From positions 3,121,227 through 3,185,226 of the forward strand of contig NZ_CP101161.1 in NCBI RefSeq assembly GCF_024298865.1: DNA of 64,000 nucleotides, read 5' to 3'. Position numbers and translations under genes: made by a program. Of this stretch, positions 1-64,000 are shown one piece after another (position 1 is the first letter of the stretch; every line of letters begins with the position of its first letter). The notes under the pieces were generated by a model. It saw nothing but the letters and a program-made list of their open reading frames with translations, was not told where the DNA came from and ran no database searches. Origin of the DNA: Halorarius halobius. Lineage in GTDB: Archaea > Halobacteriota > Halobacteria > Halobacteriales > Haloarculaceae.

Positions 1-1844
1 GGACCGACGGCGCCGATGACGGCCCGTACACCGACAGTGCGGGGAACGTCGTGGTCGACTCCGCGTCGGCCACGGTCGACCTCTCGAACGAACCGGGCGC
101 CGTCTCGGTCCAACTGACGCCGGCCGCCCAGCAGTTCGAGGTCGGCGACACCGTCGCCTACCGCGTCGAGGTGCTGAACGCCAGCGCCGGCGTGGGTGCG
201 TACAACATCACGGTGGCGCCGACGAACGGCCCGCCGGTCGAACTGGTCGACGTGCGGTTCCCCGACGCCGACCACACGTCGGCAGAGCTGACCCCCAACG
301 GGCTCCAGCTCAGGGCCGCGGGGCTCGACCGGCCGGTGGAGGCGTTCGACCGCTCGACGGTCGCCACCATCGTGGTGCGGGGTAACGACACCGGCACCGG
401 CACGTTCGAGCCGACGGTCGAGACAGTCGCCGACGAGCGCGGGCTCGAGTACGGCGTCAACGAGGTGTCCGGCGGCGAGTTCGACGTGACGCGGCCGAGC
501 CTCTCGCTGTCGTTGACCGTCGAGAAGGAGGAGACGCCGCTGGGCGGGGAGAACTCCTATCTCCTCGTCGCGGAGAACGTCACCGGCGGCGTCGGTGCGG
601 TGAACGTGACGTTCACGGTCGAGAACGCCACCGTCGCGGACGTCATCGGCGGCAACGTCACGGGCTCGCCCGACAACCTGACGCGGACGAACGGGACGGC
701 CAACGGCGTCGAGACGTTCACCATCCGCGCCGACGGGATGAGTACGCCCGACAACGGGACGTTCGGCATCGCGGGCGTGACCCTCGAAGGCGCGGAGCCA
801 GGGAGCACGTCGCTGACCGCCGAAGCTACGAGCGTCACACGCGAGGACGGTCTCGCGTACGCGGTGACGAACGCGCCGAGCGCGCCGGTCGTGGTTCCCT
901 CGCCGGCCGTCGAGGTGGGCGTCCTCCCCGAGGGCACGAGCGCCCAGCCGGGCGAGACGTTCACCGTCGACATCGCCACGAACACGAACTCGCTGGGGGT
1001 GTACGGCGAGGAGTTCACCCTCGCGTTCAACGAGTCGCTGTTGAACGCCACCGACGTGAGCAAGGGGCCGTTCCTCGGGAGCGACGGCGCGACGACCACG
1101 GCGTACGGCACCGGTATCGACAACCGCAACGGGACGCTGAACTTCGGCGTCTCTCGGCAGAACACCCAGGAACCCATCTCCGGGACTGGCGTCGTCGCAA
1201 CGGTCACGTTCCGCGTCGACGCGAACGCGACCCGCGGCGTCACCTCGCCGCTGGCGCTCACCACTGTCAAGGTGTCCGACGAGGAGGCCAACGAACTGGA
1301 TACGACGGCGTACGACGCGTCCGTGTTGGTGCCCGAGAGCCTGCCGCCGGAGTTGGCGGCCACGCTCGTCTCGACGGTGCCCAACGAGGGCCAGCCGGTC
1401 GTCGTCGACACCGTAGCGAACGACTCCGACGGCGTGGTCAGCAACGTGACCCTGGAGTCGGCCGATGGCTCCGTCATCACCAACGCCACCTGTGGCTCGG
1501 CCTCCTGTGAACCGACGCTCCGGGCGACGCCGAGATTCTCGACGTGGAACGGCAGTGCCTACGTCAATGCGACGGTGGTGGCCGTCGCCACGGACGACCG
1601 TGGCGCGGAAGCCAGCGTCACGCTGGAGTTCCCGGTGTACACCGCCGGTGACGCCAACGGCGACGGGGTGGTCGACATCTTCGACGCCACGGAGGTGGGG
1701 ACCTCGTGGAACACCCAGCGCGGCGACCCCGGCTACTCGGACGCGGCCGACCAGAACAACGACGGGGTGGTCGACATCTTCGACGCGACCATCCTCGGGA
1801 CGAACTGGAACGACCAGGCGACAACCAACAGCAGCAGTAGCTAA
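1..1844 (+). CDS. Secreted cohesin-like protein with C-terminal type I dockerin (5' end outside window)
   Basis: The reading frame is open to the left edge, so the start and signal peptide lie outside the window; about 613 residues are visible. Successive beta-sandwich modules of cohesin or Ig type are seen. The clearest begins near nt 920 and carries the typical pattern of an LAFNESLLNATDV strand followed by a GVSRQNTQ..GTGVVATVTFRV strand pair. The last 60 residues form a duplicated dockerin: two calcium loops, DANGDGVVD and DQNNDGVVD, each followed by the same IFDAT..GT.WN helix. Many N-x-S/T sequons fit an exported glycoprotein. There is no C-terminal membrane anchor, so retention may depend on the dockerin binding a cohesin. 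The stop is 2 bases before the next gene, whose N-terminus is itself a cohesin-like module, so the two are probably one operon. Domain calls come from pattern recognition; the binding partner is unknown. Confidence 0.85.
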   Translation, partial: TDGADDGPYTDSAGNVVVDSASATVDLSNEPGAVSVQLTPAAQQFEVGDTVAYRVEVLNASAGVGAYNITVAPTNGPPVELVDVRFPDADHTSAELTPNGLQLRAAGLDRPVEAFDRSTVATIVVRGNDTGTGTFEPTVETVADERGLEYGVNEVSGGEFDVTRPSLSLSLTVEKEETPLGGENSYLLVAENVTGGVGAVNVTFTVENATVADVIGGNVTGSPDNLTRTNGTANGVETFTIRADGMSTPDNGTFGIAGVTLEGAEPGSTSLTAEATSVTREDGLAYAVTNAPSAPVVVPSPAVEVGVLPEGTSAQPGETFTVDIATNTNSLGVYGEEFTLAFNESLLNATDVSKGPFLGSDGATTTAYGTGIDNRNGTLNFGVSRQNTQEPISGTGVVATVTFRVDANATRGVTSPLALTTVKVSDEEANELDTTAYDASVLVPESLPPELAATLVSTVPNEGQPVVVDTVANDSDGVVSNVTLESADGSVITNATCGSASCEPTLRATPRFSTWNGSAYVNATVVAVATDDRGAEASVTLEFPVYTAGDANGDGVVDIFDATEVGTSWNTQRGDPGYSDAADQNNDGVVDIFDATILGTNWNDQATTNSSSS

Positions 1845-1846
1845 CG

Positions 1847-4800
1847 ATGAGAACACGCGCACTAACACTCACGGCGCTGGTCGTGCTCGCCGCCGTCGTC
1901 CCCTTCGTCGGGGGCGTCGCGGCGTCGAGCCACGAGGGAGAGATATCGCTCAACGACACCGAGGTAACACTGAGCGAGGGCGAGTCGGTCGTGCTCGCGG
2001 TCAGATACGACACCGCACCGGGAACACAGGGGCCCGAGATATCGGGCATCCAGTTCGAACTCGGGTTCAACGAGTCGGTGCTGAACGCCACGAACCCACA
2101 ACAGGGGACGTACCTGACGAAGGACGGGGGCGCGGCGTTCATCGCGAGCGCGAGCACCGACAACTCGACCGGCGTGGTCGATTACGGTGAGGCCAGACAG
2201 GAGCAGACCGGCGTCACCGGCGCCGGCGACGTGGCGTACGTGGAGTTCATCGCCACGGAGGACACGAGCAAGCCGCTCGGGGCGCTCACGTCGGTGACCT
2301 TCGAGACGGTGAAGATCAGCGACCCGAACCAGAACTCGGTCCCGACGCGGGCGGTCAACGCCACCATCGACACGGTCGACCCGACGCCGCCGACAGCGGT
2401 GGCGACGGCGAACCTGTCGACAGCGAACGTCTCTGAGGTCGTCGGCTTCGACGCGAGCGACTCGACCGACAACCACCGCATCGACAGCTACGAGTGGGAC
2501 CTCGACGACGACGGCCAGTACGAGGTCTCGGGCAACGACCCCACCGCCGCGACCGCTTACGACTCGACGGGCACACGGACGGTGACGCTCCGGGTGACCG
2601 ACGCCGACGGCAACAGCGCAACGGACACGGCGACCGTCGAAATCATCGATGGTCAGCCACCGTCCGCGGCGGTCTCGCCGTCCTCGTCGTCGGTCGAACT
2701 CGGGGACGCGGTGACGCTCGACGGGTCGGCGTCCACCGACAACGCCGGTATCGCTTCCTACGAGTGGGACTTCGACGGCGACGGCCAAGTCGACACGACG
2801 ACACAGTCGCCGTCCGTCGAGCACACGTACGGCGAGACAGGTAGCTACAACGCGAGCCTCACGGTCGTCGACGCCAGCGGCAACGCCGACACCGCGTACG
2901 CCGAGGTCACCGTCTCGGACACGACGCCGCCGAGCGTCGCCGTCCAGGCGAACACGACCGAGCAGACGCTCGACGCGCCCGTGGCGTTCAACGCCTCGGG
3001 GACGACCGACAACGGTGCGGTCGCCTACTACGAGTGGGACTTCGACGAGGACGGACAGGTCGACGCTAACACCACCTCGGCGACGGTGATGCACACCTTC
3101 GGCGCGCGTGGCACGTACAACGTGACGGTGACGGCCACCGACCGTGCGGGCAACAGCGGCTCCGCGACGGCCGCGACCGTGAGCATCGTCGACGGCACCG
3201 CGCCGGTGGCCGATGTCGCCGCACCGGACGCGCTCAACGTCTCCGAGGCGGGGACGTTCAACGGCTCCGCCTCCTCGGACAACACCGAAATCGCATCCTA
3301 CGCGTGGACGTTCGGCGACGGGGCGAACGCGACCGGCGCCACGGTCGACCACACGTACGATGCGCGCGGCGAGTACGAGGTCGCGCTGACGGTCACCGAC
3401 GTCGACGGCAACACCGACACGGCGACGGCGACCGTCTCCGTCGTCGACGAAGTGCCGCCCTCGGCGTCGGCCAGCGCCAACCGCACGAGCGCCGAACTGA
3501 ACGTCTCGGTGGTCGGGTTCGACGCCCGGCAGTCGACCGACAACGACGCCGTCGCGGAGTACCGCTGGGACTTCGACGGCGACGGCACCGTCGAGCGGAC
3601 GACGACCGACGGGACGACGGCGTACGTCTACCCCTCGATGGGGACGTTCACGCCGGCGGTGACGGTGGTCGACGCCAGCGGCAACGCCGACACCGCGACG
3701 ACGGCCAACGTGACGGTCGCTGACACCATCGCGCCCGACCCGGCGCTGACCGGGCCGACGCCCGCGGTGGTGAACGTCACCTCGACGTTCGACGCCTCCG
3801 GCACGACGGACAACGGCGATGTCGTCGAGTACCAATGGGACTTCGACGGCGACGGGACGACGAACGCGACCACGTCGACGCCGACGGCCGACACCGTCTA
3901 CACGGTGCCCGGTCGGACGCTGACCGTGTCCGTCACCGCGGTCGACGCGGCGGGCAACACCGCGACGGAGACGCTGACGGTGAACACGACGCGTGCGCCC
4001 GGCGTCTCGGTCCTCGAACCCGTCGAGGGCGCCTACCGGAGCACGGACAGCCCGCTCGTCACCTACGAGATAGCTAACCGGAACGCCGGCGACGTCGACC
4101 ACGCGGAGTACCGCGTCGACGACGGCGCCTGGCAGGTCGCGGCCGGAAGCGACACCGAGGACAGCGGTACCGTCACGCTGGAGGGGCTCGCTGACGGGAG
4201 CCACACCGTCGAGTTCCGACTCGTCGACGGCGACGGTGGGACGCTACCGTTCGCGTCGGCGACGACCAACCGCACGTTCATCGTCGACACCGTCGCCCCG
4301 ACCGTCGAACTGGTCGGGCCCGAGCAGGGCCGCGTAATGTACGGTACGAACCTGACGTTCGCGTACGAGGACGCCAGCGACGTGACCGCGACGTTCGCGC
4401 GCAACACTTCGGGCGACGCGACCGCCGGCGCCGAGGACACGGTCGTCGCCACCGACGGCTGGCCTGAGGGGCCGACCAGCGTGACGGTGACGGCCACGGA
4501 CGCGGCGGGCAACCAGGCGAACCGGACGTTCGCGTTCGACTTCGTCTCGCCGCCCGACGTTGACTCGGTCGAGCCGACCAACGGCACGTTGCTCGGCGAC
4601 TCGACGCCGACAGTGCGGGTCACCTACAGCGACGACGACGTGGCGGGCGACAGCGGCGTCGACCCCGCGTCCGTGTCGCTGGCGGCGAACGGCCAGCCGG
4701 TGTCGCTTGAGAACGCGTCGGTGACGCCGACCGCGCTAGAGGTAACGCTCCCCGAACTGGCCGTCTCGGACACCAACGAGCAGACGCTCGTGGTCGGGGT

Positions 4801-7363
4801 CGCGGACAACGCCTCCCACGCGACGGAGGCGTCGTGGACGTTCACCGTCGACAACCGCGCGCCCCGCATCGAACTGGCCGGCGACCACACCGACCGCGTG
4901 AGTACGAACTACCCGGTGGCGCTGTCGGTCGACGTGACCGAGACGCACCCGAACGCCTCGACCGCGCTCGTCCGGAACGCCTCGACAGGGGCGACCGTGG
5001 CGACGCTGTCGGACGCTCCGGCCGACGGGAGCGCACTGCTGACGTGGAACGCGACCGACGACACCGGCGACGCCGTCCCGAGCGGCTCCTACGAGGTGGT
5101 CGTCGAGAGCACCGACTCGGTCGGCAACGCCGCGACCGAGACGCTCAACGTCTCCGTCGACAACACGCCGCCGACGGTGACGGTGACGGACGTCTCCGGC
5201 CCGAACACCGTCGGCGGGACGGTCGTGACGAACGGCACCGCGTCGTTCGCCGCGACGGCCGACGGGACGCCCGGCGAGGCGGCGAACGTCACGTTCGTCC
5301 TCTCGGCGCAGTCGCAGAACTTCGAGGTGCCGGTGCCGGCGACGCTCGACAACGGCACCTGGACCGCGACGGCCGACCTCACCTCGCTCCCGGACGACGG
5401 GACGTTCGACGTGCGGGCCGTGGCGACCGACCCCGCCCGGAACACCGACACCGCGAGCGCCGGCACCCCGGTCAAACTCGACCGCGTGGCGCCCGCGCTC
5501 GGCGTGACGGTCACCCGCGTCGACGACACGACCGCGCGGGTCAACCTCTCGGTGACCAACGGCGACACGCTCGACGGCGACTCCATCGCCGTCCAGTTGC
5601 GGACGCCGAACGGCTCCACGAGTAGCCTCGCGGTGTCGCAGGCGAGCCCGACCCGCTACACGGGCACCTTCGAGGTGAATCAGAGCGGGCTCTACAGCGG
5701 ACTGGCGACCGCCACCGACGAGGCCGGCAACCGCGGCACCGACTCGTTCGGCTCCGTCCTCGAGACGGTGTCGACCGAGAACAAGACCGTGACCGTCTTC
5801 GTGGAGCGGTCCGGCTCGTTCGTCCGGTTCAACACGACCGCCGAGGTGAACAACACGTTCGTCACCATCACCGACAGCGCGACCCCGCTCCAGCCGCTGG
5901 CCGCCGACCTGCGTGGCGCCCGATTCATCGACGGCCAGCTCGGTACCGCGCTCTCGCAGAACCTCTCGAACGCGACCATCGGCCTCCCGGTCAACGAGTC
6001 CGCGCTCCCGTCGGGCGTGACGCCGAGTGCCGTCTCCATCCGGTACTACAACCCGAGCACGGACAGCTGGGAGCTGGAGGACACCCGCATCGCTGAGGTG
6101 ACGCTCGCCAACGGCGTCACCGACGAGTACTACCTGACGACGGTCGACCACTTCTCGACGTACGGCGCGACCGTCCGCGACGAGACGGCACCGACGCTGA
6201 CCGCCTCGTCGCCGGCCGACGGCACCGAGTACGCGGCGGCGACCGACGAGGTGACCGCGCGGTTCGAGTACGAGGACAATCTCACCGGCGTCGACGCGAG
6301 CGCCGTGAGCGTGTCGTTCGACGGCACCGACGTGACCGACGACGCCGACACGCAGGTGACCAGCGACTACGCGACGTTCACCGCGACGGGTCTCTCGCCC
6401 GGCACCAGCCACACGGTGTCGGTGACGGTCGTCGACAACGCCGGCAACAGCGAGACGTTCGACCTGTCGTTCACCGTGACGAACGACAACTCGCCGCCGA
6501 CGGTGACGCTGGACCCGAGCGACGGGGCCAGCCTCTCGACGTCGAGCCCGACGCTGTCGGCCACCTACTCGGACGCCGCCAGCAGTATCGACACGAGTTC
6601 GGTCGAGGTGACGCTCGACGGCCAGACGGTCACGTCCGGCGCGACGGTCACAGCGAGCGAGGTGACGTACGACGCCAGCGGGCTCTCGGACGGCTCGCAC
6701 ACGTTCAGCGTGACCGTCGCCGACACGGTCGGTCAGTCGACGACGGAGACGGCCTCGTTCACCGTCTCGACCGGTGACGGCGGGAGCCCGAGTGGGCCAC
6801 CGTCGAGTTCCGGCCCGACCAGTCCGAGCGACGACGGCGGCACCGCCGGCGGCGCGGCCGGCACCGCCGGCTCACCCGACATCTCGCAGACGAGCGCCGA
6901 CGTGAGCACCACGTCGCTGGCCGTCGGCGAGACGGTGACCGTGAGCGCGACCCTCGAGAACGACGGGGACGCGCCCGGCGACGCGACCGTGAGCCTCTCG
7001 GTCGACGGCGACTCCGTCGGCGAGAGCCGGACGGTCCGCGTCCCGGCCAACGGCACCGCGACGGCCGTGTTCGGCTACTCGTTCGACGAACCCGGCACCT
7101 ACACGCTCGCGGTGGGCAACCAGACGGCCGGCACCGTCACCGTCAACGAGGCGGCGACGCCCGAGACGCCGGCCGACACGCCGACGCCGACGGCGACCCC
7201 CGCCGACACGGGCGGCGACGAGACGGCGACGCCATCGGCGACGCGGTCCGCTACTCCAACCCGGAGCGGCACGCCGACCGCCGACGGCGGTCCCGGCTTC
7301 ACGGCCGTCCTCGCGCTGGTCGCAGTGCTCGCCGGTGCGCTCCTGGCGCTCCGCCGAGACTGA
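1847..7363 (+). CDS. Large PGF-CTERM surface protein: cohesin-like module, PKD repeats, Ig-like domains
   Basis: 1838 residues. Residues 1-26 are a signal peptide ending near GGVAASS. Residues about 33-175 form a cohesin-like module similar to the one in the preceding gene. Six PKD-type repeats follow (about 180-720), each with the YEWDFDGDG-type strand and a TDNxxVxxY spacing. Ig-like modules with AVDAAGN/ATDAAGN motifs then continue to about 1600. A linker rich in Gly and Ser precedes a CARDB-like domain (about 1680-1765). A Thr/Pro-rich stalk leads to a C-terminal PGF tripeptide, a hydrophobic helix and basic residues, the classical PGF-CTERM signal processed by archaeosortase A. The product should be a lipid-anchored, glycosylated, rod-like surface protein. 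It starts 2 bases after the dockerin gene and is probably cotranscribed with it. Function is inferred as adhesion or scaffolding. Confidence 0.9.
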   Translation: MRTRALTLTALVVLAAVVPFVGGVAASSHEGEISLNDTEVTLSEGESVVLAVRYDTAPGTQGPEISGIQFELGFNESVLNATNPQQGTYLTKDGGAAFIASASTDNSTGVVDYGEARQEQTGVTGAGDVAYVEFIATEDTSKPLGALTSVTFETVKISDPNQNSVPTRAVNATIDTVDPTPPTAVATANLSTANVSEVVGFDASDSTDNHRIDSYEWDLDDDGQYEVSGNDPTAATAYDSTGTRTVTLRVTDADGNSATDTATVEIIDGQPPSAAVSPSSSSVELGDAVTLDGSASTDNAGIASYEWDFDGDGQVDTTTQSPSVEHTYGETGSYNASLTVVDASGNADTAYAEVTVSDTTPPSVAVQANTTEQTLDAPVAFNASGTTDNGAVAYYEWDFDEDGQVDANTTSATVMHTFGARGTYNVTVTATDRAGNSGSATAATVSIVDGTAPVADVAAPDALNVSEAGTFNGSASSDNTEIASYAWTFGDGANATGATVDHTYDARGEYEVALTVTDVDGNTDTATATVSVVDEVPPSASASANRTSAELNVSVVGFDARQSTDNDAVAEYRWDFDGDGTVERTTTDGTTAYVYPSMGTFTPAVTVVDASGNADTATTANVTVADTIAPDPALTGPTPAVVNVTSTFDASGTTDNGDVVEYQWDFDGDGTTNATTSTPTADTVYTVPGRTLTVSVTAVDAAGNTATETLTVNTTRAPGVSVLEPVEGAYRSTDSPLVTYEIANRNAGDVDHAEYRVDDGAWQVAAGSDTEDSGTVTLEGLADGSHTVEFRLVDGDGGTLPFASATTNRTFIVDTVAPTVELVGPEQGRVMYGTNLTFAYEDASDVTATFARNTSGDATAGAEDTVVATDGWPEGPTSVTVTATDAAGNQANRTFAFDFVSPPDVDSVEPTNGTLLGDSTPTVRVTYSDDDVAGDSGVDPASVSLAANGQPVSLENASVTPTALEVTLPELAVSDTNEQTLVVGVADNASHATEASWTFTVDNRAPRIELAGDHTDRVSTNYPVALSVDVTETHPNASTALVRNASTGATVATLSDAPADGSALLTWNATDDTGDAVPSGSYEVVVESTDSVGNAATETLNVSVDNTPPTVTVTDVSGPNTVGGTVVTNGTASFAATADGTPGEAANVTFVLSAQSQNFEVPVPATLDNGTWTATADLTSLPDDGTFDVRAVATDPARNTDTASAGTPVKLDRVAPALGVTVTRVDDTTARVNLSVTNGDTLDGDSIAVQLRTPNGSTSSLAVSQASPTRYTGTFEVNQSGLYSGLATATDEAGNRGTDSFGSVLETVSTENKTVTVFVERSGSFVRFNTTAEVNNTFVTITDSATPLQPLAADLRGARFIDGQLGTALSQNLSNATIGLPVNESALPSGVTPSAVSIRYYNPSTDSWELEDTRIAEVTLANGVTDEYYLTTVDHFSTYGATVRDETAPTLTASSPADGTEYAAATDEVTARFEYEDNLTGVDASAVSVSFDGTDVTDDADTQVTSDYATFTATGLSPGTSHTVSVTVVDNAGNSETFDLSFTVTNDNSPPTVTLDPSDGASLSTSSPTLSATYSDAASSIDTSSVEVTLDGQTVTSGATVTASEVTYDASGLSDGSHTFSVTVADTVGQSTTETASFTVSTGDGGSPSGPPSSSGPTSPSDDGGTAGGAAGTAGSPDISQTSADVSTTSLAVGETVTVSATLENDGDAPGDATVSLSVDGDSVGESRTVRVPANGTATAVFGYSFDEPGTYTLAVGNQTAGTVTVNEAATPETPADTPTPTATPADTGGDETATPSATRSATPTRSGTPTADGGPGFTAVLALVAVLAGALLALRRD

Positions 7364-7413
7364 GCACGGCGACGCCGTCCCTTCTTTCGTGACTAGGTCG
7401 AGGAGTGGCTACG

Positions 7414-8643
7414 TCAGCGACGGCCAGCGCCGAGGGCCACGACGGCGAGGGCAACGAGCGCCGCGACGGCACCGAGGCCGGGGCCGATGGCGTCGCTCGG
7501 CGACTCGGCCGTCGTGCCGGGCGGCACCGCCGTCGGCGTCGCGCTCGGGGACGGCGACGGAGTCAGCGACGCCACGGCAGTCGTCTTCGCGCCCGGTTCG
7601 GCGGCGACGGCGAACGTCGACAGCCCAGGCGACCGGGCGGCGAACACGTAACCCGCGTCGGTCGACTCCACGGTGGTCGTGGGTAGCCGGGTCCACCCGT
7701 CGCCGGTGAGCCGGTAGAGCCCGGTGCCCTCCGGCCCGGCACCGACCTCCAGGAGTCGCTCGTCGGAGACTGTGAACCGGAAGCGGACGGGGCCGTACTC
7801 GCCGCCGGAGACGGAGTGGGAGATGTTGTAGGCCGCCAGCACCGGCGGCTCGGGCCCCTCGAAGCCGGCCGCGTCGGGTGACACCGCGCGCACGGTCGCG
7901 TCGAACCGGTCGGCGCTGACTGACCGGACGGTGAGGTCGGTCAGCCTGACGCCGGTACGGTCTCCGACCTCCGTCTCCGGAAGCGACGCGACGACCGTCC
8001 CGCCGCCGGTCGCCGAGACGGACACGGTCCCCGGGGCCGACCGGGTCGCAGTCGCTCGAATCACGCCGTCGGACGGGGTGGGTGTGACGGTCGCCGGTGT
8101 ACCCGCCGGCGCGTCCGACGGGCCAGTCGCCGTTGCCGTCGGGGCTCCGTCCGTCTCCACGTCGACGGTGGCGTTCTCGACGGCGACGGGAACGGCCGAG
8201 CCGTTGGGCGCCGCGAGCTTCACCGACGGGAGCGACAGCGCTACCGTCCCGGACGCGTCGGTCGGAACCGTCACGTCCACTTCCGCGAGCACGCCCTCGC
8301 CGGTGACGCCAGTCTGCGTGTCTCGGCGACTCTCACCGAACGACACGCGGCCGGCGCTCTCGTTGACCCGGTTAGCAACGACGAACGTGCTGGCGTTCGC
8401 CGAGAGGAACCCACCGGGCGTCGCCTGGGTCGCGGCGCCGGCCGACGGGTACGACAGCTCGAACTCCGCGGCGTACACGGACGACTCGGCGTCGATGCGG
8501 ATGGTCGCAGTCACCGTCTCGCCGGGTGCGGCAGTCGCGGGTGCGTCCACGCTCACCGTCGACGTGGGTGCGGTGCCGGCGGCGACGGCGGGCAGACATA
8601 GCGTCACGACGAGGAGTCCGACGGCGAGCGTACGACTGCTCAC
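7414..8643 (-). CDS. Cohesin-domain surface protein with PGF-pre-PGF domain and PGF-CTERM-like tail
   Basis: About 409 residues from a GTG at 8643, chosen because a signal peptide (SSRTLAVGLLVVTLCLPAVA) begins there; a GTG at 8652 is equally in frame. Residues about 28-150 are a cohesin-like module, with FELSYP and VSFGESRRDTQTGVTGEG strands closely resembling those of the two upstream genes. A Thr/Pro stalk follows, then a domain of the PGF-pre-PGF type (ending GWTRLPT... SPGLSTFAVAA), typical of proteins anchored by archaeosortase. The C-terminus is GPGLGAV plus a hydrophobic helix and GRR, so PGL replaces the usual PGF. The gene converges on the PKD gene across a 50-base gap. It is thus a third cohesin carrier at the locus, on the opposite strand and with its own promoter. 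Confidence 0.85.
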   Translation of the reverse strand: MSSRTLAVGLLVVTLCLPAVAAGTAPTSTVSVDAPATAAPGETVTATIRIDAESSVYAAEFELSYPSAGAATQATPGGFLSANASTFVVANRVNESAGRVSFGESRRDTQTGVTGEGVLAEVDVTVPTDASGTVALSLPSVKLAAPNGSAVPVAVENATVDVETDGAPTATATGPSDAPAGTPATVTPTPSDGVIRATATRSAPGTVSVSATGGGTVVASLPETEVGDRTGVRLTDLTVRSVSADRFDATVRAVSPDAAGFEGPEPPVLAAYNISHSVSGGEYGPVRFRFTVSDERLLEVGAGPEGTGLYRLTGDGWTRLPTTTVESTDAGYVFAARSPGLSTFAVAAEPGAKTTAVASLTPSPSPSATPTAVPPGTTAESPSDAIGPGLGAVAALVALAVVALGAGRR

Positions 8644-8813
8644 GGCAACCACCCCCCACCCCGAACGCGGCGACTCGACTCGGACCGTGACCGACCGAGA
8701 ACAGACATTCGGGCCGGACTGTGGTAGCAATCCGCTTAACGGTGTCGGGACGCTCGGCTATCGAAGCGGGCGCGATGTCGGGTTACAAAACGGAAATGTC
8801 GACCTGCCTACCG

Positions 8814-8999
8814 TTACCGCCGGTAGCGGGCCGCGACGAGCGGCAGGACCGCCAGCAACGCCGTCGCGGGCGGCGCGGCGGTCACGGCCAGTACGGCGAC
8901 CGGGAGGGCGACCGCGAGCGTCAGCGAGGCGGCCGCGCTGGGGGCGGGTCGAGACTGTTCGTAGTCGGTGCGTCGGGTGCGTGCGTCGTTTCGTTGCAT
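8814..8999 (-). CDS. Possible small membrane protein
   Basis: 61 residues from ATG 8999: a basic, polar N-terminus of about 28 residues, then one long hydrophobic stretch rich in Ala, Val and Leu that could form one or two membrane helices, ending AARYRR. There is no recognisable family and no clear TATA box or Shine-Dalgarno sequence. It sits between a surface-protein gene and a hypothetical gene on the same strand. The case rests on the well-formed hydrophobic segment and on the lack of another gene here. It could be a chance frame in GC-rich DNA. Confidence 0.4.
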   Translation of the reverse strand: MQRNDARTRRTDYEQSRPAPSAAASLTLAVALPVAVLAVTAAPPATALLAVLPLVAARYRR

Positions 9000-9039
9000 C
9001 GTGTGTATGGTGTGGTTGGCATGGTCGTGTGCGGTACCG

Positions 9040-9336
9040 TCATCGGACGTCGAGGCGCTCGACCTCGGTGACGCCGAACCCGTCGCGCAGTCGCGCGCGG
9101 AGTTCGTCGCGGTCGGCCTCCGGCTCGGCATCGAGCGCGAGCCGGGCGGCAACGTCCACGTAGAGGTCGAAGGCGTCGGGGCGCATCCCGTCGATGCGCT
9201 CGACCTCGACCTCGCGGACGCAGTCGATCTTGGCTAACACCTGGCGAGCACCGTCGTCGAGGGCGCCGGCCTCACCCCGGGGGACCCGGAGTTCGAGGTC
9301 GGCGGCGGCCTCGACTTCTGCCATGTGCACTGACAT
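9040..9336 (-). CDS. Conserved-looking acidic hypothetical protein
   Basis: 98 residues from ATG 9336; a second ATG at 9324 would give 94. The protein is acidic, with an alternating beta/alpha pattern: a strand (ADLELRVP), a helix containing DDGARQVLAKI, a strand (VREVEVERI), DAFDLYVDVAARL, and a final helix RDELRARLRDGF. This halophile-like composition argues for a real gene. I do not recognise the family. The start lies 3 bases from the 3' end of a tRNA-like fragment, so the gene sits immediately beside a possible old integration point. Confidence 0.6.
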   Translation of the reverse strand: MSVHMAEVEAAADLELRVPRGEAGALDDGARQVLAKIDCVREVEVERIDGMRPDAFDLYVDVAARLALDAEPEADRDELRARLRDGFGVTEVERLDVR

Positions 9337-9339
9337 GGA

Positions 9340-9378
9340 CGCTCCCGGCGCGATTCGAACGCGCGACCCGAACGGGAC
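9340..9378 (-). pseudogene. 3' fragment resembling tRNA-Ser (variable arm, T arm, acceptor 3' strand)
   Basis: Read on the minus strand, this stretch holds a perfect 5-bp T stem (GCGCG/CGCGC) closing a TTCGAAT loop, an acceptor 3' strand CGGGAGC with discriminator G, and before it a long variable arm (CCCG-TT-CGGG). Long variable arm plus G73 points to serine rather than leucine. No D arm or anticodon stem is found upstream, and the only partial match to the expected 5' acceptor strand (CTCCCG) lies too close to make a whole tRNA. It looks like the 3' part left by recombination at a tRNA gene, such as an attachment-site copy, although no integrase is present in the window. Confidence 0.5.
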
Positions 9379-9804
9379 ACCTGTGGCTGACGGGAGTGCT
9401 GCGGCTGGTCGGAGGGCGTACCGCCCGGGGTCGGACCAGCGACCGACCCGGGGCGTCACACGGCGGTCACACCGAACCCTACCGTGGCTGTCCGAGACGA
9501 GAGGTGGGAGAAACGTGGCGTCCTCCGACCCGTCGCCTCGGTGGCGGCGGGTCACGTGACCCGCCTACGTGGCGGAGGTCGGGGACGCGGTACGGACGTT
9601 CCACGTTCCACGACCCACGCCGAGGCCAGCGCTACCGCTTTCCGCAGCGGCGAGCGCCGGAATGTAGGTCGTAGTCTTCATCGTGGAACCTCCGTTCCGT
9701 GTTCACCCTGCTCTGCAACCCGATATGTATTAAGTTTTTGGCAGGTATGATACTCGTTACCGAAGGGCCGTAACGGGCTTGACGCGGCCGTTCGTGGCAC
9801 AGCT
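9379..9804. other. Gene-poor interval with an AT-rich promoter-like patch
   Basis: No convincing gene was found here on either strand. The interval contains a perfect 20-bp palindrome (9546-9565) and a distinctly AT-rich patch around 9726-9741 (TATTAAGTTTTT) that could serve as a TATA region for the acetyltransferase gene, although it lies about 65 bases before that start. The rest is GC-rich and shows nothing recognisable. Confidence 0.5.
9546..9565. repeat. Perfect 20-bp palindrome in a noncoding interval
   Basis: GGCGGGTCACGTGACCCGCC is identical on both strands over all 20 bases, with CACGTG at the centre. It lies outside any gene I accept. It could be a binding site for a dimeric regulator or a recombination scar. 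Nothing around it identifies a target gene. Confidence 0.6.
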
Positions 9805-10221
9805 ATGGACACCGAGTGCGTGGAAACGTTCACCGACGAACAGATGCGTGATTTGGTCGGACTGCTGGAGACGACGCGATGGGCCGCCGACCGCGCGCGC
9901 CAGGGCGTCGAGCGGATGGTCGCGCGCACCGACGCCGTCGTCGGCCTCGTCGACCGCGACGCCGACGGCCGGCTGGTCGCGTTCGCCCGCGCGCTGACGG
10001 ACGGCACCTACCGCGCGTTCGTGTACGACGTGGTGGTCGCGCCCGACTACCGGGACCGGGGGCTGGGCGCTCGCGTCGTCGAGGAACTGCTCGCCCATCC
10101 CGCGGTGCGGGACGCCGAGGCGGTCGACCTCTACTGTCAGAAGGAGATGGTCGAGTTCTACGAACAGTGGGCGTTCACCGACGACGTGGGCGGTCTGCGG
10201 CTGATGCGCCGGTCGGACTGA
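9805..10221 (+). CDS. GNAT-family N-acetyltransferase
   Basis: 138 residues. GNAT enzymes transfer acetyl from acetyl-CoA to an amine. The acetyl-CoA-binding motif A is seen around residues 73-90: a VYDVVVAPDYR strand followed by RDRGLGARVVEELL, the R-x-x-G-x-G/A pyrophosphate loop and helix. Motif B is suggested by DLYCQKEMVEFYEQWAF near the C-terminus, where such enzymes carry a tyrosine; YEQWAF fits. The substrate cannot be inferred. The gene stands alone, followed after 70 bases by a hypothetical gene on the same strand. Confidence 0.88.
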   Translation: MDTECVETFTDEQMRDLVGLLETTRWAADRARQGVERMVARTDAVVGLVDRDADGRLVAFARALTDGTYRAFVYDVVVAPDYRDRGLGARVVEELLAHPAVRDAEAVDLYCQKEMVEFYEQWAFTDDVGGLRLMRRSD

Positions 10222-10291
10222 CCGACGTCTCGCGCATCCGGCAGGCCCACCGGCCGACAACAGCTATGCTCGAAGGCGACGTATCTCGGGC

Positions 10292-10639
10292 ATGAACGCA
10301 CACGGCGACTCGGCGTGGCTGGAGCGGCGGCGTGCGTCGCTCGACGCCATCCCGCCCGTCGAGCGACGGCTGGAGAACGGCGTCCTGCGCGTGACGCGGC
10401 GGTTCCGCGGGCTCACCCCGGCCCAGGCCGTCCGCTATCTCGAACATCTCGGCGGCGTCCAGCGCGGCCCGGCTGAGGTCGTGGGTGAGGACTGGCGCGC
10501 CGCGTTCACTACCCGGACGGTGCCGGTCGGCCCCTCGTACCGGCTGACCGAAATCGAGATAACGTGGACCGGACGGCCGGACGTCGTGGACCGGGTCGTC
10601 CTCCACTTCCGCCTCAAGGCGTTCCGCGCGCCGGGGTAA
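10292..10639 (+). CDS. Conserved hypothetical protein
   Basis: 115 residues from ATG 10292. It is a soluble mixed alpha/beta protein. The middle segment RRFRGLTPAQAVRYLEHLGG looks like an ordered helix. It is followed by strands EDWRAAFTTRTVPVG, YRLTEIEITWTG and VDRVVLHFRLKAFRAPG, a pattern like a small antiparallel sheet. No family is recognised, and there is no signal or membrane segment. It converges on the hydrolase gene. Confidence 0.7.
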   Translation: MNAHGDSAWLERRRASLDAIPPVERRLENGVLRVTRRFRGLTPAQAVRYLEHLGGVQRGPAEVVGEDWRAAFTTRTVPVGPSYRLTEIEITWTGRPDVVDRVVLHFRLKAFRAPG

Positions 10640-10672
10640 GCGGGGGCCGTCGCGCCGTCGGTCGACGGCAGG

Positions 10673-11572
10673 TCAGTCGACGGCGTCCGTCCGCTCGCGC
10701 TCGTCCACCTCTGCGAGGAACTCGCGGACGGCATCGGTGAAGAACCCCGGGTTGTCGAGGTTCGACGCGTGGCCGGCTCCGGGGACGACGAGCATCTCGG
10801 CGTCTGGGATGGCCGCACACAGGTAGTCTGCCATGTCGGCCAGAAGCGCCGGTTCGTGCTCGCCGTACAGCACGAGCATCGGTGCGCGTATCGCCGCCGG
10901 GTCGAACTCGCCGCGGGCGAACGCCGCCAGCGAGTCGACCACCTTCCGGAGTTCCGCCGGCGCCATCGTCGGCCCCTCCTCGACGAGCCGCTGGACCGTC
11001 TCGACGTCGCCCGCCACCCCGGGGGCGAGCAGGTTGCCGACGCGGAGTTTCAGGTAGTTCAGCCGCTTGTAGCTGATGTACGGGCTCACGAGGGCGACCA
11101 GTCGGTCGTTCAGAAACAGGAAGCGACCGGCCCACCCGAGCGGCGCGGGCGTGAACGTGTCGGCCAGCACGAGACCCGCCACCCGTTCGGGATGGCGGGC
11201 GGCGTACATCTGCGCTATCATCCCGCCCATCGACAGGCCACAGAGCACGGCCCGGTCGACGTCCAGTTCGTCGAGCAGTGCATCGAGGTCGGCGGCGTAC
11301 AGACCCGCCGAGTACGTCGCCGCCGCGGAGCCACCGGTGCGGCCGTGACCGCGAACGTCGTACGTGACGACCGTGTAGGCGTCGGCCAGTTCCGCTACCT
11401 GTGGCGCCCACATCCGGGTGTCCATGATGGCGCCGTGGACGAACACGACGACCGGGCCCTCGCCACGCCGCTCGTAGTACGTTTCGACGCCGTTCGTGTG
11501 AACGCATCCCGACTCGACTGCTGAGGCCGGTGTCTCGGGAACGTCGTCTCCGGCGCTGGTCGGGGTCTGCAT
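10673..11572 (-). CDS. Alpha/beta hydrolase
   Basis: 299 residues from ATG 11572. A TATA-like box (TGTTATC) lies about 27 bases upstream, so a leaderless transcript is likely and longer upstream starts are not favoured. The alpha/beta hydrolase fold shows the oxyanion motif VVVFVHGAIMD (42-52), the nucleophile elbow GLSMGG with Ser114, an acidic residue in LVLYGEHEP (about 234-241) and the catalytic His in GAGHASN (268). The DVRGHGRTG segment is typical of the epoxide hydrolase and 3-oxoadipate enol-lactonase branch. The acid position reads Glu-rich rather than the common Asp. The substrate is unknown. Confidence 0.87.
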   Translation of the reverse strand: MQTPTSAGDDVPETPASAVESGCVHTNGVETYYERRGEGPVVVFVHGAIMDTRMWAPQVAELADAYTVVTYDVRGHGRTGGSAAATYSAGLYAADLDALLDELDVDRAVLCGLSMGGMIAQMYAARHPERVAGLVLADTFTPAPLGWAGRFLFLNDRLVALVSPYISYKRLNYLKLRVGNLLAPGVAGDVETVQRLVEEGPTMAPAELRKVVDSLAAFARGEFDPAAIRAPMLVLYGEHEPALLADMADYLCAAIPDAEMLVVPGAGHASNLDNPGFFTDAVREFLAEVDERERTDAVD

Positions 11573-11628
11573 GCGACCGATAGGCGCGGCGACGAGATAA
11601 CAGTGCGGCCCCGCGTCGTCCGGCGACG

Positions 11629-12978
11629 CTACGGCCGCTCGAGGGGAGACCGGAGCCGGTACGCCGACCACCGGAATTCGGCGACCCCCCACGCCAGGAG
11701 CGTGCCGCCGAGGGCGGCGCCCAGCAACACGTCGAGGAGGTCGACCCACGGCGGGAGGACGAACAGCAAGCCGTTGGCGACGATGGGCGGGAGCAGTTCG
11801 CGGACGAACACCACCGCCTGCATCAGGGGTGACGCCGTGTCGGCGTCGGCGGAGCCCTTGCCGGTGACGGTCCGGGACTCGAGGCCGAGCGAGCGTGCGC
11901 TGTGACCGCCCGCGCTCTCGTCGCCCGTCCCGATGCGTTCGGCCTCGTAGGGTGTATCGACGGGGACGCTCCAGACGACCTCCCCCTGTTCATTCACCTC
12001 GATGACCCGGTTGCCGTTCGAGTCCGTTATCAGGGTGTGACCGTTCGGGAGGCGGTCGGCGTCCCGGCCCCACTGGAGGGTAGAGTCCTGCCACGTCCAC
12101 GTGCGGGTCCACGCGCCGCCGTCGGTCCGCTGGTACTCGACGATGCGGTTGTTCTCGGAGTCGGCCACCAGCAGGGCGGGGCCGCCACGCTCGCGGGGGA
12201 TGTAGTCGGGGTTGTGCTGTTCGTAGAGGACGCCGTACCGGCCGTCGCCCCCGAGCGACCACGACGGCTGGACGCCCTCGCCGGGGTCGATGAACAGGAC
12301 GGTGTCCTGATTGCGTGCGCTGAGGAGGACCCGGCCGTCGTCGAGATACTCCACGTCGTTGACGTGGGCCCAGTCGGTGGGGAACCGGCCGCCCGACGCC
12401 AGCGGGAACCGGTTCTGGACCTGCCACTGCCACTCGATGGTGTCGGTGGTCGTGTCGACGATGAACACGCGGTCCTCGACGCTACCGGCGACGAGCAGGT
12501 GGGTCGCGTTGATGCGGTCGACGTCGTGCCAGCCGCCGATGTCGACCGGCCGGGAGGCGTACGAGTAGAGCCGCGTCGTCTCGCCGGTATCGAGGTCGAG
12601 CCGCTCGACCACGCTCCGCGAGCAGGGGTCGCCGCGTCCGAGCGCGCTCTCGGCGGCACATTCGTCCGTGAACCACTCGACGGCGACGTACTCGACGGTG
12701 CCCGACTCGCCCTCGACGGGGTCGACGTCGAAGTAGTAGTCGTACGTCTCGTTGTAGTAGCGGACGCTTCCGTCCGGCGCGAACGCGACGATGGAGGCGT
12801 CGGTCGACTGCCGCGGCGAGGTGGTGACGACGGTGGTGTTCGGCGCCGGTTCGACCGTCGCTCCCTCCTCGTACCGGTCGGTGATGCCGCTCGCGGACGT
12901 GGCGTAACTGCCGACCAACGAGAGAGCGAGCAGGACGACGACCGCTCCGAACGTGACCCGGACGTGTCGCGGCTCCAT
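11629..12978 (-). CDS. Arylsulfotransferase-family (ASST-like) membrane protein
   Basis: 449 residues. An N-terminal hydrophobic segment (about 8-28) exports or anchors it, and a C-terminal pair of hydrophobic stretches (about 380-435) is predicted to lie in the membrane. The middle is a six-bladed-propeller-type region with repeated strands such as GWHDVDRINATHLLVA, DWAHVNDVEYLDDGRVLLS, LLVADSENNRIVEY and DADRLPNGHTLITDSNGNR. The H-V-N-D and E-Q-H-N-P segments are typical of the ASST family. Characterised relatives transfer sulfate between phenols, but haloarchaeal members are untested. A TATA-like ATAACTTT lies about 28 bases before ATG, suggesting a leaderless message. Confidence 0.82.
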   Translation of the reverse strand: MEPRHVRVTFGAVVVLLALSLVGSYATSASGITDRYEEGATVEPAPNTTVVTTSPRQSTDASIVAFAPDGSVRYYNETYDYYFDVDPVEGESGTVEYVAVEWFTDECAAESALGRGDPCSRSVVERLDLDTGETTRLYSYASRPVDIGGWHDVDRINATHLLVAGSVEDRVFIVDTTTDTIEWQWQVQNRFPLASGGRFPTDWAHVNDVEYLDDGRVLLSARNQDTVLFIDPGEGVQPSWSLGGDGRYGVLYEQHNPDYIPRERGGPALLVADSENNRIVEYQRTDGGAWTRTWTWQDSTLQWGRDADRLPNGHTLITDSNGNRVIEVNEQGEVVWSVPVDTPYEAERIGTGDESAGGHSARSLGLESRTVTGKGSADADTASPLMQAVVFVRELLPPIVANGLLFVLPPWVDLLDVLLGAALGGTLLAWGVAEFRWSAYRLRSPLERP

Positions 12979-13097
12979 CAGACACGGATTACCAGCCCCC
13001 GGCGAAAGTTATCCTCCGTCAAACTACGGGTAGTCGGTGGATACCGTCAGCCGAGTCCGCGTGCCGCCGACCGCCCGGGCCGCTGACTCCCTGGCCG

Positions 13098-14282
13098 TCA
13101 GGGCAACTCGTCCTCGTGGACGAGCGCCTCCTCGTCGAGGTCGGCGGCGGTGTCGTGGCCGGCCAGCCCCATCGTGAGGTCGAACTCCGCGAGGAAGTTC
13201 TTCAACACCGTCTCGACACCGTTCGCGCCGTCGAGTGCCAGCCCGTAGATGTAGGGGCGACCCAGCAGGACGGCGTCGGCCCCGAGCGCGAGCGCCTTGA
13301 TGGCGTGGCTCCCCGTGCGGATGCCCGAATCGAACAGGACGGTCGTCTCGTCGCCCACCGCCTCAACGACGCTGGGGAGCATCTCGACCGCGGCGACTGA
13401 GCCGTCGACCTGCCGGCCGCCGTGGTTCGAGACGACGATGCCGTCCGCGCCGTGGACGATTGCCCGCTCGGCGTCCGCCGGGTCGAGGATGCCCTTGACG
13501 ATGATCGGGAGGTCCGTCTGCTCGCGGAGCCAGTCGAGGTCGTCCCACGTCAGGCCGGCGTCGCCGAACACGTCGAGGAACGTCTGGGCCGCCTGCAGGG
13601 TGTTCTCCTCGGGGTCGACGTCCAGCAACTCACGGAACACGGGGTCCGAGAAGTAGTTGGCGAGTCCCTCGCCCTCCAGGAACGGGAGGTAGCCGTTCTG
13701 CAGGTCGCGGGGCCGCCAGCCGACCAGCGGCGTGTCGACGGTGACGACGATGGCCTCGTAGCCCGCCTCTTCGGCGCGGTCGAGGAACGACTTCGCCAGG
13801 TCGCGGTTCGGCGACCAGTAGAGCTGGAACCACCGGGGCGTGTCCCCCAGTTCCTCGGCTATCTCTTCCATCGTGTACGAGGAGACGGTGGAGACGCACA
13901 TCGGGACGTTCTGTGCGGCCGCGCCCTCCGCGACCGCGAGTTCGCCGTCGTCGTCGTAGATGGACTGGACGCCGATGGGCGCCAGCAAGGCGGGCACGTC
14001 GTACTCGGTGTCGAACAGTTCGACCGAGAGGTCCCGTTCGTCGACGCCCCGGAGCATCTTCGGGAGGATGCGCCAGCGGTCGAACGCCTCGGTGTTGCTC
14101 GCCGCGGTCCCCTCCGAGGAGGCCGAGCCCTTCACGTACCCCCACGCCTCTTCGCTCATCGCCTCGAACGCCTCCGATTCGAGTTCCTCGAAGTCGGTCG
14201 GGATGTCCGGGTCGATACCCGCCATCCCGTTGACGTATATCTCGGTGATGCGCTGGCGGCCGCGCGTCTCGCTGTCGCTCAT
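13098..14282 (-). CDS. FMN-dependent alpha-hydroxy-acid oxidase, lactate 2-monooxygenase-like
   Basis: 394 residues, the length usual for lactate 2-monooxygenase. The TIM barrel of the FMN alpha-hydroxyacid family is clear: PALLAPIG near 98, active-site K263 (IIVKGIL), and SNHGGRQVDG (285-294) with catalytic His287 and Arg290. The long loop TPLVGWRPRDLQNGYLPFL (184-202), followed by NYFSDPVF, is the pattern I associate with lactate 2-monooxygenase rather than with short-loop lactate dehydrogenases. It would oxidise L-lactate or a related 2-hydroxyacid in the cytoplasm. A TATA-like CTATTTG about 28 bases before the start suggests a leaderless promoter that diverges from the toxin-antitoxin operon. 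An ordinary L-lactate dehydrogenase is the alternative. Confidence 0.85.
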   Translation of the reverse strand: MSDSETRGRQRITEIYVNGMAGIDPDIPTDFEELESEAFEAMSEEAWGYVKGSASSEGTAASNTEAFDRWRILPKMLRGVDERDLSVELFDTEYDVPALLAPIGVQSIYDDDGELAVAEGAAAQNVPMCVSTVSSYTMEEIAEELGDTPRWFQLYWSPNRDLAKSFLDRAEEAGYEAIVVTVDTPLVGWRPRDLQNGYLPFLEGEGLANYFSDPVFRELLDVDPEENTLQAAQTFLDVFGDAGLTWDDLDWLREQTDLPIIVKGILDPADAERAIVHGADGIVVSNHGGRQVDGSVAAVEMLPSVVEAVGDETTVLFDSGIRTGSHAIKALALGADAVLLGRPYIYGLALDGANGVETVLKNFLAEFDLTMGLAGHDTAADLDEEALVHEDELP

Positions 14283-14348
14283 GACCGGGAGTACGACGGG
14301 CGGCGCAAATAGCTACCGCCGGGCCAGCGTCGTGTTGCGTCGAGTAGC

Positions 14349-14366
14349 TAGTGTGTCGACACACTA
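14349..14366. promoter_or_regulatory. Perfect 18-bp palindrome, probable AbrB/VapC operator
   Basis: TAGTGTGTCGACACACTA reads the same on both strands. It ends a few bases before a TATA-like CTTTTCA (14369-14375), which lies about 27 bases before the antitoxin ATG. It therefore overlaps the region where TFB would bind. Antitoxins of this class commonly repress their own operon through such sites; autoregulation here is inferred. Confidence 0.7.
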
Positions 14367-14398
14367 CGCTTTTCAGGACGGAGAGCCACGGTGCGACC

Positions 14399-14650
14399 AT
14401 GAGCAGCGACCGCATCGACGCCGAGAGCAAGGTGTCGGGCAACCAGGCCAACATCCCCGCCCGCATCCGCCGCGAACTCGACATCGACGACGGCGACCAT
14501 CTCCGGTGGCACGTCGAGGACGACGGGAGCGTTCGCGTCCACATCGTCCGACAGCAGACCGGAACGTTCGCGGGATTCGACGGCTACGACGGCGAGGCGG
14601 CGACCGACGCGACCGCCGACCACGACGCCTGGGGCGTCGATGGCGAGTGA
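14399..14650 (+). CDS. AbrB/MazE-type (swapped-hairpin) antitoxin
   Basis: 83 residues from ATG 14399, the start placed for a leaderless transcript. The SpoVT-AbrB fold is shown by ESKVSGNQANIPARIRREL followed by DGDHLRWHVEDDGSVRVHI. The C-terminal tail is acidic and presumably binds the toxin. Its stop codon directly abuts the VapC start with no spacer, so translation should be coupled. It is expected to bind the 18-bp palindrome upstream and to neutralise the PIN toxin. Confidence 0.85.
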   Translation: MSSDRIDAESKVSGNQANIPARIRRELDIDDGDHLRWHVEDDGSVRVHIVRQQTGTFAGFDGYDGEAATDATADHDAWGVDGE

Positions 14651-15085
14651 ATGCCCCGCGCACTGCTCGACACCTCCGTCCTCTTCGCCGCGGCGTACCG
14701 GCGGGACAGCGCCCACGACGACGCACTTCCGATTCTGCGGGGTGTGGACGACGGCTCGTTACCGGAGGCAGTCGTCCTCGACTACGTGCTCGCGGAGACC
14801 CTGAACGGGATCGCCACGCACGCTGGACACGAGGCGGCCGTCGACCTCCTCGACCGGGTCGAGGAGAACGCCCGGTTCCACGTCGAGTCGCTCACCGCCG
14901 ACGCGCTGGCGACCGGGAAGGCGCTGTTTAGACAGCACCGGCCGCTGTCGTTCGTCGACGCGTGTCTCGTCGCGTACATGCACACTGAGGGGCTGGGCTA
15001 CCTCTACGCGTTCGACGACGACTTCGATGCCGTCGACGAGGTGTACCGCCTGGACACGGCGACGAACCCGTACGACCCGGAATGA
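14651..15085 (+). CDS. vapC: VapC-family PIN-domain ribonuclease toxin
   Basis: 144 residues, starting immediately after the antitoxin stop. The PIN-domain acidic residues are all present: Asp7 in LLDTSV, Glu49 in AETLN, Asp103 in SFVDACLVA, and the AFDDDFD cluster at 121-126. Such toxins cleave specific RNAs (often tRNA or rRNA) with magnesium. The intact residues suggest an active toxin. Converges on the decarboxylase gene after 7 bases. Confidence 0.88.
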   Translation: MPRALLDTSVLFAAAYRRDSAHDDALPILRGVDDGSLPEAVVLDYVLAETLNGIATHAGHEAAVDLLDRVEENARFHVESLTADALATGKALFRQHRPLSFVDACLVAYMHTEGLGYLYAFDDDFDAVDEVYRLDTATNPYDPE

Positions 15086-15092
15086 GCGCCCG

Positions 15093-15674
15093 TCACCGCC
15101 GGGCCAGCGTCTCGCCCGCCCGCACGCCGTCACCTTCCGCGACGACGAGGTCCGCGCGATCGAACTCGGGGGGAAACACCACGTCCGCCCGCGAGCCGTA
15201 GCTGATGTGGCCGACGCGCTCGCCTTTCTCGACCGCGTCGTCGACGTCGACGTACGGGTGGATGCGCCGGGCGAACCAGCCGGCGATGAGCACGAGCGTC
15301 CAGTCGTCGCCCTCGACGCGGACGCGCTCGTTGCGGTCCGAGTCCTTCGAGAACGCCGGCTTGTACGCCCCCGGGACGTGCTCGACCGACTCGACGCGCC
15401 CGGCACGCGGCGCGCGGTTGACGTGGACCGACAGCGGGCTCATGAACACGCCGACACGCAGGCGGCCGTCCTCCTCGCGGACGACCGAGACGGTGCCGTC
15501 GGCCGGCGAGACGACGCCCTCGGCGGTCGGTCGGTCGGGGTCGCGGTGGAACAGGACGGTGGCGACGCCGAGCGCGAACAGCAGGAGGCCGAGCGGCGCG
15601 AACAGCAGGGTTGCGGGCACCGCGGCGACGAACAGCGGCGCGGCGAGTCGCCAGGTCCCGGGGGCGAACTCCAT
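15093..15674 (-). CDS. Phosphatidylserine/archaetidylserine decarboxylase-like protein (short type)
   Basis: 193 residues from ATG 15674. Two hydrophobic segments (about 9-42) anchor it. It then shows family motifs: VVSPADGTV (55-63), FMSPLSVHVNRAP (77-89), AYKPAFSKDSDRNER (103-117) and GHISYGSRADVVFP (155-168). The Gly160-Ser161 bond is the expected self-cleavage site that creates the pyruvoyl cofactor in the short-type enzymes. It would convert archaetidylserine to archaetidylethanolamine in the membrane. The substrate is inferred from the archaeal host; no synthase gene is nearby. Confidence 0.85.
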   Translation of the reverse strand: MEFAPGTWRLAAPLFVAAVPATLLFAPLGLLLFALGVATVLFHRDPDRPTAEGVVSPADGTVSVVREEDGRLRVGVFMSPLSVHVNRAPRAGRVESVEHVPGAYKPAFSKDSDRNERVRVEGDDWTLVLIAGWFARRIHPYVDVDDAVEKGERVGHISYGSRADVVFPPEFDRADLVVAEGDGVRAGETLARR

Positions 15675-15711
15675 ACGCCCCGTGGCCGCGGCGCGGGGAA
15701 AAGCGCCCCGG

Positions 15712-16005
15712 TCAGGCGTCGGGGTCGACGTCCTCGCCGGCGTCGCCCGACAGCTCCGAGGTGACCGTCTCGACCGCCGCAACTCCCCCGGGGAGCGCCG
15801 CCAGCAGGTCGGCCACCTCCGGTTCGGTGACGGCGACGTGGAGGTTGCCGAACCGCGTCTCCGAATCGACGGTGCCGCCCCGTGACCGAACGGCGTCGAC
15901 GACCGGCCCCGGGTCGGCGCCGTCGTCGAGACGCACCAGCAGGCTCGTCTCCACCCCGGGCGTCGGGTCCTCGCGCATGGTCCGCACCGCCGGTGAGAGA
16001 TACAT
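15712..16005 (-). CDS. Small conserved-looking hypothetical protein
   Basis: 97 residues from ATG 16005; an internal ATG would shorten it by nine. The core alternates strands and helices: SLLVRLDDG, then GPVVDAVRSRGG, then FGNLHVAVTEPEVADLLAAL, then VAAVETVTSEL. This ferredoxin-like order is seen in ACT-type and peptidase-inhibitor-I9-like domains, but I cannot assign it to either. The C-terminus is acidic. It lies 37 bases upstream of the decarboxylase gene on the same strand and may be cotranscribed with it. Confidence 0.65.
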   Translation of the reverse strand: MYLSPAVRTMREDPTPGVETSLLVRLDDGADPGPVVDAVRSRGGTVDSETRFGNLHVAVTEPEVADLLAALPGGVAAVETVTSELSGDAGEDVDPDA

Positions 16006-16145
16006 CGTCGGAGGGAGTCGGGCGAGGGGATTGAACCTGTCGGGCGACGAGTGGATGGATTCAAGTCGGACCCGGGGCAGAGTCGAGACGAAATGCCGAA
16101 CCGAGCGCGTTCCGGCGCGCGACCGACCCCGGAGGACTCGAACCG

Positions 16146-16670
16146 ATGCTAATCGTCGTCTGTGGACTTCCGGGGGCGGGCAAGACGACCGTCTCGGAGG
16201 CCATCGCGGACCGACTCGACGCCGTCCGGCTCCGGACCGACGTGGTCCGGAAGGACGTCCTCGCTGACCCGGACTACACGCCGGAGGAGACGCGCCGCGT
16301 GTACGCGGAACTGCTCGACCGCGGCCGCGAACGACTCGACGATGGGGAACGGGTCGTGCTCGACGGGACGTTCAAACGTGGCTGGCAACGCAAGGGAGCA
16401 CGGACCGCCGCGGACGACACCGGCGTCCCGTTCCAACTCGTGCGTGTCGACTGCGACGAGACGACGGTCCGGGAGCGCATCGCCGCCCGCGAGGGCGACG
16501 AGAGCGACGCCGACTTCGAGGTCCACCGCATCATCCGCGAGGAGTTCGAACCCCTGCGTCGGGAGCACGCCGTCGTCGACAACTCGGGGAGCCTCGAGGA
16601 GACGATGGAGCAGGTGGATGCGCTCGTCGACAGAGCGACGCCGCGCGACTCGCCGGGTATCGAGCAGTAG
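16146..16670 (+). CDS. P-loop kinase of the AAA_33 / zeta-toxin-like type
   Basis: 174 residues. Walker A is GLPGAGKTT at 7-15, and the second acidic strand is RVVLDGTF (about 68-75). A lid region with RERIAAREGDESDADFEVH is typical of small-molecule and nucleotide kinases such as gluconate kinase and polynucleotide kinase relatives. The substrate is not predictable. A GGAGG motif lies 10 bases before ATG, giving a rare Shine-Dalgarno-supported start in this window. Stands alone upstream of the oxidase operon. Confidence 0.8.
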   Translation: MLIVVCGLPGAGKTTVSEAIADRLDAVRLRTDVVRKDVLADPDYTPEETRRVYAELLDRGRERLDDGERVVLDGTFKRGWQRKGARTAADDTGVPFQLVRVDCDETTVRERIAAREGDESDADFEVHRIIREEFEPLRREHAVVDNSGSLEETMEQVDALVDRATPRDSPGIEQ

Positions 16671-16729
16671 CGGCCCACACGAACACGTTCGGGACCAGGG
16701 TGAACCGCCGTCCCGAACGAGTTCCGCCC

Positions 16730-16888
16730 ATGAGGGGCGAAACGACAGGCGAGTCCGACGCCGACGCACCGTGGCCCCAGCAGTTGCTCGACAGCGAGTG
16801 GTTGCTCGCGCTGGCAGCCATCCTCTTTTTCACGCTGTCGTACATCGTGTTGGGGCTCATCGACCTGTTGGCGGTAGCCGGGGGGTGA
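16730..16888 (+). CDS. Small single-span subunit at head of heme-copper oxidase operon
   Basis: 52 residues from ATG 16730; an in-frame GTG at 16700 would add ten. A polar N-terminus of about 22 residues precedes one transmembrane helix (LLALAAILFFTLSYIVLGLIDLLAV). It ends 6 bases before the CuA subunit start, and its stop overlaps the Shine-Dalgarno-like GGGGGTGA of that gene. Small one-helix subunits at this position are known from haloarchaeal ba3-type oxidase operons (cbaD/cbaE type). Which one this is cannot be told. Confidence 0.7.
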   Translation: MRGETTGESDADAPWPQQLLDSEWLLALAAILFFTLSYIVLGLIDLLAVAGG

Positions 16889-16894
16889 GCGACG

Positions 16895-17869
16895 ATGGAC
16901 GAGGACTCGCCGCTGGACGCCCCGACCGGCAACTGGTGGAACCGCGAGGTGAACCGGCGGGAGACGCTCTGGCTCGGCATCAGCGGGGCGTGGGCGATGA
17001 CGCTGTTCGGGTGGATGCTCGGCTGGACGCAGGCTGGCGAGCAGAACCAGATCGGCCCCACCTACGAGATATCGCCCGACCGCTACCGGCAGAAGGTCCA
17101 GTCGTACAAGCAGGAGGCGGGTCGGCTCACCGTCGGCGGTGAGGAACTGCTCGTCCCGTCCGGCGAGGACGTGTACGTCGGCGCCCTCCAGTGGGCGTGG
17201 GACGGCCTGCCCGTCGTACTGCGGCCGGGAGAGACGTACAAGTTCCATCTCGGGGCGTACGACGTCCAGCACGGCTTCTCCGTCCGGCAGGAGAACAACC
17301 TCAGCCAGCAACTCTCCTTGCAGGTGTTGCCGGGCTACGAGTGGGTCGTCGAGATGTCATTCGACGACCCCGGGACGTACCACGTCGTCTGCAACGAGTT
17401 CTGTGGCACAGGCCACCGGTCGATGCACGGCCGGTTCCTCGTGCGCGACTACGACGACGGCGAGGTGCAGGCGGCCGACGCCGGCGGCGACGAGGACGCA
17501 CCGTACGGCGGCTGGTTCGGCGGCGAGACCGGCGGAGAGACGGCCAACTTCGACGGCTCGACGGCCGACCACACCGGCGAGTCGTCCGTCACAGTCACCG
17601 TCGGCGCGGAGGGCAACGGCGGCACCTTCGCGTTCGACCAGCCGGCAGTCGCCGTGTCGCCGGGGACGACGGTCACCTTCGAGTGGGCCTCCGACAGCCA
17701 CAACGTCGTCGTGGAGAGCCAGCCTGACGGCGCCGGCTGGCAGGGCCACGAGCCGATAGAGAACAGCGGGTTCAGTTTCGAACACACCTTCGAAACCGAG
17801 GGGGTCTACACGTACTACTGCCAGCCCCATCTCTCGGTCGGGATGAAGGGCGTCGTGGAGGTGAGATGA
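16895..17869 (+). CDS. Heme-copper oxidase subunit II (CuA) fused to a C-terminal halocyanin domain
   Basis: 324 residues. One transmembrane helix (about 24-44) is followed by the cupredoxin CuA domain, with His126 (DVQHGF) and the motif CNEFCGTGHRSMH (166-178) supplying Cys166, Cys170, His174 and Met177. After an acidic Gly-rich linker (about 190-235) comes a second cupredoxin (about 236-324) of halocyanin type, with type 1 copper ligands His269, Cys309, His312 and Met317. The fused blue-copper domain would pass electrons directly to CuA on the outer face, doing the job of a soluble halocyanin. It lies in the operon between the small subunit and subunit I. Confidence 0.92.
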   Translation: MDEDSPLDAPTGNWWNREVNRRETLWLGISGAWAMTLFGWMLGWTQAGEQNQIGPTYEISPDRYRQKVQSYKQEAGRLTVGGEELLVPSGEDVYVGALQWAWDGLPVVLRPGETYKFHLGAYDVQHGFSVRQENNLSQQLSLQVLPGYEWVVEMSFDDPGTYHVVCNEFCGTGHRSMHGRFLVRDYDDGEVQAADAGGDEDAPYGGWFGGETGGETANFDGSTADHTGESSVTVTVGAEGNGGTFAFDQPAVAVSPGTTVTFEWASDSHNVVVESQPDGAGWQGHEPIENSGFSFEHTFETEGVYTYYCQPHLSVGMKGVVEVR

Positions 17870-17870
17870 T

Positions 17871-19631
17871 ATGTTCGGATTTAGCACCTACGAGTACGAC
17901 GACGACGGTTTCCGGACGTGTGGCGTCACCAGCCTCCGCATCCACGAGAGCGCGGAGGACATGGTGAAACTGTACGGGCTGACCGCCATCGTGGCCCTGC
18001 TGGTCGGGGGAATATTCGCGATATTCGTCGCGCTGACCCGCTGGGAACTGGTCGGATTGCTCTCGCCGAGCGACTTCTACCGCTACCTGTCGGTCCACGC
18101 GTGGTACCTGCTCATCTTCTGGATGGTGTTCATGGAGATAGCCATCCTCTACGTCGGCGGCTCGTTCGTGCTCGGGCGGCGTCTCGCGCTCCAGTGGCTG
18201 TCGAAAGTCGCGTACGCCGTGATGGTCGTCGGTGCTCTCGTCATCACCTACGGTACGTGGACCCAGGAGGTGCCGAACCAGGCGCCGCTTCTGACGTCGT
18301 ACGCGCCGCTCCCGTCGCCCGCGTCGTTCTACCTCGGCGTCGACCTGTTCCTCCTCGGCGCGCTCGTGGCGGCGGTCCCGTTCCTCGCCACGGTCTGGCG
18401 GGAGAAGCGCGAACACCCGTCGAAGACGCTCCCGCTCGTCACGTTCGGGGCGTTCGTCACCTCCATCGTCGCCGCGGAGGCCATCGTCGGCGGGCTCATC
18501 ACCTACGTGCCGACGCTGTTCTGGCGAATCGGCTGGATAGCGCACATCGACGCCGCGTGGTACCGGCAGATGTACTGGATAATCGGCCACGGGAGCCAGC
18601 AGATCAACCTTCTCGCGATGATTACGGTCTGGTACTTCATGACCCACGTCGTCGGCGGCGCGGAGGTCGCCTCCGAGAAGGTGTCGCGGTTCGCGTTCGT
18701 CCTCTACCTGTTCTTCATCAACATGGGCGCGGCCCACCACCTGATGTCCGACCCGGCGGTCGGACTGGGCTGGCGGCTCTGGAACACCTCCTACGCGGCG
18801 TACGGCGCGGTCGTCGCGTCGATGATTCACGCGTTCGCCATCCCCGCGGGGCTCGAAGCGGGTCGCCGTCGGAAGGGGAAGGGCGGCGGGCTGTTCGGGT
18901 GGCTCTGGTCGGCGCCGTGGAAGGACCCCGGATTCTCCGCGACGATTCTCTCCATCATCCTGTTCGGCTTCCTCGGCGGCATCACGGGCGTGATGATGGG
19001 GCAGATGCAGCTCAACATGACGTGGCACAACACGCTCGCGGTGCCGGGCCACTTCCACGCGACCGTCGCGACGGGCACGACGCTGGCGTTCATGGGGCTC
19101 GGCTACTACGTGATTCGGCTCGTGTTCGGCCGCGAGTGGGTCGGCGGCGTGCTGGCGACGGTCCAGCCGTACATCTACGGCGGCGCGATGGGCATCGTCG
19201 CGCTGATGATGATGTACCTCGGCGTGCTGTTCGGCGTGCCGCGTCGCCACCCCACGGTGATGAACATCCCGGGCACGGAGTTCTCGTTCGAACCCGCGGC
19301 GCCGTTCTTCGCGGTGTTCGGCGTCACCGCCGTCCTCGCCATCCTCGGGGGCGCGCTGTTCGTCGCCATCGCCGTCGGGTCGCTGCTCGTGGGCGGTGAG
19401 TTCACGGGCGACGCCCGCATCGCCGCGCTCCGGGCCGCCGCCGACGGCGGTGAGCGCGGAGCGCGAACCTCGTCGGAGCCTCGCTCCGACGGCGGTGAGC
19501 AGGCCGACACCCCCCACCACCAGAGCATGCGCGGCACGTTCGTGTTCACGCTCGTGTTCCTCGCCACGTTCGTCGTCCTGTGGGCGCTGAACTGGCTCCT
19601 GCTGTCACAGGTGTGGCAGGTCGGCCCCTGA
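17871..19631 (+). CDS. Heme-copper oxidase subunit I lacking the canonical active-site tyrosine
   Basis: 586 residues with about 13-14 membrane helices. Heme ligands are His76 (SVHAWYL) and the PGHFH pair (His394/His396). CuB ligands are His240, His289 and His290 (GAAHH). In O2-reducing A and B types the first CuB His begins H-x-x-x-Y with a cross-linked Tyr. Here the segment is HGSQQIN, so position 244 is Gln. That absence is typical of NO-reductase-like members. It begins 1 base after the CuA subunit stop. A loop near residues 524-543 contains an in-frame palindromic insertion. It is often annotated as a ba3-type oxidase; whether it reduces O2 or NO is unresolved. Confidence 0.9.
   Translation: MFGFSTYEYDDDGFRTCGVTSLRIHESAEDMVKLYGLTAIVALLVGGIFAIFVALTRWELVGLLSPSDFYRYLSVHAWYLLIFWMVFMEIAILYVGGSFVLGRRLALQWLSKVAYAVMVVGALVITYGTWTQEVPNQAPLLTSYAPLPSPASFYLGVDLFLLGALVAAVPFLATVWREKREHPSKTLPLVTFGAFVTSIVAAEAIVGGLITYVPTLFWRIGWIAHIDAAWYRQMYWIIGHGSQQINLLAMITVWYFMTHVVGGAEVASEKVSRFAFVLYLFFINMGAAHHLMSDPAVGLGWRLWNTSYAAYGAVVASMIHAFAIPAGLEAGRRRKGKGGGLFGWLWSAPWKDPGFSATILSIILFGFLGGITGVMMGQMQLNMTWHNTLAVPGHFHATVATGTTLAFMGLGYYVIRLVFGREWVGGVLATVQPYIYGGAMGIVALMMMYLGVLFGVPRRHPTVMNIPGTEFSFEPAAPFFAVFGVTAVLAILGGALFVAIAVGSLLVGGEFTGDARIAALRAAADGGERGARTSSEPRSDGGEQADTPHHQSMRGTFVFTLVFLATFVVLWALNWLLLSQVWQVGP
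19441..19500. repeat. In-frame 15-nt direct repeat flanking a 9-bp-stem palindrome inside subunit I
   Basis: CCGACGGCGGTGAGC occurs at 19441-19455 and again at 19486-19500, exactly 45 bases apart. Between them lies the hairpin CGTCGGAGC-CTC-GCTCCGACG (19471-19491). The period is divisible by three, and the resulting hydrophilic residues fall in a loop before the last helix. It looks like a small palindromic element or slippage product tolerated by the protein. Confidence 0.75.
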
Positions 19632-19633
19632 CC

Positions 19634-20692
19634 ATGTTCGGACAGTTGCTCTCGCTGGTGAAGCCACGCATCGTCGCACTGCTGTCGGTGACCGGGCTGT
19701 GTGGCCTGTTCGCGGCCGGTGGGGGCCGGCCCCTGCAGGTCGCCGGCTTCCTCGCGGCGGGGGCGCTGGTCGCTGGCGGCGCGGCGGCGCTCAACTGCTG
19801 GTACGACCGGGACATCGACCGACATATGGAGCGGACCGCCGACCGGCCGCTCCCGAGCGGCGACCTCTCGTCGCGCGCGGCACTGCTGTTCGCCGTCGGA
19901 CTGCTGGCCGCCGGCACGGCCGTCGGCGTCGTCACGCTCCCGCTCGCATCGGTCGGCTACATGTGGGCCGGGGTCGCGGCGTACGTCGGTCTCTACACGG
20001 TGCTTCTCAAGCGCCGCACCCGCCTGGGCGTCGTCCTCGGTGGCTCCGCGGGGTCGTTCCCCGTCCTCGCGGGGTGGGTCGCCGTCCGGCCGCTGGACCC
20101 GGTCGCGCTGGCGGCGGCCGCGCTGGTGTTCGTCTGGACGCCGGCTCACGCCTGGGCGCTCGCCGTCGTCTACCGCGACGACTTCCGGGCCGTGGGCGTC
20201 CCGACGCTCCCCGCCGTCACCCCACCCGACCGGACGGCCCGCGTCGTCTGGTACGCCGCCGTCGCGACCGTCGCCAGCGCGGCGGCTCTCGTCCCCGTCA
20301 CCGGGTCGGTGTACGCCGTCGGTGCCGCCGTGGGGTCGCCGCTGTTCCTGCTGGCGTACTGGCAGTACCGCCGGCAGGCGACCGAGGCGACGGCGGTGCG
20401 GGCGTTCTTCACGTCGAACTGCTATCTCGCTGTGCTGTTCCCCGCGTGGGCCGTCGACGGCCTCCTCGCGGCACCCGCGCGGGGGACGCTCGCCGTCACC
20501 GCCGTCCTCGCGTTCGCGGCGTTCGCGTGGCTCTGGGCACGACGGCCGAGTCTGCGCGGCGTGCGTGCCGCGCCGTCGTCGCTGGTCGACGGCGTCGTGA
20601 GCGCCGGCCGGGCGGCCCACGCCGGCACCGTCGGCAGGGTGTCGGGCGGCGCCGCCCGCGTCAGGGAGCGCATCCGCGGTGAGACACGATGA
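19634..20692 (+). CDS. ctaB: Protoheme IX farnesyltransferase (heme O synthase)
   Basis: 352 residues from ATG 19634, 2 bases after subunit I. It is a UbiA-family integral membrane prenyltransferase that adds farnesyl-type chains to heme b, giving heme O. The first aspartate-rich motif is NCWYDRDIDRHMERTADRPL (about 56-75), and the second lies around YRDDFRAVGVPTLP, near residue 180. About nine hydrophobic helices follow the family pattern. The C-terminal 40 residues are Arg/Ala-rich and cytoplasmic. Its place in the oxidase operon suggests this oxidase uses heme o or a derivative. No ctaA is seen here. Confidence 0.9.
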   Translation: MFGQLLSLVKPRIVALLSVTGLCGLFAAGGGRPLQVAGFLAAGALVAGGAAALNCWYDRDIDRHMERTADRPLPSGDLSSRAALLFAVGLLAAGTAVGVVTLPLASVGYMWAGVAAYVGLYTVLLKRRTRLGVVLGGSAGSFPVLAGWVAVRPLDPVALAAAALVFVWTPAHAWALAVVYRDDFRAVGVPTLPAVTPPDRTARVVWYAAVATVASAAALVPVTGSVYAVGAAVGSPLFLLAYWQYRRQATEATAVRAFFTSNCYLAVLFPAWAVDGLLAAPARGTLAVTAVLAFAAFAWLWARRPSLRGVRAAPSSLVDGVVSAGRAAHAGTVGRVSGGAARVRERIRGETR

Positions 20693-21414
20693 CGGCGACC
20701 GAAGGCGGGACCGCGTCGCCGGTCGAACTGGCCGCCCGAAGCGTCAGGAGCCTCTGGAACACCCTGCTGACGGTGTACTACGCGAACAGCCTCTCGTGGC
20801 GTGCGCTCAAGAGCGGGGCCCTGCTGTTCTTCGGGTTCTTCCTCTGGGCCGGGTCGAACGTCGTCCGGTCGTACTTCCCGGACCTGTGGTTCCTCAGATT
20901 CACGGCGAGTTACGGCTTCGTCCTCGTCGTCTACGGCCCGTTCCACCACCTCGTCGTCATCCCCGTCTACCAGCGACTCCGCAGGCAGGGACGACATCTC
21001 TCGCTGGGGAGCCACCTCCACCTGCCGAACGCCAGTCTCGCGGTGTTCCTCGCGCTCGTCGTCCTGCTGGGCACGTTCCCCATCGCCCCGATGACCATCG
21101 ACTTCCGGTCGTCGCTCGGGGACGGCGGCCCCGACATCACGCCGGACCTCACCTGCGTGAAGGGCACCGCCGGCAACGGGACGACGACGGTCCACTGCCA
21201 CCTCACGGAGTCGGCCGGCGTCGACCGGGTGGTCGTCGAGAGCGGCGACCGGCGGCTCACCGTCGACGAGGAACCCCCCTACGAGTTCACTGTCCTCGCC
21301 GACGACATGCAGGCGGTGACCGGGACCAAACGGTTCCGCGTTGACCTGCTCGCGGAGGACGGCACCCTCGTCCGGCGGTTCACGCGGAGCCTCCCGATGA
21401 TAGACGAAGGATAG
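20689..21414 (+). CDS. Membrane protein of unknown function in the oxidase operon
   Basis: 241 residues. The start overlaps the ctaB stop (ATGA), so translation is coupled. The N-terminal 40 residues are cytoplasmic, followed by about three membrane helices (GALLFFGFFLWAGSNVV, FTASYGFVLVVYGPFHHLVV, SLAVFLALVVLLGTFPIA). The C-terminal 120 residues form an external domain of beta-sandwich type, with two cysteines (LTCVKG and VHCHL) near the membrane that could form a disulfide or bind metal. A FHHLV pair lies at the end of helix 2. No family is recognised. Its position suggests a role in oxidase assembly or copper/heme delivery. Confidence 0.8.
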   Translation: MTATEGGTASPVELAARSVRSLWNTLLTVYYANSLSWRALKSGALLFFGFFLWAGSNVVRSYFPDLWFLRFTASYGFVLVVYGPFHHLVVIPVYQRLRRQGRHLSLGSHLHLPNASLAVFLALVVLLGTFPIAPMTIDFRSSLGDGGPDITPDLTCVKGTAGNGTTTVHCHLTESAGVDRVVVESGDRRLTVDEEPPYEFTVLADDMQAVTGTKRFRVDLLAEDGTLVRRFTRSLPMIDEG

Positions 21415-21497
21415 GGCGGCCGGGCATCGTCGGCAGAGGGGAACGGCCCCGACGCAAATCGGTCGCTGGACGGGTACGCCGTGACGACGCGAAGAAG

Positions 21498-21572
21498 TGC
21501 TCCGTCAGGGATTTGAACCCTGGTCCTTGCCGTGAGAGGGCAAGATGATTGGCCGGACTACACCAACGGAGC
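21498..21572 (-). tRNA. tRNA-Glu (anticodon CTC)
   Basis: On the minus strand: acceptor GCTCCGT pairs with ACGGAGC with discriminator A. The D arm contains GGTGTAGTCCGGCCAATC. The anticodon stem TTGCC/GGCAA closes a CTCTCAC loop with anticodon CTC. The T arm is CCAGG-GTTCAAAT-CCCTG. Total length is 75 bases with no intron and no encoded CCA. It reads GAG codons. It lies between the oxidase operon and the subtilase gene, on the opposite strand to both. Confidence 0.97.
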
Positions 21573-21743
21573 GCATCCTATCGTTGCGGAGGTTGGTGTA
21601 TAACGGTTGCGCTTCGGCATCGCTGTGGGGTGATTCCGCACGGTCTCGGCGGGGACCTGTTCCCGAACCGGAAACTTATGCCCCGTGGTGCGCTGTCGCT
21701 TCCTGAGAGGCCTCGGGCAAGCCCCCGGGAGCCACCGTCCCTC

Positions 21744-23114
21744 ATGTCCCCCCGCATCGCTCTCGACAGCCGACTCGTGGCGATGGCGGTGCTGGTCGCG
21801 CTACTCGTGGCCGGCATCGGCGTCGCCGCCATCTCGGTCGCCGGGCCGTCGGCGGACAGCCCTGCAGACCCCGCCAGTGCCGCGAACGCGACGACGGACC
21901 TCGCTCCCCTCCACGCGTCGGGCCTCACCGGCGAGGGCGTGGACGTGGCCGTCGTCGGCGTGACGGGGTTCGACACCGACCATCCGGCGCTGGCCGGGCG
22001 GGTCGCGACCGCACGGGCGTTCGCCGACCGCGAGACGCCGGCCAACGGCGGCCGGAACGACCACGGGACGGCCGCGGCGTCGCTGGTCGCCCGCACGGCC
22101 CCCGACGCTGACCTGTATCTCGCCACGTTCGACACCGCGCCGGAGTTCCAGCAAGCGGTCGCGTGGGCGCTCGGGCAGGACGTCGACGTCGTGGTCGCTC
22201 CGGTCGCGTTCTACGGGGCGCCCGGCGACGGCTCCTCGGCGGTCTCGGCGGCGGCCGCGCTCGCGGCGGACAACGGCGCGCTGTTCGTCGCCTCCGCGGG
22301 CAACCTCGGGCGAAGCCACTGGAGCGGGACGTTCAGCCCGGGAACGGACGGCCGCCACCAGTTCCCCGACGGCCCCCGCAACTACCTGCTCGACGGCGAG
22401 AGTCGGCGGCTGGAACTGTGGCTGTCGGCCCCGGAGCGACCGGCGCCGGGGAACATCACGCTCGAACTCCACCGCGTCGAGGGGACCACGACCCGGCTGG
22501 TCGCACGCTCGAAGCCGTACAGTGGCGACGACCTGCCGAACGAGCGCATCGTCGCCCGGGTCGACCCCGCGGGGACGTACTACGTCGTCGTCCGCGGGCC
22601 GACCGAGCGGGCGGGCACCCGCATCGCGGTGTCCTCGCCGACCCACCGCTTCCAGTTCCGCGAGCGTGCGGGCAGTATCGTCGCACCCGCGACGGCGGAC
22701 GCGGCGCTGGCGGTCGGCGCCTACGACCCGACCGACGACCGAGTCGAACCGTTCAGCTCCGCCGGCCCGACGACCGACGGCCGGCGCGGCGTCGACGTCG
22801 TCGCCCCGGACCGACTGCGTGCGGCCGGCGAGCCCGGCGGGCTCGTCGGCTCCTCGGCGGCGGCCCCCTACGCCGCCGGTGTGGCCGCGCTCGCGCTGGA
22901 GGCGAATCCGGAGCAGTCGCCGGAGGCGCTTGCGGCGACGCTCCAGCGGACGGCTCGCGACGCCGGCCCTGAGGGGCCCGACCCCGTCGCCGGGCACGGC
23001 CTCGTCGCCCCACAGCGGGCGGTCGACGCCGCCGGAAACGCCAGCACCGACCACTCAAGCCGAGATTTGAGCTACGGACAGGGCTTACTACGCGGTGGTC
23101 CAACCGGTGAGTAA
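21744..23114 (+). CDS. Subtilase-family (S8) membrane protein with catalytic Asp missing
   Basis: 456 residues from ATG 21744; an AT-rich AAACTTAT about 70 bases upstream is a possible promoter. A signal anchor spans about 11-33. The S8 fold shows His107 (NDHGTAA), oxyanion Asn187 (ASAGN) and Ser371 (GSSAAAPYAAG). In the first motif, where a V-A-V-I-D-T-G pattern is expected, it reads VAVVGVTGFDTDHP (68-81): the Asp is replaced by Gly-Val. A jelly-roll-like insert (about 205-310) resembles a P-domain. It may be an inactive protease relative or may use a different acid. Its 3' end contains the shared 23-bp element of the downstream regulator. Confidence 0.82.
   Translation: MSPRIALDSRLVAMAVLVALLVAGIGVAAISVAGPSADSPADPASAANATTDLAPLHASGLTGEGVDVAVVGVTGFDTDHPALAGRVATARAFADRETPANGGRNDHGTAAASLVARTAPDADLYLATFDTAPEFQQAVAWALGQDVDVVVAPVAFYGAPGDGSSAVSAAAALAADNGALFVASAGNLGRSHWSGTFSPGTDGRHQFPDGPRNYLLDGESRRLELWLSAPERPAPGNITLELHRVEGTTTRLVARSKPYSGDDLPNERIVARVDPAGTYYVVVRGPTERAGTRIAVSSPTHRFQFRERAGSIVAPATADAALAVGAYDPTDDRVEPFSSAGPTTDGRRGVDVVAPDRLRAAGEPGGLVGSSAAAPYAAGVAALALEANPEQSPEALAATLQRTARDAGPEGPDPVAGHGLVAPQRAVDAAGNASTDHSSRDLSYGQGLLRGGPTGE
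23051..23073 (+). promoter_or_regulatory. Copy 1 of a shared 23-bp promoter element (plus strand)
   Basis: The element reads CCACTCAA, seven bases, then TTTGAGCT, and holds a perfect inverted repeat CTCAA-N8-TTGAG. It lies inside the end of the subtilase gene, 46 bases before the ATG of the membrane-bound HTH gene and 22 bases before an in-frame GTG. Gapless copies occur at 26486-26508 and 28261-28283, both on the minus strand in front of surface-protein genes. The TTTnAG part also sits where a TATA box would be expected. Confidence 0.72.
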
Positions 23115-23118
23115 CAGG

Positions 23119-23730
23119 ATGGCGAGCCCGATAGAGCGTCTCCAGAACCGGACCGCGACGCCCGACGAGCGTGCCCGGGTGCTCGAGATGGCCGACGACG
23201 ACACCGACGAGGTGCTCGATGCTCTCTCGTCGGACACGCGCCGGCACGTCGTCCGCGCGCTGTTCGAGGAGCCGGCGACCGCCTCAGAACTGGCTGACAG
23301 TCTCGACACCTCCGTCCAGAACCTCCACTACCACCTCACCGAACTGGAGGAGGTCGGGCTGGTCGAGCCCATCGACACCGCCTACTCCGAGAAGGGCAAC
23401 GAGATGACCGTCTACGGCCCGGCGAGCGACCCGCTCGTGTTTGTCGGCGACGACGACCGGTTCCCGCTCGTCGAGCGGTCGCTGGGCAACGTCGTCGGCG
23501 GGCTGGCGTTGCTGGCCGGCGCGAGCCTCCTGGTCCAGTGGGGCGCCGAGCGACTGCTCCGACCGGCCATCGCCGGAGGGAGTGCGGGCCCGTCGAGCTA
23601 CGGGCCGCTCGACCCCTCGACGACGGGGACGCCGGCCTGGCTCGTGTTCGAGGTGCTGGAACCCGGCGTCGTCTTCTTCGCCGGCTGTCTGTGCATCGCG
23701 GCAGTCGTCGCACTGACGCTTTCCGACTGA
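23119..23730 (+). CDS. Membrane-bound ArsR-like winged-helix regulator
   Basis: 203 residues from ATG 23119; a GTG at 23095 would fit a leaderless start driven by the upstream element. The winged helix covers about 30-100: DEVLDALSSDTRRHVVRALF, then ATASELADSLDTSVQNLHYHLTEL, with the recognition helix near 63-76. Two membrane helices follow (about 122-143 and 176-198), separated by a Gly/Pro/Ser-rich outer loop. The HTH would face the cytoplasm while the protein stays in the membrane. One of the shared 23-bp elements lies in its promoter, so it may control itself. Confidence 0.85.
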   Translation: MASPIERLQNRTATPDERARVLEMADDDTDEVLDALSSDTRRHVVRALFEEPATASELADSLDTSVQNLHYHLTELEEVGLVEPIDTAYSEKGNEMTVYGPASDPLVFVGDDDRFPLVERSLGNVVGGLALLAGASLLVQWGAERLLRPAIAGGSAGPSSYGPLDPSTTGTPAWLVFEVLEPGVVFFAGCLCIAAVVALTLSD

Positions 23731-23810
23731 CGCACGTCGGCGACGCGTCTCTACGGGCCGTCGCGTCGGCCGTCGTTCGAGAGCTCCGGCGATACCGATG
23801 GCGGCCGGCG

Positions 23811-25085
23811 TCAGTCGCCGCCGCCGGTGCGAACGCGGGCGAGGCTCCCGACGACCAGTGCCGCGAGCGCGAGCCACGCGGCGAGCGAGCCGTCGCCGTC
23901 AGTGGGAGTCGACGCTCCCGTGGTCGATGGAGACGGGGGCGACGGCGACGGGCTAGGCTCCGTCCCGGTGCCCGGGTCGGTGTGTGGCGTCGGCGTCGAC
24001 GGCCGCTCCGGCGTCACCGTCGCCGTGGGCGAGGGAGGCGTCGGTGAGCCGTGGCCGTCGCCACAGTCGACTGCACCCACGCAGTGTGCGCCCACTGACT
24101 CGAACGCGTTGCCGGTCGCCGCTCCACCGGACGCCGCACCGCTGGCGTCGATGGCCGCGTTGGTCACCTGAACGAACGTCGACCCCCTGACGCTCCACGC
24201 GCCGGTCGATTCGCCGGCGAACACGGCGGTTCCCTCGGGCCGTGGCGGCATCAGAAAGTCGTACCGCTCGGACTCGCTGAGGTTGTGGAACCGGGTGTCG
24301 ACGACGCTCCAGTTGCCGCTGGTCTCGTAGGCGCTCACGCCGGTGACGCCGTTGCGAACCGTCGAGTCGACGATGGTCCAGTCGCCGCTGGCGTTCTGGA
24401 CCGTGACGGCGACCAGCAACGCGTCGTCGCGTTCGACGCCCGCCGCTCCGGCGACGGTGACGTTCCGGAGCGTCCACGCGCCGGTCGTCGACTCGAGTTC
24501 GAACGCCGTCTCCACGTCGCGGGCGACGCTGTCCTCGACGACCCAGTCGCCGTCCGCGTTGATGGCGGTGACGGCGCTCGAGGCGTTCCGGACCGTGACG
24601 TTCTCCACGCGCCAGTCGCCCCGCGACGACATCGCCATGACGCCGCCGCTGAGCGGCCCTTCGAACGTGGTGTTCCGGACGACCCAGTCGCCGGTCGTGT
24701 TCCAGCCGACGACGCCGTAGAAGAACCCGGAGACGGTGAATCCCGAGACGACCGGCGCCGCGTGACTGCCGCTTTCGACCCGGAACGCGACGTCGCTGGC
24801 CGACTCGCCGGCCCCGGGACCGGGACCGGTGACCGTCGCGCCGTCCGGGGCGACGACGGTGACGTTGTCGTCGAGGCGAACGCCGCCGTCGTAGGTGCCC
24901 GGCCGGACGCGGACGGTGTCGCCGTCGCTCGCGTTTCCGACTGCGGCCGCGATGGTCGCGTAGTCGGCGTCTCCGTCGTCGTCGACGACAAGCACGTCGC
25001 CGCTCGCGGCCGCCGGTGCGGCGACCAGGCCACAGCAGACGAGCGCGGCCACCAGCAGTCCGACGGCGCGGGCCGTGGCTCTCAC
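23811..25085 (-). CDS. Secreted right-handed beta-helix surface protein with C-terminal anchor
   Basis: 424 residues from GTG 25085, preceded by GGAGG ten bases upstream. A signal peptide covers residues 1-28. The region about 30-330 shows the pectate-lyase/NosD repeat pattern: LVVDDDGDADYATIAAAVGNA and DTVRVRPGTYDG at the start, then coils of about 20-25 residues built around GDWVVRNTTF, GDWRVENVTV, GAWTLRNVTV and GNWSVVDTRF. A conserved G-x-W-x-V motif recurs in most coils. A Ser/Thr/Pro stalk (about 340-390) leads to a C-terminal hydrophobic helix with basic residues, but without a PGF tripeptide. Likely an extracellular carbohydrate-binding or structural protein. It converges on the regulator gene. 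Confidence 0.82.
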   Translation of the reverse strand: MRATARAVGLLVAALVCCGLVAAPAAASGDVLVVDDDGDADYATIAAAVGNASDGDTVRVRPGTYDGGVRLDDNVTVVAPDGATVTGPGPGAGESASDVAFRVESGSHAAPVVSGFTVSGFFYGVVGWNTTGDWVVRNTTFEGPLSGGVMAMSSRGDWRVENVTVRNASSAVTAINADGDWVVEDSVARDVETAFELESTTGAWTLRNVTVAGAAGVERDDALLVAVTVQNASGDWTIVDSTVRNGVTGVSAYETSGNWSVVDTRFHNLSESERYDFLMPPRPEGTAVFAGESTGAWSVRGSTFVQVTNAAIDASGAASGGAATGNAFESVGAHCVGAVDCGDGHGSPTPPSPTATVTPERPSTPTPHTDPGTGTEPSPSPSPPSPSTTGASTPTDGDGSLAAWLALAALVVGSLARVRTGGGD

Positions 25086-25235
25086 GGGCCGTCCCTCCGC
25101 GAGCTGGTCGGCGGTCGTTCGGTACGATTCGACTGTCGGTGACGTGTCTGTGTGAACATCTGTCGGGGAGGAGTTCGCGTGGTCGTCTGTCGAAGCGGGG
25201 AAAAAGGGGGTGAGACGGGGCGATTGGCCGCGACC

Positions 25236-26351
25236 TTACGCGGCGGCCACCTCGCCGGGCGCGTACGTCAGTCGCTCGCCGTCGTGGACGACGACGACGC
25301 GGAACTGCGAGCCCTCGTCGACGCCGGACATGTTGTACGCCACCGAGAACGTGCCGTCGTCCGTGACGGTCGCGGACTGCGATTTGAGGAACGGCGACTC
25401 GCCGGAGCCGTGCATTCGGACCGCGACGTGCTGACCCGCGTCGAGGCTCGTGGTGCCGGAGACCGTCTGACCGGTCGCACTCCGGAGCGTGACGGCGTCA
25501 CCCTCGTACTCGAGGCTGGCCGTCTCCGACGGCGCCTCGGTGATGGTGCCGTTCGACCGCGCGAGCGTCTCGCCGTCGTGGATGGCGGCCGCGTCGAACG
25601 TCTGGCCCGCGTCCGTCTCCGAGAGGTTGAACGTCGCGCGGAAGGTGCCGTCCTCGGCGACGGTGGCGTCCTCGGAGAGCAGGAACGGGTGGTCGGAGCC
25701 GGCACTGCGCAGGCGGACCGTCACCGTCGTTCCGGGCTCTAGCGACGTCTCGCCGCGGACGACCTGCTCGGATGCCGCGCGCACCTGTATCTCCTCGCCG
25801 TCGACGGTGACGAACCGACCGTACGGGCCGTCGTCGGTGTCGTCGGACTCACCGCCGTCGGTGTCCTCACCAGCGTCGGCGGAGTCGTCAGTCGAGTCGT
25901 CGGGCGCCGGCCCGGTCGACTCGTAGCCGGCCGTGGTGTTGGCCAGCAGTTCGTCGCCGCGGTAGACGGCGACCTGCATGTCACCGTCGCCCTCGATCGA
26001 CGAGAGGTCGAACGCCACCGACCAGGTGCCGTCCTCGGAGACGGTCGTCTCCGCGGTGAACAGGAACGGGCTGGCGCCCGAGTTCTTCAGACGGACGGTG
26101 AGGTTCGTTCCGGGGTCGAGCGCCGTCTCGCCGCCGATTGTCTGACCGGGGGCGGTTTCGAGCGTCGACTGCTCGTTCGGTCCCGCGGCGAACTGGACGG
26201 GCGCGTCCGACCCCGGGACCGGGGTCGCGGTGGGGCTGGCGGGGCCGCCGTCGGCGCCGGCCTGTGAGGGAATCAGGCCGTACACGCCGACCACGGCGCC
26301 GAGGCCGACGACCGCCGCTAGCGCGACGACCGGGAGCAGGCGACGGTTCAC
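25236..26351 (-). CDS. N-terminally anchored surface protein with three BGTF-like repeats
   Basis: 371 residues from GTG 26351. The start is fixed by a strong Shine-Dalgarno GGAGGTGA just upstream and by a hydrophobic segment beginning at once (about 5-26); longer in-frame extension is rejected. Three copies of an about 80-residue module follow (about 66-142, 187-268, 288-367). Each has GQTxxGxTxLxxGxxVxVR, then a PFL motif, a DGTF strand and a final VxxHDGExL strand, the pattern of haloarchaeal BGTF-type surface domains. An Asp/Ser-rich linker (148-177) separates repeats 1 and 2. There is no C-terminal anchor. A shared 23-bp element lies about 135 bases upstream, leaving a long leader. Confidence 0.8.
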   Translation of the reverse strand: MNRRLLPVVALAAVVGLGAVVGVYGLIPSQAGADGGPASPTATPVPGSDAPVQFAAGPNEQSTLETAPGQTIGGETALDPGTNLTVRLKNSGASPFLFTAETTVSEDGTWSVAFDLSSIEGDGDMQVAVYRGDELLANTTAGYESTGPAPDDSTDDSADAGEDTDGGESDDTDDGPYGRFVTVDGEEIQVRAASEQVVRGETSLEPGTTVTVRLRSAGSDHPFLLSEDATVAEDGTFRATFNLSETDAGQTFDAAAIHDGETLARSNGTITEAPSETASLEYEGDAVTLRSATGQTVSGTTSLDAGQHVAVRMHGSGESPFLKSQSATVTDDGTFSVAYNMSGVDEGSQFRVVVVHDGERLTYAPGEVAAA

Positions 26352-26485
26352 CGCATCACCTCCGTCCGCAGGGAGGGGAGTGGTTGGCTTGCTGTACGGG
26401 GACCGTGCCCCGCGGCAGTACGGGGTGGGCGTCTGACTCTCACTGCATCCGTTCGTAGCGGTGGCACACAAGTAACCCCGACGTA

Positions 26486-26508
26486 AGCTTAAATCCAGAA
26501 TTGAGTGG
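26486..26508 (-). promoter_or_regulatory. Copy 2 of the shared 23-bp promoter element
   Basis: Read on the minus strand it is CCACTCAA, TTCTGGA, TTTAAGCT. Sixteen bases are identical in all three copies without gaps. The TTTAAG part would act as the TATA box. It points toward the BGTF-like gene starting at 26351, with a predicted start of transcription near 26465 and a leader of about 110 bases carrying a Shine-Dalgarno sequence. Confidence 0.75.
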
Positions 26509-26549
26509 TTTCGTGGTCGCTAGCGGCCGTTTCAGACGAGTGAGAGACG

Positions 26550-28190
26550 CTACCGCTCGACGACGCCGGTCAACAGCGAGAGCCCGACGACCGCGAGCAG
26601 GCCACCGAGGCCGAGCGCCCCGAGCGCCGGTAGCGAGAGACGGTCGACCGGCGTGTCGCCACCCGTGGGCGTGCCGGGCGACTCCGCGACGATGAGCGTG
26701 CCGCGGGCGGCCCACAGGTCCGGAGGCGGCTCCTCTCCGGTGGGCACTGTCCCCCGGTACAGCGAGAGGTCGTACTCGCCGGCCGCCAGCGCGCCCGCAC
26801 GCTCGAGCACCCGGACCTCGTCGGCTGGGGCGACCGCCGAGAGCGACACACGGCCGTCCCCGGTCGTCTCGTAGTCGAGACGCACGCGCTCGTCACCGGA
26901 GCCGTCCCGGACCACGGCCCGGAGCGAGTACGCCTCGCCGTCGACGACAACGGTCGCAGTCCGGGACTCGTCGAGACGGAGCGGCAGGGTCGCCGTCCGA
27001 CCACGCTCGACGGTCAGCGGGGTGCGGCCGAAGCCGAACTCGGTCACCGCATCGCTGTCGCTCGACTGTGGGTAGACAACCAGCAGGGCTGGCGTCCCGC
27101 CGGCGTTTGCACCCTGGAACACGGTCAGCGGGTACTCGCCGGCATCGAGCAGGCTACCGTTCGGCGGGAGGGAGGGCGTGCCGCTGATGCGCACCTCGTC
27201 GGAAGGGCCGGCCGCCCCGAGCGCCCGAGAGAGGTTGCCCGCCGCGCCGGTGTCGAAAAGCACCGTGACCTCGCCGTCGCCGTCGCGGTCGACCAGCACC
27301 GCGTCGAACCGGTAGCTCCCGTTCGGCCCGCCGACCGACAGCGTCGCCCGGCCCCTGTCGCCGACCAGAATCGGGAGTCCGACCGTCCCGCCGCGGACGG
27401 TGTCGACGACGCTCCCGTTCCGGTCGACGAACGGCGAGGCCAGGTCGTCGCGGGCGCCGGGCGGTGGCGCGCAGTTCCGCTCGCAGGGCCCGACTCGCAC
27501 GCGCTCGGCGTCGAGCCGGACGCTCCGGAGGTGGACCGTCACGTCGAGTCGGGTGCCGGGGGAGACGCCCTGGAGGTCGGCGACGGCGCGGAACCGCCCC
27601 CGCTGGTCGACGACCGCGGTCGTGACGAGCGGGGGCACGCGACCGGTCTCGGCCGCGAGCCTGACCGTCACTTCGGTGCCGGCCGACAGGTTCGTCCGCC
27701 CGTGGATGGCCTGGCCGGGGCCGGCAGACAGCGTCGCGTTCGGCGCGTACGGGAACAGCGTCGCCGTCGGTCGGCTCGGCGGCGTACGACAGTCGCCGTC
27801 GCAGGCGACTGTCTCGCCCCGGCCGCGCGTGAGTTCCGTGCCGTTGTGCATCACGCGGACGTCGAACGTCGTGGACGGCTGGACGAGCGAGAAGTCGAAG
27901 GTGGCACGGAAGCGACCCGCCGCATCGACCGTGGTCTCGGTCGACTTCAGAAACGGACGGGTCCCCGACGCGCGGAGCATCACCGTCAGTGTCTCCCCCG
28001 GCGGCAGGTCCGTCCGCCCGTAGAGGGCCTGCCCGGTCGCGTTCGCGAGGGTCAGCCGGTCGCCCTCGACCACGAGCGTCGCGTTCCCGTCGGCACTCGG
28101 GGCGTCGGTGCCGGCGGCAGGAGCGACGGCCATCGTTGCGACCGACGCCACTAGGAGCCACGCGACGAGCAGGCGCGCCCCGCCGGTCAC
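26550..28190 (-). CDS. C-terminally anchored surface protein with two BGTF-like repeats
   Basis: 546 residues from GTG 28190, with a GGAGGTG Shine-Dalgarno motif upstream. A signal peptide spans 1-27. Two BGTF-like modules (about 46-128 and 152-235) share the GQAxxGRTxLxxGTxxTVxL and GRFRA patterns with the neighbour. They are followed by two copies of another module (about 250-375 and 390-505), each with a GxxxTLPLxVxxxRxATVxV strand and a final GEYxLxxxxG. Two short cysteine pairs (CDGDC and CERNC) sit after each BGTF-like module. One C-terminal membrane helix (about 520-542) anchors it. It has the shared 23-bp element as promoter, directly behind the HTH regulator gene. Confidence 0.8.
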   Translation of the reverse strand: MTGGARLLVAWLLVASVATMAVAPAAGTDAPSADGNATLVVEGDRLTLANATGQALYGRTDLPPGETLTVMLRASGTRPFLKSTETTVDAAGRFRATFDFSLVQPSTTFDVRVMHNGTELTRGRGETVACDGDCRTPPSRPTATLFPYAPNATLSAGPGQAIHGRTNLSAGTEVTVRLAAETGRVPPLVTTAVVDQRGRFRAVADLQGVSPGTRLDVTVHLRSVRLDAERVRVGPCERNCAPPPGARDDLASPFVDRNGSVVDTVRGGTVGLPILVGDRGRATLSVGGPNGSYRFDAVLVDRDGDGEVTVLFDTGAAGNLSRALGAAGPSDEVRISGTPSLPPNGSLLDAGEYPLTVFQGANAGGTPALLVVYPQSSDSDAVTEFGFGRTPLTVERGRTATLPLRLDESRTATVVVDGEAYSLRAVVRDGSGDERVRLDYETTGDGRVSLSAVAPADEVRVLERAGALAAGEYDLSLYRGTVPTGEEPPPDLWAARGTLIVAESPGTPTGGDTPVDRLSLPALGALGLGGLLAVVGLSLLTGVVER

Positions 28191-28260
28191 GCGTCACACC
28201 TCCGACTCGTCCGCCTGAACATACCTGCCGTTCTTCCGGCCGCCAGTTAGGTCCGCGGGT

Positions 28261-28283
28261 AGCTAAAAGACAGGCTTGAGTGG
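28261..28283 (-). promoter_or_regulatory. Copy 3 of the shared 23-bp promoter element
   Basis: Minus strand: CCACTCAA, GCCTGTC, TTTTAGCT. It begins 2 bases beyond the stop codon of the membrane HTH gene (28286) and serves the surface gene starting at 28190, with a predicted transcript start near 28238 and a leader of about 48 bases containing the Shine-Dalgarno motif. Confidence 0.75.
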
Positions 28284-28285
28284 CG

Positions 28286-29410
28286 TCACTCGTCGTCCTC
28301 GAACGGGGAGCCGGCGGCGTCGGGCTCCTGGCCGGCGATGGAGACGATGTTCTCGCGGCCGACCCGGAGCTTCGATATCTCCCCCTCGTCTTCCATGTCC
28401 GACAGAAGCATCGACACCTTCGATTTCGACCAGCCGGTCTCCTCGACGATGTTGACCTGTTTCATGCGGCCGCCACGCTCCTCGAGCATCCGCATCACGC
28501 GGTCCTCGTCGGAGAGCAGTTCCTCGTCGCTGATGGCGGGTTCGGGGTTCGACGCCGCGGCACCGCCGCCCCCGTCGTCGCCGGTGTCGGTCGTGGCCGT
28601 GCCCCCGCCGAGGGCCCCCGACCGGTACGCGTACGCGGCGCCACCGCCCAGCGCGACCAGCGCCAGGAGCGCGAACACCGGGAGCAGTCCGTCGGGACCG
28701 TTGCCGGCGCCCGGCGTCGACGAGTCGGTGACCGACGGGCTGTCGGCCGTGGTGCCGGTGGTGGCGTCGGCCGGCCCGAACGTCACCCGCGGCCGTTCGT
28801 CGTTGAACGAGCGTTCCCCCTCCCACGTCACCGCGTCCGAGGACGTCGAGGAGGGGTCCGGCTGGGCGCTCGTTATCCTCAGGTTCGGTCCCTCCTCGAC
28901 GACGAACTTCTGGTCGGGGCCGATGTAGAGGCCGTCCTGGAACACGTCGCCGACGACCAGGCTGTCGCCGTCGCTGGCGGCGAACGCCGTCCAGCGGAAC
29001 GACATCCGGACGACCCCGAGGTTGTCCTCGACGCCGGTGCCGGTCGTGTACGCCCGCTTCGAGAAGCCGCGCGCCTCCATCTCGCGGCCGGTGACGTTCG
29101 TGCCCCTGGCCGTCAACTGCTCGGCACGGCTGACGAAGTCCCGGTAGAGTTCCGTCTCGTTGCCGTTGAAGCGGTCGGCGAACGCCTCGAACTGCTGGCG
29201 CTCGGACTCGTTGGCGAGCGTGCGCCGGTACTGGAACGTCCACCGTGCGGATGCGTTCTCGTAGACTGTGATGTGGAACTCCACCTCGTCGAACTCCCCC
29301 TGGGTCGTCAGCGAGGCGCGCGGGTCGTCACCGGCCGCCGGAGCGGCCGCGGACGTGACGCTGACGACGAGGAGAGCGATGACGAGGGCGGCGGACGCCA
29401 GCCGGTCCAT
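28286..29410 (-). CDS. Transmembrane one-component regulator: outer sensor domain, one helix, cytoplasmic winged helix
   Basis: 374 residues from ATG 29410. A signal peptide (1-26) is followed by an outside domain (about 30-210) containing VEFHITVYENASARWTFQYRRTL and VVRMSFRWTAFA. One membrane helix spans 241-262. The cytoplasmic end carries a winged helix (301-358: DEDRVMRMLEERGGRMKQVN, WSKSKVSMLLSDMEDEGEI). This is the layout of a known haloarchaeal membrane HTH family (DUF7345/DUF7343-like). The ligand is unknown. A strong TATA box lies about 27 bases before ATG. It is followed immediately by a shared 23-bp element and the two BGTF-like genes on the same strand, which are plausible targets. 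Confidence 0.87.
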   Translation of the reverse strand: MDRLASAALVIALLVVSVTSAAAPAAGDDPRASLTTQGEFDEVEFHITVYENASARWTFQYRRTLANESERQQFEAFADRFNGNETELYRDFVSRAEQLTARGTNVTGREMEARGFSKRAYTTGTGVEDNLGVVRMSFRWTAFAASDGDSLVVGDVFQDGLYIGPDQKFVVEEGPNLRITSAQPDPSSTSSDAVTWEGERSFNDERPRVTFGPADATTGTTADSPSVTDSSTPGAGNGPDGLLPVFALLALVALGGGAAYAYRSGALGGGTATTDTGDDGGGGAAASNPEPAISDEELLSDEDRVMRMLEERGGRMKQVNIVEETGWSKSKVSMLLSDMEDEGEISKLRVGRENIVSIAGQEPDAAGSPFEDDE

Positions 29411-29433
29411 GTGGGCGAAGCACCACCGGGAGC

Positions 29434-29444
29434 GTATAAAAAAA
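29434..29444 (-). promoter_or_regulatory. TATA box of the membrane HTH regulator
   Basis: Minus-strand TTTTTTTATAC, centred about 28 bases before ATG 29410. It is one of the most AT-rich stretches in the window. The spacing predicts a transcript beginning at or next to the start codon. Confidence 0.75.
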
Positions 29445-29481
29445 CACCTGAACGCGCCCGTCGCGTGACAGCCGACCGTCG

Positions 29482-32400
29482 TTACGCGAGGGCGGCGGCC
29501 AGCGCCTCCACCGGATGAGGGACGCCGTCGGCGTCGCCGTGGTCGGCAATCTGCGTCCGGCAGGACGCGCCGGGCGCGACCACCTGCTCGCCGTCGCTCC
29601 CGCGTATCTGGTCGAGCAATCGCCCGGCGATGGCGGCGCTCATCGAGCGGTGTTCCGCCTCGTAGCCGAAGGAGCCGGCCATCCCACAGCAACTGGAGTC
29701 GAGCGGGTCGACGCCGTAGCCCGCCCGCCGGAGGACGCCGACCGCGTGGTGGTCCTTCTTCGTCGCCTTCTGGTGGCAGTGGCCGTGGTAGGTGAGCGAC
29801 GTGGGCGGCGCGGCCCACTCGATTCGGTCGTCGAGGCGGAATCGGTCGAGATACTCACAGAGCCCGTAGGCGTTGCTCGCCAGCGGCTCCGCCTCCCCGC
29901 CCAGCAGGTCGCGGTAGTCCCGCTGGAACATCACGGCGTCGGACGGCTCGACCGTCACGAGGTCCCACCCCTCTTCGATGCGGGGGCCGAGCGCCTCGAC
30001 GTTCTCCCGGGCGCGCTCGCGGGCCGCGCCGAGAAAGCCCTTCGAGTGGGCCGCTCGCCCCGAGGGGCCGGCGGCTGGCACCTCGACGCGCACGTCCGCG
30101 GCTTCGAGCACCCTGACCGCGGCTTTCGCGACCGAGGGGTCGACGTAGTTCGAGTAGGTGTCGGGGAACAACAACACGGTCCGCTCGGCCTCGTCGTGGT
30201 CGACGGCCGGGCCGCGCTCGTCGTACCACGCCGCGAACGGCTTGCCCGCGAACGTCGGTAGCTCCGCCTCGCGGGCGATGCCGAGGGTGCGCTCGGCCAG
30301 CCAGTCGGCACCCGGGAGTCGAGCGAGCCAGTTCGAGACCGGGGCGAGTCGGCTCCCGAGCCGGGAGACCGCATCGATGTTGCCGAACAGGTGGTCGCGG
30401 GCCGACGCGCCGTGTTCCCGGATGTGTGCGTGCTCCACCTCGGCTTTCAGTTTCGCCATGTCCACCTCGCTCGGGCAGTCGTTCGCACAGCCCTTACAGC
30501 CGATACAGAGGTCCATCACCTCGTGGCGGAACTCCTCGTCGGTCACCTCGGCGCCGAGGTCGCCGCTCATCGCCTGCCGGAGCATGTTCGCCCGGCCGCG
30601 GGTGGACAGCGACTCCTCCTCGGCGGCGCGGTAGGTCGGACACATCACGCCGCCGGTCGTCTCCTGAGGTCCGCGACAGCCGCCACAGCCGTGACAGAGT
30701 TCCACCATCCCCTGCATGCCGTTCTCGTTGTCCCACTCCAGTTCCGGGTCGAGTCCGAGGTCGAACTCGTAGTCGGGGTCGAACCGCAGGTTCTCGGTCA
30801 TGTCGACGTCGCCACACACCTGCCCGGGGTTGAGTATCCAGTCGGGGTCGAACGCCGTCTTCAACTCGCGGAACAACTCGAACACTTCGTCACCGTACAG
30901 TTTCCGGTTCCACTGGGTGCGGGCGCGGCCGTCGCCGTGTTCGCCCGACACCGAGCCGCCGTACTCGACGACGAGGTCCGTCGCGGCTTCGGCTATGGCC
31001 TCCATCTGCTCGACGCCGTCGGCTGTCTTGGTGTCGACGAGCGGCCGGATGTGGAGACAGCCCGGCCCCGCGTGGGCGTAGAACGACGCGAACGTGTCGT
31101 TCGCTTCGAGGACGTCCTGGAAGTCGGCGACGTACTCGGGGAGGTTCTCGGGCGGGACCGCGGTGTCCTCGATGAACGAGATGTGCTTCGCGTCGGAGGT
31201 GCGCGACAGGAGGATGGGAAGCCCGGCCTTCCGGAGTTTCCAGAACCGCTCGCGCTCGGCGTCGTCGTGGGCCTCGTCCGCGGAGAGGGCGTGGACGGGG
31301 GCTCCGGTCGTCACCGCGTCCGCGCCCGCGTCGGCCGCGGTGTCGGCGTCGGGGTAGCGGTCGGCGAGCATCGCCGCGACCTGCCGGCGGCCGTCCGCGT
31401 CGTCCTCGGCGTAGAACTCGACGAGCAGCATCGCTGACGCGCCGTCCGGCACCATCGACTCCACCAGGGGGCCGAACTCCTGGGTGTCGGCCGCGAGGTC
31501 CAGAAGCACCTCGTCCATCACCTCCACCGCACAGGGGTCGTGGTCGAGGATAGGTTCGACGTCACGCATCGCGGTCACGAGGTCCGAATAGCCCAGCAGG
31601 GCGACGCTCTTCGTCTCTGGCACCGGCTCCAGCGACACCCGGGCCTCGGTGACGACGGCGAGCGTTCCCTCCGAGCCGGCGAGCAGGCGGGCGACGTTCA
31701 CGGTGCCCGGGTCGCTCCCGATTCCATCGCTCGCCGGCTCCGAGTCGCCGAGTGCCTCGCGGGCCTCCTCGACGAACCGGTCGAGGTTGTAGCCCGAGAC
31801 GTTCCGCTTCAGGTGGGGGTACGCGTCCCGGATGGTATCCGTCTCCTCGTCGACGACGCGGGCGAGGAACGCGTAGATGTCCCCCTCCAGTCCGTCGCGG
31901 TCGCCCCGCTCGCGGAGCTGGTCGACCGTCACCTCGCCGAACCGCGCGACGGAGCCGTCCGCGAGCACGCACTCAAGTTCCTCGATGTAGGCGTCGGTCT
32001 TGCCGTACACGAGCGAGTGCGACCCGGTAGAGTTGTTGCCGATGGCGCCGCCGAGCACCGACTTGTCGCCCCACGCCGGGTCGGGCGCGAACTTCAGGCC
32101 GTGGTCGGCAAGCGCCGCGTTCAGGTCGCCGAGGCGGACGCCGGGCTGGGCGACCGCCTCGCCGGCCTCGGGGTCGACCGACACCAGTCCGTCCATGTGC
32201 CGCGAGAAGTCGAGGACGACCGCTTCGTTGACCGCCTGTCCCGCAAGCGAGGTGCCGCCGCCGCGGGGCAACACCGGGAGTTCGCGGGCCGCACAGTAGG
32301 CGACGGCCGTCTCCACGTCGCCCCGGTTCCGGGGAAAGACGACGCCGACGGGCGTCACCTCGTAGGCGGAAGCGTCGGTGGCGTACTGCTGTCGGGTGAA

Positions 32401-32532
32401 CTCGTCGAACCGCACGTCGCCGTCGATGCGAGGGTCGAGGTCCGCGACGACAGCGGGCCGTGCGACCGACTCGCCGGTGTAGTCGTAGTCGGCCCGGGGG
32501 TCGCCGGCCGGGTCCGACTCGTCGGTTGCCAT
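29482..32532 (-). CDS. FAD-linked 2-hydroxyacid dehydrogenase fused to Fe-S and CCG domains (YdiJ/Dld type)
   Basis: 1016 residues from ATG 32532, placed by a TATA-like GTTTTTGG about 27 bases upstream. Residues about 30-280 form the FAD-binding PCMH domain, with PRGGGTSLAGQ and GNNSTGSHSL loops. The FAD-oxidase C-terminal domain follows (about 300-570, SGEHGDGRARTQW). A ferredoxin-like region near 640-700 has cysteine clusters CHGCGGCRGPQ and CIGCKGCANDCPS. The C-terminus has two CCG-type motifs (HCHQKAT and SSCCGMAGSFG). Length and order match YdiJ-type D-2-hydroxyglutarate dehydrogenase and the haloarchaeal D-lactate dehydrogenase Dld. It oxidises a D-2-hydroxyacid and passes electrons to a carrier. 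Exact substrate is undecided. Confidence 0.9.
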   Translation of the reverse strand: MATDESDPAGDPRADYDYTGESVARPAVVADLDPRIDGDVRFDEFTRQQYATDASAYEVTPVGVVFPRNRGDVETAVAYCAARELPVLPRGGGTSLAGQAVNEAVVLDFSRHMDGLVSVDPEAGEAVAQPGVRLGDLNAALADHGLKFAPDPAWGDKSVLGGAIGNNSTGSHSLVYGKTDAYIEELECVLADGSVARFGEVTVDQLRERGDRDGLEGDIYAFLARVVDEETDTIRDAYPHLKRNVSGYNLDRFVEEAREALGDSEPASDGIGSDPGTVNVARLLAGSEGTLAVVTEARVSLEPVPETKSVALLGYSDLVTAMRDVEPILDHDPCAVEVMDEVLLDLAADTQEFGPLVESMVPDGASAMLLVEFYAEDDADGRRQVAAMLADRYPDADTAADAGADAVTTGAPVHALSADEAHDDAERERFWKLRKAGLPILLSRTSDAKHISFIEDTAVPPENLPEYVADFQDVLEANDTFASFYAHAGPGCLHIRPLVDTKTADGVEQMEAIAEAATDLVVEYGGSVSGEHGDGRARTQWNRKLYGDEVFELFRELKTAFDPDWILNPGQVCGDVDMTENLRFDPDYEFDLGLDPELEWDNENGMQGMVELCHGCGGCRGPQETTGGVMCPTYRAAEEESLSTRGRANMLRQAMSGDLGAEVTDEEFRHEVMDLCIGCKGCANDCPSEVDMAKLKAEVEHAHIREHGASARDHLFGNIDAVSRLGSRLAPVSNWLARLPGADWLAERTLGIAREAELPTFAGKPFAAWYDERGPAVDHDEAERTVLLFPDTYSNYVDPSVAKAAVRVLEAADVRVEVPAAGPSGRAAHSKGFLGAARERARENVEALGPRIEEGWDLVTVEPSDAVMFQRDYRDLLGGEAEPLASNAYGLCEYLDRFRLDDRIEWAAPPTSLTYHGHCHQKATKKDHHAVGVLRRAGYGVDPLDSSCCGMAGSFGYEAEHRSMSAAIAGRLLDQIRGSDGEQVVAPGASCRTQIADHGDADGVPHPVEALAAALA

Positions 32533-32616
32533 GCCCGCGGGTTCGGCGCCCCGCACCAAAAACGCACGCCACGGCGACCCCAAAAAACGAAAGGCCCGCG
32601 GGACGCACGCCGGGGC

Positions 32617-32970
32617 ATGGCAGAAGACGATACCCTCCTGAACGCCGCCATCGGTGCCGCCGTCTCGATACTGCTGTCGTGGCTCCCCGCCGCCGCCGTC
32701 CTCGGTGGCGCGGTCGCGGGCTATCTCCAGGTCCACGAGGCCGACCTCGGAGAGGGCGCCCGCGTCGGCGCCATCTCCGGGCTCATCGCGCTCGTCCCGG
32801 TGCTGCTGTTGCTGTTCCTGTTCGCCGCGTTCATCCCGTTCGTCCCGGCCGAAATCGGCGCGCTTGGGCTGGTGTTCGGCCTCGTAGTGGTCGTGGGCTC
32901 CGCCATCTACTTCGTCGGCGCGGGCGCGCTCGGCGGTGCGCTCGGCGCGTACCTGAAAGAGGAACTCTGA
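32617..32970 (+). CDS. DUF5518-like small membrane protein
   Basis: 117 residues from ATG 32617. A run of A (CCAAAAAACG) about 30 bases upstream supplies a TATA-like promoter that diverges from the dehydrogenase gene. About four hydrophobic segments are seen; the first contains AAAVLGGAVAGYL, and the last ends GALGGALGAYLKEEL, a glycine-zipper-like pattern common in the DUF5518 family of haloarchaea. Function unknown. It ends 1 base before the lipoprotein gene, probably one transcript. Confidence 0.78.
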   Translation: MAEDDTLLNAAIGAAVSILLSWLPAAAVLGGAVAGYLQVHEADLGEGARVGAISGLIALVPVLLLLFLFAAFIPFVPAEIGALGLVFGLVVVVGSAIYFVGAGALGGALGAYLKEEL

Positions 32971-32971
32971 G

Positions 32972-33589
32972 ATGCCACCCGGGCACGCTCGCCGCCGCGT
33001 GCTCGCTGTGCTGGCCGGCGCCTGTCTCGCCGGCTGTTCGACCGACTCGACGACACCCACCGACACGGGGACGCCCTCACCGACCGACACGGGGACGCCG
33101 ACCCCGAGCCCCGGCGTCGTCCCGCCCTCGCGGACGTTCTCGCCGACCGCCGTCGCCGCTGACGGCCACGCGCTCACCGCCGAGCGGTGGTTCGCGCTCG
33201 ACGCCGTCCGCTACGAGACGGACGACGGCCACGCGACGGTCGAGCCGTTCGGCGACCGGTTCGTCGGCTACGAGTTCCGACTGGCGAACCGGGGCGACGA
33301 GCGACGGCAGGCGCTCCCCGACTCGGTGTTCCGGCTCCGCGTCGCCGGAGAGACGCACGACCACGTCCACGCGCTCCGCGGCGAGGTGGCGTTCCGGCGG
33401 GCCGACCAACCGGCCGACGAGCCGACGATCCGGCCGCTCCGGTGGTACGAGGGGCTCGCCCCCGGCGAGGCCGTGCGCCTCCAGTTGGTGTTCGACGTGC
33501 CCGCTCACCCGGCGGTCCGCCACTACCTCGCGTGGCACCACCGGACCGCCGTCGAGGGGAGCGCGGAGCCGGCGTACCTGTACCCGTAG
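32972..33589 (+). CDS. Secreted lipoprotein of unknown function
   Basis: 205 residues. The N-terminus has an arginine triplet (HARRRVLAVLAGAC) and a lipobox LAGC, so it is probably a Tat-exported lipoprotein with lipidated Cys22. A Thr/Pro/Ser-rich stalk (about 24-45) precedes a beta-rich domain with YEFRLANRGDERRQALPDS and GEAVRLQLVFDVP. That pattern resembles DUF4352-like immunoglobulin folds. It starts 1 base after the DUF5518-like gene and ends directly against the convergent propeller gene. Confidence 0.78.
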   Translation: MPPGHARRRVLAVLAGACLAGCSTDSTTPTDTGTPSPTDTGTPTPSPGVVPPSRTFSPTAVAADGHALTAERWFALDAVRYETDDGHATVEPFGDRFVGYEFRLANRGDERRQALPDSVFRLRVAGETHDHVHALRGEVAFRRADQPADEPTIRPLRWYEGLAPGEAVRLQLVFDVPAHPAVRHYLAWHHRTAVEGSAEPAYLYP

Positions 33590-34822
33590 CTACGCCCGCT
33601 CAACGAACGACCTGACCGCGCCACCGCCGGCGACGACCAGCGCCGATCCGACGGGCACGACCGCGCCGTCGCCCACGTCGGTCGAGAAGGCGTCCCGCGC
33701 CGTCCGCTCGAACAGCCGCGTGCCGTCGGCCGCGATTCCGACGAGCGTCCCGGACGCGACGGCGTAGACGCGCCCGTCGGCCGCGACCGGTTCCACCGGG
33801 AGCCCGTCCGGGTTCCACGCCCAGTCGACCGAGCCGGTGGTGCGGTCGACGGCGACGAGGCGGCCGGCGAACGGCGGGTCGCCGTCGAACGCCTCGAACG
33901 CGACGCGACCATCGAGGACGGTCGGCGCGAACAGTTCCGTCTCGGCGTCGGCGCCCTCGGCGGTCCACAGCGTCTCGCCGGACTCGAGCGCGAGCGCGCT
34001 CGCCGTCGGTGGGCCGTCGTCCACCGTCGTCGAGATGCCGCCGAGGTAGGCGACGCCGTCGGCGACCGCGGGCGGGCCGACCAGCCGGCGGTCGACCGGG
34101 TGGCGCCGTGCGACCGGCGGTGCGCCGCCGCCGAGTCGCGTCACGAGCCCCCGGTCGGTCTCACGGAGGGTGACGCCGTCGAACTCGTGGGTGCCACAGA
34201 GGCGGTCGTCGGCCAGCGACACCGACGGCTCCTCGGGGTCGGTCCGCCACAGCACGTCGCCCGAGTCGGCGTGGAGGCCCGCGAGGACGCCGCGGTTGAA
34301 CGCCGAGGCGACGTAGACGACGCCGTCGAGTTCGACCAGCGTCGAGAGCCAGACGCCGTCGTCGAACTGGCTCACCCACTCGCGGTCGCCCGACGGGGAG
34401 AGCGCGACGACCGCATCCCCGTAGGCGTACAGCCGTCCGTCGACGGCCGCGAGATGCTGGATTCGACGGTCGCCGAACCGCTCGCTCCAGCGGCGCGTGC
34501 CGTCCGTCCCGAGACAGTAGAGGCGGCTCCTCGAGTCGTCACCGAGCGTCAGCACGAACACGCGGTCGGCGGCCGCGACGACCGACTCGACGCTCCCCTC
34601 GACGTCGACTCGCCAGCGCTCGACGGGGTCGTTCGCAGGTGGGCTTGCGGTTCCGTGGGCGGTCGCGCTCCGGTCGAACCGAGGGAGCGGCCACGTCCCC
34701 TCGGCGGGCGACCAGTCGGCCGACACCTGCCGGGTCGCATCGCTACCGAGCGCCGAACAGCCGGCGAGTGCCGCGGTCGCGGCGGCCGCACCGCTCCCAA
34801 GGACCGTGCGCCTGGAGGGCAT
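33590..34822 (-). CDS. PQQ-binding-like beta-propeller lipoprotein
   Basis: 410 residues from ATG 34822. The Tat and lipobox signal is SRRTVLGSGAAAATAALAGC, so it is anchored outside by Cys22. The rest is a BamB/PQQ-enzyme-type propeller with repeats such as DRVFVLTLGDDSRSRLYCLG, GRLYAYGDAVVALSPSGDREW, GVVYVASAFNRGVLAGLHAD and GRVYAVASGTLVGIAADGT. Each repeat carries the usual A-L-x-x-x-G-x-x-x-W end. There are no enzyme residues I recognise; relatives act as scaffolds. A TATA-like CATTTCAT lies about 28 bases upstream. Confidence 0.87.
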   Translation of the reverse strand: MPSRRTVLGSGAAAATAALAGCSALGSDATRQVSADWSPAEGTWPLPRFDRSATAHGTASPPANDPVERWRVDVEGSVESVVAAADRVFVLTLGDDSRSRLYCLGTDGTRRWSERFGDRRIQHLAAVDGRLYAYGDAVVALSPSGDREWVSQFDDGVWLSTLVELDGVVYVASAFNRGVLAGLHADSGDVLWRTDPEEPSVSLADDRLCGTHEFDGVTLRETDRGLVTRLGGGAPPVARRHPVDRRLVGPPAVADGVAYLGGISTTVDDGPPTASALALESGETLWTAEGADAETELFAPTVLDGRVAFEAFDGDPPFAGRLVAVDRTTGSVDWAWNPDGLPVEPVAADGRVYAVASGTLVGIAADGTRLFERTARDAFSTDVGDGAVVPVGSALVVAGGGAVRSFVERA

Positions 34823-34874
34823 CGTCCCAGCGTGTCTCCACCGGATGAAATGGCTTTCGCTCCGGCGGCTCGCG

Positions 34875-35357
34875 TCAGCGCCGCTCGTAGGTGACGAACG
34901 ACAGCTCGTCGCGGTCCTCGCGTTCCAGTTCGCGCCAGGCGTCGCGGTCCCAGTCGGGGAAGTAGGTGTCGCCGTCGTGCGACTCGTGGATTTCGGTGAG
35001 GACGAGCCGGTCGGCGCGGTCGAGCAGTTGCTCGTACACTGTCGCGCCACCGACGACGAACACCTCCTCGTCGTAGTCGGCCGCGAGCGCAAGCGCCTCC
35101 TCGACGCTTCCCGCGTGGACCGCGCCCTCCGGAAGGTCGAGGTCCCTGGAGGAGAGCACGACGTTCAGCCGGTCGGGAAGCGGTTCCCCGAGGCGCTCGA
35201 CGATGGACTCGTACGTCGTGCGGCCCATCACGACCGCGTGGCCGGTCGTCGTCTCCTTGAAATGTTTCAGGTCCGCGGGGTAGTGCCACGGCATCCCGCC
35301 GTCGGCGCCGATAACGCCGTTCTCGGCGACGGCGGCGACGAGCGTGACCCGGGTCAT
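34875..35357 (-). CDS. folA: Dihydrofolate reductase
   Basis: 160 residues. It reduces dihydrofolate to tetrahydrofolate with NADPH. Family motifs are present: VAAVAENGVIGADGGMPWHY at the N-terminus, KHFKETTTGHAVVMGRTTYES (NADPH loop), PLPDRLNVVLSSR and FVVGGATVYEQLL. The acidic active-site residue expected near 27-30 is in the PWHYPADLKHF segment. Its start overlaps the thyA stop by 4 bases (ATGA), so it is coupled to the enzyme that produces its substrate. In haloarchaea such genes are called hdrA/hdrB. Confidence 0.95.
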   Translation of the reverse strand: MTRVTLVAAVAENGVIGADGGMPWHYPADLKHFKETTTGHAVVMGRTTYESIVERLGEPLPDRLNVVLSSRDLDLPEGAVHAGSVEEALALAADYDEEVFVVGGATVYEQLLDRADRLVLTEIHESHDGDTYFPDWDRDAWRELEREDRDELSFVTYERR

Positions 35358-36352
35358 TCCGCGACGGCGAACTCGATGCCCGGTGCGGGGTCGTACCCCG
35401 ACAGTTCGAAATCCTCGTAGGCGAGGTCGTCCAGCGGCTTGTCGGCCACCTCGACGGTCGGCCGTTCGCGTGGCTCCCGCGACAGTTGCGTCAACAGGCC
35501 GGGGACGTGGTCGTAGTCGTCCCGCTGTTCCTCGGGGGCCTCCCGCTCCAGCCACTCGCGCACCTCGCGGTACTCGCGGCGGTCCTCGACGGCACTCATT
35601 CGTTCCTGCAGAGCCGGTAGGTTGTCCGCGTACCACGCGCCGCGCTCTCCCTCGCCGCAGTAGACGTGCGCGTCGACGACCGTGTGGCCGAACTCTCCCA
35701 CCTCAAGGTCGACCTGCTGGGCGACGGCGTGGGTCAGAAGCGAGTACGCCGCGATGTTGAACGGGACGCCGAGCGCGATGTCGCCCGACCGCTGGGTGAG
35801 ATGCGTGTTCAGCCGGTCGCCCTGTACGTTGAACACGAACGTGTAGTGGCAGGGCGGGAGCGTCGAGACGGCGGCGTTGGCGGGATGCCACGCGTTCACG
35901 ACGATGCGCCGCGACCGGGGGTTCTCGCGCAACTGGTCGACGGCGTACGCCAGTTGGTCGAACGTGCCGTCGTCGTTCAGCCACCGGTGGGCGTCGTCGG
36001 GCCACGACTCACCCGGGAGCCGTTCCTCGTCGTCGGGCACGGGGTAGCGCCGCCAGAACCGGCCGTAGGCGGTGTCGAGATGTCCGTTCTCGTCGGCCCA
36101 CGCGTCCCATATCTTCGTCTCCTCGCGGAGATTCCTGACGTGCTCCTCGCCGGAGAGATACCAGAGCAGTTCGTGGATGAGCGAGTTCCACCGGTAGCCC
36201 GAGAGCGTCTTCGTGGTGAGAAGTGGGAAGCCACGCTGGAGGTCGACCGTGTAGTGGTGCGAGAACCCCGCCACGGTGTCGACGCCCGTCCGGTTCGGCT
36301 TGTACGTCCCGGATTCGAGTACGTCCGCGACGAGGTCGAGATACTGCTGCAT
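35354..36352 (-). CDS. thyA: Thymidylate synthase (ThyA type)
   Basis: 332 residues. It methylates dUMP to dTMP using methylene-tetrahydrofolate and releases dihydrofolate for the adjoining reductase. Conserved features: PNRTGVDT at the folate site, HELLWYLSG, the catalytic Cys168 in LPPCHYTF, RSGDIALGVPFNIAAYSLL and DAHVYCGE. It is longer than the about 264 residues of the bacterial enzyme because of inserts, including an acidic one near 104-130. A TATA-like CTCTAAGG about 30 bases upstream supports ATG 36352. Confidence 0.96.
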   Translation of the reverse strand: MQQYLDLVADVLESGTYKPNRTGVDTVAGFSHHYTVDLQRGFPLLTTKTLSGYRWNSLIHELLWYLSGEEHVRNLREETKIWDAWADENGHLDTAYGRFWRRYPVPDDEERLPGESWPDDAHRWLNDDGTFDQLAYAVDQLRENPRSRRIVVNAWHPANAAVSTLPPCHYTFVFNVQGDRLNTHLTQRSGDIALGVPFNIAAYSLLTHAVAQQVDLEVGEFGHTVVDAHVYCGEGERGAWYADNLPALQERMSAVEDRREYREVREWLEREAPEEQRDDYDHVPGLLTQLSREPRERPTVEVADKPLDDLAYEDFELSGYDPAPGIEFAVAE

Positions 36353-36415
36353 CGGTCGTTCCGAGAGGGTGGGCGAGGGGCCTTAGAGGTTCCGCGAACG
36401 GGCCACCCGCCGCCG

Positions 36416-36433
36416 GCTAAACCCTCGTTTAGC
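36416..36433. promoter_or_regulatory. Inverted repeat between divergent thyA and kinase promoters
   Basis: GCTAAAC-CCTC-GTTTAGC: two perfect 7-base arms around a 4-base loop. The left arm lies at the TATA position of the rightward gene starting at 36442. It could be an operator or a hairpin in the transcript leader; thyA starts 64 bases away on the other side. Confidence 0.55.
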
Positions 36434-36441
36434 GAGCATCT

Positions 36442-37428
36442 ATGAATCCCCTCTCCGTCCACCGGGGCACGACGATGAGCGACCCCCTCCATGCGGCCAC
36501 AGCGCGGGCGTTTCCCGACCGGAGCGTCGAGACCATCGAGTCACGGAACGCTCGCCCGGGCAACGAGACGGGCCGCGTGCGGTTCGCCGACGCCGACCCC
36601 CTGTATCTGAAGACGGCGACCGACACGACGACGCGGCTCGAACGCGAGACGGCGGCGACCCGGTACGCCGCCGAGAACTGCCCGGTCGGTGTTCCGAGCG
36701 TCGTGGCCGCCGACCCCGCCGGCGACCCGCCGTATCTCGCCACTGCACCGCTCCCGGGGACGGCGCTGAACGAGCCGTGGACCGACGGCGCGGACCGCGA
36801 GCGACTGCTCCGGCGAGCGGGCCAGAGTCTCGCCGGCGTCCACGAGGCGCGATTCGACCGGGCGGGACGCGTCGTCGGAGGCGACACAGACGGCCTCGAA
36901 CTGACGGACGAGACGTGGACCGAGACGCTCGCGGCGACCGTCGAGTGGCGCGGCGACGACTGGTTCGCCGACCGGTTCAGTGGCCTGCCACCCCGCCTCG
37001 CAGACCTGATTCGCGAGGTCGACCCGACCGTCGAGGGGCGGCCTGCGCTTGTCCACGGCGACGCCAGTCGCCTGAACGTCCACGTCGACCCCGGCGGCCT
37101 ACTCGACTGGGAGCGGGCGCTCGTCGGCGACCCCGCGTTCGACCTCGCGGACGCGACGTTCCACCTGACGGGACAACCCGACGTGACTGACGACGAGCGG
37201 CCCGCGCTCCGCGAGGCGCTCCACGAGGGCTACCGCGAGCGGGCGGGCGCCCTGCCGCCGGGGCTCGACCGATGGCGGCCGCTGTATCGCGCGGTCGCGT
37301 ATCTGCTCGTCCCGCAGGCGTTCGACGACTGGTCGACCGAGGCGGAGGCGCCGGCCGACGACCTCGCCGCCGACGTGCGCGAGGAGTTCGACGAGCGCCT
37401 CCGGGCGGCCCGCGAGGCGCTGACGTGA
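36442..37428 (+). CDS. Aminoglycoside phosphotransferase (APH)-like kinase
   Basis: 328 residues from ATG 36442, chosen because the TATA-like CTAAAC is about 25 bases upstream; ATG 36475 is an alternative. The APH/choline kinase fold shows RFADADPLYLKT (lysine strand), ERETAATRYAAENCPVGVPS, PPYLATAPLPGTAL (hinge), the catalytic loop LVHGDASRLNVHVD, and LLDWERALVGDPAFDLA with the metal-binding Asp. Such enzymes phosphorylate hydroxyls of small molecules. In archaea the substrate is rarely an antibiotic and cannot be guessed here. Confidence 0.85.
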   Translation: MNPLSVHRGTTMSDPLHAATARAFPDRSVETIESRNARPGNETGRVRFADADPLYLKTATDTTTRLERETAATRYAAENCPVGVPSVVAADPAGDPPYLATAPLPGTALNEPWTDGADRERLLRRAGQSLAGVHEARFDRAGRVVGGDTDGLELTDETWTETLAATVEWRGDDWFADRFSGLPPRLADLIREVDPTVEGRPALVHGDASRLNVHVDPGGLLDWERALVGDPAFDLADATFHLTGQPDVTDDERPALREALHEGYRERAGALPPGLDRWRPLYRAVAYLLVPQAFDDWSTEAEAPADDLAADVREEFDERLRAAREALT

Positions 37429-37503
37429 GCCGAGACTCCATAACGAGCCGGCAGTACCGTGCTGTCAAGTTAAGTTGCTCACCGCGGTCCGTCCGATAAC
37501 CAG

Positions 37504-37665
37504 ATGCACGACCACGGCGAGAGCCATCGACGCGGTCGGTCCATCGAGACGCCCGGCGCAACGGGGCCCGAGATGTCGGGAGCGTCGCCGCCGAACCGTC
37601 GTCCGGCGGGGGTAGCGGGGCCGGTAGTCGGTGTCGACGTATCCCGAGAGGTGACCGCCACATGA
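37504..37665 (+). CDS. Possible small leader ORF overlapping the histidine kinase
   Basis: 53 residues, ATG 37504 to TGA 37665. Its stop overlaps the kinase ATG as ATGA, a sign of translational coupling. A TATA-like AAGTTAAGTT lies about 28 bases before ATG, as expected for a leaderless message, while no promoter sits correctly for the kinase itself. The product is polar, rich in Gly, Pro and Arg, and not recognisable. It may be real or may merely be a leader reading frame. Confidence 0.4.
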   Translation: MHDHGESHRRGRSIETPGATGPEMSGASPPNRRPAGVAGPVVGVDVSREVTAT

Positions 37666-39065
37666 ACGGCCCCGGGTTCAACGGCCGCGACCCCGCGCCG
37701 CTGTTGGAGCGGGTCGTCGACGCCAGCCGCGACCTCGTGTACGTGTACGACGAGAAGAACCATCTCCGCCTCTGGAACCGTCGGGTCGAGGAAGAGCTCG
37801 GGTACGACCGCGACCAGTTGGCGTCGAAGCCCGCCGAGGAGTTCGTCGCGGACGGCGAGAGGGCGACGCTCCAGGACGCCATCGCGGAGACCCGGCGCGA
37901 CGGTGAGGCCGTGTTCGAGGCGCAGATACTGACTGCCGACGGCGGGACCATCCCCCACGAGATACAGGCGAGCGAACTCACGGACGACGACGGCCAGTTC
38001 ATCGGTCGCGTCGGCATCGCCCGCGACATCACCGACCGGCAGAAACAGGAACGAGAGACTGAACGCCGGGCCGCGGCGCTGTCCGCCTCTATCGACGGCA
38101 TGTCCATCCTCGACGAGGACGAGGAGTACGTGTTCGTCAACGACGCCCACGCCGAGGTGTACGGCTACGACTCACCGGACGAGTTCCTCGGCGACACCTG
38201 GCGGATGTGCTACGGGGCGGACGAACGGGCGCGGTTCGAGACGGAGGTGATTCCGCAACTGGCGGCGACCGGCGCCTGGCGCGGCGAGGCGACCGGGCTC
38301 CGGAAGGACGGCACCACGTTCCCGCAGGCGGTGTCGCTGACCACCATCCCGGACGGTGGGCTCGTCTGTGTCGTGCGCGACATCTCCGAGGCGAAACAGC
38401 GGGAGCAGGAGCTCCGCGAGCAGAAACAGCGGCTCGACGAGTTCGGCACCGTCGTCTCCCACGACCTCCGCGGGCCGCTGAACGTCGCCGGGGGCCACCT
38501 CGACATCCTCGCGGAGGAGGTGGGCGACGAGCGTGTCGCGCCGGTCAGGAACGCGCTTGCGGAGATGGAGCGGCTCATCGACGACGTGCTGGCGCTGGCT
38601 CGCGAGGGGCGCGTTCTCGACGACGAGGAGGTGCAACCGGTGTCGCTGGCCGCGATGGTCGACCGTGCGGAGACGACGGCGGCGCCGGAACTCGGGGACA
38701 TGTCGGTGACCGACGTCGAGTTCCGGGCCGACCCGGACCGGCTGACGCAGTTGCTGGAGAACCTGCTCCGCAACTGCGCCGAGCACGCCCCACCCGACGG
38801 TGGGACCGCATCGGACCTGCGCGTCGAAGCCGGCCCGCTCGCCGACGCGGACGGCTTCTACGTCGCCGACGACGGGTCGGGCATCCCGGTCGACGACCCC
38901 GGGACCCTGTTCGAACCGAGCTACACGACCGACGGCGGCACCGGGTTCGGCCTCACCATCGTCCAGCGCATCGCCGAGGCCCACGGCTGGGACGTCCGGG
39001 TCGCCGACAGCGACGAGGGCGCACGGTTCGAGTTCGTCGGCGCGGACCTGCTGGACGACCGGTGA
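37662..39065 (+). CDS. Soluble PAS-PAS sensor histidine kinase
   Basis: 467 residues with no membrane segment. PAS domain 1 is about 14-125, ending IGRVGIARDITDRQKQERE, and PAS domain 2 is about 138-244, ending VVRDISEAKQREQE. A coiled linker precedes the HisKA helix with phospho-acceptor His267 in VVSHDLRGPLN. The ATPase domain shows the N box (LENLLRNCAEHA), G1 box (VADDGSGIP) and G2 region (GTGFGLTIV). The N box Asn is present. No response regulator is adjacent, as is usual for orphan kinases of haloarchaea. The signal is unknown, perhaps a soluble or redox cue. Confidence 0.92.
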   Translation: MNGPGFNGRDPAPLLERVVDASRDLVYVYDEKNHLRLWNRRVEEELGYDRDQLASKPAEEFVADGERATLQDAIAETRRDGEAVFEAQILTADGGTIPHEIQASELTDDDGQFIGRVGIARDITDRQKQERETERRAAALSASIDGMSILDEDEEYVFVNDAHAEVYGYDSPDEFLGDTWRMCYGADERARFETEVIPQLAATGAWRGEATGLRKDGTTFPQAVSLTTIPDGGLVCVVRDISEAKQREQELREQKQRLDEFGTVVSHDLRGPLNVAGGHLDILAEEVGDERVAPVRNALAEMERLIDDVLALAREGRVLDDEEVQPVSLAAMVDRAETTAAPELGDMSVTDVEFRADPDRLTQLLENLLRNCAEHAPPDGGTASDLRVEAGPLADADGFYVADDGSGIPVDDPGTLFEPSYTTDGGTGFGLTIVQRIAEAHGWDVRVADSDEGARFEFVGADLLDDR

Positions 39066-39138
39066 CCGTTCCGGCCGCGTAGTCCCGTGGTTCACCCGTG
39101 AGCCGAGCGTTTTTGCCCACGCGCGCCGAGACGGTGCC

Positions 39139-39474
39139 ATGGGATACGACACGGCAGGCACAGCGGACGTGGACTCGGTCGTCCCCGACGAGTGGGGCGG
39201 GATGTGGTTCCTGCGGGACGCACTCGACTGCGAACACGTGGGCGTGACGCTTCTGGAACTCGAACCGGGCGGGAAGGGGAAACGCCACGACCACGACGGT
39301 ACCGACCACGAGGAGGTGTACCTCGTCGTAGCGGGCGAACTGACCGTCGAGGTGGGCGACGAGACGGTCACGCTCGGCAACGGCGAGGCGGTCCGCGTCG
39401 ACCCTCACACGACACGCCAGGTGTTCAACCGCGGCGACGCCCCGCTGCGGGTCGTCGTCGCGGGGGCGCCCTGA
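39139..39474 (+). CDS. Small cupin-domain protein
   Basis: 111 residues from ATG 39139; TATA-like GTTTTTGC is about 27 bases upstream. A single cupin barrel: KRHDHDGTDHEEVYLVVAGE gives the His-x-His..Glu metal motif 1, and PHTTRQVFNRGDAPLRVVV gives motif 2, though the usual motif-2 His is only matched by His in DPHTTRQ. Many such proteins bind metal or are sugar or amino-acid-modifying enzymes. Function unknown. Separate promoter from its neighbours. Confidence 0.83.
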   Translation: MGYDTAGTADVDSVVPDEWGGMWFLRDALDCEHVGVTLLELEPGGKGKRHDHDGTDHEEVYLVVAGELTVEVGDETVTLGNGEAVRVDPHTTRQVFNRGDAPLRVVVAGAP

Positions 39475-39498
39475 CGCGTCCGGCCCACTGATTTTTGC

Positions 39499-39521
39499 TA
39501 TCCGGGGTCGATTCCCGGATA
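39499..39521. promoter_or_regulatory. 8-bp-arm inverted repeat between TATA box and start of the SLC13 gene
   Basis: TATCCGGG-GTCGATT-CCCGGATA, perfect arms around a 7-base spacer. It begins just after the TATA-like ATTTTTGC (39491-39498) and ends on the A of the ATG at 39521. A protein bound here would cover the start of transcription, so repression is the likely outcome. Confidence 0.65.
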
Positions 39522-41350
39522 TGCCGCCAGTCACGGCAGGCGCAGTCGTCGTGTTCGGGCTCATCCTGCTGGCGCTGACGCTGTTCGTCACCGAGCGACT
39601 CGCACCCGACATGACGGCCATCGGCGTGCTCGTGGCACTCGTCGTCCTCCAGCCGTACACGGGCGTGCCGCTGGAGGCGGCTCTGGCGGGGTTCGCGTCC
39701 CCCGCCGTGGTCACTATCCTCGCCATGTACGCGCTCTCCGAGGGCGTCCGCAAGACGGGCGTCGTCGAGCGACTGGGTACGTACCTCGCGGCTGTGACCG
39801 GGGGGAACGAGCGGCGCCTGCTCGGTGCGACCGTCGGGACGACCGGTGTCACGGCAGGGTTCATCAACAACACGCCCGTCGTCGCGGTGTTCATCCCGAT
39901 GATACGCGAACTCGCCGACGACGCCGGCGTCTCCCCGTCGAAGCTACTCCTCCCGCTTTCGTACGCCGCGATGCTTGGCGGGACGCTCACGCTCGTCGGG
40001 ACGGCGACGAACCTGCTGGCCTCCGACTTCGCCCGCGGGTTGCCGGGCCGTGGCCCCATCGGGATGTTCGAGTTGACGCCGTTGGGCGTCGTCGTGCTCG
40101 TCGTCGGGACGGCATACCTGCTGACGGTCGGTCGACGACTCACGCCGGCCCGGGTCATCCCGCGGGCCGACCCGGCGGATTTCGACCTCGGAGACCACCT
40201 TCGGCGCCTTCGTGTGCGCGATGGGTCGCCGCTGGTCGGGCTCCCCGCCGACGACGCCGTCGCCGCGTTCCGCGCCGCGGAGGCGTTCGACGTCCATCTC
40301 ATCCACGTCACCAACCCCGACGAGGGGACGGCGCTGGCGGCGACGAGCGACCAGATGCTCGTCCCCGGGGACACGCTCGTAGTTCGGTCGACGCTCCAGG
40401 ACATCAACCGGCTGGCTGAGGCGTACGACCTCCGACAGCTCCCACGCGAGGAAGTGACGGCGCTCGACCTCGACCGCGCGGGCGAGTTGCTGACCGCCGT
40501 CGTCCCGCCGGAGTCAGACTGGGTCGACCGAAAGCTCGGCTCGCTTCGCCTCCAGAACGTGTTCGACACGACGGTGCTGGCGGTGCGCCGCGAGGGGAAG
40601 GCCATCACCCGAGGACTCGATAGCCTCACGCTGGCATCCGGCGACACCCTCCTGTTGCAGACGACGCCCCGCAACGCCGAGTACTTCGCCGACGAGGGGG
40701 AGTTGCTCGTCACGGACGTCCTGCAAGCGCCGGTCAGAGATGACGGGCCGCCACCTCTCTCCGAGAAGGCGCCGCTGGCGCTGGGTATCCTCGGGGGCGT
40801 GCTCGTGGTCGCGGCGCTGGGCTGGCTCCCGGTCGTCATCGCGGCGCTGGGAGGCGTCGTCCTGATGGTCGCCACCGACTGTCTGTCCGCGAACGAGGCG
40901 TACGACGCCGTCTCGTGGAACGTCGTGTTCCTGCTTGCGGGCCTGCTCCCGCTGGGCGTGGCGATGCAGGCGACCGGCGGCTCCGCGCTGATAGCGAGCG
41001 TCGTCGGGGACGCCGCCGCGGGGCTCCCGCCGGTTGCGGCACTCGCGCTCGTCTATCTCGCCACCGCCGTCGCCGCGAGCGTCATCACGCCGGTCGCCAG
41101 CGTCGTCCTGCTTGCCCCCATCGCCATCGACACCGCCGCCCGGGTCGGCGTCGACGGGTTCGCGCTCCTGCTGGCGGTGACGTTCGCCGCCAGCGGCGCG
41201 TTCCTCACACCCATCGGCTACCAGACGAACCTGATGGTGTACGGCCCCGGCGGCTACCGGTTCACCGACTACCTGCGGGTGGGTGCGCCGCTCCAACTCC
41301 TGCTTGCCGTCGTCGTGCCGGTCGGTATCGCCGTGCTGTTCGGGGTCTGA
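39521..41350 (+). CDS. SLC13/DASS-family permease with two RCK-C (TrkA-C) domains
   Basis: 609 residues. N- and C-terminal membrane halves of about five to six helices each flank a cytoplasmic insert (about 215-400) holding two RCK-C domains (LRVRDGSPLVGLPADDAVAAF and DRKLGSLRLQNVFDTTVLAV). The family SNT-type helix-loop motifs appear as INNTPVVAVFIPM (about 113-125) and, in the second half, as ITPVASVVLLAPI and TPIGYQTNLMVYGPGGY. Likely imports an anion such as a dicarboxylate or sulfate. The RCK domains suggest regulation by a bound ligand. Start fixed by the leaderless spacing. Confidence 0.87.
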   Translation: MPPVTAGAVVVFGLILLALTLFVTERLAPDMTAIGVLVALVVLQPYTGVPLEAALAGFASPAVVTILAMYALSEGVRKTGVVERLGTYLAAVTGGNERRLLGATVGTTGVTAGFINNTPVVAVFIPMIRELADDAGVSPSKLLLPLSYAAMLGGTLTLVGTATNLLASDFARGLPGRGPIGMFELTPLGVVVLVVGTAYLLTVGRRLTPARVIPRADPADFDLGDHLRRLRVRDGSPLVGLPADDAVAAFRAAEAFDVHLIHVTNPDEGTALAATSDQMLVPGDTLVVRSTLQDINRLAEAYDLRQLPREEVTALDLDRAGELLTAVVPPESDWVDRKLGSLRLQNVFDTTVLAVRREGKAITRGLDSLTLASGDTLLLQTTPRNAEYFADEGELLVTDVLQAPVRDDGPPPLSEKAPLALGILGGVLVVAALGWLPVVIAALGGVVLMVATDCLSANEAYDAVSWNVVFLLAGLLPLGVAMQATGGSALIASVVGDAAAGLPPVAALALVYLATAVAASVITPVASVVLLAPIAIDTAARVGVDGFALLLAVTFAASGAFLTPIGYQTNLMVYGPGGYRFTDYLRVGAPLQLLLAVVVPVGIAVLFGV

Positions 41351-41393
41351 GCGCCGACAGGGGTTTTTACGCCGCGGCGTCGCACGACTCCGC

Positions 41394-42266
41394 ATGCCCG
41401 GCCAGATTACGCCCCCCGGCTGGCTCCCGGACGCGCTGTCGGCGTACAGTCAACTGCTGTCGGAACTGCTCGGGTTCCTCGTCGGTGCGGCCGTCGTCTA
41501 CGTCGTCGGCTATCTGCTCGTCGTCCCAGTCGCGCTCCGTGTCGTCCGGGCGCGCAACCGCAACAACCCCACCATCCTGACGGCGACGGAGACGTATCTG
41601 AAGGCCCTGCTCGTCGTGTTCGCCATCGTCTCCGGGGTCATCGGGGCCGGGTACGGCGGCGTGCTCACGCGGTCGGCCATCATCATCGCGGCCATCACCT
41701 TCGCCGCGGGCGTCGCCGGCCAGGAAGTGTTCGGCTCGTTCATCAGCGGCGTGTTCCTCGTCGCGGACCCGGACTTCAACGTCGGCGACTGGATCGCCTG
41801 GCCCGGCGGCGAAGGCACCGTCGAGGCCGTCGATTTCCGGGTCACGCGCATCAGCACGCCCGACAACGAGACCATAACCGTCCCGAACACCGAACTGACC
41901 GGCAACGCGCTCAGGCGACCGTTCGGCCGCGACCGGTTCCGCGTCACCGAGCAGGCGCTCGTCGCCTACGACGAAGACACCGAGCGGGCGCTGATGGAAC
42001 TCCAGCAGGTGGCCGCGAACCTGGAGGGGGCGCTCGCGGACCCGGCGCCGAACGCCCGCATCGTCGAACTCGGTGCGAACGCGATCACCGTCCAGGCGGA
42101 GTTCTGGGTGTCCGACCCCGCGCGAAACGACGTTCTCACCATCCAGTCGGACTTCCGACGGGAGGTGAAACGCCGGTTCGACGCCGAAGGCATCACTATT
42201 GCGCCGGCGTCCGCTCAGGAGCTGTCCGGGGAACTCGCGGTCACGCGACGGACCGCCGCGGAGTGA
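41394..42266 (+). CDS. Small-conductance mechanosensitive channel (MscS family)
   Basis: 290 residues from ATG 41394. TATA-like GGTTTTTACG is 27 bases upstream, so a leaderless start fits. Three hydrophobic helices (about 20-50, 65-85, 92-125); the third is the pore helix with Gly and Ala periodicity (AAITFAAGVAGQEVFGSFISG). The beta domain follows, FNVGDWIAWPGGEGTVEAVDF, then the RVTRISTPDNETITVPNTELT strand typical of MscS. The C-terminal alpha/beta domain completes the vestibule. It releases solutes on hypo-osmotic shock. It lies behind the permease but has its own promoter. Confidence 0.9.
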   Translation: MPGQITPPGWLPDALSAYSQLLSELLGFLVGAAVVYVVGYLLVVPVALRVVRARNRNNPTILTATETYLKALLVVFAIVSGVIGAGYGGVLTRSAIIIAAITFAAGVAGQEVFGSFISGVFLVADPDFNVGDWIAWPGGEGTVEAVDFRVTRISTPDNETITVPNTELTGNALRRPFGRDRFRVTEQALVAYDEDTERALMELQQVAANLEGALADPAPNARIVELGANAITVQAEFWVSDPARNDVLTIQSDFRREVKRRFDAEGITIAPASAQELSGELAVTRRTAAE

Positions 42267-42428
42267 GACGCCCACGACAGCGTGGCCGCACTCACAGTCG
42301 CCACGGGAGTGTGCCTACCGCTTCGCCCTCGACGCTCGATGGGCGTCGGGGCGGACGTAGCTCGACCGGGGGCGCTAACACTCCGGCTCGGCGGGGGATT
42401 TATCCGATAGTTGAGACAACCGAGAGAT

Positions 42429-43859
42429 ATGGCCGACCAGGTAGCCGACCTAGAACGGCAAGGGCAAAACGTCGCCGGGGAGACGCCGGCCCCGGAGCCG
42501 GACGCCGTCACCGAGGAGACCACGGTCCACGACGACGACATCGAACTCGAGCGGACCATCGGACTGGTCGGCGGGCTGGCTATCGGCATCGGGACGATGA
42601 TCGGCGCGGGCATCTTCGTGTTCCCGGGGCTGGCGGCGGACAACGCCGGGCTCGCCGCGACCGCCTCGTTCGCCATCGGCGGGGTCGTCGCGCTGCTGGT
42701 CGCGCTGCCGACCTCGGAGCTCGCCACGGCGATGCCCCGCAGCGGCGGCGGCTACTACTTCATCTCCCGCGGGATGGGGACGGCCTACGGCGCCATCGTG
42801 GGGCTCGGCCTGTGGCTGGGCCTGATGTTCGCGTCGGCGTTCTACCTCGTGGGGCTGGGCCACTACGCCAGCGCCGTCGTCGCGGAACTCGGAGTCCCGC
42901 TCCCGTTCAGTCCCGTCACGGTCGTGGGCCTGGTGTTCGGCGTGGCGCTGACCGCGTTGAGCATCGGCGGCACCGAGAACACGGCCACGCTCCAGAACGT
43001 CGTCGTTGGCGTGCTGTTGCTCGTTCTCACGGGCTTTCTCTCCTACGGCGTCCTCGATGCCGTGGGGGTGTTCGGCCGCGGCACCGTGCCCGAGCGGTTC
43101 TTCTCCAGGGGGTACTTCCCCGTACTGACGACGGCGGCGCTGGTGTTCACGTCGTATCTGGGGTTCGCGCAGGTGGCGACCGTCGCGGGCGAGATAAAAC
43201 AGCCCGGCCGGAACCTGCCGCGCGCGATGGTCGGGTCGGTGCTCGTCGTCACCGCCTTCTACGTCGTGACCATCTTCGTCGCGACGAGCGCCTTCGGCGC
43301 GGACCGGCTGGGCCAGTTCGGCGAGACGGCGATGGTCGAGGTGGCCCGCGAGTTCCTCGGCCTGCCCGGCGCGGTCGCGATACTGGGCGCGGGGCTGTTG
43401 GCGACGTTCTCGAGCGCGAACGCCTCGATACTCAGCGCCTCGCGAGCGGTGTACGCGCTGAGCCGTGACGCCCTGTTGCCCCGGAAGGCCAGCGAGGTCA
43501 ACCTCCGGTTCGGCACCCCCCACGTGGCGTTGCTCGCGGCCGGCGGACCGATACTCGCGCTCGTGGCGACCGGGCAGGTCGAACTGCTCGCGGAGGTGGC
43601 CTCCTTCCTCCATCTCGTCATGTACGGGCTGATGTGCGTCGCGTTGCTCGTCCTGCGACGGCGCGACCCGGACTGGTACGCACCCAGCTATCGGGTGCCG
43701 GGCTACCCGGTGTTGCCCGGCGTCGGGGCGCTGGCCAGTTTCGGCCTGATCGCGTTCATGCAGCCTGCCTCCATCGGTATCGGCGTTCTAGTGATGGGCG
43801 CCTCGTACCTCTGGTACCGGTACTACGCCGCCGACGTGTCGCTCCGGGGTGATATCTGA
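42429..43859 (+). CDS. APC-family amino acid permease
   Basis: 476 residues from ATG 42429. TATA-like GATTTATCC lies about 27 bases upstream. The N-terminal 40 residues are acidic and cytoplasmic. Twelve helices follow; helix 1 has the LeuT-fold unwound motif [32 protein letters not shown] follows helix 2, and [26 protein letters not shown] marks the helix 6 region typical of basic amino-acid and polyamine-type members. Substrate is uncertain. The stop is 2 bases before the UspA-domain gene, a pairing common in haloarchaea. Confidence 0.9.
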
Positions 43860-43861
43860 CC

Positions 43862-44593
43862 ATGACCGACCGACCGTCGGTTCTCGTCCCGGTTCGCGTG
43901 CTGGAGGGCGAGTCCATCCCCGAGGGCGTCCCCGAACTGCTGGCGAACGCCCACGTCACCCTGCTCGGCTACCACGTCATCCCGGAGCAGACGGCGCCGG
44001 GGCAGGCCCGACTGCAGTTCGAGGAGCGGGCCACGGCCAGGCTCGACGAGTTCGAAGCGATGTTCGAGGAGGTCGGCGCGACCGTCGAGCGGCGCCTGGT
44101 GTTCACCCACGACGGGCAGAAAACCATCAACCGCACGATACTCGAGCACGACTGCGAGGCGGTCATCGTGCCGAACGCGACGGGGCCGGTCGAGGACGTG
44201 CTGGTGGCCGTCCGCGGGACGGTGGGCATCGACCGGCTCGCCCGCCTCGTCGCCGGCGTGTTCGACGGGACGGACGCGAGGGTGACGCTGTACCACGTGG
44301 CCGGGCGCGAGGCGACCGACGAGGACGTCGAGACGATCCTCCTGGGGCTGACCGAGCGGCTGGTGGAGTCGGGTCTCGACGCGTCGCAGATCGAGACGCG
44401 CGTCGAGCGGGCGGGCAAGCCGCTCGACGCCATCGTCGACGCCGCCGGCGAGTTCGACGCGGTCGTCATGGGCGAGACCGACCCGTCGCTGGCGACCTTC
44501 GTGTTCGGGATGCCCGCCGATCAGGTCGCCGACCGGTTCCTCGGGCCGGTGCTCGTCGTCCAGCGGGAGCCACCGGCCGAACCGGACGAGTAG
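43862..44593 (+). CDS. Universal stress protein with two UspA-like domains
   Basis: 243 residues. Domain 1 spans about 1-125 (SVLVPVRVLEGESIPEGV start; HDCEAVIVPNATG near its end) and domain 2 about 130-235 (FDAVVMGETDPS). Both have the Usp alpha/beta fold. The classical ATP-binding G-x2-G-x9-G pattern is not clearly kept, so nucleotide binding is doubtful. It starts 2 bases after the permease and may gate or stabilise it. Confidence 0.85.
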   Translation: MTDRPSVLVPVRVLEGESIPEGVPELLANAHVTLLGYHVIPEQTAPGQARLQFEERATARLDEFEAMFEEVGATVERRLVFTHDGQKTINRTILEHDCEAVIVPNATGPVEDVLVAVRGTVGIDRLARLVAGVFDGTDARVTLYHVAGREATDEDVETILLGLTERLVESGLDASQIETRVERAGKPLDAIVDAAGEFDAVVMGETDPSLATFVFGMPADQVADRFLGPVLVVQREPPAEPDE

Positions 44594-44673
44594 CGCGGCC
44601 GACCCCGGAGTCGCCGGAACCGGCGTTCGCCGCTGGGCACACGGTTTTGGTCCGCGGGCCCATCGCGGGTCAC

Positions 44674-45444
44674 ATGTACCTCGCAGACGAAGCGTGGCCG
44701 GACCTCCGGTCGTACTTCGAGTCGGAGTCGCTGGCGCTCGTCCCGCTCGGGTCGACCGAACAGCACGGCCCACACTTGCCGGAGTCGACCGACCACGTCA
44801 TCGCGGAGTCGCTGGCCCGCGAGGCCGCCGCGCGGACCGGCTATCTGTGTACGCCCACGGTGAACGTCGGCGTCTCACCGCACCACCGCCAGTTTCCGGG
44901 GACGATGTGGGTGAGCCCCGACGCCTTCCGCGAGTACGTCGCGGACCTGACGCGGAACCTCACGTACCACGGCATCGACCGCGTCGTCTACGTCAACGCC
45001 CACGGCGGCAACGTCGAACATCTGCGGGAGGTCGGCCGACAGCTCCACGCCGAGGAGACCTGCTACGCCATCGAGTGGATGTGGGACGAGTCCATCCCGG
45101 ACCTCGTCGAGGAGTTGTTCGACCAGCCCGGCCCCCACGGCGGCCCCAAGGAGACGGCGATGCTCATGCATCTGACCGACCTCGTCCACGACGACCGGCT
45201 GACCGACGCCCGCGACGGCGGCTGTGTCGACATCGAGTCGGACACCACGCTTCGGGTCAACGGTGCCCGTACTTTCTACGACGCCCGCGAGAACAGCGAG
45301 AACGGCGTGTTCGGCGACCAGACCGACGCCTCCCCGGAAGCGGGCGAGCGCCTGTTCGAGGCCGCCGTCGACCAACTGTGTCAGCTCTGCGAGTGGCTGG
45401 CGGCCCGCGACCCCGCGGAACTGCGCCCGAAACCGCGAGTCTGA
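44674..45444 (+). CDS. Creatininase-family amidohydrolase
   Basis: 256 residues from ATG 44674, about 27 bases after the TATA-like GGTTTTGG. Metal-binding motifs: GSTEQHGPHLPESTD (Glu29, His31, Asp40), the His in GVSPHHRQFPGT, and VNAHGGNVEHL, with an acidic ligand near the PHGGPKETAMLM segment. The family includes creatininase and the archaeal FAPy-nucleotide deformylase ArfB of riboflavin and F420 biosynthesis. ArfB-like activity is the more likely archaeal role, but no pathway neighbours support it here. Confidence 0.85.
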   Translation: MYLADEAWPDLRSYFESESLALVPLGSTEQHGPHLPESTDHVIAESLAREAAARTGYLCTPTVNVGVSPHHRQFPGTMWVSPDAFREYVADLTRNLTYHGIDRVVYVNAHGGNVEHLREVGRQLHAEETCYAIEWMWDESIPDLVEELFDQPGPHGGPKETAMLMHLTDLVHDDRLTDARDGGCVDIESDTTLRVNGARTFYDARENSENGVFGDQTDASPEAGERLFEAAVDQLCQLCEWLAARDPAELRPKPRV

Positions 45445-45450
45445 GCGGCG

Positions 45451-45885
45451 TCAGCGCGGCACGAACTCGTGGACGGGCCAGTCCGCTTCGTACTCCAGCG
45501 CCACCGCCCGCTCCGCTTCGGTCGGTTCGCGAACCCGAAGTTCGACAGGGTCGCCGATGGCGACGTCCGCGTAGTCGGCGTCGAGCCGCCCGAGCAGTCG
45601 CCCACCCGACGCGAGTTCGACGACGGCGATGGTGTAGGGCGCGTCGTCAGCGAACGCCGGTGGGGCGGTGTTGACCTCGGTGTAGGTGTAGACCCGGCCC
45701 TCGGTGGACTGTTGTTCGACGTCGACGTCGCGGCTCCCGCAGGCGTAGCAGGCCGGCCGCGGCGGCAACAGCACCTGCCCGCAGTCGTCACAGACGCCGC
45801 CGAGCAGGTCGCCCTGCGCGAGCGCATCGAAGAACCCCGGGAGCGTGAGCGGGCTGTCGGCCGAGAGGTCGCGGTCGGGGCTCAT
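45451..45885 (-). CDS. DUF35-type OB-fold protein with zinc ribbon, thiolase partner
   Basis: 144 residues from ATG 45885. An N-terminal helix (LTLPGFFDALAQGD) leads to a rubredoxin-like ribbon with Cys32, Cys35, Cys46 and Cys49. The OB-fold follows (GRVYTYTEVNTAPPAF, PYTIAVVELASGGRLLG). In archaea such proteins bridge thiolases and HMG-CoA synthase. Its start overlaps the thiolase stop by 4 bases, so the two are coupled. Confidence 0.9.
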   Translation of the reverse strand: MSPDRDLSADSPLTLPGFFDALAQGDLLGGVCDDCGQVLLPPRPACYACGSRDVDVEQQSTEGRVYTYTEVNTAPPAFADDAPYTIAVVELASGGRLLGRLDADYADVAIGDPVELRVREPTEAERAVALEYEADWPVHEFVPR

Positions 45886-47051
45886 GGGCTCACCTCCGTC
45901 GTCAGGACGTGCGCGACGGTGACGGCGTCGGCGACGCCACCCTCGTTCAACAGGAACGCGGTGTCTGCCCCCTCGACTGCCCGGTCCCCGGCGGCTCCGG
46001 TGAGCTGTTCGTAGGCCTCGATGGCCTGCAGGAGACCGGTCGCGCCGATGGGGTGGCCGCGCGCCTTCAGACCGCCGCTGGTGCTGAGTTCGACGTCGGT
46101 CCAGCCGTCGGCCCGCTCCTCGGGCGGCAGGTAGCTCTGATAGCCCGTGCCTTCCGGTGCGAACCCGACCGCTTCCGAGAGGAGTGCCTCGCAGACGGTG
46201 AACGCGTCGTGTACCTCCGCGACATCGACCGCGGCCGCGTCGACGCCCGCCTCCTCGTAGGCCGTCTCGGCGGCCACCTCCGCGCCCGCGATTTCCGTCA
46301 TGTTCCGCTCCGCGACGGCGATGTTGTTGGCCGAGGCCCCGGTGCCCGCGACCGTCACGGTCGGCCGGTCGAACTCGCCGGCCAGTTCGGGCGTCGTCAC
46401 CAGCACCGCCGCGGCGCCGTCGCCGACCGGGGCGCAGTCGAACAGTTTCAGCGGCGGCGCCACCGGGTCCGACTCCAGCACCGTCTCGACGTCGACCGCC
46501 TTCGGGAACTGCGCGCGGGGGTTGCGGGTCGCGTTGTCGTGGTTCTTGACGGCGATCTCCGCGAGGTCGCGCTCCGTCGCGTCGGCCTCGTGGAGGTACC
46601 GCTGTGCGAGCAGGGCGTACTGGCTCGGCGCAGTGACGCCGGACCGCTGTTCGATGGCGCGGTCGAACGCCGCCGACAGCGCGTCCGTCGCGCCACCGGT
46701 GCCGCCCGCCGTCATCTTTTCGACGCCACAGGCCAGCACCGCGTCGTGCTCGCCGTTGCGTACGTCCTTGACCGCGTGCCTGAGTGCGAGCGCGCCCGCG
46801 GCCGCACAGCCCTCCACGCGCTCGGCCGGCACGTGCCGGAGACCGGCCCACTCGGCCAGCAGCGTGCCGTGCATTATCTGGTGCTCGTAGCTCTCCGACT
46901 GGTTGCCGACGTACACCGCCTCGACGATGTCGGCCGGGTCCGGGAGGCCGTCGAACGCTTCCCCGAGGGCGACCGAGAACAGGTCACGGCCCGGGAGGTC
47001 CGTGCGACCGATAGGAGATGCGCCGACGGCCGCGATGACTGGATCAGGCAT
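45882..47051 (-). CDS. Thiolase-superfamily acyl-CoA enzyme
   Basis: 389 residues from ATG 47051. The nucleophile Cys82 sits in VEGCAAAGALAL, a His in VAEVHDAFTVCE, and the GHPIGATG motif at 332-339. The spacing and the AEVHDAF segment place it in the SCP-x/archaeal acetyl-CoA acetyltransferase branch that works with DUF35 proteins. It would form or cleave acetoacetyl-type CoA esters. HMG-CoA synthase, the third member of the mevalonate complex, is not next to it. TATA-like CTAACAC is about 29 bases upstream. Confidence 0.9.
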   Translation of the reverse strand: MPDPVIAAVGASPIGRTDLPGRDLFSVALGEAFDGLPDPADIVEAVYVGNQSESYEHQIMHGTLLAEWAGLRHVPAERVEGCAAAGALALRHAVKDVRNGEHDAVLACGVEKMTAGGTGGATDALSAAFDRAIEQRSGVTAPSQYALLAQRYLHEADATERDLAEIAVKNHDNATRNPRAQFPKAVDVETVLESDPVAPPLKLFDCAPVGDGAAAVLVTTPELAGEFDRPTVTVAGTGASANNIAVAERNMTEIAGAEVAAETAYEEAGVDAAAVDVAEVHDAFTVCEALLSEAVGFAPEGTGYQSYLPPEERADGWTDVELSTSGGLKARGHPIGATGLLQAIEAYEQLTGAAGDRAVEGADTAFLLNEGGVADAVTVAHVLTTEVSP

Positions 47052-47135
47052 ACGTCTCCGACGTTGGCGGTAGCCTGTGTTAGGTCTTGCCACAGAACCG
47101 CACGCCGAGGGGAGACCCCGAAGTGGAGTCGACCG

Positions 47136-47363
47136 TCACCGCGCGTACAGTTTCTGCCCGAGCATCGCGTCCGGAACGACGCCGCTCGCGGGCGTGACCG
47201 CGACGTACGGGCGCTCGACCGGCCCGAACACGTCGACGACTCGCCCCACGCTGTCGAGGTTCTCGTCGATGACGGGGGCACCGATGTCGGGATGCTCGTC
47301 GGCCGGACAGCGAGCGACGAGCAACCCCTGGGCGGTGCTGACGACGTCGCCGACGCGTTTCAC
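47136..47363 (-). CDS. gar1: H/ACA ribonucleoprotein subunit Gar1
   Basis: 75 residues from GTG 47363, with GGGGTGG about 8-11 bases upstream; longer versions are disfavoured because the domain begins here. The reductase-like six-stranded barrel of Gar1 is shown by GDVVSTAQGLLVARC, then PDIGAPVIDENLDSVGRVVD and VFGPVERPYVAVTP. It binds Cbf5 and helps pseudouridylation guided by H/ACA RNAs. It usually sits beside srp19 in haloarchaea; here two membrane-protein genes lie between them. Confidence 0.9.
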   Translation of the reverse strand: MKRVGDVVSTAQGLLVARCPADEHPDIGAPVIDENLDSVGRVVDVFGPVERPYVAVTPASGVVPDAMLGQKLYAR

Positions 47364-47434
47364 CGCGCGCCACCCCTGTCGGTCATACCTCGTCGTCGTA
47401 CCCGGACGGGTAAATCGCTTTCCGGACGCCGGCG

Positions 47435-47896
47435 TCACGCGCCCGACGGAACGACCCGCGCACCGAGGCGGACGAGCGCGGCGTCGAGAAGGGCGAAGAC
47501 GACGCCGAGCACCGCGCCGACGACGGCTCCCACGACGGTGCCGAACAGGCCGACGAGCAGTATCGTCAGCGACCCGCCGAGCGTGACGACGGCGACGACT
47601 GCCCCGACGACGACCAGCCCCGCCAGGAGGGCGACGCCGGTGGCCGCGCCGTAGCCCGCCCCAGCGACGAGCAGCGCACGGAGGCCGCTGTCACCCGGTG
47701 GCGCGGCGGCGAACGCGCGGCCCGTTGCCAGATACAGAACGGCCCACAGCACGGCGTACAGCGCCAACCCGAGGAGGGTGTTCAGGCCCGCCAGCGGGTC
47801 CCCCAGGCCGGCGGTCAGGTGGGCGACCCACACGCCGACGGCGACGAGCAGGGCGGTGTGGAACGCGGCGAACGCCCACCGCTGGAGGTCACCCAT
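47435..47896 (-). CDS. Integral membrane protein of unknown function
   Basis: 153 residues from ATG 47896. About four helices with many Gly, Ala, Leu and Val (AFAAFHTALLVAVGVWVAHL, LNTLLGLALYAVLWAVLYLA, ALLAGLVVVGAVVAVVTLGG, GTVVGAVVGAVLGVVFALLD), the last being a glycine-zipper type. Its start overlaps the CopD-like gene by 8 bases, so the two are an operon. No family is recognised. Confidence 0.75.
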   Translation of the reverse strand: MGDLQRWAFAAFHTALLVAVGVWVAHLTAGLGDPLAGLNTLLGLALYAVLWAVLYLATGRAFAAAPPGDSGLRALLVAGAGYGAATGVALLAGLVVVGAVVAVVTLGGSLTILLVGLFGTVVGAVVGAVLGVVFALLDAALVRLGARVVPSGA

Positions 47897-48335
47897 GCGC
47901 GAGCACCTCCGCGAGCGCCAGCAGGCCGACGAGCGCCAGCGTGGTCGTCGCGTACGCACGCGAGAGGACGCGGGTGACCGCCGCGGGTGGGCGGGCGCTG
48001 GCGAGACGGTCGACGGTCGCGGTCCGAACGGCCGACCCGAGCAGGAACCCGAGGACTGCCAGCAGTTTCACGGCGAGAACGAGCCCCCACCGCGTGTCGA
48101 GCGGCGGGACGGCAGGCGCCAGCGCCCCGAGGTTGCCGACGCCGGTGGCGACGAGCGCGCCGGCGCCGGCCCAGAACAGCCACTCGTAGCCAACCGCGAG
48201 CGAGACGACGAACGACGACTCGTCGGCGGCGACGGTGCGGGACGCGGCCAGCCACAGGAGGGCGGCCCCGCCGGTCAACAGCGCGACGGCGGTGACGTGG
48301 AGGAGGCGGACGCCGACGTGGAGCGAGGAGACCAT
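47889..48335 (-). CDS. CopD-like membrane protein
   Basis: 148 residues, four helices. A His in LHVGVRLLHVTAVALLTGG (helix 1) and the pattern of GYEWLFWAGAGALVATGVGN, LVLAVKLLAVLGFLLG and a final helix fit the CopD/DUF4149-like four-helix fold found in copper-related and uncharacterised proteins. TATA-like GATTAATC lies about 28 bases before ATG. A heme- or copper-linked role is possible but unproven. Confidence 0.7.
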   Translation of the reverse strand: MVSSLHVGVRLLHVTAVALLTGGAALLWLAASRTVAADESSFVVSLAVGYEWLFWAGAGALVATGVGNLGALAPAVPPLDTRWGLVLAVKLLAVLGFLLGSAVRTATVDRLASARPPAAVTRVLSRAYATTTLALVGLLALAEVLAHG

Positions 48336-48380
48336 CGCCGAAGCGGTTGCACCCCACGTGGATTAATCGTTCCGGGTCCG

Positions 48381-48659
48381 CTACTCCCGGAGGGCGTTCA
48401 GGTAGGCGGCGACGGCACCGATCATGTCCGACTTGCCGGCGTCGTCGGCGTTCTGTACGAGGACGCGTCCCCGTGCCTCCCACTCACGGGGGTACTGCTT
48501 GTCCCGCTCGATGACCGCGTCGTACCCGACCTGCTGGACGGCCTTCGCTATCTCGTCGACCGTCGGCGACGGCACCGCGAGCTCTTTGGGGACGCGACGC
48601 CCCTCCGAGCGCGTCAGCTCCGCGTCGAACTGCGCGGGCCACAGCACGTTCTCGACCAT
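48381..48659 (-). CDS. srp19: Signal recognition particle subunit SRP19
   Basis: 92 residues. Family motifs: [20 protein letters not shown] at the N-terminus, [18 protein letters not shown], then [18 protein letters not shown]. It binds the tips of helices 6 and 8 of 7S RNA and lets SRP54 bind. A strong TATA-like AAAAACGTATAC is about 27 bases before ATG, so translation is likely leaderless. It has its own promoter behind the PGF-CTERM gene. Confidence 0.94.
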
Positions 48660-48701
48660 GCGCGGAAGGAGTCGACGGGGCCGTATACGTTTTTCCGAAC
48701 G

Positions 48702-49811
48702 CTATCTGCGGTGTGCAACCGCGGCGAGCGCGAGAATCGCCACGAGCGCGGCCACCAGCCCGAACCCGGGCTGACCGGTCGGCGTCGGCGTGCTCGACGG
48801 CGTCGCGGTCGGCGAGGACGGCGTGACGACGCCGTCGTCAGTCGGTGAGGGCGACGCCGTGGGCGTCGCGGTCGGCGTGGCCGAGACGGTCGGGGAGGCC
48901 GTCGGCGAGACCGTCGGTGACGCCGTCGGCGAGACGGTCGCGTTCGGCGTGGCTGTCACGGTGGGCGTCGCCGTGGCGTTCGCCGTGCCGCCATCGGTGC
49001 CGCCACCACCGGTGCCGCCGGCGGGGCCATCGCCGCCGGTGCCGCCACCGCCCGTTCCACCGCCGTCGGAGGGAGATTCGGTCGGCGTGGAGGTCGACGC
49101 TTCCGTCACCGTGAGGTCCTGTCCGGGGCTGACCGAGAGAACTACGTCGCGTCCGTTCTCGGTCTCGCTACTCCCCCGGACGACCCCGTACGCGAAGTAG
49201 GACCCCGGCGAGAGGTCGACATCGACGGTCGCGGTGTACGTACCGGTGGACTGCTTGGTCGCGTCGGTGCGGATGGATTTCGAGTCGCTCCCGATGACCA
49301 CCTGCACGCGGTGTGGGGGGAGCGACTCGCTTCCGGCCTGGACTTCGACGGTCGCGGTCGTCGACTCCCCGCTTTCGACCGACGAGTCGATGCTGAGACT
49401 CGTGGTGTAGCCGGCGATGACGACCGGGTGGAGCGCGTCGACGTCGCCGTCGTAGTAGACGGCCGCGAGATAGCTCCCGGCGGCGTACGAGCCGGTCTGG
49501 AACCGGGCGGTGCCGTCACCCTGCATCGCCTTCGTGTCGACGATCTCGAAATCCTCGTTGTAGAGATACACCTCGTACTGTATCGAGGAGTCGGGCGCGT
49601 CGACCGGCACCGCGAGCTCCTCGCCGGGCGACCGCTGGGCGACGGAGGAGACGGTGAACGTCTCCCCCTCGATGTCGACATTCCGAGACGGCGTATCGAT
49701 GTCGTCTGTTATCTCGATGCTGAACTGTGCGTCGGCCGCGAAGCCGGACGCCCCGGCGGGAACCAGAAGTACCCCGACGAAAGCGAGGACCAGAACCGTT
49801 CGAACACGCAT
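48702..49811 (-). CDS. PGF-CTERM surface glycoprotein with long Thr/Ser/Pro stalk
   Basis: 369 residues from ATG 49811. Signal peptide about 1-23. The folded region (about 27-240) has two beta-rich modules, the first with EVYLYNEDFEIVDTKAMQ and the second with VEVQAGSESLPPHRVQVVIG. A stalk of about 110 residues follows: Gly-rich, then repeated T/S-P-T units (ATPTVTATPNATVSPTASP). The C-terminus is PGFGLVAALVAILALAAVAHRR, a canonical PGF-CTERM. It should be archaeosortase-processed and heavily O- and N-glycosylated. It is divergently transcribed from the 3007-residue gene across 167 bases. Confidence 0.88.
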   Translation of the reverse strand: MRVRTVLVLAFVGVLLVPAGASGFAADAQFSIEITDDIDTPSRNVDIEGETFTVSSVAQRSPGEELAVPVDAPDSSIQYEVYLYNEDFEIVDTKAMQGDGTARFQTGSYAAGSYLAAVYYDGDVDALHPVVIAGYTTSLSIDSSVESGESTTATVEVQAGSESLPPHRVQVVIGSDSKSIRTDATKQSTGTYTATVDVDLSPGSYFAYGVVRGSSETENGRDVVLSVSPGQDLTVTEASTSTPTESPSDGGGTGGGGTGGDGPAGGTGGGGTDGGTANATATPTVTATPNATVSPTASPTVSPTASPTVSATPTATPTASPSPTDDGVVTPSSPTATPSSTPTPTGQPGFGLVAALVAILALAAVAHRR

Positions 49812-49919
49812 GGGGATAGGGCGCGGGCGACACCCCATAGGTCTAACGACACGTTACCTCGGATAGTCATGATGAGGTCACTACCGGAGATACCAGTATT
49901 TGAATCGTACTGAGAGCTA

Positions 49920-49934
49920 GGTGTATCCTACACC
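49920..49934. promoter_or_regulatory. Hairpin/operator-like inverted repeat between two divergent surface genes
   Basis: GGTGTA-TCC-TACACC: perfect 6-base arms. It lies 8 bases before the TATA-like ACTATTT (49943-49949) of the giant gene and about 109 bases upstream of the PGF-CTERM gene. Position suggests a regulatory site for the rightward promoter. Confidence 0.5.
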
Positions 49935-49978
49935 CACCCAAGACTATTTGTCGGAGGCGAGAATGTAAGCAACTATAA

Positions 49979-52900
49979 ATGACTGAGAACCGTCTGCAGG
50001 TTCGTCTCCTGTCGGTTATGCTCTGCCTAGCCGTACTGGGCGGGGCGACACTGGTGGGGGTCGGGAGCGCTGGACACAACCCCGACACGACAGTAACGGT
50101 GGGGGGGGGAAGCCCCTATACAACGATACAAGAGGGCGTCAACCACGCTGACCCCGGCGACACCGTCCTGGTGACGCAGAAAGCCAGCGGGAGCACCGAG
50201 TACAACGAGACCGTCGTGGTCAACAAGTCGGTGACTATCCTGGCGGACAGCGGCGTCACGATCACGCTCAATGGTGGGGACCGAATCGGGTCAGCGTTCA
50301 CCGTCAACAACGCCTCGTCGAACCTTCAGCGGATAGCCATCCAGGGGTTCGTCATCGAGAACTACCGGGGGCAGGCGCAGACCGACGGCCACGGGGTCGT
50401 CGTCACCGAGGACTCGCTGAACAACGTCACCGTTCAGGACAACACCTTCCGGAGTCTCGACGGGGCTGGGGTCGCGTTCTACAGTGACAACGGGCCACAG
50501 GAGAACATCCTGGTCAAGAACAACGACATCTCCGACGTCGGGGAGAGTGGCATTCAGGCGGTGGGGACCAACACCGGCTCGTTCACCGACATCGGGTTCG
50601 TCACAAACACCATCGATTCGCCGGTCGGGGGTGACGCCGTCGCGGTGCGACTCTCCGGGCAGTCGTCGCTGACGAACGTCACCGCGATCGGGACGGACGC
50701 GGCGAACGTCGACGACGGGCTGAACGTCACCGTCGACGTCGGCGCGTCCGCGACCGACGTCAACGTCGAGCGGAACGACTTCAGGGACGTCACGGGGGCG
50801 AGCCTCTCGCTCGTCGTCGGGGAATCCCAGGGGTCGGGGGCGTCGCTGAGCGACGTGACGGTCGAGGAGAACGCGCTGAACCGCTCCGGGACCGGCGTGG
50901 CAGTGTTCGCAGGCGGCGGCGCGTCGCTGTCTAATCTCGATCTGATAGGCGACAACAACGTCTCGAACACCGACCGCGGGCTGGACATAACGACCGTCAA
51001 CGGGGCCCAAGTGTCCGACATCGAGATCAGCAACGCGACGTTCGAGGACGCGGCCGTGATGGGCATCGAACTCAACGCCAGCGGCTCGAGTTCGGTGTCG
51101 GGCATCGACATCAACGACACCGCACTCAACAAGACGGGGACGGGGCTCGCCATCACGACCGACGGTGGGGCATCGGTCTCCGACGTCGCGCTCGACACCG
51201 TCTCGCTCGACAACGCGGCGAACCGCGCCATGCTCGTCGAGTCGAACGGGCCGAGCACCATCTCCGGTATCGACGTCGCTTCGAGTTCGGTCGCGTCGTC
51301 GAACGACGGTATCGTGGTGCGAAGTTACGACGGCTCGTCCATCGACGACGTGGCGATCTCGGACGCCACCCTCGAACAGCAGTCCGGCGTTGCGACCATC
51401 CTGCGGGCGGCCGGCACCAGCGAGATATCGAACGTCGACGTCACCGAGTCCGCGCTCAACGCCTCGGCGACCGGTCTGAAGGTCCACTCCGTGGACGATG
51501 GGACCGTGAGAGGGCTCCGTGCCGACACCGTCGACTTCGAGAACAACGATGACGGCGTGCAGGTGCTCCTCGAAGGACAGGGGAGCCTCTCGGACGTCAA
51601 CGTGACGCAGTCGACGATGGTCGGCAGCACGAAAGGACTCAACGTCAGCGTCGGCCCGTCGAGCGGGTCGACGGCGTCGCTGTCGAACGTCACGCTCCAC
51701 GAGAGCCTGCTCAACGAGACCGACAGCGGGGTCGTGTTCAACGTCAGCGGTGACGCCTCCGCGTCGGACGTCGCGTTCGAGACGGTCGACCTCCGGAACA
51801 CCACTGCGCCGGCGAGGGTCAACGTCGCCGGCGGCGGCGGGAGCCTCTCGGGGCTGGTCGTCACGCAGGCCGTGCTCGGGAACTCCTCGAACGGGTTCGT
51901 GCTCGAGGCGGCCAACGGCGGCTCCGTCTCGGACGTCGACCTCGAGGAGAGCGGGTTCAACGAGACCGACGGCACCGGCCTCACGGTCGCGGCCGACGGG
52001 AGTTCGACGGTCAGCAATCTCTACGTGAACACGGTCAGCCTCGAGAACAACACCGTCGGCACCGCCATCGACATCAGACAGGGCGGCACGCTCCAGAACG
52101 TCGAGATGGCAGAGGTGACGGCCGTCGGCTCGGCGACCGGTCTCGACGTCGACGTCGGGAGCAGCTCCGCCACGGCCAGCCTCACGAACACGACGTTCAC
52201 CGACGCGCTGTTCAACGAGACGACCCAGCAAGGTGTCGACGTGGAATCGACCAACGGCGGCGAGGTGACTGATCTCGAGTTCGAGACGGTCACGCTGCAG
52301 AATAACCCCATACCGATGACCGTCCGCGTTGACGGGGATGCCAGCCTGGATGGGCTGACTCTTCGGGAAACGCTCATCGGTGGCTCCTCGGCCGGATTGA
52401 GCATCCGGTCGGCCGGCTCGGGCCAGATTTCGGATGTTGACGTTGCGACAAGCGGCCTCAACGAGACCGGCGCCGTCGGGCTGACTGTTCTTGCGACGGG
52501 TGACTCCTCCATCAGTGGGTTCCACGCCGACGGAGTCGACGTGAGCAACAACGCCGACGGGATGCGGTTCGCGTCGACCGGTAGCGGGGTCGTGAAGAAC
52601 GTCGACGTCACGAGTGTGAACGCGACGGGCGTCGACCGGGCGCTCAACCTCACCGTCGGCGCGTCGAGCTCCTCGTCGGCGAAGCTGGTGAACGCCACCT
52701 TCTCCGACAGCGCGTTCAACGAGACGACGACCGGCGTCGACGTCGACGTCGTCGGCGGCGCGAACGCGACGGACGTGGCCGTCGAGACGGTCGACCTCCG
52801 GAACAACGCCGAGTCGGTGCCTGTCACCGTCAGCGGGGGGTCGACGCTCGACGGCTTCCGGCTCGCACAGACGCTGCTCGAGGAGTCCGACACCGGCCTG

Positions 52901-55900
52901 ACCATCGACGTGACCGGCTCGTCGTCGGCCTCGGACATCGAACTGGTCGAGAGCGGCCTCAATCGGACGGGTACTGCCGGCGTCCACCTCCGGGCGACGG
53001 ACGACGCCTCGGTCGAGGGCGTCGAACTCGACACGCTGAACGTGACGAACAACACCGACGGGGTCCGGTTCGTCACGCTCGATTCGGCACGGATCTCCGA
53101 CGTGTACGCGACGGGCGTTCTCGCGACGGGCGTCGACAAGGCGGTCAACCTCACGGTCGGGAACGCCGGAACGTCGCAGGCGAAGCTGGTGAACGCGACG
53201 TTCACAGACAGCGCGTTCAACGAGACGTCGACCGCCGGCGTCGACCTGACGGGCGTCGGCTCGACGAACACCACCGGGCTCGCGTTCCGGACGGTCGATC
53301 TCCGGAACAACCCGGTTCCGGTCGACGTCGACATATCGAGTGACGCGAAGCTCGACGGGTTCGAACTCAACCAGACGCTGACCGAGGGCTCCTCGCAGGG
53401 TATCGTCCTCCGGGCGGTCGACTCGACGACGGTGAGCGACGTCGCACTCGTCGAGAGCGGGTTCAACAGCACGGGCGCGGCCGGCGTGACGGTCGTCGCG
53501 GCCAACCAGTCGACGGTCGACGACGTGCGGCTGGACACGCTGAACGTGACCGATAACACCGACGGGCTCCGGTTCCTCTCGCGTGACAGCGCGACCCTGC
53601 GTGACGTGTACGCGACGAGCGTGCTCGCGACGGACGCGGCGACGGCACTCGACCTCACAGTCGGCCCGAACGCCGGTTCGACGGCGAAGCTCGTGAACGC
53701 GACGTTCACGGACAGCGCGTTCAACGAGACGACGACGTCCGGCATCGACCTCGACGTCGCCGAGAGTGCGAACGCGACCGACGTCGGGTTCGACACGGTC
53801 GATCTGACGAACAGTCCCGCGCCGCTGACGGTCGACGTCACCGACAGCGCGAAACTCGACGGGCTCGAGGTCAACCGGACGCTCCTCGCGGAGTCCTCAC
53901 AGGGATTCCGCCTGCGCGCACTCGACTCGACGACGGTGAGCGACGTCGACCTCGTCGAGAACGGCTTCAACAACACGGGCGCGACCGGCGTCGACGTGCT
54001 GGCGGCGAACTCGACGACGGTCGACGGGCTCCGGCTCGACACGGCGAACGTCTCCGACAACGCGGTCGGCGTCGGGCTGACCGTCGCCGACGGCGCGACC
54101 GTCCGGGACGTCTCGGCGTCCAGCGTGCTGGCGACCGGGACGGACCGCGGGCTCGAACTCGCGGTCGGTGACTCGAACACGGCGTCCGCCAAACTGGTGA
54201 ACGCCACCTTCTCCGACAGCGCGTTCAACGAGACGACGACGTCCGGCATCGACGTCGACGTCGTCGACGAAGCGAACGCGACGGACGTCGGGTTCGACAC
54301 TATCGACCTGACGAACAGTCAGGAGCCGCTCGCGGTGGATGTCACCGACAGCGCGAAACTCGACGGGCTCCGCGTCCAGCGGACACTCCTCGAAGGCGCG
54401 TCGGACGGGTTCACGTTGCAGGCGCTCGACTCCACGACGGTCAGCGATGTCGACCTCGTCGAGAACGGCTTCAACAACACCGGCACGACCGGCGCCGCCG
54501 TGTTAGTTGCGAACCAGTCGACGCTGACGGGCCTCCGCATCGACACGGCGAATGCGACCAACAACACGGTCGGGGTCGACCTCTCGGTGCTCGGGAGCGC
54601 AACCCTCGAAGACGTCTACACGACGACCGTCCTCGCGGAGGGCACCGACACCGCCCTCGACCTGCGCGTCGGTGACGGCACGCAGTCGACGGCCAAACTG
54701 ACGAACGCAACGTTCGACTCGAACGCGTTCAACGAGACGACGACCGCTGGCGTGGACGTCGACGTGGTTGGTAGGACGGAGGTGACGGACCTCGAGTTCG
54801 ACACCACCGACCTCTCGGGCAACGCCCGGGCGGGTCGCATCGACGTGACGGACGGCGCCGCGGTGACGGACCTCTACGTCACCCGGTCGCTGACCGCCGA
54901 CTCCGACGACGGCCTCGTGCTGCGGACGGCCGACTCGTCGTCCGCGACGAACGTCACGTTCGACACGAACGGGTTCAACGAGACGGCCGGCACGGGGCTG
55001 GCCGTCCTCGCGACGAACGACTCGACGATGACGGACGTGCGGCTGGCGACGAACTCGCTGAAGAGCAACAGTCTCGGCCTGCGGCTGGCCGCGACGGACG
55101 GCGCGTCGCTGACGGACCTCTACGTGACGGAGGCGCTTGCGGCCCAGTCCGGGGCCGGCGTCGAGTTGCAGGTCGGTGACGGCCTCCAGTCGACGGCGTC
55201 GCTGACGAACGCGACGTTCGACACGAACGGGTTCAACGACACCGCCGGCACGGGCGTCGATGTCGACGCCGCCGGCGACGCCACCGTCGACGACCTCGCG
55301 TTCGACACGAACGAACTCAGCGGCAACGCTCGCGCGGGCGAGATCAACGTCACCGACGGCGCGTCGCTGACGGACCTCTACGTGACCCTGGCGCTGACCG
55401 CCGACTCCGGAGACGGCCTGCTGGTCCGGGCGGCGAACTCGTCGACCGTGACGAACGTCACGTTCGACACGAACGGGTTCAACGAGACGGCCGGCACCGG
55501 CCTAGGCGTCGTCGCCAGCGAGGACGCGACAGTCGAGGACCTGCGGCTCGACACGAATTCGCTTGCTGACAACGCGGTCGGCGGGCAGATCTCGGTCACG
55601 GACGGTGCCTCGCTGACCGACGTCTACCTGACGACCGTGCTCGCGGCGGGCTCCGGCACCGGTATCGACGTCGACGTCGGGGCCGAACAGGGGTCGACGG
55701 CGTCGCTGACGAACCTCACGTTCGACGCGAACGGGTTCAACGACACCACGGCCACGGGCGTCGACATCGACGCGGCCGGCGACGCGACCGTCTCCGAGGT
55801 GACGTTCGATACGAACGACCTCTCGAACAACAGCGAGGCCGCGAACATCGAAATCGCTGGCGGCGCCTCGCTCACCGACCTCGACGTGAAGCGCGTGCTC

Positions 55901-58900
55901 GTCGCAGACTCCGACACCGGCTTCACGCTCCGGTCGGCCGGACAGGCCACCGTGTCGCAGGCGACGTTCATCGAGAGCGGGTTCAACGAGACGGCCGGCA
56001 CCGGCCTGACGGTCAACGCGACCGGAGGGTCGACGATGGACAACGTGACGCTGTACCGCGTCCCGGTCGGCTCGAACGCGGTGGGAGTCCAGGTCGCCGT
56101 CAAGGACAGCGCGACACTCGGGCCGCTGAACGTCACGCAGGTGCTCGGCAACGGCAACTCCGACCGCGGCATCGTCGTCAACAGCGGCGTGACGAGCGGC
56201 GCTGACGCCACACTCGGCGACGTCACGTTCAACACCGTCGGGGTGAACGACTCCGACGCGACCGGCATCACGCTCGGTGCGGCCGGCACAAGTTCGGTCG
56301 GTCGGGTGCGGCTCAACCGCACTCTGCTGGGCGGCAACGGCGAGGGGCTCGCCATAGAGGCGAGTGACTCGGCCCAACTCGGCCGGGTGACCGGCACCAC
56401 GATGCTGATAGAGAACAGCACGAACGACGGCATCGGCGTCGACCTCGGGTCGAGCGTCACGGCGGCCGGCATCCAGTTCCGGCGCACCCTGCTGTCGAAC
56501 AACGACGGCGCCGGGCTCCGGGTGTCGGCGTCGACGCCCAACGAGACGGTGCGCATCCACCGGTCGCTCATCTCGGACAACGGCGACGGCGTCGTCAACG
56601 AGGGCGCTGACACGCTCGTCGACGCACGGTTCAGCTACTGGGGCGACTCTTCTGGCCCGAGCACGGCCGCCTCGGCCGGCACATCCCCGGTCGTCGATCC
56701 GAAGTGGGGCGTCCCGGCGAACGGCGACGGCGACACGGTCTCGGAGGGGTCGACCGCCGGCGTCTCGAACGTCCGCTTCGCGCCCTCTATCGGCGGGAAG
56801 ACGAAGTCCGGACCCCAGCTGATCGACCCGGTTCCCGACCGGACGTTCAACGTGAGCTTCGCGGGCCAGACTATCGAGGGACCGCTGAGCGACTTCGTCG
56901 GACTGACGGTCTGGGAGCGGTCGGTCCTGCCGCTCCGGACGGCCCGGAGTGACGCCGACACGTCGGTTCGCGCTCCGAGCATCTTCATCAGCACGTCCAG
57001 CGGGGACGTGGCGATCAACCGGGAGAACTTCTCGGTGTACACCCAGCAGGAGTCCATCGGGCTCGACTTCGAGAAGGTGACTGGGGCCGACACGCTCCGG
57101 TACTCGAACGACGACGCACACCTGATAATCCTGCGTGCGGAGTCGAACCAGTCGAACGTCACGGAGCTGTTCAACTACAGCATCGACAACCGGACCGGCA
57201 ACATCACCGGCACGAGCGACGCGGCCGAGCTGGTGGAGATACGCGACACCCAGCTCGATGGCAACGGCGAGCTCCAGACGAGCTTCACGCCGAGCCAGGC
57301 AGGCGACTACATCGCCCTGCTGAGCACGCCGAACGTCGGTGACGGCTTCCGCAAGACCGCGGACGGCGGGCTGGCGTTCAACGCACTGAACGAGTCCTCG
57401 ACGATAATCGGGGTGGAGGGCATCGCCGTCCAGACGACCAGTTCGACGGCGACGGCCAACACCTCTGAGGTGTACGCCGGTGCGAACGTCTCGGTGACGG
57501 CGGAGTCGAACCTGCAAGCGAACACCGTGAGCCACCTTGTGGTGGCGTACGACCGGCAGGCGTTCATCGACCAGACGATCGTCATCGACAAGACGAACGC
57601 CACCCGGACCGACACCGGCGTGCTGGTGAGCGTCAACGGCACGTCCGACGGCGAGGCGTTCTTCCTCGAGGCGAACATCACCGACGACGGCACCGTCACC
57701 GGCTTCGAGACCGGTGGCACGTTCAGCGACGTCAACAGCACGAACGTCACCGTCGACCGTGGCAACCCCACCGAGACGGTGATGCTGGAGTTGGCCGAGG
57801 GCGTCAACCTCTCGGACGGCGAGACGCTCCCGTACCGCTTCGTCCACGTCGCGGTCGCGTCCGACAAACCCCAGCGGCGCAGCACCGACGCTGGGCTCGT
57901 GACGGTCGTGCCCCAGCCCGCGGCGCCGACCGACCCCGGCGACCCCGGCGACCCCGGCGACCCCGGTGACCCCGGCGGCCCGAGCGACCCCGGTGGTGTT
58001 CCCGGTGGTGGCGGTGCTCCCGGCGGCGGCGGTCCCGGCGCTCAGCCGGCCCCCTCGCCGGTGACGGTCATCCACAACGGGACGAACACGACGGTCATCA
58101 TCGACGAGGTGGCGGCGGGCCGCACGCTCAATATCGGCACGACCCTGCCGAACACGACGCTCCCGTTCGCGCTGACCCAGATCCGGATGGTGCCCGCGAA
58201 GTCGGGCAGTTACCGGCTCCACATCGAGCGCGGTCTGGACCCGCTCGAGGGCGCTCCGTCGGTCGGCGGTGCACGGCCGGTCGGCTACGTGTCGATCAAC
58301 CACACCATCGACAACGAGAACGTGCGGAACGTCAGCTTCCGGTTCCGCGTCGAGAGCGACGCGCTGGAGGACAACCGCATCGCACCGGCGGAGGTCGCGA
58401 TGTACCGGTTCGCCGGTGAGTGGACCGTCCTGCCGACGACTCGCACGGGCGTCGCGCCCAACGTGAACGCGGTCACCTATCAGTCGGACTCGCCCGGCCT
58501 CTCGGTGTTCGCGTTCGGAGCCCAGGAGGGTAACCTCACGGTGACCGACGCCGCACTCGGCACCGACAGCATCACGGCCGGCGAGTCGGTCGACGTGACC
58601 GCCACCGTCGAGAACACCGGTGGAACGGAAGCGACGCGCGACGTCGAACTCATGGTCGACGGGAGCGTCGTCGACACCCAGTCGGTCACCGTCGCGGGCG
58701 GTGCCAGCGAGCAGGTGACGTTCAGCCGGACGTTCGAGGAGGCCGGCACCTACGACATCAGCGTCGGCGGCGTCACGGCCGGGACGCTGACGGTCGAGGC
58801 CGCGGAGACGCCGCCGAGTCCGACGCCGACGCCGACGCTGTCGCCGACCGACTCGCCGACGGACACGCCCGACGAGGACGGCGGTCTGGGGCTGGTCACC

Positions 58901-59002
58901 ATCTTCGCCATCTTCGCCGTCCTGCTGCTGGTCGGCACCGCGGTGGCCGCCTACCTCTACTACGACGAGGAGTTCGAGGAGTTCGGCCCCACCGAGGAGT
59001 AG
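49979..59002 (+). CDS. 3007-residue beta-helix surface protein with PGF-pre-PGF and CARDB-like domains
   Basis: Start ATG 49979 fits the TATA-like box about 33 bases upstream. Signal peptide about 1-31. Residues 45-2210 are a continuous right-handed parallel beta-helix: the start matches the pectate-lyase/NosD pattern (YTTIQEGVNHADPGDTVLV), then coils of 27-28 residues follow, such as SDVDLVENGFNNTGATGVDV. Nine units of about 168 residues repeat nearly exactly. A beta-sandwich region (about 2250-2640) precedes an Asp-Pro-Gly linker, a PGF-pre-PGF domain (about 2690-2850) and a CARDB-like domain (about 2855-2950). A C-terminal helix with an acidic tail anchors it; there is no PGF tripeptide. 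N-glycosylation sequons are abundant. Likely a long glycosylated fibre or adhesin. Confidence 0.92.
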   Translation: MTENRLQVRLLSVMLCLAVLGGATLVGVGSAGHNPDTTVTVGGGSPYTTIQEGVNHADPGDTVLVTQKASGSTEYNETVVVNKSVTILADSGVTITLNGGDRIGSAFTVNNASSNLQRIAIQGFVIENYRGQAQTDGHGVVVTEDSLNNVTVQDNTFRSLDGAGVAFYSDNGPQENILVKNNDISDVGESGIQAVGTNTGSFTDIGFVTNTIDSPVGGDAVAVRLSGQSSLTNVTAIGTDAANVDDGLNVTVDVGASATDVNVERNDFRDVTGASLSLVVGESQGSGASLSDVTVEENALNRSGTGVAVFAGGGASLSNLDLIGDNNVSNTDRGLDITTVNGAQVSDIEISNATFEDAAVMGIELNASGSSSVSGIDINDTALNKTGTGLAITTDGGASVSDVALDTVSLDNAANRAMLVESNGPSTISGIDVASSSVASSNDGIVVRSYDGSSIDDVAISDATLEQQSGVATILRAAGTSEISNVDVTESALNASATGLKVHSVDDGTVRGLRADTVDFENNDDGVQVLLEGQGSLSDVNVTQSTMVGSTKGLNVSVGPSSGSTASLSNVTLHESLLNETDSGVVFNVSGDASASDVAFETVDLRNTTAPARVNVAGGGGSLSGLVVTQAVLGNSSNGFVLEAANGGSVSDVDLEESGFNETDGTGLTVAADGSSTVSNLYVNTVSLENNTVGTAIDIRQGGTLQNVEMAEVTAVGSATGLDVDVGSSSATASLTNTTFTDALFNETTQQGVDVESTNGGEVTDLEFETVTLQNNPIPMTVRVDGDASLDGLTLRETLIGGSSAGLSIRSAGSGQISDVDVATSGLNETGAVGLTVLATGDSSISGFHADGVDVSNNADGMRFASTGSGVVKNVDVTSVNATGVDRALNLTVGASSSSSAKLVNATFSDSAFNETTTGVDVDVVGGANATDVAVETVDLRNNAESVPVTVSGGSTLDGFRLAQTLLEESDTGLTIDVTGSSSASDIELVESGLNRTGTAGVHLRATDDASVEGVELDTLNVTNNTDGVRFVTLDSARISDVYATGVLATGVDKAVNLTVGNAGTSQAKLVNATFTDSAFNETSTAGVDLTGVGSTNTTGLAFRTVDLRNNPVPVDVDISSDAKLDGFELNQTLTEGSSQGIVLRAVDSTTVSDVALVESGFNSTGAAGVTVVAANQSTVDDVRLDTLNVTDNTDGLRFLSRDSATLRDVYATSVLATDAATALDLTVGPNAGSTAKLVNATFTDSAFNETTTSGIDLDVAESANATDVGFDTVDLTNSPAPLTVDVTDSAKLDGLEVNRTLLAESSQGFRLRALDSTTVSDVDLVENGFNNTGATGVDVLAANSTTVDGLRLDTANVSDNAVGVGLTVADGATVRDVSASSVLATGTDRGLELAVGDSNTASAKLVNATFSDSAFNETTTSGIDVDVVDEANATDVGFDTIDLTNSQEPLAVDVTDSAKLDGLRVQRTLLEGASDGFTLQALDSTTVSDVDLVENGFNNTGTTGAAVLVANQSTLTGLRIDTANATNNTVGVDLSVLGSATLEDVYTTTVLAEGTDTALDLRVGDGTQSTAKLTNATFDSNAFNETTTAGVDVDVVGRTEVTDLEFDTTDLSGNARAGRIDVTDGAAVTDLYVTRSLTADSDDGLVLRTADSSSATNVTFDTNGFNETAGTGLAVLATNDSTMTDVRLATNSLKSNSLGLRLAATDGASLTDLYVTEALAAQSGAGVELQVGDGLQSTASLTNATFDTNGFNDTAGTGVDVDAAGDATVDDLAFDTNELSGNARAGEINVTDGASLTDLYVTLALTADSGDGLLVRAANSSTVTNVTFDTNGFNETAGTGLGVVASEDATVEDLRLDTNSLADNAVGGQISVTDGASLTDVYLTTVLAAGSGTGIDVDVGAEQGSTASLTNLTFDANGFNDTTATGVDIDAAGDATVSEVTFDTNDLSNNSEAANIEIAGGASLTDLDVKRVLVADSDTGFTLRSAGQATVSQATFIESGFNETAGTGLTVNATGGSTMDNVTLYRVPVGSNAVGVQVAVKDSATLGPLNVTQVLGNGNSDRGIVVNSGVTSGADATLGDVTFNTVGVNDSDATGITLGAAGTSSVGRVRLNRTLLGGNGEGLAIEASDSAQLGRVTGTTMLIENSTNDGIGVDLGSSVTAAGIQFRRTLLSNNDGAGLRVSASTPNETVRIHRSLISDNGDGVVNEGADTLVDARFSYWGDSSGPSTAASAGTSPVVDPKWGVPANGDGDTVSEGSTAGVSNVRFAPSIGGKTKSGPQLIDPVPDRTFNVSFAGQTIEGPLSDFVGLTVWERSVLPLRTARSDADTSVRAPSIFISTSSGDVAINRENFSVYTQQESIGLDFEKVTGADTLRYSNDDAHLIILRAESNQSNVTELFNYSIDNRTGNITGTSDAAELVEIRDTQLDGNGELQTSFTPSQAGDYIALLSTPNVGDGFRKTADGGLAFNALNESSTIIGVEGIAVQTTSSTATANTSEVYAGANVSVTAESNLQANTVSHLVVAYDRQAFIDQTIVIDKTNATRTDTGVLVSVNGTSDGEAFFLEANITDDGTVTGFETGGTFSDVNSTNVTVDRGNPTETVMLELAEGVNLSDGETLPYRFVHVAVASDKPQRRSTDAGLVTVVPQPAAPTDPGDPGDPGDPGDPGGPSDPGGVPGGGGAPGGGGPGAQPAPSPVTVIHNGTNTTVIIDEVAAGRTLNIGTTLPNTTLPFALTQIRMVPAKSGSYRLHIERGLDPLEGAPSVGGARPVGYVSINHTIDNENVRNVSFRFRVESDALEDNRIAPAEVAMYRFAGEWTVLPTTRTGVAPNVNAVTYQSDSPGLSVFAFGAQEGNLTVTDAALGTDSITAGESVDVTATVENTGGTEATRDVELMVDGSVVDTQSVTVAGGASEQVTFSRTFEEAGTYDISVGGVTAGTLTVEAAETPPSPTPTPTLSPTDSPTDTPDEDGGLGLVTIFAIFAVLLLVGTAVAAYLYYDEEFEEFGPTEE
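50101..50109 (+). repeat. Run of nine G near the 5' end of the giant surface gene
   Basis: Nine consecutive G residues fall at codons 41-44, inside the exported part just after the signal peptide. The tract is in frame with the giant gene as sequenced. It is a plausible slippage site: loss or gain of one G would truncate the protein. Confidence 0.8.
51686..56218 (+). repeat. Array of nine ~504-nt (168-residue) units in the beta-helix region
   Basis: Anchoring on the codon for Asn (later Asp) before the conserved TF-type strand gives positions 51686, 52187, 52691, 53192, 53696, 54200, 54704, 55208, 55712 and 56219. Spacings are 501, 504, 501, then 504 five times, and a final 507. Each unit contains six coils of 27-31 residues. 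Coils recur in order, for example NATFxDSAFNETTT, then a VDLTN coil, then a DGLxxxRTLL coil. Units are alike but not identical. Confidence 0.88.
57932..57976 (+). repeat. In-frame 9-nt minisatellite (Asp-Pro-Gly) x5
   Basis: Five copies of GACCCCGGC with one C-to-T change in the fourth, encoding the repeating DPG of the linker before the PGF-pre-PGF domain. The unit is a multiple of three, so copy-number change would alter stalk length without a frameshift. Confidence 0.8.
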
Positions 59003-59061
59003 CCGGAGCGACACCTTTCTGTACCCGCCTCCCGTTGCCGTCTCGTAACTGACCCTGACCC

Positions 59062-59787
59062 ATGGCCACCGTCCCGGAATCCACCGACGCGGTCGTCCGT
59101 GCCGTCGACGTGACCCGCCGGTACGGCGGGAGCGACGGGGGACTGTTCTCGCGGGGGGGCGAGCGGGCGCCCGTCACGGCGCTCGATGGCGTGTCGATGC
59201 ACGCCGCCCCCGGGGAGTTCCTGGGTCTCTCGGGCCCGAGCGGTAGCGGGAAGTCGACGCTGTTGCATCTGCTGGCGACGCTCGATACGCCGACCGACGG
59301 CACCGTCGAACTGCTCGGGACGGACGCCGCGTCGCTGTCCGACCGTCAGCGGACGAGTCTACGGCTCGACCACGTCGGCGTCGTGTTCCAGCGGTTCCAT
59401 CTCCTGCCGACGCTGTCGGCGCGGGCCAACGTCGCGCTCCCGCTGGTCGAACAGGGCGTCGGCAAGCGAACGCGCCGCGACCGCGCCGCCGAGTTGCTCG
59501 AGCAAGTCGGCCTGGACGACCGACTCGACCACCGCCCCGGCGAACTCTCGGGGGGCGAACAACAGCGCGTCGCCGTCGCTCGTGCGCTCGTCACCGACCC
59601 CGACCTGCTCGTGGCCGACGAGCCGACGGGCGAACTCGACACCGATGCGGGCGAGGTGGTTCTGGAGTTGCTCGACGACGTGGCGACCGACCGGGCCGTC
59701 GTCGTGGCCTCGCACGACGAGCAGGCCATCGGCGCCACCGACCGCGTCGTCGAACTGCGCGACGGCCGCGTGGTGTCGGATGGGTAG
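59062..59787 (+). CDS. ABC transporter ATP-binding protein (MacB/LolD type)
   Basis: 241 residues. Walker A GPSGSGKST near 58, Q-loop VVFQRFHLLPTL, signature LSGGEQQRV, Walker B LLVADEP, D-loop and switch His (VVASHDEQ). These are typical of the LolD/MacB/FtsE subfamily that powers mechanotransmission rather than import. The start of the next gene overlaps its end by 8 bases. It lies 59 bases behind the giant surface gene on the same strand. Confidence 0.93.
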   Translation: MATVPESTDAVVRAVDVTRRYGGSDGGLFSRGGERAPVTALDGVSMHAAPGEFLGLSGPSGSGKSTLLHLLATLDTPTDGTVELLGTDAASLSDRQRTSLRLDHVGVVFQRFHLLPTLSARANVALPLVEQGVGKRTRRDRAAELLEQVGLDDRLDHRPGELSGGEQQRVAVARALVTDPDLLVADEPTGELDTDAGEVVLELLDDVATDRAVVVASHDEQAIGATDRVVELRDGRVVSDG

Positions 59788-60982
59788 GCTCGCCCGCTGG
59801 CGGGCCATCGCCGGGCTCGGCGTCCGCACGACGCTGACCAAACTCCGGACGGGCGGCCAGTCCACCCTGAGCGTCGTCGGCGTCGCGCTCGCGGTCGGGT
59901 TGATGTTGACCGTCACGAGCATCGGCATCGGCCTCGCTACGGGGGGCGTCGCCGCCGGCGGGTCGACCGACTACCTCATCACCCCCAGCGGCGACGCCGG
60001 GAGCGTCGTCGCCGGCGTCGAGGGACAACAGCTCGGCGGCGTCCACCCGGCGACACAGCGCATCGAGGCGCTCGACGGCGTTCGGTGGGCGACGCCCGTG
60101 CTCGTCTCTATCGGCAAGGTGGACATCGCTGGCGAGCGGAACTACATGCTCGTCGTCGGCGTCGTTCCCGGCGACGGCACCCGTGTCGCGGGGCTGTCGA
60201 CGGACGGGCTACGGTCCGGCGACCCGATGTACGACGATGGAAACCGCACGGGCGAGGCGGTGATTTCGACGGCGGCCGCGGAGGAACTCGGCTACACGAC
60301 GGGCGATAGCTTCAGTCTCGTGAACGGGGCCAGCGACGCCAACCGGACGTTCGGCGTCGTCGACGTGGTCGCGCCGTCGGAGCCGGGACTCGGGCAGTTG
60401 CCCGTCGCCGTCGTCCACCTGCGGGAACTCCAAGCCATCACCGGAGGCGCGGACTCCGACGTGGCGAACCGCATCCTCGTGAGCGGCTCCGGCGACGGCC
60501 TCGAGGAACGGCTCCAGCGGGTGTACCCGAGCGCGGACGTGGAGACTCGCTCCGAACTGCTCCGCGAGCAGGCGCTCGATTCGCAGTTGACGCTGGCGGT
60601 CGGCGTCGGTGCGTTCGTCGTCGCCGTCGTCGTCGGCATCCTGTTCATCGCCACGACGATGGGGTTCGAACTCGCGGCCGAGCGGAGCGACCGGCTCGTG
60701 ATGCGGGCCGTCGGCGTCTCCCGCCGGAGCCGGCTGGCACTGGTCGCGGTCCGCACGCTCGCGGTCTGTCTGCTCGGGGGCGTCGGCGGTCTCCTGCTGT
60801 GGCTCGCCGGCGCCGGCCTCGTCAACGTCGCCGCACGCTGGGTCAGCGGCGGCGTCGCCATCGCCGTGCTCCATCCGGCGCTGGCGGCGCTGGGGCTGAC
60901 AGCGGCGCTTCTCATCGGCCTCGTGACGACGCCGTATCTGCTGGTCGTGAGCCGGTTCGACGACGACGAGGTGGTGCCGTGA
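59780..60982 (+). CDS. FtsX/MacB-like ABC permease
   Basis: 400 residues. A first helix (about 24-50) is followed by a large external domain (to about 265). A final three helices, with SDRLVMRAVGVSRRSRLALVAVRT between them, form the FtsX fold. It pairs with the second permease as a heterodimer. It overlaps the ATPase gene by 8 bases. Confidence 0.9.
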   Translation: MGRLARWRAIAGLGVRTTLTKLRTGGQSTLSVVGVALAVGLMLTVTSIGIGLATGGVAAGGSTDYLITPSGDAGSVVAGVEGQQLGGVHPATQRIEALDGVRWATPVLVSIGKVDIAGERNYMLVVGVVPGDGTRVAGLSTDGLRSGDPMYDDGNRTGEAVISTAAAEELGYTTGDSFSLVNGASDANRTFGVVDVVAPSEPGLGQLPVAVVHLRELQAITGGADSDVANRILVSGSGDGLEERLQRVYPSADVETRSELLREQALDSQLTLAVGVGAFVVAVVVGILFIATTMGFELAAERSDRLVMRAVGVSRRSRLALVAVRTLAVCLLGGVGGLLLWLAGAGLVNVAARWVSGGVAIAVLHPALAALGLTAALLIGLVTTPYLLVVSRFDDDEVVP

Positions 60983-62202
60983 GGCGGCTCCGAGCACTCG
61001 TCGGTCTCGCGGGCAATCAGTTGCGCTACCACCGGCGTCGCGGCGCGCTTGCCGTCGTGGGCGTCGCGCTGGCGGTCCTTTTGGTCACGCTCCTGGTCGG
61101 ACTCGGCTTCGGACTGTTCACGACCGGCGGCGAGGCCATCTCGTGGATCAACCGCGACCTCTGGGTGACCGGGGGTGGCCTCGGTATCCAGGCCGGCGGC
61201 GTCGGCGGCGTCGAGAACCCCATCCAGAACGCCCACGGAGTCGCCGCCGACATCGAGTCGGACCCGCGGGTCGCGGCCGCCCAGCCCATCGCGTTCATGA
61301 CCGTCTACGTCAGCCCCAACAGATCCGAGTTCGACAGCGTCGTCGGCGTGGGGGCCGTCGGCGAACAGGACCCCGACGTCGGGGACGGCGACGGACTCAC
61401 GCTGAACGACAGCCACTACGCGAACGGCACCTACGAGGGGCCACGGAGCCGCGAGGTCATCGTCTCGCCGGAGCTGGCCGAGCGGTACGGCGTCGGCGTC
61501 AACGACACGCTCTACGTCGGCGGGACGCTGGCGTCGGCCCGCGAGAACCCGTTCCGCGTCGTCGCGGTCACCGCGCGGTTCTCGACGTTCCTCGGGTCGA
61601 ACGCCGTCGCCGTCCCGTTGAGCGAACTGCAGGCGGTGACCGGAACGACCGGGACCGACCGGGCCGCACTCATCGGCGTCTCGCTGGACCCGGGCGCGAA
61701 CGCCGACGCCGTCGAACGCGACATCGAACGGTCGAACCCCGAGTTGACGGTCCGGGGCAACGACGAACAGGTGCGTCAAATCGTCGGCGGGCAGGCCGCC
61801 GTCGTCGTCGGCGTCGTCGCACTCGTCGTGCTGGCGGTCGTCTCCGGGATGGTGCTCGTGGTGAACGTGCTGGCGACGCTCGTCCGGGTCCAGCGCGACC
61901 AGCTCGCGGCGCTGAACGCCACCGGCGTCTCCACGCGCTCGCTGGTCGTCGTCGTGCTCGCGCAGGGACTGCTCGTCGGCCTGCTGGGCGGAGTCGCCGG
62001 CGCCGCCGTCACCGTGCCGGCCGTCGACGCCCTCAACCGCGTGCTCGCGGACCTCTCGGGGTTCCCGAACCTCGTGAAGACGCCGTGGTGGGTGTACGCG
62101 TCGGGCGTCACGCTGGCGACGCTGATGGGTGTTATCGGGTCGACCGTCGCCGGGCGGCAGGTGGCGACCCTGTCGCCGCTGGACCACCTCCGGTCGCCGT
62201 AA
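60979..62202 (+). CDS. Second FtsX/MacB-like ABC permease
   Basis: 407 residues from GTG 60979, overlapping the previous stop (GTGA). One N-terminal helix (about 23-50), an external domain with a characteristic QPIAFMTVYVSPN start, then three helices near 270-400, with DQLAALNATGVSTRSLVVVVL between them. It completes the three-gene transporter. Substrate is unknown; members export lipoproteins, peptides or drugs, or work with surface proteases. Confidence 0.9.
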   Translation: MRRLRALVGLAGNQLRYHRRRGALAVVGVALAVLLVTLLVGLGFGLFTTGGEAISWINRDLWVTGGGLGIQAGGVGGVENPIQNAHGVAADIESDPRVAAAQPIAFMTVYVSPNRSEFDSVVGVGAVGEQDPDVGDGDGLTLNDSHYANGTYEGPRSREVIVSPELAERYGVGVNDTLYVGGTLASARENPFRVVAVTARFSTFLGSNAVAVPLSELQAVTGTTGTDRAALIGVSLDPGANADAVERDIERSNPELTVRGNDEQVRQIVGGQAAVVVGVVALVVLAVVSGMVLVVNVLATLVRVQRDQLAALNATGVSTRSLVVVVLAQGLLVGLLGGVAGAAVTVPAVDALNRVLADLSGFPNLVKTPWWVYASGVTLATLMGVIGSTVAGRQVATLSPLDHLRSP

Positions 62203-62312
62203 GTCGGTCGGCGGCCGGGGCGTCTTGCGGTCGCGACCGACGTTGTCACCGTGGAACTCGCGCGGGATTCCACGACGGTAGCGAGGAGCGAGGACCGGTC
62301 GGTGAGGGCCAG

Positions 62313-63113
62313 TCAGTCGGCGAGCACGTCGGGTCGTGCGCCCTCGACCTCCAGCGAGTCGAGGACGGCGCCGGCGGCCGCCTCGGGGTCGGACTCGCCG
62401 CTCGTGTCGTCGACGGCGTCCATGACGGCGGATTCGAGTGCCTCGAGTCGGTCGGTCACCTGCTCGAGGTCGAGGATGCGCGGTGCCAGCGTCAGATACG
62501 TCGTCTCGTTGCGCTCGTAGAGGTCGTCCTCGTCCATCTGCGGGAGGCCGTCGTCGGTCGGCACGTCGAGTTCGCCAAGTCCCGCGACCGACACCGGCGA
62601 GTGGAACGTCGGCGACCCGTTGACGATGGCCTGCGGGAGCACGAGCGTCGCGCCGTCGAAACTGGTGTCGCCCTGCGAGCGGACGGTGTAACACAGCGAA
62701 TCCTCGACGGTGAGCGACCGGTCGGCCGTCACGATGCCGAGCACGACGCAGTTCTCGAGGATGACCTCCGCGCCGACGACGTTGCCGCGGACGATACAGT
62801 CGACGAGTCGGACCCGCTTGCCGGTGACGGTACCGCCGATGTGGGCACCCTCCGCGACGACGCGGCCGGGACAGCCCACCTCCGCGGCAACGCGGCTTCC
62901 GGTCAACTCGACGCTGTCGCTCGCCATCACCGACGCCTCGATGTGGGCGTCGGGGTCGGCCTCGACGGACTGCCCGTAGACGCTTCCGCGGACGGTGGCC
63001 CGCTCGCGGACGCGGACCGGCCGGCCGAGTTCGGCCTGTTCGGACGGCATGATGGCGCCGTCGAACGTCTCGTCGGCGTCGACGACGGCGCGGGTGTCCT
63101 CGATGTCGGCCAT
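62313..63113 (-). CDS. Bactofilin-like polymer-forming protein
   Basis: 266 residues. Short repeats of about 16-18 residues are visible between residues 15 and 175: RATVRGSVYGQSVEADPDAH, VELTGSRVAAEVGCPGRVVA, GTVTGKRVRLVDCIVRGNVV, EVILENCVVLGIVT. This fits the bactofilin (DUF583-like) parallel beta-helix, perhaps of the archaeal halofilin group. A C-terminal acidic helical tail (about 205-266) includes a coiled-coil-like LEQVTDRLEALESAVMDAV. It probably polymerises without nucleotide. The start overlaps the upstream gene's stop by 1 base. Confidence 0.82.
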   Translation of the reverse strand: MADIEDTRAVVDADETFDGAIMPSEQAELGRPVRVRERATVRGSVYGQSVEADPDAHIEASVMASDSVELTGSRVAAEVGCPGRVVAEGAHIGGTVTGKRVRLVDCIVRGNVVGAEVILENCVVLGIVTADRSLTVEDSLCYTVRSQGDTSFDGATLVLPQAIVNGSPTFHSPVSVAGLGELDVPTDDGLPQMDEDDLYERNETTYLTLAPRILDLEQVTDRLEALESAVMDAVDDTSGESDPEAAAGAVLDSLEVEGARPDVLAD

Positions 63114-64000
63114 CAGCGACCACCCCCGCGCTCGTCGGCCGTCTCGACTGGCACGTCCTCGGGGAGCGTCTTCTCGACGGCCTCGCCGTAGGAGTCACCC
63201 GCAAGCGGACCGGAGCCGTACTCCTCGAGCGTCTCGGTGACGGTGTCGCGGTCGAGACGCTCGGTCGACCCGCTGGAGACGCCGTCGACGCCCGCCAGCA
63301 ACGAGTCCATGCCGGCGAGCGAATCGAGTTGCGCCTCCGACCACTCGTCGTCGCCGCTGGTCGAGACGGTCGACGGGGAGACCACCTCGCGTTCGGTGAC
63401 GCCGTCGACGGTGTACTCGACGACGTAGTAGGGGACCTGCAGTCGGTCGGCACCGCCGGTATCGAGCGAATCGAGTCGGTGAGCGTCTATCTCGGAGACG
63501 AGTTCCGACTGCCGGTCGACGAAGTCGTGGACAGTCTGGACCGTCTCGCCGGCGGTCGCACGCACCCGCTCGGTCCGCTCGGTCTGCACCTCGTCGTTGT
63601 GCGCCTGGAACGTCCGCCAGGCGGTCGTCACCTGCGTCGCGAACGGCTCCTCGATGCCGGTCTCGAACTCGGACTCCTCTATCTCGAAGATGTGGGAGCC
63701 CAGGTCACGGACGCGGTCGGCGGCCTTCTGGTCGAGTTCCTCGTGTTTCCGGGCGTAGCGGTCGGCGATGGAGTCGAGACGGGCGTCGAGTTCCTCCTTT
63801 TCGGTCTGAATCTGGTCGTACTCGGCTTCTATCTGCGGTTCGACCGAGCGCACGTCCATCACGTGCTCCATCAGTTTCAGTTCCGCCTGCGCCTGGATGT
63901 TCTCGTGGATGGCATCGCGGATGGATTCGACGCCCTCCTGGATGGCGGTGTGGACCTTCGTCACCTCGCCGGCGACTTTCTGGACATCCTCGCGGAGTTT
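63113..64000 (-). CDS. Coiled-coil protein coupled to the bactofilin-like gene (5' end outside window)
   Basis: The frame is open to the right edge (296 codons visible including the stop), so the start is probably outside, although a GTG at 63964 could serve. Helical heptads run from the edge to about 170 residues in: VHTAIQEGVESIRDAIHENI, QIEAEYDQIQTEKEELDARL, and RKHEELDQKAADRVRDLG. A small beta domain then follows (LQVPYYVVEYTVDGVTE), and the end is low-complexity. No signal or membrane segment. Tight coupling to the bactofilin-like gene suggests a partner in a cytoskeletal structure. Confidence 0.78.
   Translation of the reverse strand, partial: KLREDVQKVAGEVTKVHTAIQEGVESIRDAIHENIQAQAELKLMEHVMDVRSVEPQIEAEYDQIQTEKEELDARLDSIADRYARKHEELDQKAADRVRDLGSHIFEIEESEFETGIEEPFATQVTTAWRTFQAHNDEVQTERTERVRATAGETVQTVHDFVDRQSELVSEIDAHRLDSLDTGGADRLQVPYYVVEYTVDGVTEREVVSPSTVSTSGDDEWSEAQLDSLAGMDSLLAGVDGVSSGSTERLDRDTVTETLEEYGSGPLAGDSYGEAVEKTLPEDVPVETADERGGGR

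Follow-up and report, generated by a model that had tools for sequence, protein, structure and literature searches.

An inverted repeat shared by the promoters of a membrane-type ArsR-like gene and of BGTF surface-protein genes points to a conserved haloarchaeal regulon

In the 64,000-nucleotide stretch of the Halorarius halobius genome analysed here (the window; contig NZ_CP101161.1), three promoters share a rare, imperfect 20-bp inverted repeat, one of them preceding a gene for a membrane-type HTH protein and the other two preceding genes for BGTF surface proteins. Comparison of these sequences with related genomes gives good support for a real haloarchaeal regulon that has been conserved across genera, and one that is apparently new to the literature. 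The HTH gene product, encoded at 23119, probably binds the repeat and, somewhat more likely than not, activates both its own promoter and the BGTF promoters, under the control of a signal that would be sensed at the membrane. A preliminary description of the locus had read the shared element as the mark of an undescribed regulon for surface genes that includes a membrane-type HTH gene, a reading that is borne out, except for the overlap it had proposed between the element and the TATA region. In the literature that we searched, we found no description of the element, and nothing on HVO_1552 or on the BGTF surface domain.

The repeat and its promoters

Three 23-base copies had been reported in the preliminary description, and all three were recovered at the same positions, on the same strands and before the same genes, each matching 16 of 16 fixed bases. 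Site 1 (23051..23073, + strand; core 23053-23072) belongs to the promoter of the HTH gene and sits within the 3' end of a subtilase ORF, while site 2 (26486..26508, - strand; core 26487-26506) and site 3 (28261..28283, - strand; core 28262-28281) belong to the promoters of smORF_A/BGTF_A and smORF_B/BGTF_B, respectively. A weight-matrix scan of the window scored the three copies at 30.6, 24.3 and 21.4 bits, the weakest being site 3 at 21.4 bits, with no other position reaching 11. By chance, 0.06 matches with up to three mismatches would be expected in the window, against the three perfect matches found. We likewise looked for copies scattered across the whole 4.4 Mb genome, and found none beyond these three, which span 5.2 kb, at up to one mismatch; looser matches number 13 in all, below the 42 obtained with a reversed-pattern control. 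With a profile trained on relatives, the genome yielded just two hits at E<=10, both at this locus; site 2 is its best match in the genome, and site 3 (28261) falls below the threshold.

When the 23-base pattern was searched loosely over the family, the output was mostly background and was used for seeds only; together with orthologue promoters, these seeds define the unit as the imperfect 20-bp inverted repeat GSTYAAAnCnnGnTTTRASC. The dyad symmetry proposed earlier is clear when set against shifted axes, with 73% of dyad cells pairing across 46 sites versus at most 58% for any shifted axis, but it is imperfect, and a search for compensatory changes between the dyad arms revealed no covariation beyond composition.

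Haloarchaeal promoters carry a TTWT TATA box and a WW -10 element, and their transcripts are mostly leaderless (PMC4983044). In column profiles of 33 BGTF promoters, the repeat occupies positions 0-19, the TATA box 32-36, the WW element 49-50 and the start codon 62-65; in 41 HTH promoters, columns 32-34 are 100% A/T and column 50 is 98% A/T. An operator overlapping the TATA box, as the preliminary description had it, was therefore rejected, since in both sets of promoters the profiles place TATA and WW past the repeat, which ends about 12 bp before the TATA box and leaves it uncovered. The same description had expected transcription to start 25-30 bases downstream of the element; because TATA, WW and start codon all lie downstream of the repeat, the start is instead predicted about 40 bp past it, with near-leaderless start codons. 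Given the fixed spacing of TATA and WW, the repeat is predicted to be centred near -50, upstream of and adjoining the BRE. All three window promoters fit this geometry. By the 41-promoter profile, the HTH promoter (+ strand) has a predicted TATA box at 23085-23089 (TTACT) and WW at 23102-23103 (AA), with a start near 23113. On the - strand, the 33-promoter profile predicts TATA at 26474-26470 (TACTT), WW at 26457-26456 (TA) and a start near 26446 for BGTF_A, and TATA at 28249-28245 (TAACT), WW at 28232-28231 (AA) and a start near 28221 for BGTF_B.

Conservation in other genomes

Orthologues of the 23119 gene are present in 41 of 146 family genomes, spread over seven genera, and the repeat lies 65-75 nt before the start codon in every one of the 41, with columns 2, 5, 13, 14 and 17 invariant. 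Because these 41 sites were chosen as the best matches in a short interval and also trained the profile, independent evidence comes only from loci that are unlinked, that served as controls or that lie outside the family. Outside the training family, in genomes found by a protein search of GTDB contigs, the repeat precedes all six orthologues that are at least 57% identical (four from Halorussus, and those from halophilic archaeon LT46 and Halorubellus), and it recurs at these loci near the start of the facing BGTF gene. Most Halobellus orthologues (46-48% identical) have no recognisable site.

In most regulator-bearing genomes, the best matches to the profile fall at the regulator and BGTF promoters. 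The site was found in 33 BGTF promoters, including the two in the window; some of these sites score low (10-15 bits), and they are often unlinked to the regulator gene, as on one chromosome where the two lie at 0.81 and 5.04 Mb. A recurrent order is seen at the locus itself, namely subtilase, site, HTH gene and then a convergent BGTF gene with a site of its own. As a control, we used the four genomes that have a BGTF homologue but in which no orthologue of the HTH gene passed the threshold (regulator-less genomes); the window's own congener is among them. Their BGTF loci had no site of at least 10 bits in the 5-7.5 kb examined (0/4), in comparison with 10 of 10 additional BGTF loci from regulator-bearing genomes, some of them with weak sites (Fisher p = 0.001, a value that shared ancestry weakens without altering its direction). 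At six other loci, in several genomes, the profile also matched sequence that is distant from all HTH and BGTF homologues; these matches may be further targets or chance. In other genera, related palindromes (TCAAAnCnnGnTTTGA) lie near seven distant HTH homologues (37-49% identical), a hint that the whole HVO_1552-like family may read similar sites.

The candidate regulator and the direction of control

The candidate regulator (23119..23730, + strand) combines an ArsR-like wHTH domain with two C-terminal hydrophobic helices, as judged from Pfam and a structure model. It scores above the Pfam cut-off of 27 for both HTH_20 (56.6 bits) and HVO_1552_C (35.7 bits); its score for the metalloregulator ArsR/SmtB subfamily (37.2 bits) falls below the NCBIfam cut-off of 55, and we therefore do not file it as a metal sensor. 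The winged helix is modelled confidently, and the two long C-terminal hydrophobic helices with modest confidence, at a pLDDT of about 45-76. The recognition helix and the wing show almost no variation. PH1932 (1uly) and Phr (2p4w) are the nearest solved relatives by both sequence and fold. As the repeat is kept across genera before both regulator and surface genes, it is very probably the regulator's docking site, and the 23119 product is the best candidate binder, a strong though circumstantial assignment.

The preliminary description had put forward two binders, the 23119 product and that of the DUF7343/DUF7345 wHTH gene at 28286. The first tracks the site, which accompanies the 23119 orthologue in every family genome that carries one. 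The second was set aside as leading candidate because its own promoter lacks the site and homologues of the gene went undetected in most conserved loci; it is likely a neighbour rather than a binder, even though site 3 begins just 2 bp past its stop codon. Reading of the repeat by another protein could also involve a paralogue of the HTH gene, since the genome encodes four further homologues (35-48% identity) and some paralogues in other genera have related palindromes in front of them; the four closest paralogues in this genome, however, lack a nearby site of at least 15 bits, and we regard a binder other than the 23119 product, be it 28286 or a paralogue, as quite improbable. The closeness of the three copies, together with the relatedness of the two BGTF genes, might also suggest core promoter sequence (BRE/TATA) or recent duplication with no dedicated regulator involved. 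This has only the slimmest chance of being right, as TATA and WW are conserved in their own right downstream of the repeat and the site is rare genome-wide, kept in unlinked genes and in other families, and absent from the BGTF loci of regulator-less genomes.

A closer contest concerns the sign of control, as the same regulator acting at the same sites might instead be a repressor that blocks TFB/TBP at the adjoining BRE, is released by a signal and regulates itself negatively. Autoregulated repressors are common, the solved structures closest to it belong to ArsR proteins of the repressor type (e.g. Phr, CzrA), and haloarchaea are known to have negative elements that adjoin the BRE, with a phaRP element directly upstream of the BRE cited in PMC6085418. 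Against repression, the repeat stops short of the TATA box, the TATA boxes are weak, like those of activator-dependent promoters, and GvpE and CsmR sites at the same position act positively. On balance, we somewhat favour activation with autoregulation, and consider repression a possible but less probable reading.

In the favoured scheme, a dimer of the membrane-anchored 23119 product would bind the inverted repeat beside the BRE, both in the promoter of its own gene and in those of the BGTF genes, and in some relatives also in that of the neighbouring secreted subtilase. Once bound, it would most likely recruit or stabilise TFB/TBP at the weak TATA boxes and so activate transcription, its activity being set by a signal sensed through the membrane part. 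The sequences themselves show the conserved site, the layout of its promoters, the linkage of regulator and targets, and the loss of the site where the regulator is missing; binding by this protein, its dimerisation, its membrane insertion, activation as opposed to repression, and the signal are all steps that we infer.

Known systems offer parallels for both the site and the protein. The upstream activating sequences of GvpE, which act positively in haloarchaeal gas-vesicle promoters where they adjoin the BRE (PMC4390858), are similarly two-part elements of about 20 nt at a close, fixed spacing to the BRE, and control the regulator's own operon together with structural, surface-type genes. 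GvpE differs in being leucine-zipper-like, in contrast to the predicted membrane wHTH here, in the sequence of its element, and in that its activating role is proven where that of the 23119 regulator is deduced. ArnR/ArnR1 of Sulfolobus acidocaldarius are membrane-bound one-component HTH regulators of surface-structure genes and act mainly as activators (PMC6396743). The resemblance to ArnR is one of presumed working mode, the control of surface genes by a one-component regulator in the membrane, and we claim membership neither of that group nor of the GvpE type; ArnR, unlike the present candidate, is found in Thermoproteota, targets archaellum and pili genes and is phosphorylated by ArnC (PMC6396743). 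By analogy, then, the regulator may work like an ArnR-type protein that uses a GvpE-like site position. CsmR of Haloferax volcanii, a haloarchaeal regulator whose site acts positively, likewise has an autonomous regulon, and its semi-palindromic site precedes BRE and TATA, but that site is TATCA(N4)TGATA and its targets are motility and shape (PMC13286277). PH1932 and Phr, the closest solved archaeal ArsR-like relatives of the wHTH domain, differ in being soluble and without membrane helices, Phr being a heat-shock regulator. The halolysin gene sptA of Natrinema sp. J7-2, a secreted subtilase gene, also has inverted repeats upstream of its TATA box, both positive and negative in effect (PMC6085418), with no link to a BGTF/HTH locus in the account given there.

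A haloarchaeal counterpart of ArnR with a defined operator would serve well as a model for envelope adjustment in archaea. For an uncharacterised regulator family, the results predict the DNA site that it reads, the genes that it targets and the layout of their promoters, and these predictions can be tested in culturable species with the same locus, such as Haloarcula and Halosimplex.

Surface-protein genes and leader ORFs

BGTF_A (25236..26351, - strand) encodes a surface protein with three BGTF domains, and BGTF_B (26550..28190, - strand) one with two BGTF domains and DUF7827 (Pfam); both exceed the cut-off of 40 for NF045517 halo_surf_dom, at 228 and 114 bits, respectively. BGTF_A was initially taken from the TTG at 26471, a start that we replaced with the GTG at 26351, which follows GGAGGTGAT and comes with a strong Shine-Dalgarno sequence and a signal peptide. 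Next to BGTF_A lies a window gene without a site, for a beta-helix surface-type protein (23811-25085, - strand); its homologue in one Halosimplex genome carries a copy of the site. Directly upstream of the regulator is the subtilase (S8) ORF (21549..23114, + strand; Pfam), a pairing conserved in relatives. Several Haloarcula-type loci have a site for the subtilase as well; the window scan found none for the subtilase here.

Between promoter and surface gene lies a small ORF. In the window these are smORF_A (26348..26443, - strand), of 31 codons with a GTG start, and smORF_B (28187..28222, - strand), of 11 codons, the stop of each overlapping the start of its BGTF gene (GTGA). Among the 33 aligned BGTF leaders, the first start codon opens such an ORF in 28, or in 29 if the 11-codon smORF_B is counted, and in nearly all leaders it lies 64-65 nt from the site. 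Its stop codon shares bases with the BGTF start codon (ATGA/GTGA), which has a Shine-Dalgarno sequence just upstream; lengths in relatives run from 26 to 38 codons, and the layout recurs in most genera outside the training set. In Haloferax volcanii, translation is coupled through overlaps of this kind (PMC6728339), and the small ORF is probably a conserved leaderless leader ORF that is translationally coupled to the BGTF gene.

A more ambitious reading, which we think rather unlikely as a whole, joins the secreted subtilase, the membrane-anchored ArsR-type activator and the BGTF proteins in an envelope circuit, by which protease- or surface-dependent signals would reach the DNA and the leaderless small ORFs would tune output. 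If true, an envelope-signalling module of subtilase, regulator and BGTF protein would be widespread in haloarchaea.

Near the start of the small ORF, CCCTCC (P-P codons) is conserved. A hairpin in which it would pair with the BGTF Shine-Dalgarno sequence found no support, occlusion over 28 leaders being no greater than in shuffles (mean unpaired 0.228 versus 0.227). About 12 nt after the small-ORF start there is a conserved TGCCCTCCA (Cys-Pro-Pro codons), which shows little synonymous change in the Haloarcula-type loci.
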